A stretch of 34,757 nucleotides of DNA. Source: Syntrophobacterales bacterium (lineage in GTDB: Bacteria; Desulfobacterota; Desulfobaccia; Desulfobaccales; 0-14-0-80-60-11). How positions within the stretch are numbered: position 1 is the first letter of the stretch; each line of letters starts with the position of its first letter. The stretch is taken from the NCBI GenBank assembly GCA_020060385.1, contig JAGVAH010000069.1:1-34757 (forward strand), written 5' to 3'. Below the pieces are notes generated by a model, which was not told the origin of the DNA, made no database searches, and was given only the letters and a program-made list of their open reading frames with translations. Both the position numbers and the translations under genes were made by a program. This document shows positions 1 to 34,757 of this stretch, one piece after another.

Positions 1-154
1 AGCTCGCCTGATGAACCTCCATCTCCCAGAGCTTCAACGGCAAAAAAACTATGCCTTTGCAAAAACTTAACCGGACACTGCTGGGATTTAGGGGGATTTT
101 AGTGCATTCCAAATCGCCCCTCCCCTCCTTTTTCAAAGGGTGGTCAGAACTGAT
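1..154. repeat. Gene-free edge with a partial C5/G5 palindromic repeat
   Basis: No gene can be supported before the minus-strand gene ending at 155. Positions about 88-140 carry a degenerate copy of the C-rich/G-rich palindrome that recurs through the window (GGGGGATTTTAG, then CTCCTTTTTCAAAGGG). The same core is seen at 4121-4209, inside the 217-bp elements, and at 34405-34490. Confidence 0.5.
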
Positions 155-961
155 CTAATTAGGCCCGGGAAACCAATCCGCCTCATCCGCCAAGAGGATA
201 CAGGGGTCTTCATCGGCCAGCCAGGACCGGAAACCCTCCCCTTCCCGCCAGGGGACCAGGTGCTCCCAACCGCCCAGGTGCGCGATCCGTCCCCCCTGCC
301 TTACCAGGCGTTTGAGCCGCGTGCACCAAAACCGTTCCCGCCGCCGGGTCTCCGGGCCGTTATGCAGGTCCAATCGCCATGGCGGACGCGCCAGGGCCAG
401 CCGCGCCCGGCGAAATTCCCGGCATACCAAATCCTCCAGGGAATCCCCGGGTTCCCCGGCCAGGGCCCGGAGATTGGCGGAGGTGAGAAGCTCCCGGCCA
501 TACCGGGGCAGATGCTGCCTGGACACCCCCCCCAAATCCAGGGGCAGGCATTTTCTACCCCGGCCCCGGCTGTAATCCCGGGCCGCCCGGTACTCACCAG
601 GCAGGGCGATCTGCGCGGCCACCCGGCGGATGGCCGGGTGCCCCGCGGCCTCCGGGGGTAATTCCGCAAGGGCCTTTTGCAACTGCCGCTGCCACCTGCC
701 CTCCCAGGCTCGCCGGTAGCGCAGGGAAAAGGGGCTGATCTCCACGGTGACCAGGTCCGGCTGCAGCCACTCCAGGAGCTTCACAATCCTCTCATGCCCC
801 CGGGGGTCCCCATGCACGGCGCCGATGAGGATGAGGTTATTTGCGGGGAGAGGCAGGGGATTTTTTTGCAAGGGGTTCCCCTGCCTGCCCCTCAAACTCC
901 CCTCCCCACCCCCTGTACTGGATTGACAAGGAAGTTTCTGCTGCGCATCCGCATAAATCAT
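155..961 (-). CDS. TraB/ChaN-like hypothetical protein
   Basis: The protein opens its conserved part with LILIGAVHGDPRGH, followed by a segment reading QPDLVTVEISPFSLRYRR. Near the C-terminus is GGRIAHLGGWEHLVPW. This pattern (a G-x-x-H near the start, 'P-D-x-V-x-x-E' after it, and a late G/H motif) recalls the TraB/PrgY and ChaN/EreA-like superfamily, but I cannot assign a reaction. The middle is Arg-rich. The start is uncertain. The frame is open up to 1003, but the region 960-1003 reads through a dispersed repeat (translated as RRDACATG) and no ribosome-binding site stands before the ATG at 961. The conserved region begins only near 845, and a TTG at 871 is another candidate. It is monocistronic, with the next gene upstream ending at 1231 on the same strand after a repeat-filled gap. 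Confidence 0.5.
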   Translation of the reverse strand: MIYADAQQKLPCQSSTGGGEGSLRGRQGNPLQKNPLPLPANNLILIGAVHGDPRGHERIVKLLEWLQPDLVTVEISPFSLRYRRAWEGRWQRQLQKALAELPPEAAGHPAIRRVAAQIALPGEYRAARDYSRGRGRKCLPLDLGGVSRQHLPRYGRELLTSANLRALAGEPGDSLEDLVCREFRRARLALARPPWRLDLHNGPETRRRERFWCTRLKRLVRQGGRIAHLGGWEHLVPWREGEGFRSWLADEDPCILLADEADWFPGPN

Positions 962-1003
962 AAGCCCAGTGGCGCAGGCGTCCCGCCTGTGCTCTATTTT
1001 CAT

Positions 1004-1230
1004 TAGTCAGCCGCAGAATAGATGGTGGGCCTTCCCACCCTACACCCTTCTCCAGTTCCTAGTACTAAGTCCAATATAACGGCAATTTTTTGGTGGGGGC
1101 GAACCTGGTGTTCGCCCGCCCCCACAGGGCGAATACAAGATTCGCCCCTACAGCTCAATGCCTTGCGATTGCTAGTATAGTATAATTCCCTGTTATAGCT
1201 GAAAGCTGATAGCTGACCGCTGACAGCTTC
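1004..1230. repeat. Gene-free gap with dispersed inverted repeats
   Basis: This gap holds no ORF worth calling. Positions 1094-1152 form an imperfect inverted repeat (GGGGGCGAACCTGGTGTTCG ... GGGCGAATACAAGATTCGCC), a type of dispersed intergenic repeat seen in many genomes. Positions 1198-1227 carry an iterated AGCTGA(A/T)AGCTGA pattern. Nothing here looks like a clear terminator for the gene ending at 1231. Confidence 0.5.
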
Positions 1231-2694
1231 CTAATCCTGCACAAACTCCCGGCCTTCTTTGAGACACATCTCCGCCCTGGCCAACTGCCTGCCCAAATAA
1301 ATGGCATGGTTGATGTCTGATAGCGCCACGTCCCGTGCGATTTCGTGCTGCAACCTCTCCGCCTTCTTGCCCCGGTACTCCTTCAAGGTCACGTCCCCAA
1401 AGCGGTGCTCCACCAAAATTTCCTTGGCGTCCAGGGTGATGCGGAAATAGCCCATGGGGTCCAGGCGCACCTTGAAAGGCCGCTGGCCGATGACCATCAG
1501 GGCCCGGTCCAATTCTTTGGGGTCCAGGCCCAGGGAATGGCTGATGACGGTGATGGCCCCCGGGGGCAGCCCTGCCCTCTTAGCCACCCAGTTCTGGATG
1601 GCCATCAAGCCATAAAGGTTCAGAGGATAAGCGTCCATGGCGTTGTGGGTGCGGAAGGCGGCGCTTAGTGTCAATTTATTCTCAAATTTGCGGAAAAACA
1701 AGGAAACCAGGCAGGGACGGCCCTCTTTGGCCGCCAGGTCCCGGCGGGTGTCCCACAAGGAGACGTAGGCCTTGCGGTCTTCCGGGTCCTTCTGCAGCCG
1801 CTCCACGCACGCGGCCAGGGCGTCCAACCCGAAGTGGGTCCGCAGACGGTGGCCGTAGTTATAGGTCTCGTCTTCCCGCATCTCCCCCCGGAGGATGTCC
1901 TCCTGGTATTGCCGCAGCTTTTGGGGATCGAGATTGACGGCTTTAAGCTTCTCTTCGGCATCGAACCGGGGCTTTTCCACCACCACCTTGACGTGCTGCA
2001 GCTCCAGGCGGTCCCCTTTCTTCAAAGTAACCCGGCGGCCGAAGCGGGTGAGAAGGTGGAGGACCTCTTTCCAGGCCTCCAGAATGGTATCCCGCACCAC
2101 CAGGTGGGCCCGGGGGTTGCTGGGGAAATGCTGGACTTCCACTTCGGGAAGAGGGATTTCCCGGCGTTGGTTGACTCGCCTAGTGGTTGGCCGCCATTTG
2201 GAGAAAAATCCTTTTATACTATTTAAGGTGTATTCTTCCTTGGAGTCTCCCAACCATTCATAAAGCAAATCTTCTGGAAATAGTGCAGGTGCAACCAGGT
2301 TATCAATAACTCTATGAGTATCTTTTATTCTGCATGGACTGGAAGTATTCCCCCCTCCAGCCAAGAATTTTATCGGCGCATCAGCAATGGGTTCGATCCC
2401 CTTTTTAAAAAAATTGACCAGTTCCTCCTTCGACCCCGACCGATCATGCCCACAAATCAACAGCGTCTGAATCTGCGGATTATACAACAGATTCCGCAGC
2501 ATTTCCCTTAAGCCGTTCCCGTACAAATTCCCGAACACGGCGATGGGGCTGGTCTGGGGGGCCAGGTCCACCCCCGCTTCCCGGAAGCGCCCGATGACGT
2601 AATCCACCTTGGACCACAGAGTCACCACCCCGATGGTCCCATGGGGATTGATCACCGTCAGCCGGTCCGGGAAATAGAGGGGAATGAACTCCAC
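1231..2694 (-). CDS. MtrA-like / thymidylate synthase-like fusion protein
   Basis: The protein has 487 residues. Residues 1-115 read like the MtrA/DUF4346 domain of tetrahydromethanopterin S-methyltransferase: IGVVTLWSKV, then SPIAVFGNLYGNGLREMLRN, then NPQIQTLLICGHDRSG. Residues 200-400 align by eye to thymidylate synthase. YNYGHRLR is at 278-285. RPCLVSLFFR carries the presumed nucleophile Cys328. FRTHN has the presumed phosphate-binding Arg348, and AYPLNLYGL has Asn359, matching the Asn that selects uracil. His386 in ISHSLG sits where TS has H-x-Y, but the Tyr is Leu. The product could act on dUMP or a related pyrimidine nucleotide with a folate or pterin C1 donor. The start is a GTG at 2694 with no clear ribosome-binding site. 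The upstream frame stays open without a start codon until a TAG, so the N-terminus may be incomplete. The MtrA role (corrinoid binding) is not proven. Confidence 0.72.
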   Translation of the reverse strand: MEFIPLYFPDRLTVINPHGTIGVVTLWSKVDYVIGRFREAGVDLAPQTSPIAVFGNLYGNGLREMLRNLLYNPQIQTLLICGHDRSGSKEELVNFFKKGIEPIADAPIKFLAGGGNTSSPCRIKDTHRVIDNLVAPALFPEDLLYEWLGDSKEEYTLNSIKGFFSKWRPTTRRVNQRREIPLPEVEVQHFPSNPRAHLVVRDTILEAWKEVLHLLTRFGRRVTLKKGDRLELQHVKVVVEKPRFDAEEKLKAVNLDPQKLRQYQEDILRGEMREDETYNYGHRLRTHFGLDALAACVERLQKDPEDRKAYVSLWDTRRDLAAKEGRPCLVSLFFRKFENKLTLSAAFRTHNAMDAYPLNLYGLMAIQNWVAKRAGLPPGAITVISHSLGLDPKELDRALMVIGQRPFKVRLDPMGYFRITLDAKEILVEHRFGDVTLKEYRGKKAERLQHEIARDVALSDINHAIYLGRQLARAEMCLKEGREFVQD

Positions 2695-2937
2695 CAGGGC
2701 ACTATACCAAAAATCAGGCCTAAGGGCAAAGAACTCCTGGGAATACTAGGTGAAATCCTTCCCCAGGGTTGCTTCCCCCCCAGGTCATCCTTATCTTTGA
2801 ATTGTCAGGCCGGCGGTGAAAAATGTTGCATAAACTCGCTCTCTGATGGTAGGAAAAGAAGTGTCCGGTGCCTAAAACTCAGGGCTTGGGCAAACCATTA
2901 CCCGCAACAATATCAGCCTTAGATAAGGGGTCAGCCA
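2695..2937. other. Divergent intergenic region
   Basis: This 243-bp gap separates the minus-strand TS-like fusion from the plus-strand GAF protein and must hold both promoters. I see no confident -35/-10 pair. AAGGGG at 2926-2930 is the ribosome-binding site of the GAF gene. Confidence 0.4.
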
Positions 2938-4008
2938 ATGATGTCTACGAAGGACAGGATGTATCTCCAGAGTTTCCAGGATATCAGCAAACTCTTGGGC
3001 TCCACCCTGGCAGTGGATGAGGTGCTGGACCACATCGTCCGGCAGATCACCAAGGCCATGAACCTCAAGGGAGCCACCATCCGCCTGGTCAATCCCAAAA
3101 CCAACACCCTGGAGTTGGTGGCCTCGGTGGGGGTGAGCGAGGAATATCTCCACAAGGGGCCGGTGGACATGGACAAGAGCGTGGCCGAGGCCTTGAGCGG
3201 CCGGCCCGTGGCCATTTATGACGCCACCACCGATTCCCGCATGCAATACCCGGAGAAGGCCAAGGAGGAAGGCATCGCCACCCTGGTGGCCGTGCCCATG
3301 GTCAGCCATGGCCAGGTCATCGGGGTTATGCGCCTGCTGACCCCGGAGCCCCGGGAGTTCACCATGGACGAAGTGGACTTCGCCTGCGCGGTGGGGGATA
3401 TGGGGGCCCAGGCCATCAGCAACGCCAAGATGTATGAGTCCCGCACCCGGGAACTCCAATTCCTCAAAGGCCTCCTGGAAGTCTCCCGGGCGGTTAACTC
3501 GGCCCTGGACGTGAAAAAAGTCCTGCAACTCCTGGTGAAGACCGCCACCACCGCCCTGGACATCAAGGCCGCGGCCGTGCGCCTCCTGGATGTGAAACGC
3601 CAGCAGATGGAGCTGGTGGCCTCCTACGGGCTGAGCGACCGCTATATCAACAAAGGCCCGGTGGGCGCAGATAAATCCCTCACCGAAGCCATGACCGGCA
3701 AGGCCGTATCCATCTACGACGTGGCCCTGGACCCCCGGGCCATGTTTCCCAAGGAATCCGCGGAAGAAGGGATCAAATCCATCCTCTCCGTGCCCATCTC
3801 TTTAAAGGGCAACGTCATCGGCGTGCTCCGCATCTATACCGCGGAACACCGGGACTTCAGCGACGACGAAATCACCTTCATCTCCTCTTTGGCCCAACAG
3901 GCCGCCATGGCCATGGAAAACGCCCGCATGTACCAGAAGCTCAAGGGCGAACACGAAGAACTGATGAGCGACCTCTACCGCTTCACCGGGTTTACCAGGG
4001 GATTGTAA
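2938..4008 (+). CDS. Tandem GAF-domain protein
   Basis: The protein has 356 residues and consists of two GAF domains with nothing else recognisable. GAF-1 spans about residues 8-165 and GAF-2 about 175-340. The two halves are clearly related: both have a 'GATIRLV/AAAVRLL' strand, an ELVAS(V/Y)G(V/L)S turn, KGPV..DKS, and VPM/VPIS...VIGV(M/L)R. No kinase, cyclase, phosphodiesterase or DNA-binding domain follows, so it probably binds a small ligand and passes the signal to a partner protein. The start is the first of two adjacent ATGs, with AAGGGG seven bases upstream. It is soluble, with no signal peptide. It stands alone between a divergent gene and a repeat-filled gap. GAF domains bind cyclic nucleotides, haem, amino acids and other ligands, and the sequence does not say which. 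Confidence 0.85.
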   Translation: MMSTKDRMYLQSFQDISKLLGSTLAVDEVLDHIVRQITKAMNLKGATIRLVNPKTNTLELVASVGVSEEYLHKGPVDMDKSVAEALSGRPVAIYDATTDSRMQYPEKAKEEGIATLVAVPMVSHGQVIGVMRLLTPEPREFTMDEVDFACAVGDMGAQAISNAKMYESRTRELQFLKGLLEVSRAVNSALDVKKVLQLLVKTATTALDIKAAAVRLLDVKRQQMELVASYGLSDRYINKGPVGADKSLTEAMTGKAVSIYDVALDPRAMFPKESAEEGIKSILSVPISLKGNVIGVLRIYTAEHRDFSDDEITFISSLAQQAAMAMENARMYQKLKGEHEELMSDLYRFTGFTRGL

Positions 4009-4282
4009 AAGACAGGGGGCAGGGGACAGGGATTGGAAGCTGGCTGTTTTTCCACTGATGCTACCTCCTGTCCTTTACAGATCATCGATAATTTTTCTTA
4101 GGCCTTGATAATAAGCAGTTTAATTCCCCCTTTGAAAAAGGGGGTGAGGGGGGATTTGCTAAGCGCCTGAAATCCCCCTAAATCCCCCTTTTTCAAAGGG
4201 GGACTTTTAATGCTCTCGGTTTTCTATGAGGCCCTAGATTTCCATTTGCAGAAGGATTTTCCACAGCCTTATTGGAGGCGCG
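4009..4282. repeat. Repeat-filled gap: C5/G5 palindromic element
   Basis: Positions 4121-4209 form a nested palindrome. A small hairpin, CCCCCTTTGAAAAAGGGGG (4126-4144), is followed by a G-run, then the inverted counterpart ending in CCCCCTTTTTCAAAGGGGG. The whole folds as one long imperfect stem. It is a solo copy of the core found inside the 217-bp elements. Positions 4010-4040 carry a G-rich AGGGGACAGGG repeat. No gene is present. Confidence 0.7.
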
Positions 4283-4618
4283 ATGTCTCATTACTATGAA
4301 GAAAAGGATCTGGAAAGATTCCAGGAGATGGGCAAGTATCGGCCCGATCTCTTCGATAATTTCATGAATTATTATCAGGGGGTGATGGCCCCGGGCGGGG
4401 CCCTGACCGTCCGGGAAAAGGCCCTCATCGCCCTGGCCGTGGCCCATACGGTGCAGTGCCCCTATTGCATCGACGCCTACACCCGGGTCTCCCTGGAGAA
4501 CGGCTCCAACCTGGAGGAGATGACCGAGGCCGTGCACGTGGCCGCGGCCATCCGGGGGGGCGCGGCCCTGGTCCACGGCGTGCAGATGCACAACATCGCC
4601 GCCAAGATCACCATGTAG
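4283..4618 (+). CDS. CMD/AhpD-like protein, arsenosugar-cluster type
   Basis: This 111-residue protein belongs to the carboxymuconolactone decarboxylase/AhpD superfamily. The active-site pair is Cys59 and Cys62 in QCPYCIDAYT, placed as in AhpD peroxidases. The helix following it has the usual E-x-x-E-A-(V/I)-H-V-A-A-A. The close match is the small peroxidase-like protein annotated with arsenosugar biosynthesis, which normally sits next to ArsS as it does here; only 10 bases separate the two genes. A thiol-disulfide or peroxide-handling role for the neighbouring radical SAM product is inference. GGAGG five bases before the ATG supports the start. It is cytosolic, with no signal peptide. Confidence 0.85.
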   Translation: MSHYYEEKDLERFQEMGKYRPDLFDNFMNYYQGVMAPGGALTVREKALIALAVAHTVQCPYCIDAYTRVSLENGSNLEEMTEAVHVAAAIRGGAALVHGVQMHNIAAKITM

Positions 4619-4628
4619 GGCCCGGCTT

Positions 4629-5594
4629 ATGATTCCCTTCGCCCGGCAACTGGAGAGCCTGGGATACTCCGGCCTCAGGGCCCTGGAGGTGGGCACCCTC
4701 CAGGTGAACCTGGGCTGGCGCTGCAACCAGGCCTGCAAACATTGCCACCTCCAGGCCGGGCCGGAGCGCCTGGAGCAGATGGCCCTCCCCACCATCCGGG
4801 AAGTCCTGCGGGTGACGGAGACCGGCGCCATCCCGGTGCTGGACTTAACCGGCGGCGCCCCGGAATTAAACCCCCATTTCGAATACCTGGTGGCCACCCT
4901 CCGCCGTCTGGGAGTCCACGTCCGCAGCCGCTCCAACCTCACCGTGCTCCTGGAGCCGGGCAAAGAACATCTCCCGGAGTTTTTCCGGAAGCACCGGGTG
5001 GAACTGATCTGCTCCCTGCCCTATTATCAGCAGGAAATGGTGGACCGGGTCCGGGGGCCTGGCGCCTTTTTTAAGAGTCTGGAAGCCCTGCGCCGCCTCA
5101 ACTCCCTGGGCTACGGCCAGGCAGGCTCGGACCTGGAACTGCACCTTATGTATAATCCCGGGGGCGCGTTTTTCCCGCCCGGGCAAAAGCCCCTGGAAGA
5201 CCTTTTCCGCCGGGAACTGGCCCAACGCCACGAAATCCACTTTCACCATTTGTATACACTGCTCAACATGCCCATCGGCCGGTTCCAGGATTATCTCCGG
5301 AAATCCAGCAATTACGAGAGCTACATGGGCAAGCTGCTGGCCAGCTTCAATCCGGCCACCTTGTCCGGCCTCATGTGCCGCTCCCTGCTCAGCGTCGCCT
5401 GGGACGGCCGCCTCTTTGATTGCGACTTCCACCAGGCCCTGGATCTGCCCCTGCTGCCGGGCCTGCCCCAAACCCTGGAGGAATTCGACCTCCAGGCCCT
5501 GGCCAGCCGGCCCATCCGCCTGGCAGAACACTGCTACGGCTGCACCGCGGGCGCGGGGTCCTCCTGCGGGGGGAGCTTGGCCGGGGCTGAGTAG
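4629..5594 (+). CDS. arsS: ArsS-like radical SAM/Cys-rich protein
   Basis: The protein has 321 residues. The radical SAM cluster motif is CNQACKHC (Cys32, Cys36, Cys39), followed by LTGGAPELNP in the SAM-binding region. The C-terminal domain is Cys-rich: GLMCRSLLSVAWDGRLFDCD, then HCYGCTAGAGSSCGG close to the end (Cys302, Cys305, Cys313). This C-terminal signature is typical of ArsS, the enzyme thought to add the 5'-deoxyadenosyl group to dimethylarsenite in arsenosugar synthesis. Some family members are selenoproteins; here no in-frame TGA is needed. It is co-transcribed with the CMD-like gene just upstream, with weak ribosome-binding sequence. The arsenic substrate is inferred from the family only. 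No ArsM gene is nearby, so the true substrate may differ. Confidence 0.85.
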   Translation: MIPFARQLESLGYSGLRALEVGTLQVNLGWRCNQACKHCHLQAGPERLEQMALPTIREVLRVTETGAIPVLDLTGGAPELNPHFEYLVATLRRLGVHVRSRSNLTVLLEPGKEHLPEFFRKHRVELICSLPYYQQEMVDRVRGPGAFFKSLEALRRLNSLGYGQAGSDLELHLMYNPGGAFFPPGQKPLEDLFRRELAQRHEIHFHHLYTLLNMPIGRFQDYLRKSSNYESYMGKLLASFNPATLSGLMCRSLLSVAWDGRLFDCDFHQALDLPLLPGLPQTLEEFDLQALASRPIRLAEHCYGCTAGAGSSCGGSLAGAE

Positions 5595-5713
5595 TTGAGG
5601 GAAGGGCCGTGGGAGGATAGTACTCAGTGGTCAGTGGTCAGTATGAAACAGCCGGCGCCTGACAAAGGACTACTTATTACTTATTACGTATTACTGAAAA
5701 GCCCCCATATCAT
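5595..5713. other. Convergent intergenic gap
   Basis: Short gap between the 3' ends of the ArsS-like gene and the minus-strand glycosyltransferase. Positions 5620-5645 carry a CAGTGGTCAGTGGTCAGT direct repeat. No clear terminator hairpin is seen. Confidence 0.4.
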
Positions 5714-6508
5714 CTACAGACCTCCCCTCCCACCCCACCGCCCGGTAAACAGGCGCTCGGCCAGATGGTAGGCCAAGAAGAGCCAGTTTTTCAGGGTGGT
5801 GGAGAAATAGCCCTGCTGCAGCCATTTGCGGCCGGAGCTGGCCACGGGCGGGGTGAGGATGCGGACGCAGGTATAGGGCCGCAGGCGGATGACCAGGTCC
5901 AGGTCTTCCGGGCGGCGGAGGGAGAAGCCCCCCAGTTTCCCGAAGAGGTCACGGCGCAGGATCAGCGCCTGGTCGCCATAGGGGAGGCCCAGGAGCCGGG
6001 CCCGGCGGTTGGCCCCCCAGGCGATGAGTCTGAGGGCCGGCAGCCGCGGGTTTAAGGCCAGTTCAAAGGCCCCGGCGGCGAACGCAGGGTCCGCCGCAGC
6101 CCGGCGCAGGGCATTCAGGTGCTCCGGCCCCAGGGATGTGTCGGCGTGGAGGAAGACCAAAAACCGGCCCCGGGAGGCCATGGCCCCGGAGTTCATCTGG
6201 GCCCCCCGGCCCCGGGGGGCCTGGAGTAGAAAGACTGAAGGAAAAGCGGCGGCCACTTCCCGGGTGCCGTCCGTGCTGCCGCCGTCCACGACGATGATCT
6301 CTACATCCGGGGCCGCAGGCAGCCCGGCCATGGTCGGCCCCAGGATGTAGGCCTCGTTATAGACCGGGAGGATGATGGAGAAAGTTAGAGGTTGGTCGGG
6401 AGGGGGAGTAAGCAGTGAGCAGTGAGCAGTGAGCAGTCCCGATAAATTTTGCTTTTTCTGCTTACTGCTCACTGCTAACTGCTCACTATTAATCCGGCCT
6501 CCCGGCAT
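5714..6508 (-). CDS. GT2-family glycosyltransferase (TIGR04283-like)
   Basis: This is a GT-A fold family 2 glycosyltransferase. It has FSIILPVYNEA at the start of the fold, VDGGSTDGT for nucleotide binding, and FLHADTSL as the D-x-D-type motif. RGRGAQMNSGA and LPYGDQALILRR with GGF complete the pattern. This arrangement matches the glycosyltransferases annotated with arsenosugar clusters. The start at 6508 is chosen for AAGG followed by a good spacing; a longer frame to 6580 would overlap the divergent gene. Residues just after the start (reading QLAVSSKQKK...LLTAHCSLLT) are translated from a repeat at 6411-6487, so about 35 N-terminal residues are not part of the enzyme fold. It is convergent with the ArsS-like gene and divergent, by 24 bases, from the second transferase. 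The acceptor is unknown. Confidence 0.82.
   Translation of the reverse strand: MPGGRINSEQLAVSSKQKKQNLSGLLTAHCSLLTPPPDQPLTFSIILPVYNEAYILGPTMAGLPAAPDVEIIVVDGGSTDGTREVAAAFPSVFLLQAPRGRGAQMNSGAMASRGRFLVFLHADTSLGPEHLNALRRAAADPAFAAGAFELALNPRLPALRLIAWGANRRARLLGLPYGDQALILRRDLFGKLGGFSLRRPEDLDLVIRLRPYTCVRILTPPVASSGRKWLQQGYFSTTLKNWLFLAYHLAERLFTGRWGGRGGL
6411..6487. repeat. Inverted repeat inside the 5' end of the glycosyltransferase gene
   Basis: Three tandem AGCAGTG units (AGCAGTGAGCAGTGAGCAGT) are followed, after about 25 bases, by their inverted form CTGCTCACTGCTAACTGCTC. This is the kind of sequence that usually lies between genes. Here it is read through in frame as part of the protein's N-terminus. 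Confidence 0.8.
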
Positions 6509-6532
6509 CGCTTCACCCTTTCCACTCATACC

Positions 6533-7201
6533 ATGGCCGCCTTGCTCATCATCTTTGCCAAGGAACCCCGTCCGGGGCAAGTAAAAACGCGCCTCTGTCC
6601 GCCTCTGTCGGCGGAGGCCGCGGCCCGGCTATACAAAAAATTTTTAGAGGACATCCTGGAGGAGATGGCCCGGCTGCCGGGCCTCAGCCTGGCCCTGGCC
6701 TATACCCCGGATACGGCCCGGGATTTCTTTCAGGAATCAACCCCGCCCGGGGTTTCTCTCTTCCCCCAGGCCGGCTGTGACCTGGGGGAGCGCCTGGTGC
6801 GGGCCTTCGACCAGGGTTGGGCCGCGGGCTTTGGGGCCGTCCTGGTGCGCAACAGCGACAGTCCCGATCTTCCCGGGGAAATGGTGCTGGCCGCGGCCCA
6901 GGCCCTGGAATCAGGGCCCGCTGGCCTGGTCTTGGGCCCCAGTCCCGACGGCGGCTATTACCTGGTGGGGCTGAAATCCCCCCAGCCGCAGCTTTTTCAG
7001 GGGATATCCTGGTCCAGCCCCGGGGTGCTGGAGGAGACCCTGGCCCGGGCCGCCGGGCTGTCCCTGGCCGTGCATCTCCTCCCTCCCTGGCCGGACATTG
7101 ACACCCTGGCCGATCTCCAGGCCTTCCTGACGCGACGTCCTTTGCCTGGCGCTCCCGGCCGGCGCACTTATCAATACGCCCAAAAACTGCTGGCCGGATA
7201 A
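6533..7201 (+). CDS. DUF2064/TIGR04282-like glycosyltransferase
   Basis: The protein has 222 residues. MAALLIIFAKEPRPGQVKTRL is the nucleotide-sugar-binding opening of the DUF2064 family (GT-A-like, related to nucleotidyltransferases such as CobY/MobA). NSDSPDLP carries the D-x-D metal-binding motif, and GPSPDGGYYLVGL is the family's second hallmark. Members are annotated as arsenosugar-biosynthesis transferases and often sit beside the GT2-type enzyme, which is 24 bases away here in divergent orientation. No good ribosome-binding site precedes the ATG. With so short a gap, its promoter must overlap the other gene's 5' end. It is followed at 50 bases by the TVP38 gene, probably in the same transcript. 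The sugar donor and acceptor are unknown. Confidence 0.82.
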   Translation: MAALLIIFAKEPRPGQVKTRLCPPLSAEAAARLYKKFLEDILEEMARLPGLSLALAYTPDTARDFFQESTPPGVSLFPQAGCDLGERLVRAFDQGWAAGFGAVLVRNSDSPDLPGEMVLAAAQALESGPAGLVLGPSPDGGYYLVGLKSPQPQLFQGISWSSPGVLEETLARAAGLSLAVHLLPPWPDIDTLADLQAFLTRRPLPGAPGRRTYQYAQKLLAG

Positions 7202-7251
7202 ACTGGTAAGTCCTTGGAGATTTGGTGAGATTCTGTTAGATTGAAAAAGTT

Positions 7252-7947
7252 ATGCCCAAAGAGACCCCCGCGGCCAAGGCCTCGCCCCTAAAACCCCTGC
7301 TCTTTATCCTGCTGGTGGCCCTGATCATCATCACCGTCCGGGTCTTGCACCTGGAGCAATATCTGGAAAAAGAGCGGCTGCGCCAGTTCGTGGCCGGTTA
7401 CGGGGCCTGGGGGCCCATCGTCTACCTGATCATCTGGACCCTGGCCCCGCCCTTGTTTCTCCCGGGATTGCCCATCACCCTGGCCGGCGGCGTCTTGTTC
7501 GGCCCTTTCTGGGGGGTGGTCTATGTGATCTTCGGAGCCACCGCCGGGGCCACCCTGGCCTTCCTGGTGGCCCGCTATCTGGCCCGGGACTGGGTGGCCG
7601 CCAAACTCCAGGGCACCAGACTGGCCTCCCTGGATGACAAGGTGGCCCGGGAAGGCTGGGAGATCGTGGCCTTCACCCGCCTCATCCCCATTTTCCCCTT
7701 TTTTCTGCTGAACTATGCCTTCGGGCTGACCCGCATCCCCTTGTGGCATTACGTCCTAGCCACCTTTTTCGGCATGCTGCCGGTGACCGCGGCCTATGTC
7801 TACTTCTCCGCCAACGTCCTGGACCTCTTCCAGGGCAAATTTTCCAAGGATCTGCTCATCGGCGTCCTCCTCCTGGCCCTGGTCTCCCTGATCCCCTTTG
7901 CTTATAAGAAGATTAAAGCCAGGAAGGGGGAATCCTTGGATCTGTAA
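7252..7947 (+). CDS. TVP38/TMEM64 (VTT-domain) membrane protein
   Basis: This 231-residue integral membrane protein belongs to the TVP38/TMEM64 branch of the DedA/VTT superfamily. It has an N-terminal hydrophobic helix (LLFILLVALIIITVRV) and the FLPGLPITLAGGVLFGPFWG loop. It then has GATAGATLAFLVARYLARD and FTRLIPIFPFFLLNYAFGLT, both hallmark re-entrant-loop segments. Two C-terminal helices end in a basic tail. The family is linked to lipid or small-molecule traffic across the inner membrane, with the substrate usually unknown. It lies between the DUF2064 transferase and the exported rhodanese, with a 26-base gap to the latter, so the three are probably one operon. Confidence 0.88.
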   Translation: MPKETPAAKASPLKPLLFILLVALIIITVRVLHLEQYLEKERLRQFVAGYGAWGPIVYLIIWTLAPPLFLPGLPITLAGGVLFGPFWGVVYVIFGATAGATLAFLVARYLARDWVAAKLQGTRLASLDDKVAREGWEIVAFTRLIPIFPFFLLNYAFGLTRIPLWHYVLATFFGMLPVTAAYVYFSANVLDLFQGKFSKDLLIGVLLLALVSLIPFAYKKIKARKGESLDL

Positions 7948-7973
7948 GGACTTGTCCGCCCCGGAGGTGCCTG

Positions 7974-9008
7974 ATGATCCCCTGTATCTGGAAACGGATT
8001 TCTGGCCCGGCCCTGCTGTCCTTTCTCCTTTACTTGTTGCCGGTCCTGCTGCTGACCGTGGCGCCGGCCTCCGGGGTGCCCCAGGGTGGTTATGCCCATC
8101 CGGAAACGTTGATCCAACCTGAAGAGCTCAAGGCCCTCCTGGACCGCAGAACCCCTAACCTCCGGATCATCGACGTGCGCCACAAAGCCAAGTATTATCT
8201 GGGCCATATTCCCGGGGCCCTGGAGGTCTGGCGCCCGGACCTGGAAAACAAGAATAACCGGGGCCGGCTGGCCACCCAGGCCCAGATGGAGGCCCTCCTG
8301 GGCCGCCTGGGGGTGGGCGGCCAGGACACCCTTATCCTCTATGGGGATCACTATGATCATACCCGTTTGTGGCTGGTCCTGGCTTATTACGGCTTTCCCC
8401 TGGAGCGCATGCGCCTTTTGGACGGGGGCCTGGAGGCCTGGAAGGCCAAAGGCTACCCCACCCAGTTCACCGCTCCCCGGGTCAGCCGCTCCAGGTACAA
8501 ATTGCCGGGGCCGTCCTTGACCCCCACTCTGGTGGCCACCCTGGAGGAGGTGAAAAAAGCCCTAAACGACCCCCAGAAAGTAATCCTGGACGTCCGCTCC
8601 CAGAAGCAATACCTGGGACAGGAAAGCAAAGAAGGGGCCACCCGCCACGGCCATATTCCCGGAGCCTTGTGGCTGAATTGGCAGGAGAACCTGGTGCCTG
8701 CCGGACCCTTCAAAGGCTACTTAAAGTCCGAGGCGGACCTGAAGCAAATCTACGGGGCCCTGGGAGCCACCCCGGATAAAGACATTTACCTCTACTCCCA
8801 TAACGGCTTGCCGGCCACCCTCAGTTTGGTGAGCCTCTACCTGGCGGGGTATCCCCTGGAGAAACTCCACCTCTATCTGGGTTCCTGGATCGAGTGGAGC
8901 CGCAGCCAGGAGGCCGTGGAAATGGGGCCTGAAGCTGCCCATGTCGGCCGGCAGTCACCAGATAAAGCTATTCCAATGAAAACCAAGGAGAAAAAGGCCC
9001 AACCCTGA
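7974..9008 (+). CDS. Exported two-domain rhodanese-like protein, catalytic Cys missing
   Basis: The protein has 344 residues. An N-terminal signal segment (LLSFLLYLLPVLLLTVAPAS) predicts export. Two rhodanese folds follow: the first has IIDVRHKAKYYLGHIPGA and LLDGGLEAWKAKGYP, the second ILDVRSQKQYLGQ, HGHIPGALWLNW and LGSWIEWS. This is the layout of thiosulfate/mercaptopyruvate sulfurtransferases, in which only the second domain is catalytic. At the place of the second-domain YC-x-x-G loop the sequence is YSHNGLPAT, so Ser replaces the persulfide-forming Cys. The first domain has YGDHYD, also without Cys. It may therefore bind rather than transfer sulfur or an oxyanion. GGAGGTGCCTG before the ATG gives a strong start. 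It follows the TVP38 gene in the same direction. Confidence 0.85.
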   Translation: MIPCIWKRISGPALLSFLLYLLPVLLLTVAPASGVPQGGYAHPETLIQPEELKALLDRRTPNLRIIDVRHKAKYYLGHIPGALEVWRPDLENKNNRGRLATQAQMEALLGRLGVGGQDTLILYGDHYDHTRLWLVLAYYGFPLERMRLLDGGLEAWKAKGYPTQFTAPRVSRSRYKLPGPSLTPTLVATLEEVKKALNDPQKVILDVRSQKQYLGQESKEGATRHGHIPGALWLNWQENLVPAGPFKGYLKSEADLKQIYGALGATPDKDIYLYSHNGLPATLSLVSLYLAGYPLEKLHLYLGSWIEWSRSQEAVEMGPEAAHVGRQSPDKAIPMKTKEKKAQP

Positions 9009-9409
9009 GAAGAGAATTCTCCGGCTTTTCCGGGGCAGCCGCGCCTGCCCCTTTCTTTATGGCAGCCGCAGGCTGGAACCTGCGTCCTTTTTCCTGTCCT
9101 GGTTCTGGGATGCAGGCTGCACAGCCTGCGGCTGCCAAAGGTAACACTATAACCCATTTCAAAACCTATTATGAGGCTGCAGATAGGTTATCAATACGAA
9201 AAGGATAGCAGGAGGATTTTTCAAGTCCCCCTTTTTTAAAGGTGGATTTAGTAGGATTATCAGGCGCTTACATAATCCCCCCCACCCCCCTTACAAAAAA
9301 GGGGGTGATCCTTTTTCTCATAAAACCTTTCTGGATGAGCCAAAACGATTGCCAAAATCGCTTCTGAAATGAACTTCTAAGTTATTCTTAAAGGGCCCTG
9401 CAGAACCCC
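9009..9409. repeat. Gene-free gap with a strong hairpin and a 217-bp element
   Basis: The gap begins with a long inverted repeat. The arms GGCAGCCGCAGGCTG (9061-9075) and CAGCCTGCGGCTGCC (9122-9136) are perfect over 15 bp, with a further inner pairing around 9079-9087 and 9108-9116. It could stop transcription of the rhodanese operon, though no T-run follows. After it comes the element at 9155-9371, reported separately. No gene is seen. Confidence 0.7.
9155..9371. mobile_element. MITE-like 217-bp element, copy 1
   Basis: The element starts at CATTTCAAAACCTATT and ends in CTTCTGAAATG. Inside, in order, are ATAGGTTATC, AAGGATAGCAGGAGGAT, the C5T/A/G5 palindrome and GTGATCCTTTTTC. Then come CTGGATGAGCCAAAACGA and CAAAATCG. 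The same ordered blocks occur at 32258-32474 and 33442-33658 with the same overall length. It has no ORF of its own, as expected of a non-autonomous element. Confidence 0.75.
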
Positions 9410-11947
9410 ATGTCTGACGTAAAACCGGCAACCACCATCAACTGGGCCGAAAGAATCCTTTCCCAGTGCATCGGCGAGGAACTGCCTCCCTGCCAGGCCG
9501 CCTGTCCTTTGGACATCCGGGTCCGGGAAAAGCTGCGCCTGCTGCAGGCAGGCAAGATGGCCGAGGCCCTGGAGGTGCTCCTGGAGCGCTGCCCCTTCCC
9601 CGGCATCCTGGGCCGCATCTGCTCCCGCCCCTGCGAATCCGCCTGCACCCGGGGCCAGATGGAGGCCCCCATCGCCATTGCCGGGCTCAAACGCTACCTG
9701 GCCGACCTGGACCCGGCAGCCATGCTGGGGGTGGCTCCCGGCCCTGACCGGCCTGAGCAGGTGGCGGTGGTGGGGGGCGGGCCCGCAGGGCTGATGGCCG
9801 CCTACGAACTCCGGAAGCTGGGCTACCCGGTCACCCTCTTCGAGGCGGCAGACGCCCTGGGCGGGGCCCTGCGCCTCTATCTCCCGGCCTTCCGCCTGCC
9901 CCGGGAGGTCCTGGACCGGGAGGTGGGACTGATCGCGAAGATGGGTACGGAAGTGCGCCTCCGGAGCCGCCTGGGCCGGGACATCCATCTGGAGGACCTG
10001 CGCCGGGACTTCGCTGCGGTCTTCCTGGCCCTGGGCGCGCACAAGGCTCTCTCCCTGCAGATCCCCGGGGAAGACCTGCCCCAGGTGCTGCCGGTCCTGG
10101 ATTTCTTGCGATCCGCCAATGGCGACCGGCCCCCGGCGGTGGGACCCCGGGTGGCGGTCATCGGCGGGGGCAACGCCGCGGTGGACGCAGCCCGCGCCGC
10201 TTGGCGCCGGGGGGCTAAAGAGGTCCACTTGTTGTACCGCCGCACCCCGGAACTCATGCCCGCCCTGCCCGGAGAAGTGGCAGAGGCCCAGGTGGAAGGG
10301 GTGCGGTTTCACTTCCTCACCATGCCGGTGCGCATCCTGGGTGAGGGCCGGGTGCAGGGGCTGTTGCTCCAAAAGACCACCTTGGGGGAGCCAGACGCCC
10401 ACGGCCGACACTGTCCGCTGCCAGTGCCCGAGTCACAGTTCACCCTGGAGGTGGACACCGTCATCCCCGCGTTGGGGCAGACCGCGGACTTCGGCTTTTT
10501 CGGCCCCGGCCTGGCCTTTGACACCGCCACCATCCACCGCCTGGAAGCGGACCCCGTCACTTTGCACACCCAAATCCCCGGGGTCTTCGCTGGCGGCGAC
10601 CTGGTCACCGGCCCCCGCACTGCGGTGGAGGCCATGGCCGCGGGCCGCCGGGGGGCCCTGGCCATTCACAGCTTCTTGGAAAAGGAGCCTCTGCCCGCTG
10701 ACTTGCCCCCTCTCACCAGCCGGTCCACCGGGCTCATCGTCGATACCACCGGCGTTCCCACCGCCGCCCGCCAGGCCATGCCTGACATGCCCCTTTCCCA
10801 AAGGGCGGCCAACCCCCTGGCCGAAGTGGAACTGGGGTTTTCCCCGGACGGGGCCCGGGCGGAGGCGGCCCGCTGCCTCACCTGCGTCTGCTCCCGATGC
10901 GTTCAGAACTGCACCTTTCTCCAGCGCTACGTCCGGCATTTTCCTTATACGGAAAAAGAAATCGTCCGGCTCCTTAAGTCCCAGGGGGAAAAGGAACCCC
11001 TGCTCCCCTATTCCTGCCATTACTGCGGCCTCTGCCAGGCGGTCTGCCCCCGGGACCTGCACGCGGGCCATCTCTGCCTGGACTACCGGCGCCGCCTGGT
11101 GGCCCGGGGGAAAGGCCCGCTGCCCCCCCACAAGGGCGTCCAGGACTACGTGAAATGGGGCACCCATCCCGTCTTCACCTTGAGCCGCCCGGACCCGGCC
11201 ACGGGCAAGGCGCAACGGGTTTTCTCCCCCGGCTGCTCCCTCCCCGGCTACTTCCCCCGCCTGGTCCGGGACGCTTATCAATATCTCCGGGAGAGATTGC
11301 CCCACACGGGCATCATGCTCAACTGCTGCGGCGCGCCCAGCCTGATGCTGGGGGAAGAGGAGGTGCAGGAACGGGTGGCCGCCCGGGTGGCCGCGGAATA
11401 CCAAAAACTGGGGGCCCAGGAACTCATCGCCGCCTGCACCCATTGCCTTAACACCCTCAATACCTACTGCCCGGAGATCAAGACCCGCTCCCTCTACGAA
11501 GTGATGCAGGAGCACGGGCTGCCGGCAGCCGTTCCCCAGAAGGCGGGATCAGTCTTTCAGGTCCATGATCCCTGCGGCGCCCGGCAGACGCCGGTGGTCC
11601 AGGACGCGGTGCGCAGCCTGGTGACGGCCGCGGGCCACCGCCTGGAAGAGATGCCTCATAATCGGGAAACCACCATCTGCTGCGGCGCCGGAGGCCTGGT
11701 GCCCGCGGTGGACAACCCCCTGGCCAAAAAGATGACCGCGTTCCGCCTCTCCGAAGCCACCCAAGACCTGATAGTCTATTGCGCCACCTGCCGGGCCAAA
11801 TTCGTCAACGCCGGCCACCACTCCCTCCATGTCCTGGAACTCTTCTTCAACCCCCGTTGGCCCCAAACCAAGGCCGCCCCCCCGGCCAGCCCCAGCAAAC
11901 GCTGGTGGAGCCGCTGGCGCCTGAAGCGCTATTTTCAGAGTCTATGA
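9410..11947 (+). CDS. GltD-like FAD oxidoreductase fused to HdrD/HdrB-type CCG domains
   Basis: This 845-residue protein has four parts. Residues 20-110 form the Cys-rich N-terminal Fe-S domain shared with glutamate synthase small subunit and dihydropyrimidine dehydrogenase (PPCQAACPLDI, GRICSRPCESAC). Residues 115-430 hold two dinucleotide-binding folds, GGGPAGLMAAYE and GGGNAAVDAARAA, with GVFAGGDLVTGPRTAVEA closing the FAD site. Residues 488-560 carry two Cys clusters (CLTCVCSRCVQNC and CHYCGLCQAVCP). Residues 600-830 contain two complete CCG repeats (LNCCGAPS...CTHC and ICCGAGG...CATC), which in HdrB/HdrD bind non-cubane [4Fe-4S] clusters. It likely moves electrons between NAD(P)H and a disulfide or other low-potential partner. 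The C-terminus ends in a basic, Trp-rich tail. It has no signal peptide or membrane helix. The ribosome-binding site is weak. Confidence 0.88.
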   Translation: MSDVKPATTINWAERILSQCIGEELPPCQAACPLDIRVREKLRLLQAGKMAEALEVLLERCPFPGILGRICSRPCESACTRGQMEAPIAIAGLKRYLADLDPAAMLGVAPGPDRPEQVAVVGGGPAGLMAAYELRKLGYPVTLFEAADALGGALRLYLPAFRLPREVLDREVGLIAKMGTEVRLRSRLGRDIHLEDLRRDFAAVFLALGAHKALSLQIPGEDLPQVLPVLDFLRSANGDRPPAVGPRVAVIGGGNAAVDAARAAWRRGAKEVHLLYRRTPELMPALPGEVAEAQVEGVRFHFLTMPVRILGEGRVQGLLLQKTTLGEPDAHGRHCPLPVPESQFTLEVDTVIPALGQTADFGFFGPGLAFDTATIHRLEADPVTLHTQIPGVFAGGDLVTGPRTAVEAMAAGRRGALAIHSFLEKEPLPADLPPLTSRSTGLIVDTTGVPTAARQAMPDMPLSQRAANPLAEVELGFSPDGARAEAARCLTCVCSRCVQNCTFLQRYVRHFPYTEKEIVRLLKSQGEKEPLLPYSCHYCGLCQAVCPRDLHAGHLCLDYRRRLVARGKGPLPPHKGVQDYVKWGTHPVFTLSRPDPATGKAQRVFSPGCSLPGYFPRLVRDAYQYLRERLPHTGIMLNCCGAPSLMLGEEEVQERVAARVAAEYQKLGAQELIAACTHCLNTLNTYCPEIKTRSLYEVMQEHGLPAAVPQKAGSVFQVHDPCGARQTPVVQDAVRSLVTAAGHRLEEMPHNRETTICCGAGGLVPAVDNPLAKKMTAFRLSEATQDLIVYCATCRAKFVNAGHHSLHVLELFFNPRWPQTKAAPPASPSKRWWSRWRLKRYFQSL

Positions 11948-12310
11948 TTGTGAACAATCGGCGGTAGGCAGTTAAAGATGTCGTCTTCTCCCACCTCTGT
12001 TCTTACCGCCTACTACTCTCTCCAATTACCCCGGCACCCCCTCCCTATCACCGGTAAACCGAAGCAGGTGTTGCATACTGAAACACCTAAAATCTTTGGA
12101 AAAAAAATACTTAATGAGAACAATTTATGCTACCATGCGATTCGAAAGGCACCTGGTAACCAGAGGAAAAAATATCGAGGATTAAATCCTGAAAGGAGGA
12201 TGGCGGCATTATTTTATAACCGCAGCGGCTTAAATCGCTGCATATTTCCCGCTGCAAAAGGTAGTAATATTCTGGCCTGACTCTAGAAAGGGAGGTAAAA
12301 GGAGGTCTCC
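11948..12310 (+). promoter_or_regulatory. Long 5' leader of the YeiH-type gene
   Basis: This gap is long and AT-richer than its surroundings. It contains AAAGGAGG at 12192-12199 directly abutting an ATG, opening a 26-codon frame (12200-12280). The hairpin GCAGCG...CGCTGC (12222-12241) lies within that frame. Two strong ribosome-binding sequences (GGGAGG and AAAGGAGG) precede the ATG at 12311. The arrangement could be a leader with a structured or translated element. I do not recognise a known riboswitch, and the 26-codon frame is unlikely to be translated well because there is no spacing between its ribosome-binding site and ATG. Confidence 0.35.
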
Positions 12311-14086
12311 ATGAATGGGCTGGAAAAACTGAAACAATTGCTGGGATTGGGCGCCGAGGTTTCTGAGGAAGGCGTTGTCGAAGAATTGGCATCCCAAGTG
12401 AAGACCCTGAAGGAAATCCGGGAAGCCCTAGGATTGCCCCCAGACACCCCCGCGGCTGAGATTAAAGATCGCCTTCAAAACCTCAAGGCGGAACATGCCG
12501 AATTGCTGGGCCTCAAAGGTCAGTGGGAGTCCCGGGAAAAAGAGGAATTGCAGGTCAGCCAGTGGCAGGCCCTCTACAAATCCGAGGACTGGCTGGGGTG
12601 TTGGATCGGCCTAAGTATCATCGCCATGGCTACTTTTCTTTTTTCTTTTACCGGCCTGACCTACAAAGCCCCTTCCTTCCGGTGGACCACTGCCGCGGAA
12701 TTTCAGTCCCATACCGCGGCCATGGCCCCGGTGGTGGAACAAATAATCACCCAAGCCGGGAATAAAGGGGAGACGGCCTTGCAGGAACAGGCCCAGGCCC
12801 TCCAAAAAGCCATCGCCGCCAAGGATCGAAAGGCCATCGGGGCCGCGGGCAAAAAACTGGAAGCCGCCGCCAAAAAGGCCAAGGATAAGGACCTGAAGGC
12901 CAAGGCGGGCATGGTGGGCAAAGGCTTCAACGACCAGGCCGGCAGACTCCCGGACAAGGTCATGTCCGCGGACAATTTCAGATATTCCCTCTATGTCTTT
13001 GTGGCCTACCTGTTCATCGGCATCATTGGCATGGCCCTCATGGGCCAGCCCGTGGGCTTCTTTATCACCGGCTTTCCCGTCGTCTTCATCATCTCCTGGT
13101 TGTCCCTCTTCCTGGCCGGGAATTACACCATCCATGAATACGGCCTGGAGTATGTGCTCTTCTGCCTCATTCTCGGCCTGCTGGTGAGCAACACCGTGGG
13201 CACCCCCAAGTGGATAATGCCCGCGGTGAAAACTGAATTCTTCATCAAAGCCGGTCTGGTGATCCTGGGGGCCCGGGTGCTCTTCGGGGTCATCCTCAAG
13301 GCCGGCGCCCTGGGCATGGTGCAGGCTTTGGCCGTGGTCGGCGTCGTCTGGTATTCCTGTTGGTGGCTGTGCAAGAGGTTGGGCATTGACGACGACTTCG
13401 CGGCCATGCTCTCCAGTTCGGTCTCCATCTGCGGGGTCTCCGCGGCCATTGCCACCGCGGGCGCAGTGAAAGGCGACCCCAAGAAGCTCTCCTACGTCAC
13501 TTCCATCGTCCTGGTGTGCGCGGTGCCCATGATGGTGCTCATGCCCATCATCAGCAAGGCCGTGGGTATGCCGGACGCGGTGGCCGGGGCCTGGCTGGGC
13601 GGGACGCTCGATACCTCGGGCTCGGTGGTGGCCGCGGGCGCGCTCATCAGCGACCTGGCCATGAAGGTGGGAGTCACGGTGAAGATGTCCCAGAACGTCC
13701 TCATCGGCGTGGCCGCCTTCATTCTCTCCGTGATTTGGACTTTGAAGGGGCGGAAAGAGGGCGAACAGGCCAGCCTGTGGGAAATCTGGTACCGCTTCCC
13801 CAAGTTCGTCCTGGGGTTTCTGGCGTCGTCCCTTCTCTTTTCTTTTATCTTGAGCGAGGCTACCATTAAGGCCATCGGCAAGCCCGTGCAGGCGTTGGAG
13901 GTCTGGTGGTTTGCCCTGGCCTTCACCTGCATCGGCCTGGAGACCAGGTTCATGGACCTGGCGGCCCTGGGCGGCGGCCGCCCGGCCGTGGCCTTCCTGG
14001 CGGCCCAGGGGTTCAACGTCATCTGGACCCTGATCCTGGCCTATCTCTTGTTCGGCGGCATTATCTTCCCAATGCCGGTGTTTTAA
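12311..14086 (+). CDS. YeiH/UPF0324-family putative exporter with N-terminal extension
   Basis: The protein has 591 residues, whereas the YeiH family core is about 340. The core occupies about residues 235-591 with some ten membrane helices. It includes the hallmark segments KAGLVILGARVLF, SSSVSICGVSAAIATAGAVKG and GAWLGGTLDTSGSVVAAGA. The N-terminal 95 residues are soluble and heptad-like (LKEIREALGLPPDTPAAEIKD). They are followed by one membrane helix (near 97-115) and an Ala/Lys-rich helical segment (about 150-210) probably on the far side of the membrane. The family is annotated as putative sulfate exporters, but the substrate is not proven. AAAGGAGG seven bases before the ATG is a strong start. 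The gene is followed by a strong terminator and stands alone in its transcript. Confidence 0.86.
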   Translation: MNGLEKLKQLLGLGAEVSEEGVVEELASQVKTLKEIREALGLPPDTPAAEIKDRLQNLKAEHAELLGLKGQWESREKEELQVSQWQALYKSEDWLGCWIGLSIIAMATFLFSFTGLTYKAPSFRWTTAAEFQSHTAAMAPVVEQIITQAGNKGETALQEQAQALQKAIAAKDRKAIGAAGKKLEAAAKKAKDKDLKAKAGMVGKGFNDQAGRLPDKVMSADNFRYSLYVFVAYLFIGIIGMALMGQPVGFFITGFPVVFIISWLSLFLAGNYTIHEYGLEYVLFCLILGLLVSNTVGTPKWIMPAVKTEFFIKAGLVILGARVLFGVILKAGALGMVQALAVVGVVWYSCWWLCKRLGIDDDFAAMLSSSVSICGVSAAIATAGAVKGDPKKLSYVTSIVLVCAVPMMVLMPIISKAVGMPDAVAGAWLGGTLDTSGSVVAAGALISDLAMKVGVTVKMSQNVLIGVAAFILSVIWTLKGRKEGEQASLWEIWYRFPKFVLGFLASSLLFSFILSEATIKAIGKPVQALEVWWFALAFTCIGLETRFMDLAALGGGRPAVAFLAAQGFNVIWTLILAYLLFGGIIFPMPVF

Positions 14087-14112
14087 CCTCAACCACCTAC
14101 AGAAATTAACCA

Positions 14113-14148
14113 GGGCCGGAAGACCTTAGTCTTCCGGCCCCATTTTTT
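14113..14148 (+). terminator. Rho-independent terminator of the YeiH-type gene
   Basis: A perfect 12-bp stem, GGGCCGGAAGAC / GTCTTCCGGCCC, with a CTTA loop is followed by CATTTTTT. It lies 27 bases after the stop codon. Confidence 0.95.
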
Positions 14149-14493
14149 AACCTGCTTCTTTCCCAAGATACAAAGGGCGGACCCCCAGGTCCGCCCCGGC
14201 AAACGCCGCTGGCGCCGCGTGCGCCTGAAGCGCTGGTGGCCAGCATGATGATGAGGCCCGGGGCTAGGTGGGCATTAAACAATATCCTAACCTGGCCCCT
14301 TCATTTTAACCGCCGGCCACTGGCGCCCCTTCCCCGCACTCTCCCCCACAGATATCCAAAACCTTGATTATCCAACAAAATCTGCTGGAAGTTCAACGGG
14401 GTATGTGGTATGAGAGAAAAGGTCCTCTGATGTTCAACTAATTTCCCCTTTAGTCATTAGTCGATAATAAAACCCAAACAAAGGAGGTTGCCG
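14149..14493. other. Gene-free gap
   Basis: No gene is seen. A second hairpin, GGGCGGAC/GTCCGCCC at 14175-14196, follows the terminator. Positions 14201-14240 resemble the 3' end of the oxidoreductase gene (AAACGC...CTGAAGCGCT); this is noted elsewhere and not called as a gene. AAGGAGG at 14481-14487 belongs to the next gene. Confidence 0.5.
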
Positions 14494-14856
14494 ATGATCG
14501 AGGTGCTGCCCGAAAGCCAAGGGAAGGTAATGGGAATCAAGGCCAGTGGCAAAGTAACCGCCCAAGATTACGAAGAGGTTTTAATCCCGCGCCTGGAGGC
14601 CGTGCTTAAGGAGCATGGTACAGTGTGCTTTCTTTACCTGATAGACGAGGACTTCCAGGGTTTCGAACTGGGGGCCATGTGGGACGATGCCAAGGCCGGC
14701 CTCAAGCACCGCCAGGCGTTCGAGAAGGTGGCCCTGGTGGGCGCGGCCCGGTGGATGGAGGTGGGGATGAAGCTCTTCGCCCCCTTGATGAAGGGAGAAT
14801 TGAAAAACTTTCCCCGGGAGCAGCTGGCGGCGGCCTGGGAGTGGTTGAAGTCCTGA
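14494..14856 (+). CDS. SpoIIAA-like (STAS-fold) protein
   Basis: This protein of about 120 residues has the SpoIIAA-like/DUF3478 pattern. An opening reading MIEVLPESQGKVMGIKASGK precedes a short helix with QDYEEVLIPRLEAVL. Then come a strand FLYLIDEDFQGFELGAMWDD and a helix ending in FEKVALVGAARWMEVGMKLF. The fold resembles anti-sigma-factor antagonists, but members of this group are usually stand-alone and lack the phosphorylated Ser. They are found in many proteobacteria, with unknown partners and no membrane segment. The start is the ATG with AAGGAGG six bases before it, rather than the TTG two codons earlier. The following gene overlaps its end by 16 bases. Confidence 0.82.
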   Translation: MIEVLPESQGKVMGIKASGKVTAQDYEEVLIPRLEAVLKEHGTVCFLYLIDEDFQGFELGAMWDDAKAGLKHRQAFEKVALVGAARWMEVGMKLFAPLMKGELKNFPREQLAAAWEWLKS

Positions 14857-15089
14857 CCTTAGCCGTCAGTTCTGATGCCATTTCGCAATCAAAAGACATT
14901 GAACTGTATGGACAGGCCAAAGAGAGAATTGTCAGCCGTTTTACCCATGACTACGTCAGCGATCTCCTGGCCAAAACCGGAGGCAACGTCACCCGGGCCG
15001 CGGAGCTGAGCGGGTTAAGCCGGGCCTCCCTGCAAAAGGTCATGCGCCGCCTGGGGATCAAATCCGCTGGCTTCCGGAAAGAAGACTAA
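14841..15089 (+). CDS. Orphan Fis-type helix-turn-helix protein
   Basis: The frame encodes about 82 residues from a GTG at 14841. The C-terminal half is a Fis-family DNA-binding domain: AKERIVSRFTHDYVSDLL, then KTGGNVTRAAELSGLSRASL and QKVMRRLGI. This is the arrangement found at the C-terminus of sigma-54 activators of the NtrC family. Here there is no AAA+ domain and no receiver domain. Either it is a stand-alone Fis-like DNA binder, or it is the surviving tail of a lost sigma-54 regulator. No upstream fragment of a sigma-54 domain is seen. The overlap with the SpoIIAA-like gene suggests translational coupling. No strong ribosome-binding site marks the start, so the N-terminus is uncertain. 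Confidence 0.6.
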   Translation: MVEVLTLAVSSDAISQSKDIELYGQAKERIVSRFTHDYVSDLLAKTGGNVTRAAELSGLSRASLQKVMRRLGIKSAGFRKED

Positions 15090-15101
15090 CGGAAAAGCTT
15101 T

Positions 15102-15219
15102 ACCACAGAGGCACAGAGAGCACAGAGCTACACAGAGGAAAAAATTAAGGAGGGCAGGCTTCGCCTGCCCTCCCTTTATTATTCTCTGTGATTCTCTGTG
15201 TCCTCTGTGCCTCTGTGGT
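15102..15219. repeat. Long inverted repeat with a bidirectional terminator at its centre
   Basis: The arms ACCACAGAGGCACAGAGAGC (15102-15121) and its inverse CTCTGTGCCTCTGTGGT (15203-15219) enclose an 11-bp stem, GGAGGGCAGGC/GCCTGCCCTCC, at 15149-15173 with a TTC loop. T-rich flanks lie on both sides. It sits between two convergent genes. Confidence 0.85.
15149..15173. terminator. Bidirectional Rho-independent terminator
   Basis: An 11-bp stem with a 3-base loop is followed by CTTTATTATT on the plus strand and by TTAATTTTTT on the minus strand. It serves the Fis-type gene from the left and the MetV-like gene from the right. Confidence 0.8.
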
Positions 15220-15227
15220 GAGTCTTT

Positions 15228-15899
15228 TTAATGCTCCCGCACCATCTGCCGGGGACCCATGCCGCCGCCGGGCCGCCAATCTTTGGGGGGGCAATAATCG
15301 GTGAGGCGATCCAGTTCTCCCAACTGCTGCAGACGCTCATAGATCATGGCCCAGACGCAGGGGACGTCGCATTTCAGCACCGCGGACACCTCGCACAGGC
15401 CGTTTTGGGAGCCGCCGCAGGGGCCGTTGAGGAGCACCTTGGCGCAGCGGGTCACCGGGCACAGGCCCGCCGTGGCCCCCAGGACGCAATCGCCGCAGCC
15501 CCGGCAGCGCTCCTGCCAGAGGCCCATATTGGCAGTCTCGCCGATAAAGGTGGTGTTGATCCCCGGGAAGATGGGTTTCCCCGGCAACCGCTCCGCCAGG
15601 CTCTGGACCCCCGCGCCGCAGGCGATGGAGACCACCGCCTCCGTGTCCTGGGCCTTATCGATGACATCCAGGAGAAATTCATGGATGCACTGGCGGTCAA
15701 CGCTGATCTCCTGGACCGCCACCTCTTTCCCTTCCAGGCGAAAGGACATCTCCAGGGCCGCGGCCAGCTCCGCCACCTGTTTGCGGCCGCCGGCCAGACA
15801 TTCCGCGGTGCAGGTGTCGCACCCGGCCACCAGGATCTTGCCGTAAGGACGAAGCATGTCCTTGATTTCGGCCAGACTCTTTCTTTCCCCAACAACCAT
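15228..15899 (-). CDS. metV: MetV-like methylene-THF reductase C-terminal Fe-S protein
   Basis: This protein of about 223 residues matches the methylene-tetrahydrofolate reductase C-terminal family (MetV). Cys motifs include AGCDTCTAECLAGG near the N-terminus, CRGCGDCVLGATAGLCPVTRC in the middle, and NGPCGGSQNGLCEV toward the end. DVPCVWAMIYERLQQLG follows, the usual 'W-x-x-I-Y-x-R-L' closing helix. In acetogens and sulfate reducers with the Wood-Ljungdahl pathway, MetV pairs with MetF to reduce methylene-THF, with the Cys clusters binding iron-sulfur or zinc centres. No metF is in this window. The ATG at 15899 with AGGAAGAG six bases upstream is preferred over a TTG further up. A hairpin at 15923-15947 precedes the start. 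Confidence 0.85.
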   Translation of the reverse strand: MVVGERKSLAEIKDMLRPYGKILVAGCDTCTAECLAGGRKQVAELAAALEMSFRLEGKEVAVQEISVDRQCIHEFLLDVIDKAQDTEAVVSIACGAGVQSLAERLPGKPIFPGINTTFIGETANMGLWQERCRGCGDCVLGATAGLCPVTRCAKVLLNGPCGGSQNGLCEVSAVLKCDVPCVWAMIYERLQQLGELDRLTDYCPPKDWRPGGGMGPRQMVREH

Positions 15900-15922
15900 T
15901 TTTCTCTTCCTCGGCAAAAATT

Positions 15923-15947
15923 ACGGGAGGTCGGCTCACCCTCCCGT
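15923..15947 (-). promoter_or_regulatory. Hairpin in the leader of the MetV-like gene
   Basis: ACGGGAGG...CCCTCCCGT forms an 8-9 bp stem 24 bases before the start codon. It may be a leader structure. No known riboswitch is recognised. Confidence 0.3.
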
Positions 15948-16099
15948 TTGGTTCAATCCTTAGCTACTCAATAGTCTATAAGTATAAAAGATCAGAAGAA
16001 GTTAAGCAAGCTTTTTCCCGCCCTTAAACGCCGCCTCCGGACCAATTTAGCGGCAAAAACCAGAAATGTACAGCTTTCTTCCCCGGTCCGCCCCTGGCG

Positions 16100-16447
16100 T
16101 TACACCCCCAGAAACCCCCGGACCTTGGCCAGCACCTCCTCCCGGCTCTCCGGCTCAAACTCCCACATGGTGGTCTGCTGGGGTGCGTCCTTGTCGTCGT
16201 CCATACAGTCCCCGAAGCCGCACACTGAAGGACACCCCTGGGGCGGCCCCAGTATCTCGGTGAGACTGGCGGAAATCCCGGCCATTTTCCCCCTCACCGG
16301 CCAGACGCTCAAAACCACATGGTCCCGGGCCACCCGCACGTGGATATTCAGGGCCCCTTCCGGGTCGGCATGGCCCGCCTCGATACCCTCAAAATTGATG
16401 CCCCTCCTGTCTTCTTTCACCGTAAATGCAAATTCCACCGGCAGCAT
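16100..16447 (-). CDS. Small conserved-looking protein of unknown function
   Basis: This 115-residue protein has no family I recognise. The N-terminal half alternates strands (VEFAFTVKED, ALNIHVRVARDHVVLSVWPV) and could be a small beta-sandwich. The middle has a short Cys segment, CPSVCGFGDC, which could bind a metal. The C-terminus is acidic and ends in a helix. GGGGGGAG before the ATG supports translation. It is upstream of, and in the same direction as, the MetV-like gene, but about 200 bases separate them. A hairpin at 16465-16486 lies in its upstream region. Confidence 0.55.
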   Translation of the reverse strand: MLPVEFAFTVKEDRRGINFEGIEAGHADPEGALNIHVRVARDHVVLSVWPVRGKMAGISASLTEILGPPQGCPSVCGFGDCMDDDKDAPQQTTMWEFEPESREEVLAKVRGFLGV

Positions 16448-16464
16448 CTCCCCCCATCCTTAAG

Positions 16465-16500
16465 ACCGGCCCTGCCAAGGGCCGGTTAATGCCATTTTTT
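16465..16500 (+). terminator. Possible hairpin terminator between divergent genes
   Basis: ACCGGCCCT/AGGGCCGGT forms a 9-bp stem (16465-16486) with a 4-base loop, followed by TAATGCC and TTTTTT. No plus-strand gene ends just before it, so it may instead be part of the leader of the minus-strand small gene. Confidence 0.4.
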
Positions 16501-16645
16501 CCATTATAGCAGAGATGGGGCTATTTTCCATGATCTTAGGGACCCGCCAGAAAAATAGATTAATTTTCAGGAGCTTCCCCTGTCTCACCCCCAGTCCGCA
16601 CCGGCCCGGGGGAGGACTTCGGGGCGGCCCCCCTGAATTTTCTTT

Positions 16646-16675
16646 TTGAAATCTTTGACATTTTCGTGGTATGTA
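16646..16675 (+). promoter_or_regulatory. Candidate promoter of ppdK
   Basis: TTGAAA (16646-16651) and TATGTA (16670-16675) are 18 bases apart and about 70 bases before the ppdK start codon. The fit to a sigma-70 promoter is moderate. Confidence 0.35.
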
Positions 16676-16743
16676 AAAAGTTCACATTCGTGTAAGAGAG
16701 CTGGAAATTCGGCAAAATCGATCAAAATAAGGAGAGGGGCGAC

Positions 16744-19569
16744 ATGGCGAAGCATGCGGCAAAAGAAGCAAGCAAACGTTTCTGCTATGCCTTTGAAGAA
16801 GGCGACGGCAAAAACAAAAAACTCCTGGGAGGCAAAGGGGCCGGTCTGTGCACCATGACCCAGATCGGGCTGCCCGTGCCCCCTGGTTTCGTCATTACCA
16901 CCGAGGCCAATATTGAATATCTGGAAGGGGGGGATAAATTTCCCGCCGGCCTGATGGACGAAGTCCACGAATACATGGAGGCCCTGGAGAAGAAGACGGC
17001 CAAAGGCTTCGGCGACCCCGCCAAACCCCTGTTGGTCTCCGTGCGCTCCGGTTCCGCCCTGTCCATGCCGGGGATGATGGACACCATCCTCAACCTGGGC
17101 CTCAATGACGAAACCGCCAAGGGCATGATCGCCCTTACCAAGAACGAACGCTTCGTCCAGGACGCCTACCGGCGTTTCCTCCAGCTCTTCGGCAAGATTG
17201 GCCTGGGAGTGCCCGACGCTGAATTCGATAAGATTTTTGAAGAGACCAAGGAAAAGTACCACGCCCATGTGGACACCGAACTTTCCGCGGAGGCCCTGGC
17301 CGAAGTGGTCCAGAAATTTAAAGACGTGATCAAGAAGGTCACCGGCAAACCCTTCCCCCAGGACCCTTGGGCCCAGCTCTTCCTGTCCATCGAGGGGGTC
17401 TTCAAATCCTGGATGGGGAAACGGGCCGTGGACTACCGCCGCCAGTTCAATATCACCCAGGAGATGGCCTACGGCACCGCGGTGAACATCTGCACCATGG
17501 TCTTCGGCAACATGGGGAACGATTCCGCCACCGGCGTGGGTTTCACCCGGGACCCGGGCACCGGCGAAAACAAGCTTTACGGCGACTACCTCATCAACGC
17601 CCAGGGCGAAGACGTGGTCGCGGGCATCCGCACCCCCCGGCCTTTGAAGGAACTGCGCACCGACATGCCCGCCATCTTCAAAGAACTGGAAAAGATGCAC
17701 CACACCCTGGAAAAGCACTACCGGGAAGTCCAGGACTTCGAGTTCACCATCGAACAGGGCAAACTCTACATGCTCCAGACCCGGAACGGCAAGATGAACG
17801 CCTGGGCCTTGGTGAAGACCTCGGTGGACATGGTCAAGGAAGGCCTGATCTCCGAGGAGGAGGCCCTGCTCAGGATCGAGCCGGACATGCTGGAGCAGTT
17901 CCTGCACCGGCGCATCGATCCGGACTTCAAGCAGGAGCCCCTGGCGGAGGGCATCTCCGCCTCCCCGGGTGCGGCCATCGGCAAGGTGGTCTTCGACGCG
18001 GACCGGGCCGAACGTATGGGCAATGAAGGGGAAAAAATCATCCTCACCCGCATCGAGACCAAACCGGAAGACATCCACGGCTTCTTTGCGGCCCAGGGCA
18101 TCCTCACCAGCCGGGGCGGCAAGACCTCCCACGCCGCGGTGGTGGCCCGGGGCATGGGCAAGCCCTGCGTCTCCGGGGCCGAGGGCCTGGATATCAATTA
18201 CGACCTGAAAGAGGCCCGGGTGGGGGGCGTGGTCCTCAAGGAAGGGGACATCGTCACCATCGACGGCACCAATGGCCGGGTCTTTGTGGGCGCGGTGCCC
18301 ATGCTGGACCCGGAACTCCCCAAGGATTTGGCCAAACTGATGGAGTGGGCCGACAAGATGGCCAAAATCGAGGTCTGGGCCAACGCCGACACCCCGGACA
18401 TGGCCGCCAAGGCCCGCCATCACGGCGCCAAAGGCATCGGGCTGTGCCGCACCGAGCGCATGTTCAACGAAGCGGACCGCCTGCCCCAGATGCGCAACCT
18501 GATCCTGGCGGACACCCCGGAAGAGCGGAAAAAATGGGCCGACAAGCTCATGCCCATGCAGCGCCAGGACTTCGTGGAAATCTTCCGGGCCATGGACGGG
18601 CTGCCCGTCACCATCAGGCTGCTGGACCCGCCGCTCCACGAGTTCCTCCCCAGTATCGAAGAACTCATCAACGAAGTCATGCGCCTCAAGGAATTCAGCG
18701 CCACCATCAACGCCCTGGAGCAGTTGCCCGGCACCGTCTCCATGCTGGACCCGGAGCTCTATAAATTCGTCCCCTCCATCGAGGCCGTGGCCCGGGAGCT
18801 GGGGGAGGTCAAGGCCAAGGGCGTGGATCAGAAGCTCCTGAAGGATAAGGAAAAGGTGCTGCGCCGGGTGCGGATCCTCCACGAATACAACCCCATGCTG
18901 GGGAACCGGGGCGTGCGCTGCGGCATCTCCTTCCCGGAAATCTACGACATGCAGATCCAGGCCATTTTCGAGGCCGTGGCCATCGCCCTCCGGGAGAAGA
19001 TCGACGCCCGGCCGGAGATCATGATCCCCAATGTCTGCACCCGCCAGGAACTGGTTTGGGTGGAACCCCGGGTCAAGGCCATCCACAAAGAGGTGGAAAA
19101 ACGCTACAACGTCAAAATTAAGTACAAATTCGGGACCATGGTGGAAATCGCCCGGGCCTGCGTCCGGGCCGCCCGCCTGGCGGAGAGCGCGGAGTTCTTC
19201 TCCTTCGGCACCAACGACCTCACCCAGGGGACCTTCTCCTTCTCCCGGGAGGACGCGGAGAACAAGTTCCTACCCATCTACAACACCGAAGGCATCCTCC
19301 GGCACAATCCCTTTGAGATCCTGGATGAGCTGGGGGTGGGCTGGCTCATGCAGCACGCGGTCACCGAAGGCCGCAAGGTCCGCCCGGACCTGAAGATCGG
19401 CATCTGCGGGGAACACGGCGGCCAACCCCAGGCCATCGAGTTCTGCCACCGCATCGGCTTAAACTATGTATCCTGCTCCCCCATGCGCATCCCCATCGCC
19501 CGCATGGCCGCAGCCCATGCCCACGTCAAGGAACAACGGGGCGAAGCCGTGCGCTCCAAGGCGCTGTAG
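16744..19569 (+). CDS. ppdK: Pyruvate, phosphate dikinase with an internal duplication
   Basis: This enzyme interconverts pyruvate, ATP and phosphate with PEP, AMP and pyrophosphate. The N-terminal ATP-grasp domain has LLGGKGAGLCTM and SVRSGSALSMPGMMDTILNLG. The swivelling domain carries the phospho-His at about residue 463 in GGKTSHAAVVARGMGKPC. The PEP/pyruvate barrel has FGTNDLTQGTF, the catalytic Cys at about 888 in GICGEHGG, and GLNYVSCSPMRIPIARM. The length is 941 residues against about 875 usually. The excess is mostly around 620-705, where TIRLLDPPLHEFLPSIEEL (from residue 623) is echoed by TVSMLDPELYKFVPSIEAV (from residue 664). GGAGAGGGG before the ATG marks the start. It is monocistronic. 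In an anaerobe it can run either in gluconeogenesis or in pyrophosphate-linked glycolysis. Confidence 0.96.
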   Translation: MAKHAAKEASKRFCYAFEEGDGKNKKLLGGKGAGLCTMTQIGLPVPPGFVITTEANIEYLEGGDKFPAGLMDEVHEYMEALEKKTAKGFGDPAKPLLVSVRSGSALSMPGMMDTILNLGLNDETAKGMIALTKNERFVQDAYRRFLQLFGKIGLGVPDAEFDKIFEETKEKYHAHVDTELSAEALAEVVQKFKDVIKKVTGKPFPQDPWAQLFLSIEGVFKSWMGKRAVDYRRQFNITQEMAYGTAVNICTMVFGNMGNDSATGVGFTRDPGTGENKLYGDYLINAQGEDVVAGIRTPRPLKELRTDMPAIFKELEKMHHTLEKHYREVQDFEFTIEQGKLYMLQTRNGKMNAWALVKTSVDMVKEGLISEEEALLRIEPDMLEQFLHRRIDPDFKQEPLAEGISASPGAAIGKVVFDADRAERMGNEGEKIILTRIETKPEDIHGFFAAQGILTSRGGKTSHAAVVARGMGKPCVSGAEGLDINYDLKEARVGGVVLKEGDIVTIDGTNGRVFVGAVPMLDPELPKDLAKLMEWADKMAKIEVWANADTPDMAAKARHHGAKGIGLCRTERMFNEADRLPQMRNLILADTPEERKKWADKLMPMQRQDFVEIFRAMDGLPVTIRLLDPPLHEFLPSIEELINEVMRLKEFSATINALEQLPGTVSMLDPELYKFVPSIEAVARELGEVKAKGVDQKLLKDKEKVLRRVRILHEYNPMLGNRGVRCGISFPEIYDMQIQAIFEAVAIALREKIDARPEIMIPNVCTRQELVWVEPRVKAIHKEVEKRYNVKIKYKFGTMVEIARACVRAARLAESAEFFSFGTNDLTQGTFSFSREDAENKFLPIYNTEGILRHNPFEILDELGVGWLMQHAVTEGRKVRPDLKIGICGEHGGQPQAIEFCHRIGLNYVSCSPMRIPIARMAAAHAHVKEQRGEAVRSKAL

Positions 19570-19576
19570 AATGTAG

Positions 19577-19673
19577 GGTGCGCATTGCGCACCAAAGGTA
19601 GGGTCTGTCCTATGATATGGGGACAGACACCATTTTTATCCTTCAGGGTAAAAATAAAATGGTGTCTGTCCCC
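19577..19673. repeat. REP-like inverted repeats after ppdK
   Basis: A short stem, GGTGCGC/GCGCACC (19577-19593), is followed by a long one with arms GGGGACAGACACCATTTTTA (from 19619) and TAAAATGGTGTCTGTCCCC (to 19673). A GTTTTATT tract comes next. The GGTGTCTGTCCCC type is a widespread REP-like palindrome. It could also stop ppdK transcription. Confidence 0.7.
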
Positions 19674-19869
19674 GTTTTATTCCAAGAGGACGAAGCAAAT
19701 GACGAGAACTCTGTAGGGCGGGAAAGTGAAACGCATCCCGCCTTTTTCTTTTTCTTCAGATACCCTACGACAACTGCCAAATTGTCTCAACATCCAGCAA
19801 ATGATAAAATTATAGGATAATGAGGTATAGTATTCCCCCCCTGGGAGCTGGCCGGGCTAAGGAGAAGCC

Positions 19870-20109
19870 ATGAAGCGCACCGACCTCCTGGAAGAACTAC
19901 AGAAGCTGACGCCTTCCGAACGGTTGGCGGTCATCGAGGCCGCCTTGCAGCAGTTGCGAGCCGACCTGGAGGGGACGTCCGCACCCACATCTTTGGCCGT
20001 GAGAAAGCAGGAGATGGCCGCGGCTGCGCAAGCCTTGCAAGGGGACTACGCCCCCGGGGCCGAATTAACGGCTTTCACCGCCCTGGACGCCGAGGATTTT
20101 CATGCTTAG
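19870..20109 (+). CDS. Antitoxin-like protein of a MazEF/PemIK-type pair
   Basis: This 79-residue protein opens with RTDLLEELQKLTPSERLAVI and a helix EAALQQLRADL. It then has a stretch of Ala-rich helix and an acidic C-terminus (FTALDAEDFHA). Small proteins with this 'L-T-P-S-E-R-L' helix lie before PemK/MazF toxin genes in cyanobacteria and other bacteria and are taken to be their antitoxins. Here the toxin frame starts inside its end (20102) but is broken, so the antitoxin may be a relic or may still counter toxins made elsewhere. The start is supported by AAGGAGAAG before the ATG. No classic DNA-binding fold is obvious in this short sequence. Confidence 0.65.
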   Translation: MKRTDLLEELQKLTPSERLAVIEAALQQLRADLEGTSAPTSLAVRKQEMAAAAQALQGDYAPGAELTAFTALDAEDFHA

Positions 20110-20445
20110 GGGGGAGGTCTGGCTCATCAATCTCGACCCCACCATTGGCGCAGAATAAAAAAAACTCGCCCGGCGGTCATTGTCAATGACGACGCCGTGG
20201 GCCTACTGCCCCTGAAAGTCATCGTTCCCCTCACCGCCTGGAAGAAGCACTACCGGCAGGCTCCCTGGCTGGTGCGTATCGAGCCGCATCCTGAGAACGG
20301 TCTGGACTAACCCTCAGCCGCCGATGCCTTCCAGGTGCGCTCTCTCTCCCAGGAACGGTTGGTGCGGCGCTTGGGCGCGCTCACCGCTTCCCAGATGAAA
20401 AACATTTCCGCCGCGTTGTCCCTGGTGTTGGGCATCGAATCCTAA
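20102..20445 (+). pseudogene. Broken MazF/PemK-family toxin gene
   Basis: The frame begins MLRGEVWLINLDPTIGAE, the typical PemK/MazF opening, and then meets TAA within a run of eight A residues. Shifting the reading by one base restores KKTRPAVIVNDDAVG, the family's second motif (T-R-P-A-V-I-V). The restored frame then continues through PLKVIVPLTAW to ENGLD, and a second TAA interrupts it. After that, PSAADAFQVRSLSQERLV continues and ends at 20445 in LSLVLGIES. It therefore has at least one frameshift and one nonsense codon. Slippage on the A-run could rescue the first lesion but not the second. The ATG overlaps the end of the antitoxin gene, as in intact pairs. Confidence 0.85.
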
Positions 20446-20589
20446 GCCGCAAAAGATTTTCTCCATTGCCAATGATGCCGCCGCTCTGGAAATATGCAGC
20501 AGCATTTTTTCCTCTTTCTCAAGCCGATCTTGGGAATGCCTTCCTTGGCCACAGCTGCGGGTGTAGCCAGCATTAGCCCTGCTGCGGGG

Positions 20590-21600
20590 TTAGGCAGTGC
20601 CCATAAAGGCATATAGGCTTTCCGAAGGATAAAGCTGTTTGGCGGTGACTGCTGCAAATCCGGCCCGCCGGAACTGCTCCTGCATCTCCGCGGCTAAGGG
20701 CAAGGGGCCGCAACCCACCGTGGCCGCGCCCCAAAGGTTCAGCAGACCCATGACCAAGCTGCCGGGCCGGCAGCCGGTGATCAAAAGCAGCCGCCCCCCC
20801 GGCCTCAAAAAGCCCTTGATGTGCCCCAAAACGGCCACCCGCGCCTCCGTGGGGAAATAATAGATATTGTTGTAGAGGGTGGCCAGGTCGTAGACGGGTT
20901 CCGGGGCAAAGTCCCGGAGGTCCCCGGTTTCCACTGCCGCCCGGGAGGTAAGTCCCCAGGACTCCAGATTGCGCCGGGCCATCTCCGCCACCTGGGGCTG
21001 CAGTTCGATCCCTAAGGCCTGGAGTTGGGGATTGCGGGCGGCGGCATAGCGGATGTACGTCCCGGAGCCGCACCCCAATTCCAGCAGGCGCACCGCGCCG
21101 GTGGCCGGCACCACCTCCTCGATGGCCTTAAAAATCAGGGGCTCCATCAGCCGGGAGGAGCGGGCGATCAGCTCCCCGTCCTGATCCGCCAGGGTGAAAG
21201 GGCGGTTCTCCCGCAACCTCTCCGGCAACTCCATGAGCAGGTGATGATGGAGAGTCAGGCACTCTTCCAGAAACGCGGCCCAGGCGTCATTTTTCTCCTG
21301 GGCCAACTCCCGGGCCAGCTTGCCCCGCAGGGAATAGCCCCGACCGTCGAGCTGCAATTCCTTTGTTTGCACCCCCACCTGGAGCCAGGCCTCCAGGGCC
21401 TGCCTAGCCTCTGGATCAGAGGCCAGTTCCCCGGCCAGTTGCGGCAAGGGAACCGGCCCGGACGCCAGACGGCGCAAAATCCCCTGTCTGGCGGCCGACG
21501 CCAGGAAAGTGGCCCGATAGAGGGGTTGCAGCAGCCGCAAGAGGAGCAGGGGCAGCCGCAATAGTCCTAACCTCCAGAGGTTAAAGAAGGTCCTCCACAT
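20590..21600 (-). CDS. Class I SAM-dependent methyltransferase
   Basis: The protein has 336 residues. The N-terminal 90 residues look like a winged-helix or dimerisation segment typical of O-methyltransferases (ASAARQGILRRLASGPVPLP, then LAGELASDPEARQAL). The Rossmann core follows, with motif I LLELGCGSGTY, an acidic ligand at LGIELQPQVAE, GDLRDFAPEPVYDLATLYNN, and GFLRPGGRLLLITG. It probably methylates a small molecule, but the substrate is not evident. GGAGG eight bases before the ATG supports the start. It faces the broken toxin gene. The first 30 residues are hydrophobic and Leu-rich, so membrane contact is possible. Confidence 0.8.
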   Translation of the reverse strand: MWRTFFNLWRLGLLRLPLLLLRLLQPLYRATFLASAARQGILRRLASGPVPLPQLAGELASDPEARQALEAWLQVGVQTKELQLDGRGYSLRGKLARELAQEKNDAWAAFLEECLTLHHHLLMELPERLRENRPFTLADQDGELIARSSRLMEPLIFKAIEEVVPATGAVRLLELGCGSGTYIRYAAARNPQLQALGIELQPQVAEMARRNLESWGLTSRAAVETGDLRDFAPEPVYDLATLYNNIYYFPTEARVAVLGHIKGFLRPGGRLLLITGCRPGSLVMGLLNLWGAATVGCGPLPLAAEMQEQFRRAGFAAVTAKQLYPSESLYAFMGTA

Positions 21601-22046
21601 TTTCTGGCCTCCAAAATTCTAAAAAGCTTAAGGTTCCTGTAAAAGTTTGGCCCGACGCTTACCGGCTGATTTCCCCCGCCTAAAGGGGCTAATCATTACC
21701 CATAAGTTTGTATCTTATGGATATATCGATTATTTTCCTCTCCCCCCTCTGGGGGGAGAGGGTAGGGTGAGGGGGGCATAAGGCCATGCAATTGCTTAAA
21801 ATTTCTCATAAGCCTTTCCACCTCCCTCTACTTGTGGGTAATGATTAACCTAAAGGGGGGAGGGGCCGGATAATTATGCCCCTCGCCGGCTGCTGTCGAA
21901 GCCGGAGACATGATACCTGCATGTTTAGAGAAAGGGCAAGAATACAGATCAAAAATTGCAGAAAAAACGTGACCCTCCGGGCCAGGGCCCTCAGGGTTTC
22001 CCCTTGCCCCCCAGGTGCTTGGCGGCGTGGGCGCGCCCCCCCGGAG
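21601..22046. repeat. Gene-free gap with an inverted-repeat element (21690-21847)
   Basis: A 17-bp terminal inverted repeat, TAATCATTACCCATAAG (21690-21706), matches with one mismatch the inverse of CTTGTGGGTAATGATTA (21831-21847). These enclose about 124 bp with a C5/G5 palindrome and no gene. The outer flanks are also partly symmetrical (TAAAGGGG on both sides). It looks like a small non-autonomous element distinct from the 217-bp family. The rest of the gap, 21860-22046, has nothing recognisable. Confidence 0.65.
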
Positions 22047-22457
22047 TTACAATCTCCACTTGCCGGACATGAAAACGTCCCTGACGCTCCGGGCCTTATT
22101 TTTGGCCCAGGCTTCCAGGCCCATTTTCCTGATCAAGCAGAGATTAAAGACCTTGGTGTTATGCCACACCACCGCGCAGCGGTCCATATAGGGATGGAGA
22201 AAATCGCAGGGAAAATCAGGGCAGTCACCACAAAAATCCACATCTTTGGCCGCGGCGCAGGGGTAAACCCGGCAGGGCATGGGGAGATGGGCGGGTTTGC
22301 CATCGGCATGGCGACAGCCCTGGCAGACCGATAATTCCAGGGGCAGGTCCAAATGTTGGGAAACCATGTACTTAATTTCCTCGTCCTCATTGGCCAGGTA
22401 GAGGTAGCACTCGAAACAGGGCAAGCCGCAGGGCGCGGTCATCTGCCGGTAATCCAT
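22047..22457 (-). CDS. DUF3795-type Cys-rich protein
   Basis: This 136-residue protein opens with APCGLPCFECYLYLANEDEE, the DUF3795 hallmark (C-G-x-x-C-x-x-C). It then has VCQGCRHADG and PCRVYPCAAAKDVDFCGDCPDFPCDFLHP. The many Cys pairs suggest zinc or iron-sulfur binding. The function of the family is unknown, and it is common in anaerobes. AGGAGG before the ATG supports the start. It lies at the downstream end of a minus-strand group and follows a GNAT gene at 31 bases, so the two are probably co-transcribed. Confidence 0.85.
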   Translation of the reverse strand: MDYRQMTAPCGLPCFECYLYLANEDEEIKYMVSQHLDLPLELSVCQGCRHADGKPAHLPMPCRVYPCAAAKDVDFCGDCPDFPCDFLHPYMDRCAVVWHNTKVFNLCLIRKMGLEAWAKNKARSVRDVFMSGKWRL

Positions 22458-22488
22458 CGTTGCCTCCTGGGAATGAAATTATCGGATA

Positions 22489-22914
22489 TTATTCGAGGTA
22501 ACCGCTCGTTGGACTCGACATAAATTGATTTAATTTGGCCATGGCAGTAATCATTTTTTTAAAGCCGCATTTTTTATAAAAACCTTCCCGGCCCGGAACT
22601 GCATATAAGATAATATTCTCCACGGGCAATTGCGCACATAACCGGTTCAGCATTTCTTTGCCAATTCCTTTCCCTTGATACTGGGGAAGCAATACCATGT
22701 CATAAATAGCTGCTTGATATTCGCCATCGCAAAGCGCTCTTCCCAAACCAACCAGCCGATCTGCATCGAAAACGAAAATAACTGTATAGCTCGAGGCAAA
22801 TGCCCTCCGCAACTGCTCAGGATCGCGCCGGCGCGCACCCAAGGGAGCCCGTTCAAAAACGATGGCGGCTTCTTCCCAGTCGATGGACTCTTTCTTGTTG
22901 GAATATTCAATCAT
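22489..22914 (-). CDS. GNAT-family N-acetyltransferase
   Basis: This 141-residue protein has the GNAT core: VIFVFDADRLVGLGRALCDG, the acetyl-CoA pyrophosphate loop in LLPQYQGKGIGKEML, and the closing REGFYKKCGFKKM. It acetylates an unknown amine or protein N-terminus. The codon use looks slightly more AT-rich than its neighbours, with runs such as ATTTTTTTAAAGCC, and the upstream gap is also AT-richer. This may reflect transfer, though the gene is too short to be sure. It is followed in the same direction by the DUF3795 gene. Confidence 0.85.
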   Translation of the reverse strand: MIEYSNKKESIDWEEAAIVFERAPLGARRRDPEQLRRAFASSYTVIFVFDADRLVGLGRALCDGEYQAAIYDMVLLPQYQGKGIGKEMLNRLCAQLPVENIILYAVPGREGFYKKCGFKKMITAMAKLNQFMSSPTSGYLE

Positions 22915-23009
22915 TCGCTAATCTCTCTCCCGGCAAGATGCTATCATGTGATTGTAAATACGCGGCTGACCGCGTTCCTAATCCCGTTCAGCGATTAGCT
23001 TGTTTGTTT

Positions 23010-23675
23010 TTATTTTGCCTCGCCCGCTTTTTGGGCCAACACGTAAAAGCCCAAATCAACCCGCTCACTTATAACTTTTGCAAATAACTTATGTTTTTCC
23101 ACCAGGCGTTTAGACAAGTTGGCGATCCAGCCGGCGGAGGTATCCACATAAATTATCATCCCTCCGGGACGGCATACCCTATGGAACTCTGCAAAATAAG
23201 GGATCGTGTTTTGCACCAGCAGCAAATCCACCGATTGATCGGCCAGAGGTAAAGCAAAGGTATCCGCCTGGACAAAAAAGGCCTTCCTGACCAAATCCTT
23301 ACAATTATTAGCGGCCTGCCTGAGCATGCCAGGGAGAATATCAAGGGCCACAAAAGTTGCCTGGGGGAATTCTGCGGCGGCCTGTTTCGTCACAAAACCG
23401 GTGCCCGTCCCGCAATCCGCCACCAGAGAGACGCTTTTCCCGGCAATCTCCTTGACCCTGGCTAAACCGGCGGCCATGGCCAGGCCATACCTGCCCTGAA
23501 AAGAGTCAATGACGCTTTGATAGCGATTCCCATATAACCGCCCGAAGCAGGTGGAAATAAACAGCCGGGTGACCGACACCCTGGCTATCTGGGGGATCAA
23601 CAGGGGTATGGTAATAATGCTGAAAAAGATTTGCGTGGTTAACTGCGCCAAGAGCACATGCATTTGCACCTTCAT
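23010..23675 (-). CDS. SAM-dependent methyltransferase with hydrophobic N-terminus
   Basis: The 221-residue protein has a hydrophobic N-terminus (IFFSIITIPLLIPQIA) that may anchor it to the membrane. The class I methyltransferase core follows: VADCGTGTGFVTK (motif I), FVALDILPGML (acidic ligand), VQADTFALPLADQSVDLLLV, and FHRVCRPGGMIIYVD. This is the UbiE/menG-like pattern, used on lipids or small molecules. GGAGG before the ATG marks the start. Seven bases separate it from the upstream DUF3786 gene, so the two form an operon. The base composition is a little lower in GC than the rest of the group. Confidence 0.8.
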   Translation of the reverse strand: MKVQMHVLLAQLTTQIFFSIITIPLLIPQIARVSVTRLFISTCFGRLYGNRYQSVIDSFQGRYGLAMAAGLARVKEIAGKSVSLVADCGTGTGFVTKQAAAEFPQATFVALDILPGMLRQAANNCKDLVRKAFFVQADTFALPLADQSVDLLLVQNTIPYFAEFHRVCRPGGMIIYVDTSAGWIANLSKRLVEKHKLFAKVISERVDLGFYVLAQKAGEAK

Positions 23676-23682
23676 TGGCCTC

Positions 23683-24309
23683 CTATTCAGTAAGCCTTTG
23701 GACCAGCAGATGGCTGAGGGACAAAAGACCGTCCAGGTCCAGATGCCGCATTACTTGGGCGTCCACTCCGGGAACGGCCTGGGCCGGGAATTCCTCATCC
23801 GCCAGCCAAAGCATAAGATAAATGGGCACCCGGGGCAAGCCGGGGAGGCGCACGGCCACGTCAGCTCCGTCAATTTCTTCGCCACCCAATTCCAAGGCCC
23901 GTTCCACCAGGGCCTGGGGATTACCTCCAAAATGCTCAGCAAGGGGGTCCAGGGGCAAGGCGTGGGGGCCGGCGACCAGGGCCCGGCCCCCCGGCAATTC
24001 ATTAAAAGAGATCATGCGGCCGGCCGGGGGCGTGTCCACGGCCTGGGCTAAATGGGTTACCAATACCAGCGCCGTATTATAATCCACCCTCGCCTCGCCT
24101 TGGGAAAGGTCCTCCACCCGGCGGTTTTGGGGGTCGACCAGATAGGGTCTGGCAAACACGGGTAAGATAAACCGGCCCTTCTCCAGCGCCGCGCCGGTGG
24201 CGGCCGCGGCCGACTCCGGCCCCCGGGCCCCGAGATTCTCCCAAAGGTGCCCGGGCAACTCCTCGGCCCAGCGGGAGCCAGGGGGCATTTGGGGTTTGTA
24301 AGGTTTCAT
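23683..24309 (-). CDS. DUF3786 protein
   Basis: This 208-residue protein matches the DUF3786 pattern well. It has ISFNELPGGRALVAGPHALPLDPLAEHFGG, then ALELGGEEIDGADVAVRLPGLPRVPIYLMLW, and LADEEFPAQAVPGVDAQVMRHL. The family is found in anaerobes that use the acetyl-CoA pathway and often neighbours Fe-S or corrinoid proteins. Its function is unknown. It shares its operon with the methyltransferase that follows. AGGAGGGGGAG before the ATG gives a strong start. No signal peptide or membrane helix is visible. Confidence 0.85.
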   Translation of the reverse strand: MKPYKPQMPPGSRWAEELPGHLWENLGARGPESAAAATGAALEKGRFILPVFARPYLVDPQNRRVEDLSQGEARVDYNTALVLVTHLAQAVDTPPAGRMISFNELPGGRALVAGPHALPLDPLAEHFGGNPQALVERALELGGEEIDGADVAVRLPGLPRVPIYLMLWLADEEFPAQAVPGVDAQVMRHLDLDGLLSLSHLLVQRLTE

Positions 24310-24377
24310 TCTCCCCCTCCTGGTGCATTTGGTTGTCTCTTTCTAATTGGCAGGGAATGAGCCTTCGGTTATTACAG

Positions 24378-24749
24378 TTACCAGAGCCGGAGAAAAATCT
24401 TGCCTTCCCGCCTCTCCCCCCTGACCTTCTCCATGTGCCTGAGGGTGGCGAATTCCCGCTCCAGTTGGGGTATGGTCAGTTTTCCCGCCAATTCCTGGAG
24501 CAGCGCCGGCGGTTCCACTCCCCCCGTCTCCTTAAGTATCCTGAGGATCTCGGACTGAAGCGGCGTCAAGGTGATGCCGCTGCCGGCATGTTGTTCCAGG
24601 TTTTTGGCGCTATAGACCGCCCAGGGATCACAGCCCTTGGGGGGAGAGAGGGCGTCCATGTAGCAGTCCTCGCAGAGAACCTGGTTAAGATGCTCCTTTT
24701 CCTCTTCCGGATCTATCTCTGTCTGGCAGCGATGGCATTGCATCTGCAA
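24378..24749 (-). CDS. Zinc-ribbon protein with winged-helix-like C-terminus
   Basis: The 123-residue protein has CHRCQTEIDPEEEKEH and VLCEDCYMDAL at the N-terminus, a four-Cys zinc ribbon (C-x2-C...C-x2-C). Residues 60-123 look like a small winged helix: TLTPLQSEILRILKE-type helix, then VEPPALLQELAGKLTIPQLE, and a closing wing. It is likely a DNA- or protein-binding regulator. AAGGAGG before the ATG gives a strong start. It lies between the DUF3786 gene (68 bases) and the Fe-S/LuxR gene, in the same direction. The terminator at 24811-24835 separates it from the latter. Confidence 0.7.
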   Translation of the reverse strand: MQMQCHRCQTEIDPEEEKEHLNQVLCEDCYMDALSPPKGCDPWAVYSAKNLEQHAGSGITLTPLQSEILRILKETGGVEPPALLQELAGKLTIPQLEREFATLRHMEKVRGERREGKIFLRLW

Positions 24750-24810
24750 ACCTCCTTCACGGGCCTGCCTGCGGGCCGTTCTTGTCTGCCACTATGGCCC
24801 GGTTCCGCCC

Positions 24811-24835
24811 CAAAAAAATCCCCCATTTGGGGGAT
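24811..24835 (-). terminator. Rho-independent terminator of the Fe-S/LuxR gene
   Basis: Read on the minus strand, ATCCCCC/GGGGGAT forms a 7-bp stem followed by TTTTTTT. It lies about 130 bases after the end of the Fe-S/LuxR gene. Confidence 0.75.
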
Positions 24836-24966
24836 GGTTGTCTTTTTTTGAGATTTTCCCGGACGAATTTAAAGATTTGGACCGGTTCCTGAGGGACCTG
24901 AAGCCCACCCATAAATTAGGAGGAACCCCAGTTAGGAACGCCCTTAAATTTGAACTTTAAACTCTA

Positions 24967-25848
24967 TCAGACGAGATTCTGGCGGGTGGCCCAAACCGCG
25001 GCCTGGGTCCGGTCATCCACCCCCAGCTTGTTAAAGATGTGGATGACATGGCTCTTGACGGTGTGGGGGCTGATCTGCAAATGGGTGGAAATCTCCTGAT
25101 TGGTGGCTCCCTGGGTCAGCAGGCGCAGCACCTCCAGTTCCCGGGGGGTGAGCAGCCCGGAAGCGGAAGCCTCTCCGGCTCCCTCTCCAGCCCCACCCCC
25201 CCAACCCAGGTCGGTCAGCTTCTTTTCCGGCATCTTTATAGATCTTTGCTTTTTCTCCCCGGATTCCTTAGTCTTTCCGCCGTTAATAGTTATGGTCACG
25301 GTGGACCTCAAGTTCCCGTGTTTATCCACCACCGGATAGACCGCCTGCTGGGCCATGGGGCTGGCCAATCCGGGGCAGCCATCCGCCGTGGTCCTCTCCT
25401 GGCTCAGGGCCGCGGCAAAGGCCATGCAGGTTTTATAACCGCATTGCCGGCAATTGGTCTGGGGCAAAATCCGGAAGATGTCCAGCACCGGCACCGGCTT
25501 CCAGGTTTTATAGTTCGGTTTCAGGGCCTGGCGGCGGGAGTCAAGGTCATTGAGGAAGACCAGCAGCCGCTCCAAAAACTCCAGGGCCTGGTCCCGGTCC
25601 TTAAAGAGCGCGGCCACCCCCTGGCGGGGATGGAGGCCGCAGAGAAAACCGTCCAGCATGAACCTGATAAAGGGCGGTTTTTCCATGAAGGTCGCGGCGT
25701 CAGCGACTCCATTGATGTAAGGGAATAGGGGCGACACGTCATTATCCAGACGGAAATGGGCGCAGATGAACTTTTCCACCCCCAGATTATGGCGATCAAA
25801 GGGATTATCAGTCCGCAAGGATAAATTGGTATAAGCCTTGACCAGCAT
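24967..25848 (-). CDS. Fe-S cluster domain fused to a LuxR-type DNA-binding domain
   Basis: The protein has 293 residues. Residues 1-120 are a conserved-looking N-terminal domain of unknown function. Residues 120-160 carry PVLDIFRILPQTNCRQCGYKTCMAFA and DGCPGL, with Cys133, Cys136, Cys141 and Cys158 (C-x2-C-x4-C-x16-C). This is the four-Cys [4Fe-4S] motif of the corrinoid Fe-S protein large subunit (AcsC/CdhE) and of RnfB. A Gly-rich linker (about 215-228) leads to a GerE/LuxR helix-turn-helix: LLTPRELEVLRLLTQGATNQ, then EISTHLQISPHTVKSHVIHI. The Fe-S site probably senses redox state or oxygen and controls promoters through the HTH. It has its own terminator and is the upstream gene of the minus-strand group. 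No strong ribosome-binding site is seen. Confidence 0.85.
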   Translation of the reverse strand: MLVKAYTNLSLRTDNPFDRHNLGVEKFICAHFRLDNDVSPLFPYINGVADAATFMEKPPFIRFMLDGFLCGLHPRQGVAALFKDRDQALEFLERLLVFLNDLDSRRQALKPNYKTWKPVPVLDIFRILPQTNCRQCGYKTCMAFAAALSQERTTADGCPGLASPMAQQAVYPVVDKHGNLRSTVTITINGGKTKESGEKKQRSIKMPEKKLTDLGWGGGAGEGAGEASASGLLTPRELEVLRLLTQGATNQEISTHLQISPHTVKSHVIHIFNKLGVDDRTQAAVWATRQNLV

Positions 25849-25932
25849 GGGATTGCTTCTGCCTGCTTCCAGTCAGCCGCTTTAAGGTATCGTACTGCCC
25901 CGCCTTTTAGGATACCTAAATATTAATTAGGA

Positions 25933-26156
25933 TCAAATTATTTCCGCTGCCGGCAACGGGGAAAAAACCTTCACCTCCCTTTCAATCTTCTCCGTCAAAC
26001 GGTCAGAGGCGGTATCCAGGTCATAGTCGGCCTGGAGGCCCAGCCAGAATTCCGGGGAGGTCCCGTAGCGGTTCAACCTCAGAGCGGTATCCGCAGTTTG
26101 CGCAAGCCGATTCGTTGAATTCACCGCGCTATTTTTCGGGTCGGTTCGCGGTTTAT
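25933..26156 (-). pseudogene. Degraded HigA-type antitoxin gene
   Basis: The readable end, TADTALRLNRYGTSPEFWLG and LQADYDLDTASDRL, is the C-terminal half of the HigA/VapI antitoxin family. Intact members read RYFGTSPEFW; here one residue is missing. Upstream, NRLAQTADTAL joins a fragment of the helix-turn-helix directly to the next motif, as if an internal segment was deleted. Further upstream, reading NREPT in another frame resembles the usual N-terminus and lies after AAGGAGG. No HigB toxin is visible nearby. The 63-residue frame from 26124 is therefore a remnant, although a short product could still be made. Confidence 0.7.
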
Positions 26157-26416
26157 GAGTCTTTCCGCCTCCTTATCCTTGAAAACTCTTATCAAGAAAA
26201 TAATCTATAACGGCTAACGTCACAAGGTAAGCAAAAAAGAATTATAGTATATTGCGCGTATCAGTAATTCTGCCTCCTCCCCTACCCCCTGCCCCCTTGA
26301 CATTCGCCGGACGATATTTATCTAAATACTCATTCGTGAGCCTTAGGCCCCCCTGATGGGTCATATTACCTCTGGAAACCGAGAACTTTGAACTTTGAAC
26401 TCCTCCACTGCCGAAG
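26157..26416. other. Gene-free AT-rich gap
   Basis: Contains only low-complexity sequence and a GAACTTTGAACTTTGAACT repeat at 26382-26401. The promoter of the permease gene should be here but I see no confident pair of boxes. Confidence 0.4.
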
Positions 26417-28120
26417 ATGAAACGTCCCGAAAACCTGATCTATGCAGTAGACGAACTGCCCCCTTTAGCCAAGCTGCCGGTTCTCGGCCTGCAGCAGGTC
26501 GCTCTTATTTCCATCTATTTGATTATTTTTGTTATTATCTTGCGCCATGCCGGCACGCCCCCGGAGATGGCCCGCCAGGCTTTGAGCCTCAGTATGATCG
26601 CCCTGGGCCTGGGGGCCCTGCTCCAGGCGGTCTGGAAGGGTCCGGTGGGCTCCGGCTATCTGGCTCCCCCGGTTCTCTCCGCCATGTACCTCCAGGCTTC
26701 CCTAACCGCCCTGGAGCACGGCGGCTTACCCCTGGTCTTCGGCATGACCATGGTAGCCGGAGGGGTGGAATCGGCGTTAGCCTGGGTGCTGCCCCGTCTG
26801 CGCAGGGTCTTCCCGCCGGTGGTGTCCGGGGTCATCGTCGCCGCGGTGGGCTTTGAAGTCGGCCTCATCGGCATTAAAGAAGTGTTGGATGTAAATGGCA
26901 GTTTGGGCCCGGCCTCTTTTGCGAGCCACTTCGTGGTAGCCAACCTGACCCTGGCGGCCATGGCAGGTTTCAGCGTCTGGGGGCGAGGATTTTTCCGCCT
27001 TTTCTGCGCCCTTCTGGGCATTCTGGTGGGGGTCGTGGCCGCCATGCCCCTGGGTCTCTTCACCCCGGAGGCCCTGAAGCAGTTGGCCGGCACCCCGGTA
27101 TTCGCTCTGCCCCGCTTCCATTATCCGGGCTATGCCTTCGATCTTTCGGTATTGCTCCCCTTTCTGGTAGCCGCCATTGCCGCGGGCCTGCGCACCGCGG
27201 GAGTCATTACCACCAGCCAGCAGATCAACGATGATGACTGGGTCAAGCCGGAGATGCAATCGATCCGGGGCGGCATTCTGGCAGATGGCTTGAGCTGCGT
27301 TATCTCCGGATTCCTTGGCAGCGCCGGGCTCAGTTCCTCTCCAAGTTCGGTGGGGATCTCCAAGGCCACTGGAGCCACCAGCCGCTATATCGCCCTGGCG
27401 GTGACCGCCTGGTTTGGATTCCTGGCCTTCTTTCCCAAGGTGGCCATGGCCTTCCTGGCGCTTCCCCCGGCCGTGACCGGCGCAGCCCTGATTTTTACCG
27501 GCAGCATCTTGTTGGTAAGCGGGATAAAATTGATAACCTCCAATCCCTTGGACACCCGCAAGACTTTCATTGTCGGCATTTCTTTGCTCTTGGGTCTCAG
27601 CCGCCAGGTTTTCCCGGCGTATTACCAAAAATTGGCCCCTTGGATGCAGCCTCTCACCGGCTCGACCCTGGCCATTGCCACTCTCGTGGCCATCCTGCTC
27701 AACCTGCTTTTCCGTCTCGGCAATCGCCGCAGCGCCTCTCTTACTATCAAGGGGGAGGGGCCGGCCTGGACCCAGATTGAGGACTTTTTGCAAAGGCAGG
27801 GGAAAATTTGGGAGCTGAAGCCGGAAATGCTGGCGTTGGCCTCCCGCAGCGCCAAAGAGGCATTTGACCTGATCGTGGCACAAACGCTTAGCCCGGGGCC
27901 GGTAACCCTGGAATTATCCTTCGACGACCCGGAATTATCCCTGGGGATTTCTTATCAGGGAAACCCCTTAAACCTTACCGCCATCATGCCGGCTCCGGCA
28001 AAGATTTCCGAAGATATTCCCTTCTCGCAAGGCCTGTCCGGCTCCTGGCGCTGCCTCTGCCGTGATTCTTCTTGCAGGGGCGAGCCGGGAGGGGACTGCC
28101 GCATCACCCTGGTCTTTTAA
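26417..28120 (+). CDS. Nucleobase:cation symporter-2 permease with soluble C-terminal tail
   Basis: The protein has 567 residues, about 120 more than the usual NCS2 permease. Residues 10-440 hold the membrane part, opening with LPVLGLQQVALISIYLIIFV. It contains GSGYLAPPVLSAMYLQASL, VIVAAVGFEVGLIGI, the signature ISGFLGSAGLSSSPSSVGIS, and ALPPAVTGAALIFTGSILLV. Such permeases move xanthine, uric acid or uracil with protons. Residues 455-567 are soluble. RSAKEAFDLIVAQTLSPGPV followed by TLELSFDDPELSLGISYQG resembles the N-box and following strands of a histidine-kinase/anti-sigma ATPase fold, but the later G-boxes are not clear. The substrate is not evident and no purine genes are adjacent. The ribosome-binding site is weak. 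The gene is convergent with the MBL-fold gene. Confidence 0.85.
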   Translation: MKRPENLIYAVDELPPLAKLPVLGLQQVALISIYLIIFVIILRHAGTPPEMARQALSLSMIALGLGALLQAVWKGPVGSGYLAPPVLSAMYLQASLTALEHGGLPLVFGMTMVAGGVESALAWVLPRLRRVFPPVVSGVIVAAVGFEVGLIGIKEVLDVNGSLGPASFASHFVVANLTLAAMAGFSVWGRGFFRLFCALLGILVGVVAAMPLGLFTPEALKQLAGTPVFALPRFHYPGYAFDLSVLLPFLVAAIAAGLRTAGVITTSQQINDDDWVKPEMQSIRGGILADGLSCVISGFLGSAGLSSSPSSVGISKATGATSRYIALAVTAWFGFLAFFPKVAMAFLALPPAVTGAALIFTGSILLVSGIKLITSNPLDTRKTFIVGISLLLGLSRQVFPAYYQKLAPWMQPLTGSTLAIATLVAILLNLLFRLGNRRSASLTIKGEGPAWTQIEDFLQRQGKIWELKPEMLALASRSAKEAFDLIVAQTLSPGPVTLELSFDDPELSLGISYQGNPLNLTAIMPAPAKISEDIPFSQGLSGSWRCLCRDSSCRGEPGGDCRITLVF

Positions 28121-28181
28121 CCACTGGACCGGACCAACAAATAAGCGCATCATGAATCGGGGAGATACGGGTGGCTTCCGC

Positions 28182-28952
28182 CTACGTTGCTCCCGCCGAT
28201 AAACTGATCCTCATCCCATCCTCAGCCTTAATAATCTCCCCCGGAAATTCCGCGGCTGCTTGAGCCACGATGTCCACCTCATCGCAGGGCGGATAGAAGT
28301 GGCTGAGAACCAGCCGGGGAACTCCGGCCTGCGCGGCCAGGCGCCCCGCTTCCGGGGGGGTCAGGTGCCCCGGCACTTTGAAGGGGTTGGCGCACTCCAG
28401 CACCAGTAAATCCGCGCCCTTTGCCAGCTCCACCAGGGAGTCGCTGGCATCCGTGTCCCCGGAATAGACCAGGGCCCGCCCCTTAGACTCCACCCGGTAG
28501 GCCAGGCTGTGTTCCGTATGATTGGTGGGCGCGCTCTTAATGACTATTTCCCCCAGGACCACTTCCGTGGTCCCCGCCGGGTCCAACTCCTGCAGCTGCA
28601 TCAATCCCGGAGGCGGCTCCACCCACTCGCCGAAGGCCTTCTGCAAGTGCCCGTAAAACTGACGAAAACCCCGGGCCGCCAGGAGGTGGAAGGGCTCCTG
28701 CCGGGTGTATCCCAGGGCATAGCGGGTGGCAAAGAGAAAGGGGACCAGGTCCCCCACGTGGTCCGGATGGAAGTGGGACAGGGCCAGGACATCGATCTCC
28801 GAAAAGTCGAGGCCGTATCGCCCCATGGCCCGCAAGACCCCGGGGCCCAAGTCCAGAAACACCAACCTGCCCGCGGCCCGCACCCCATACCCCGGCGACC
28901 CCCGCGTCAGCGACGGCACCCCCGTGCCCGAACCCACGACGATCAGTTCCAT
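28182..28952 (-). CDS. MBL-fold hydrolase, RNase Z-like
   Basis: This protein of about 256 residues has the metallo-beta-lactamase fold. The first metal motif is SHFHPDHVGDL (His60, His62, Asp64, His65). Further metal ligands are NHTEHSLAY and YSGDTDAS, then LECAN and LSHFYPP near the C-terminus. The opening MELIVVGSGTGVPSLTRGSPG is that of the RNase Z/ElaC and arylsulfatase-like subfamily. RNase Z proteins usually have a longer exosite arm, not evident here, so a general hydrolase role is safer. The ATG at 28952 with CAGGAG upstream is preferred over a start at 28985. It lies before a repeat-filled gap and follows the ferritin-like gene in the same direction. Confidence 0.85.
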   Translation of the reverse strand: MELIVVGSGTGVPSLTRGSPGYGVRAAGRLVFLDLGPGVLRAMGRYGLDFSEIDVLALSHFHPDHVGDLVPFLFATRYALGYTRQEPFHLLAARGFRQFYGHLQKAFGEWVEPPPGLMQLQELDPAGTTEVVLGEIVIKSAPTNHTEHSLAYRVESKGRALVYSGDTDASDSLVELAKGADLLVLECANPFKVPGHLTPPEAGRLAAQAGVPRLVLSHFYPPCDEVDIVAQAAAEFPGEIIKAEDGMRISLSAGAT

Positions 28953-28984
28953 GGCATCTCCTGAACAAAAGGGACCAGGGGCCA

Positions 28985-29063
28985 AGGGTCAGGGGTCAGG
29001 AAATACTGATTTCCTATTCACCCCTGGCCCCCGGCCCCTGATCCCTGACCCCTGACCCCTGCT
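28985..29063. repeat. Inverted repeat in the MBL/ferritin intergenic gap
   Basis: The G-rich arm AAGGGTCAGGGGTCAGG is matched by the C-rich arm CCTGACCCCTGACCCCTG, with CTGATCCCTGACC between. This is a dispersed intergenic repeat of direct and inverted GGGTCAG units. Confidence 0.65.
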
Positions 29064-29591
29064 CTACTGCCCGTCCACGTGGCCCATTTCTTTGACGTAG
29101 AACCAGTCCCCGGGGTCGGACAGGTAGTTGTGCATATCCATCAGGGCCAGCAGGTGGCCCCGTTCTTCGTGGGCAATGCTCATGAAAAAGCGCCGGGCCA
29201 GGGGGTTGGCTATCTCCTTGGCCAGCTTGGTGTAATGGTCGATGGAGCATTCCTCCATCTTGATGCCGGTGCGCAGGGCCTGGAGATCGTCTTGGCCGCC
29301 CGCCCCCTGGTTTTCCTTGGCCATGGCCATCACACAGACATAGGGCTCGCTCTTGGGGGGGGTAAACGCGGCCATGGACTCGGTCCAGGCCGGGTCTTTT
29401 TCCAGGCTCTGGTAAATCTCATTGAATTTCTTGATATGGTAGACTTCCGATTCCGCCAGGTACTCCAGGATCTCCCGCACCCCTTCGCTCTTCACCTTCT
29501 TGGCGGCTTCCAGATAAAACTGGCGTCCGTCCACTTCCATCTGCATGGCGTCTTTCAAGGCCTGCATCAAGTATTCGTGCACTTTGGTCAT
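29064..29591 (-). CDS. Ferritin-like/rubrerythrin-related protein
   Basis: This 175-residue protein has the four-helix ferritin-like fold. Helix 1 contains AMQMEVDGRQFYLEAAKK, with the metal-ligand Glu. Helix 2 has EYLAESEVYHIKKFNEIYQ with an E-x-x-H pair, helix 3 GIKMEECSIDHYTKLAKE, and helix 4 ARRFFMSIAHEERGHLLAL with E-x-x-H. A di-iron centre is likely. No C-terminal rubredoxin domain is present, so it is a rubrerythrin-like or erythrin-type protein for peroxide or oxygen defence. GGAGAGAG before the ATG marks the start. It leads in the same direction into the MBL-fold gene, and the two may be one transcript. Confidence 0.88.
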   Translation of the reverse strand: MTKVHEYLMQALKDAMQMEVDGRQFYLEAAKKVKSEGVREILEYLAESEVYHIKKFNEIYQSLEKDPAWTESMAAFTPPKSEPYVCVMAMAKENQGAGGQDDLQALRTGIKMEECSIDHYTKLAKEIANPLARRFFMSIAHEERGHLLALMDMHNYLSDPGDWFYVKEMGHVDGQ

Positions 29592-29756
29592 TGCTCTCTC
29601 CTGGCCGGGGCCGGTTGGCGCCGGCCCTCTCCGGTTCCTTGGTTTACCACAAAATAAGGCTCTTGCCCCTTTTTGTCAATTCATCTTCCCGTGAAGGGCG
29701 GCTGGTCGTCTGGAGTGACGGCCCCTCCCCCCCTGTCTTGCCCTGGTCCATTTTCC

Positions 29757-30377
29757 ATGCTACAAAAAGATATGATCCGGTTCAGCCTCCATCTCCTCAA
29801 AGACCGGCTCTCCCTGAACCCTGCTCCCCAGGCTGCGCCCCCGGATTTGCAGCCGGCCGGGGTGTTGGCCCCCCTGTTCTTTGTAGGACCCGAACTCCAT
29901 CTCCTCTTTACCCAGCGCACCATGACGGTGCGGGACCACCGGGGCCAGATCTCCTTTCCCGGCGGGGTGCTATCGTCTCAGGACCCCCATCTCCTGGCCA
30001 CCGCCCTCCGGGAGGCCCGGGAGGAAATCGGCCTGGCCCCGGAGGAGGTGGAGATCCTGGGCAGCATCAATCCCGTGGCCACGGTCACCGGCTACTGGGT
30101 CACCGCCTTCGTGGGCCTGATTCCTTATCCCTATGATTTTATCCTGAACACCAGGGAGGTCAAAAGGCTTCTGCTCCTGCCCCTGGAGGGTTTTTGCCAC
30201 CCAGGGCGCTGGAACTCCGGTGAATATACTTATAATGGCCGGACTGTCCACGTCTGTTGCTGGAAACACCAGGGCACGGTGATTTGGGGAGCCACCGCCC
30301 GCCTGCTCCTGGACCTGTTGGCCCGGCTGGGGGAAAACCCTTTTCCCGGAGATGGGGAGGTCCCCTGTGTGGACTGA
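29757..30377 (+). CDS. Nudix hydrolase, CoA pyrophosphatase-like
   Basis: This protein of about 206 residues has the Nudix box at RGQISFPGGVLSSQ and LREAREEIGL, matching G-x5-E-x7-R-E-U-x-E-E-x-G-U in the CoA-pyrophosphatase version. FTQRTMTVRDHRGQISFPGG is the typical NudL/YeaB opening, and TVTGYWVTAFVGLIP follows. It cleaves CoA to phosphopantetheine and 3',5'-ADP in relatives. The start at 29757 is not well supported by a ribosome-binding site; an ATG at 29772 is also possible, and the frame is open upstream to 29673. The next gene, a CoA-transferase subunit, overlaps its end by 26 bases. Both would act on CoA compounds, suggesting an operon. Confidence 0.82.
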   Translation: MLQKDMIRFSLHLLKDRLSLNPAPQAAPPDLQPAGVLAPLFFVGPELHLLFTQRTMTVRDHRGQISFPGGVLSSQDPHLLATALREAREEIGLAPEEVEILGSINPVATVTGYWVTAFVGLIPYPYDFILNTREVKRLLLLPLEGFCHPGRWNSGEYTYNGRTVHVCCWKHQGTVIWGATARLLLDLLARLGENPFPGDGEVPCVD

Positions 30378-31164
30378 TCTGGCCGGGGCCGCGGCCCTGG
30401 TTAAAGACGGGGACCTGGTGGCCCTGGGGGGCCACACCCGCCAGGCCCCCATGGCCCTGATCCGGGAACTCATCCGCCAGGGCCGCCGGGACCTGGGGCT
30501 GGTCACCGTGCCCACCGGCGGCCTGAACGTGGATCTGCTTATCGCCGGGGGTGCGGTCTCCCGGCTGCATTTCGCCCAGGTCTCCCTGGAGGAATACGGC
30601 CTGGCCCCCCACTTCCGCCGGGCCATCGAACAAGGACGGCTCACCCTCTGGGAATACCCCTGAGGCGCATTGCTGCGAGCCCTCCAGGCGGGGGGCATGG
30701 GCGCACCTTTTCTGCCGGTTAGGGGTATCTTAGGTTCCGCTTATTTGGAGGTCAATCCCCGCTTGCAAGTCATCCCCGACCCCTTTAGTGGGGAAGACCT
30801 GGTGGTGGTCCAGGCCCTGTGCCCGGACGTCACCCTAGTGCACGGCGGCCAGGGGGACGAGGCGGGGAATATCCTCCTCCCCCGGGTCTCTGATTGGGCT
30901 CTGGCCATCCGGGCGAGCCGCACCGTCATCGCCACCGTGGAGGAGCGGGTGGCAGGTCCTCTTCAAGACCAACCGGACTGGCGCCTCATCCCCGGAATTC
31001 ACCTCACCGCCTTGGTGCACCAGCCTCAAGGGGCCTGGCCCACGGCATATCCCGGCTACTACGGCCCGGACGCAGAGCACCTGGCCCTTTATCTTCAAAG
31101 CGCCAAGGACCGGGAGGCGTTTTCTGCCTACCTGGAGACCTGGGTCCGGGACAGCCATGTTTGA
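30352..31164 (+). pseudogene. CoA-transferase subunit A interrupted by in-frame TGA
   Basis: Read through one stop, the frame gives 270 residues matching the glutaconate/3-oxoacid CoA-transferase family I subunit A. LVKDGDLVALGGHTRQAPMA and VTVPTGGLNVDLLIAGGAV open the fold. Codon 104, at 30661-30663, is TGA. The same frame then continues with GALLRALQAGGMGAPFLPVR, PDPFSGEDLVVVQALCPDVT and HGGQGDEAGNILLPRVSDW, with no further break. Both halves are in the same phase, so a single point change explains it. A selenocysteine codon is possible but not known in this family, and I see no clear SECIS hairpin. No subunit B follows. Overlap with the Nudix gene supports the start. It may still make a short N-terminal peptide. 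Confidence 0.75.
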
Positions 31165-31195
31165 GAATTTTTCCCCCTAGTCTGGCGCCCCGGCC

Positions 31196-32230
31196 ATGAA
31201 ACTTGCCTGGTCCCACCTTTATTCCTGGTTCCTCCCCAAATTTTCCTGGGTGCAGGTGGAGGTGACCTCTTTTTGCAATGCTTCCTGCCTCTACTGCCCC
31301 CAGACCGCCTACCGGGACGTCTGGCAGAAGCGGCATCTGCCCCTGCCCTCTTTTCAAAAGCTGCTGCCCGCGCTGAACCGCACCCATTTGACCTACCTCC
31401 AGGGGTGGGGCGAGCCTTTCCTCCACCCCGATTTTTTCACCATGCTGGCCCTGGCCAAAAAAACCGGCTGCCGGGTGGGCACCACCACCAACGGCATGTT
31501 GCTGGACCGGGAGAAATGCGATCTGCTGGTGGCCGCGGGGCTGGACGTCCTCAGCTTTTCTCTGGCTGGCCTCGACGCCAATAACGACTGCATCAGGCAG
31601 GGAACCAGTTTCGCCAAGGTCCTGGAGGCCATGGCCACCCTCAACCGGGCCAAGGACCGGGCCGGCCGCAGCCTGCCCCAGATTCACCTCGCCTACATGC
31701 TGTTACGTTCCGGCCTGGGAGACCTGGACCAACTGCCCCTGGCCTTAAAGGGCTTGGGGATTGACCAAGTGGTGATCAGCACCCTGGATTTCGCGGCCGC
31801 CCCGGAACTGGCGGGAGAATGCCTGCCCGGGGACAGCCCGGAGGATTATCAGGAATTGAGCCTGCGCCTGGAAAACCTGCGGGAAACGGCAAAGGGTCAC
31901 GGCTTAAAGGTTTTTTATCGACTGCCTCCCCCCGACGGCAGGCTTTCCCTGTGCCCGGAGCAGGTGCAAGGGGCCCTGGTGGTCTCCGGGGCCGGGGAAG
32001 TCACCCCCTGCGTCTTCACCAACCTGCCGGTGTCCCGGGCCGTTTATGCGGCCCCTGGGGGGGAGGTCCCTTACCGGCGCCTGGTCTTCGGCAATATTAA
32101 CGAGCAACCCCTGCCGGCCATTTGGCGGCAGCCGGCCTATGCCAACTTCCGGCGCTCCTTTTTCACCGGCAGGCTGGCCGAACCCTGCCGGCATTGCCGG
32201 AAACTTGGATCCGCGCGTCTCAATAACTAA
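31196..32230 (+). CDS. Radical SAM protein with SPASM-like C-terminus
   Basis: This 344-residue radical SAM enzyme has CNASCLYC (Cys27, Cys31, Cys34) near the N-terminus, preceded by the strand WVQVEVTSF. YLQGWGEPFLHPDF and TTNGMLLD follow, the usual SAM-binding and barrel motifs. The C-terminal third has an auxiliary-cluster region: GEVTPCVFTNLPV, then FGNINEQPLPAIWRQPAY, and EPCRHCRKL. SPASM-type proteins of this kind modify peptides or carry out other radical reactions. No obvious precursor peptide or partner gene adjoins it. It lies 31 bases after the CoA-transferase frame. The ribosome-binding site is weak. The enzyme's substrate is unknown. Confidence 0.85.
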   Translation: MKLAWSHLYSWFLPKFSWVQVEVTSFCNASCLYCPQTAYRDVWQKRHLPLPSFQKLLPALNRTHLTYLQGWGEPFLHPDFFTMLALAKKTGCRVGTTTNGMLLDREKCDLLVAAGLDVLSFSLAGLDANNDCIRQGTSFAKVLEAMATLNRAKDRAGRSLPQIHLAYMLLRSGLGDLDQLPLALKGLGIDQVVISTLDFAAAPELAGECLPGDSPEDYQELSLRLENLRETAKGHGLKVFYRLPPPDGRLSLCPEQVQGALVVSGAGEVTPCVFTNLPVSRAVYAAPGGEVPYRRLVFGNINEQPLPAIWRQPAYANFRRSFFTGRLAEPCRHCRKLGSARLNN

Positions 32231-32589
32231 GGGGGCGCCGGGCGCACACCCATAATCTATTTCAAAACCTAATCAGGACTACAAAAATGTCATCAACCAG
32301 CAAAAAGGCGGGATGACTGCTTTTAAGTCCCCCTTGGGAAAAGGGGGACTTAGGGGGATTTTCAGGCACTTATAAATCCCCCCTATCCCCCCTCTTTCAA
32401 AGGGGGGGGAATTCGTTCCTCATTAACCTTATCCAGGTTTATGAAAATTGACTCCCCAAATAGGTTTTGAAATGACTTGGAGTATCAGCCAACCCTGTAT
32501 GCAGGCGGGGGAGGTGGGGGTGGGGGAAGGGCCTCAATGGCGGGCGTCCTCCCCCGCCTTTAATCCCGACCCCTCCCCCCACCTCGCAT
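32231..32589. repeat. Gene-free gap with a 217-bp element
   Basis: The gap between the convergent radical SAM and phosphatase genes holds the second 217-bp element (32258-32474). From 32495 to 32590 is G-rich then C-rich low-complexity sequence that could pair (GCGGGGGAGGTGGGGGTGGG and CCCGACCCCTCCCCCCACC). Confidence 0.65.
32258..32474. mobile_element. MITE-like 217-bp element, copy 2
   Basis: Ends TATTTCAAAACCTAAT and AATAGGTTTTGAAATG are clearly inverted repeats of each other, making this the copy with the best-preserved termini. The internal blocks are the C5T/A/G5 palindromes and TTATCCAGGTTTATG, more diverged than in copies 1 and 3. Confidence 0.78.
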
Positions 32590-33243
32590 TTAACTGCCTC
32601 CTACCCCGTTCACCCCGCCGTTCACCAGCCGCACCACCGCCAGGTCCGGGAAGTAGTCGATGATATTCAGGCAGCCGTAGTTCTGGTCCAGGCGGAAGAG
32701 GTGCTGCAGGGAGAGGCCCAGGGCCTCGGCCAGGATCACCCGGTTGACGCCCGCGTGGGCGACGACGAGGAAGGCCTTCTCGTAGTGCTCCTCGATCAAC
32801 AGCTTCAGGGCCGGCAAGGCTCGGCCTCGCACGTCCGCCAGGCTTTCCCCCCCGGGGATGCGGAACTGGGCCAGGTCCTTAAACCGGGCCTCCAGCTCCC
32901 CTGGGAACTGCTCCATGATCTCCCCGAAGCTCAGGCCCTCCCAGATGCCGAAATGGACCTCCCGGAACTCCGGCATGATCCGGAGTTTCAGATTCCGGCC
33001 CCGGCTGATGATCTCCGCACCCACCCTGGCCCGGGTCAGGTCCGAGGCATAGATCCCGGCCAGTTCCACCTCCTGAAGTTGGGCCGCGGCCCCCTCCAGT
33101 TGCTGCACCCCCTGGGGGCTCAGGCCCACGTCGTTGTGGCCGTGGTAAAGGTGGGTATGGCCGTCGGCCACCTGGCCGTGGCGCAGCAGGTACAGCCGGG
33201 TGGGGGTCAGGGACCCCTTGGCCCGTAGAGCTTGCAGACGCAT
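32590..33243 (-). CDS. Histidine phosphatase (phosphoglycerate mutase-like)
   Basis: The protein of about 217 residues has the catalytic RHG motif in LYLLRHGQVADG. LSPQGVQQLEGAA and IYASDLTRARVGAEII follow, then the second catalytic region HFGIWEGLSFGEIMEQFPGE and the late His in VVAHAGVNRVIL. This is the histidine phosphatase superfamily. The pattern fits alpha-ribazole phosphatase (CobC) or a general phosphoglycerate mutase-like phosphatase; no cobalamin genes are next to it, so the substrate is open. AGGGA seven bases before the ATG at 33243 supports that start over a GTG two codons earlier. It is monocistronic. Confidence 0.87.
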   Translation of the reverse strand: MRLQALRAKGSLTPTRLYLLRHGQVADGHTHLYHGHNDVGLSPQGVQQLEGAAAQLQEVELAGIYASDLTRARVGAEIISRGRNLKLRIMPEFREVHFGIWEGLSFGEIMEQFPGELEARFKDLAQFRIPGGESLADVRGRALPALKLLIEEHYEKAFLVVAHAGVNRVILAEALGLSLQHLFRLDQNYGCLNIIDYFPDLAVVRLVNGGVNGVGGS

Positions 33244-33849
33244 GGTCACTTCCCTAAATTTTTGACCCTCATTCTATCAGCCAGGGGCCATTTTGGGTAG
33301 GCGCGGCCTTAAAGAAGCACCACTAAGGGCGCCCGCGCCGGGGCGCCCTGGAGGTGGTGGCGGTAAAGATAGTTCCCCGCCGGGGACCCAGAAATAAAGA
33401 GGCCCCCGGGTTGCTGACCCCGGGGATGGCGGCTTCGGGCCAATATCAAAACCTATTCTGAGGCTGCGGATAGGTTATCGACACGCAAAAGGATGAAAGG
33501 AGGATTATTGCAGTCCTCCTTTTCTAAATAGGGAATTATTATGATTATCAGCTACTTATCTAATCTACCCTCCCCCCTTTAGGAAAGGGGGGTCATCCTT
33601 TCGCCAATTAAACCTCCTGGATAAGCCAAAACGACTGCAAAAATCGGGTTTGAGATGGCGAGACCTCTCCAAAAGTCCCTTTTGTGTCATTCTGAACGGA
33701 GCGCAGCGGAGTGAAGAATCTAGTATTTCCTGTTACTACGAGATTCTTCGGTCGCTCCGCTCCCTCAGAATAACAAGTAGGAGGACTTTCGCAGAGGTCT
33801 CATGGCTTCTAGATATTATCCCCTCCCATCAGGATTAGCAGGCCAGGGA
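33244..33849. repeat. Repeat-dense gap: 217-bp element and a stem repeat
   Basis: No gene is seen in 600 bases. It holds the third 217-bp element (33442-33658) and, at 33685-33775, an inverted repeat with arms TGTCATTCTGAACGGAGCG and CGCTCCCTCAGAATAACA around GAAGAATCT/AGATTCTTC. Positions 33320-33420 contain several GC-rich hairpins (CCCGGGTTGCTGACCCCGGGG). Confidence 0.7.
33442..33658. mobile_element. MITE-like 217-bp element, copy 3
   Basis: It runs from ATATCAAAACCTATTC to GGGTTTGAGATG. It shares ordered blocks with copy 1: GAGGCTGC(A/G)GATAGGTTATC, AAAAGGAT, GGAGGATT, TCATCCTTT, and GGATAAGCCAAAACGACTGC. Its length equals that of the other two copies. Confidence 0.78.
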
Positions 33850-34047
33850 TCAAACCCTTGATTCCTGGACGGGCTGGTGGCCGCCGGGCTGGCTCCCCAA
33901 CACCTCTGAGGAGTTCTGGGGCGGCACCCGGTCATAATAATAGCCTGGCTCATAGTAAGGGGTGCTCTGATAAGTGGACGACGCCCCCGGAGCACACCCG
34001 GCCAGGAAAAGCGCCAGCATCAGTGCCGGCCAAATTTCCCTCTTCAT
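33850..34047 (-). CDS. Small lipoprotein
   Basis: This 65-residue protein has an N-terminal signal ending in a lipobox, LFLAGC, with the lipidated Cys at residue 18. The mature part is short, Tyr/Pro/Ser-rich (YYEPGYYYDRVPPQNSSE) and without a known domain. It resembles the small lipoproteins seen in Gram-negative anaerobes. A 13-bp inverted repeat at 34069-34108 lies just upstream of the start. No strong ribosome-binding site was found. Its function is unknown. Confidence 0.65.
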   Translation of the reverse strand: MKREIWPALMLALFLAGCAPGASSTYQSTPYYEPGYYYDRVPPQNSSEVLGSQPGGHQPVQESRV

Positions 34048-34068
34048 GTTTTTCTACCCCTGGTTAAC

Positions 34069-34108
34069 GCTTTCCCTGGCCCATAAAATGGTAGCGGCCA
34101 GGGAAAGC
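34069..34108. repeat. 13-bp inverted repeat upstream of the small lipoprotein gene
   Basis: GCTTTCCCTGGCC (34069-34081) and GGCCAGGGAAAGC (34096-34108) are perfect inverses around 14 bases. It may be a leader hairpin or an operator for the minus-strand gene, or a dispersed repeat. Confidence 0.5.
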
Positions 34109-34660
34109 TGCAGTAGTTACGACCTCTTTATCTGTTTTAAAATAATCACTCCTGGGCAATTTTCAATTTGCCCTTCCCCGGCTTTTTCGCTGCTGGCCCC
34201 ACACTTGCGCGCCGCTTTCCTCGGCACCTATGGCCAAACCTCCCACTCTCCACAATTGTCATGCTGAGCGTAGCGAAGCATCTCGCATTTTAATTACCTG
34301 GCGCCCTCGGCGTCGCTGCAGATGACAGAAATATCCGTTTTTTAAATAGGTTGTAGTGATCATGGGGAACCCGAAAACCAGATGACCCGGGTAAGGCCAT
34401 TTTTTACCCCCCTTTTTTAAAGGGGGGCAGGGGGGATTTTATAAGCATTGGAAAATCCGCCTAAATCCCCCTTTAGAAAAGGGGGACTTAAGCCTTTCAC
34501 CGCAAAGGCATTGGCTCAATTTCTCTGCCGATTATCTGGGGAAATAGCTGCTGTCATCATTTCTCCCCCTCCCCTGGTGGGAGGGGTTTGGGGGGAGGGG
34601 GGCGGCTTTGGGCAAGTAGCGATAATCAGTCCAAATATACCACCCCCACCCCGGCCCTCC
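34109..34660. repeat. Gene-free gap with further palindromic repeats
   Basis: Positions 34257-34327 form an inverted repeat (TGTCATGCTGAGCG ... GCTGCAGATGACA) of a widespread intergenic type. Positions 34405-34490 are a solo copy of the C5/G5 palindrome. Positions 34562-34605 are G/C-rich hairpin sequence. No gene can be supported in this stretch. Confidence 0.65.
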
Positions 34661-34757
34661 TGTATAGACCGGGGACATAGGTAACAGTTGTTCGGAGACA
34701 TGGGTAACAGTTTAAGATGGCAGATCGTTTACCAGGAGAACGATCATGCCGTGGCAA
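34661..34757 (+). mobile_element. Left end of an insertion sequence, transposase gene cut by the window
   Basis: Two direct repeats, GGGGACATAGGTAACAGTT (34671-34689) and CGGAGACATGGGTAACAGTT (34693-34712), precede AGGAG and an ATG at 34746 that starts an MPWQ-like protein, of which only four codons are visible. ACATGGGTAACA-type ends followed by a protein starting MPW are familiar from IS481-like elements. The family call is tentative because the transposase itself is not in view. Confidence 0.55.

Follow-up and report, generated by a model that had tools for sequence, protein, structure and literature searches.

What does a protein do that joins a domain resembling MtrA to one resembling thymidylate synthase (TS), and does it make thymidylate? 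The question is raised by a gene in the window, the whole stretch of 34,757 nucleotides of Syntrophobacterales DNA that we analysed. Two routes to dTMP are generally recognised, ThyA and ThyX (PMC9931769). We put at about 0.6 the probability that the fusion is its host's own and only thymidylate synthase, a divergent enzyme of the ThyA fold that converts dUMP to dTMP and has replaced ThyX or ThyA. We advance more tentatively, at somewhat less than even odds, the idea that it represents a third bacterial class in which methylene-THF is no longer the reductant, the C1 carrier sits on the MtrA-like and DUF4346 domains, activity depends on a partner protein, Parb-CE, and both ThyX and dUTPase have been displaced. 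If confirmed, this would be a third bacterial way to thymidylate besides ThyA and ThyX; new one-carbon chemistry would come into view, DUF4346 and Parb-CE would gain functions, and environmental genomes that seem to be without a thymidylate synthase would have to be interpreted differently. We found no description of the fusion family, of DUF4346, of Parb-CE or of a third thymidylate synthase in the open-licence literature.

Domain layout of the fusion

The fusion occupies a single intact reading frame whose start agrees with those of its homologues (Table 1). The MtrA-like part of the window protein, taken singly, matches NF002126 over residues 16-101 (E 0.0016), and a profile of the fusion family matches MtrA domains over residues 11-158 (hhalign probability 93, E 2.7e-7) as well as the MtrA structure 8q3v in the PDB (E 4e-4); a second MtrA structure, 5l8x, is matched by a distant relative, L019 (E 3e-6). 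In its TS part the window protein scores above the gathering score of PF00303 (37.7 against 24.3 bits) and below the equivalog cut-off of TIGR03283 (119.7 against 174.55 bits), and it stays below the cut-offs of NF002495 (26.5 against 327 bits), NF002497 (26 against 327 bits) and TIGR03284 (17.9 against 108 bits) as well. PF02511, the ThyX family, gave no match in the window protein at E values up to 10. The first-pass annotation, which had proposed an MtrA-like domain joined to a TS domain, was therefore right about the union, but it had assigned DUF4346 to the N-terminal third, and DUF4346 is a separate domain at the C-terminal end. An MtrA-like domain first and DUF4346 last is also the order of bacterial NF002128 proteins, so that the fusion looks like an MtrA-DUF4346 protein with a TS domain inserted between the two.

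Table 1. Positions of the fusion gene, its domains and its conserved residues in the window
Feature	Positions	Strand	Basis
MtrA-like/TS/DUF4346 fusion gene	1231..2694	minus	487 aa; GTG start at 2694, TAG stop at 1231-1233; ORF and codon checks
N-terminal MtrA-like Rossmann-type domain, residues ~1-165	2200..2694	minus	NF002126, hhalign, PDB 8q3v
Tyr58, position of MtrA Glu54 by gapless match	2521..2523	minus	Tyr in 77/81; Glu in none
Ser88, at or beside the position of MtrA His84 (cobalt ligand)	2431..2433	minus	Ser in 78/81
Thymidylate synthase domain, residues ~200-404	1483..2097	minus	TIGR03283 E 1.1e-34; PF00303 E 1.6e-9; structure match Z 20-24.5
Glu231, equivalent of ThyA Glu58	2002..2004	minus	81/81; assigned by motif, not from a solved structure
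Cys328, nucleophile equivalent of Cys146	1711..1713	minus	81/81; alignment to ThyA
R348-T-H350-N351 motif	1642..1653	minus	Arg166 kept, Asp169 replaced by Asn; R348, H350 and N351 each 81/81
Asn359, equivalent of Asn177 (uracil recognition)	1618..1620	minus	81/81
S-H386-S-x-G389-x-D391, in place of the His207-x-Tyr209 region	1522..1542	minus	Alignment to ThyA
C-terminal PF14251 PterinBD-DUF4346 domain, residues 411-487	1234..1464	minus	Pfam E 2e-21; 77 bits against a cut-off of 29.6

An assembly artefact can be rejected, since some 80 loci encode this three-domain protein in intact form, among them those of the complete genomes of Desulfobacca acetoxidans (G214) and Desulfonema magnum (G264). 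We note that, immediately upstream of its intact gene, D. acetoxidans has the N-terminal end of the fusion a second time as a partial copy (L136, at G214:C1:2894163-2894321), a frame of 113 aa with 62% identity over residues 2-54.

The active site of the thymidylate synthase domain

Residue counts here are for 81 fusion sequences, and the alignment to ThyA structures in the PDB is a profile alignment, with ThyA positions in E. coli numbering. In E. coli ThyA, Asp169 contacts the pterin of methylene-THF, and His207 and Tyr209 contact the sugar of dUMP. Cys328, Arg348, Asn351 and Asn359 of the fusion align with Cys146, Arg166, Asp169 and Asn177, which upholds the earlier assignment of Cys328, Arg348 and Asn359 as catalytic; Tyr280 and Arg307, the latter a phosphate-binding arginine, are likewise present in all 81 sequences. 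The fusion thus shares with ThyA (PF00303, EC 2.1.1.45) the TS fold and invariant equivalents of Cys146, Glu58, Arg166, Asn177 and one phosphate-binding arginine, but it differs in having asparagine for Asp169, serine, glycine or threonine for His207 and mostly aspartate for Tyr209, as well as in its additional N- and C-terminal domains.

The same alignment puts His386, which had been taken for the catalytic histidine, opposite Gly204, while His207 and Tyr209 fall on Gly389 and Asp391. Position 389 is S, G or T in every sequence and is never histidine, and position 391 is aspartate in 70 of the 81, otherwise S, N or Q, and never tyrosine. The first-pass annotation had reported the tyrosine of the H-x-Y motif as lost, and so it is; the histidine is missing too, and H-x-Y is absent from the whole set. 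Conserved in the fusions are His350 (81/81), Ser387 (81/81) and His386 (80/81). To judge from the alignment, then, the fusion retains the half of the site that activates uracil and has swapped the half that contacts cofactor and sugar for a new conserved set. Retention of the Asn177 equivalent argues for uracil over cytosine, and we reject cytosine or another base as the substrate on this ground.

By sequence, the TS domain is closest to the methanogen-type synthases (TIGR03283) and to four free-standing proteins of the window's phylum (L026, L029, L030 and L031), in which the TS domain is equally short. Unlike the fusion, these four have no extra domains and keep both RSxD and H-x-Y. L019, from genome G223, has the same order of three domains and 28% identity to the fusion but keeps both motifs and with them Asp169, His207 and Tyr209, and its genome has ThyX and no Parb-CE. 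We note that the four free-standing proteins have a stretch of the GTNQ or RNNQ type at the site of the phosphate-binding SRR motif of ThyA.

Genomes that carry the fusion

A genome scan yielded 80 fusion loci (of 109 relatives) from about nine phyla, to which two viral contigs are added. The hosts belong to Desulfobacterota, Bacillota, Armatimonadota, Abditibacteriota, Acidobacteriota, Nitrospinota, Synergistota and Patescibacteria, and, within Pseudomonadota, to Magnetococcales and Thiotrichales. Most phyla cluster in a maximum-likelihood tree; the Patescibacteria sequences lie inside Acidobacteriota, a placement that is consistent with lateral transfer and is to be read with care given several long branches. 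We reject a phage origin, as the viral contigs matched by the family alignment number only two and phage matches to the single window protein are confined to TS domains.

Our panel comprised 56 genomes, 40 with a fusion that lacks H-x-Y and 16 others, namely 15 controls and G223 with its H-x-Y-containing fusion. ThyX was found in two of the 40 fusion genomes and in 14 of the 16 others (Fisher p 2e-9), a strong dUTPase match in one of the 40 against 12 of the 16 (p 4e-8), and Parb-CE (PF24392) in all 40 against one of the 16 (p 1e-12), although these p values overstate independence because the panel genomes are related. The two fusion hosts that also have ThyX are G219, where the matches are split, and G263. 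Looking for a separate thyA, as the first-pass annotation had suggested alongside thyX, we found no other PF00303 protein above the cut-off in the 40 fusion genomes. PF00303 failed to detect even the fusion in six genomes of the panel, and it also overlooked an intein-bearing TS-like protein of D. magnum; this limited sensitivity makes the absence of every other TS strong, not absolute. A search with the window protein itself, in the 17 fusion genomes of the window's phylum, brought up no further TS, its matches being confined to the fusion, a single DUF4346 protein and the partial copy in D. acetoxidans. The 40 fusion genomes contain no real thymidine kinase, just weak matches of 20-24 bits in longer proteins, and nearly all keep dTMP kinase. 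dCMP deaminase, which is a source of dUMP, is present in all 19 genomes tested, these being fusion-bearing genomes of the window's phylum or genomes of its order, the window's own included. With no other ThyA above the cut-off, mostly no ThyX, no thymidine kinase, dTMP kinase kept and dCMP deaminase often in the operon, dTMP is the expected product; the different pyrimidine product that had been suggested for this enzyme is, on the same evidence, unlikely.

The case is sharpest in D. acetoxidans, one of the 40 fusion hosts, whose complete genome encodes no ThyX and no other ThyA. This organism grows on acetate alone (PMC3156406), so that its thymidylate synthesis is unaccounted for unless the fusion provides it, and a remodelled, fused TS with an obligate partner of the ParB fold would fill this gap. 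Thymidine auxotrophy met by salvage can be rejected, given the growth of D. acetoxidans on acetate and the lack of a real thymidine kinase in the fusion genomes.

We also note that the fusion genomes almost never have a canonical dUTPase, their weaker dUTPase matches being dCTP deaminases, which raises the question of how dUTP is disposed of. The sole panel genome without a fusion that has Parb-CE, G110 from the window's order, has dCMP deaminase and no match to ThyA, ThyX or the fusion; this seeming lack of a TS of any kind probably reflects an assembly gap, if not a different solution to thymidylate supply.

Genes for Parb-CE, a HAD hydrolase and dCMP deaminase lie near the fusion at 38, 38 and 25 of 82 loci, respectively, co-directional with the TS gene, and at many loci the four form an operon. 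dCTP deaminase is in the flank at 5 of the 82, in Magnetococcales. At one locus (L018) dCMP deaminase is upstream of the fusion, and in D. acetoxidans Parb-CE lies just downstream on the same strand; the window's genome has Parb-CE (G000:C93, L119) and dCMP deaminase (G000:C131) unlinked. Parb-CE genes that do not adjoin a TS gene have no common neighbours that would explain their role. On a viral contig of 286,688 bases (L113) the genes for the HAD hydrolase, Parb-CE, dCMP deaminase and the fusion follow one another at 1089-4497. Directly upstream of the corresponding operon in D. magnum is a gene for a second TS-like protein of 589 aa including an intein (L137:595-2364), with RSWN instead of RSWD and without H-x-Y, and L070:3187-3957 encodes a shorter relative of it, apparently free of the intein.

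How the fusion might make thymidylate

If the fusion is a thymidylate synthase, its dUMP would come, in Desulfobacterota members, mainly from dCMP deaminase. Cys328, together with Glu231, Arg348 and Asn359, would be expected to bind dUMP covalently at C6 in the manner of ThyA, and the enzyme would most likely go on to methylate C5 of the resulting adduct to give dTMP. We infer that the C1 unit, the reducing equivalents or both are delivered otherwise than in ThyA, because Asp169 and His207/Tyr209 have given way to His350, Asn351, His386, Ser387 and Asp391 and because most hosts have no DHFR with which to recycle to THF the DHF produced in a ThyA reaction. DHFR is found in 5 of the 40 fusion genomes and in none of the 16 others, and since it is also missing from ThyX controls its absence from 35 fusion hosts is weak evidence on mechanism. 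The changed residues at the donor site bear out part of the first-pass idea of an unusual C1 donor, the part that linked this donor to a corrinoid finding no support (see below). The flanking MtrA-like and DUF4346 domains would most likely provide a docking site for the C1 carrier, for which our leading guess is a reduced pterin, in preference to a corrinoid; pterin binding by DUF4346 is putative and is taken from the Pfam name. Parb-CE would be an obligate partner in the pathway, one that either phosphorylates or otherwise activates an intermediate or does the work of the absent dUTPase on dUTP. ThyX would have the same cellular role as we infer for the fusion, and ThyX hosts also are without DHFR, but ThyX is unrelated to the fusion in fold and sequence.

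The alternative that survives best, though we think it rather unlikely, is that the fusion carries out ordinary ThyA chemistry, converting dUMP and methylene-H4folate (or methylene-H4methanopterin) to dTMP and a dihydro pterin that another reductase recycles, with the extra domains serving stability or channelling. The four catalytic residues (Cys, Glu, Arg, Asn) and the phosphate-binding Arg307 are retained, the methanogen TS TIGR03283 is the closest profile, and five hosts do have DHFR, all of which fits this. It sits poorly with the replacement of Asp169 by Asn and the loss of H-x-Y in 81 of 81 fusions, both features being kept by free-standing relatives in the same phylum, and with the 35 hosts that have no DHFR, and it leaves the 40-of-40 link with Parb-CE unexplained. 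Together, the replaced Asp169, the missing H-x-Y motif, the lack of DHFR in most hosts and the constancy of Parb-CE suggest, without proving, something other than the plain ThyA reaction.

A second alternative would divide the work into two steps: the TS domain would act as a dUMP hydroxymethylase that releases THF and forms no DHF, Parb-CE would be a phosphotransferase that makes the 5-hydroxymethyl a leaving group, and a further enzyme would carry out the reduction to dTMP. What recommends it comes largely from predicted structures. The AlphaFold2 model of the fusion, made with 58 sequences, has a mean pLDDT of 92 and a pTM of 0.75. In a fold search with the TS domain of this model the closest solved structure was AfhB, a phage flavin-dependent dCMP hydroxylase (PDB 9iqu and 9iqc; Z 24.5, rmsd 2.0 over 202 residues), and the CMP hydroxymethylase MilA (Z 22.5) also matched slightly better than ThyA (Z ~20-21, at 20.9, with an rmsd of 2.4 over ~200 residues), although the Z values differ little, and in part because of domain size. 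AfhB differs from the fusion in acting on dCMP with FAD, according to the PDB titles, and the two share 18% identity; flavin use by the fusion is a possibility raised by the structural likeness. The model of Parb-CE (pLDDT 93) matches sulfiredoxin (Z 7.8), free serine kinase (6.6), SbnI (6.3) and ParB (6.2), with modest Z values throughout, and nearly all of the rows listed in this fold search belong to the ParB/Srx superfamily; the Parb-CE sequence found nothing useful in the PDB. Glu102 and D117-G-x-H120-R121 of Parb-CE are invariant in 38 sequences, which makes an ATP- or NTP-using activity likely for this protein with its predicted ParB/sulfiredoxin fold. A two-step route would draw on the ATP-binding Srx/free-serine-kinase fold of Parb-CE (Z 6-7.8) and on these invariant residues, and it would account both for the absent DHFR and for the obligate partner. 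No candidate for the reductase was identified, and we regard this route as distinctly unlikely.

Less probable again is that the fusion is no thymidylate synthase but an enzyme of nucleotide modification or regulation, dTMP being made by an enzyme that has escaped recognition. An active site that differs from that of ThyA, and the carriage of the operon by a large viral contig, would suit such a role. Against it, the fusion takes the place of ThyX in 38 of 40 genomes drawn from many phyla, it often sits with dCMP deaminase in hosts that have no thymidine kinase, and D. acetoxidans manages on acetate alone.

In MtrA the cobalt is held by the pair His84-Glu54 (PMC4915002). In the fusion both positions have changed almost always (Table 1); the hhalign alignment has a gap at the Glu54 position and likewise shows no Glu there. 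MtrA-DUF4346 proteins (NF002128), by contrast, keep equivalents of both, including the unfused 406-aa protein that the window's genome itself encodes (L114:1166-2386, minus strand, G000 contig C107). The loss of these ligands means that corrinoid binding is not supported, and we have rejected a corrinoid methyl donor as the leading idea: that methyl-cobalamin held by the MtrA-like domain methylates the dUMP enolate would suit the kinship of this domain with MtrA and would make reductant and DHFR unneeded, but with the pair gone from the fusion and kept by its unfused counterpart in the same genome it is highly improbable.

Elsewhere in the window, at 4283-5594, we noted by eye a small gene resembling carboxymuconolactone decarboxylase followed by a radical-SAM gene with the motif CNQACKHC, which together resemble a pair of the arsenosugar type.
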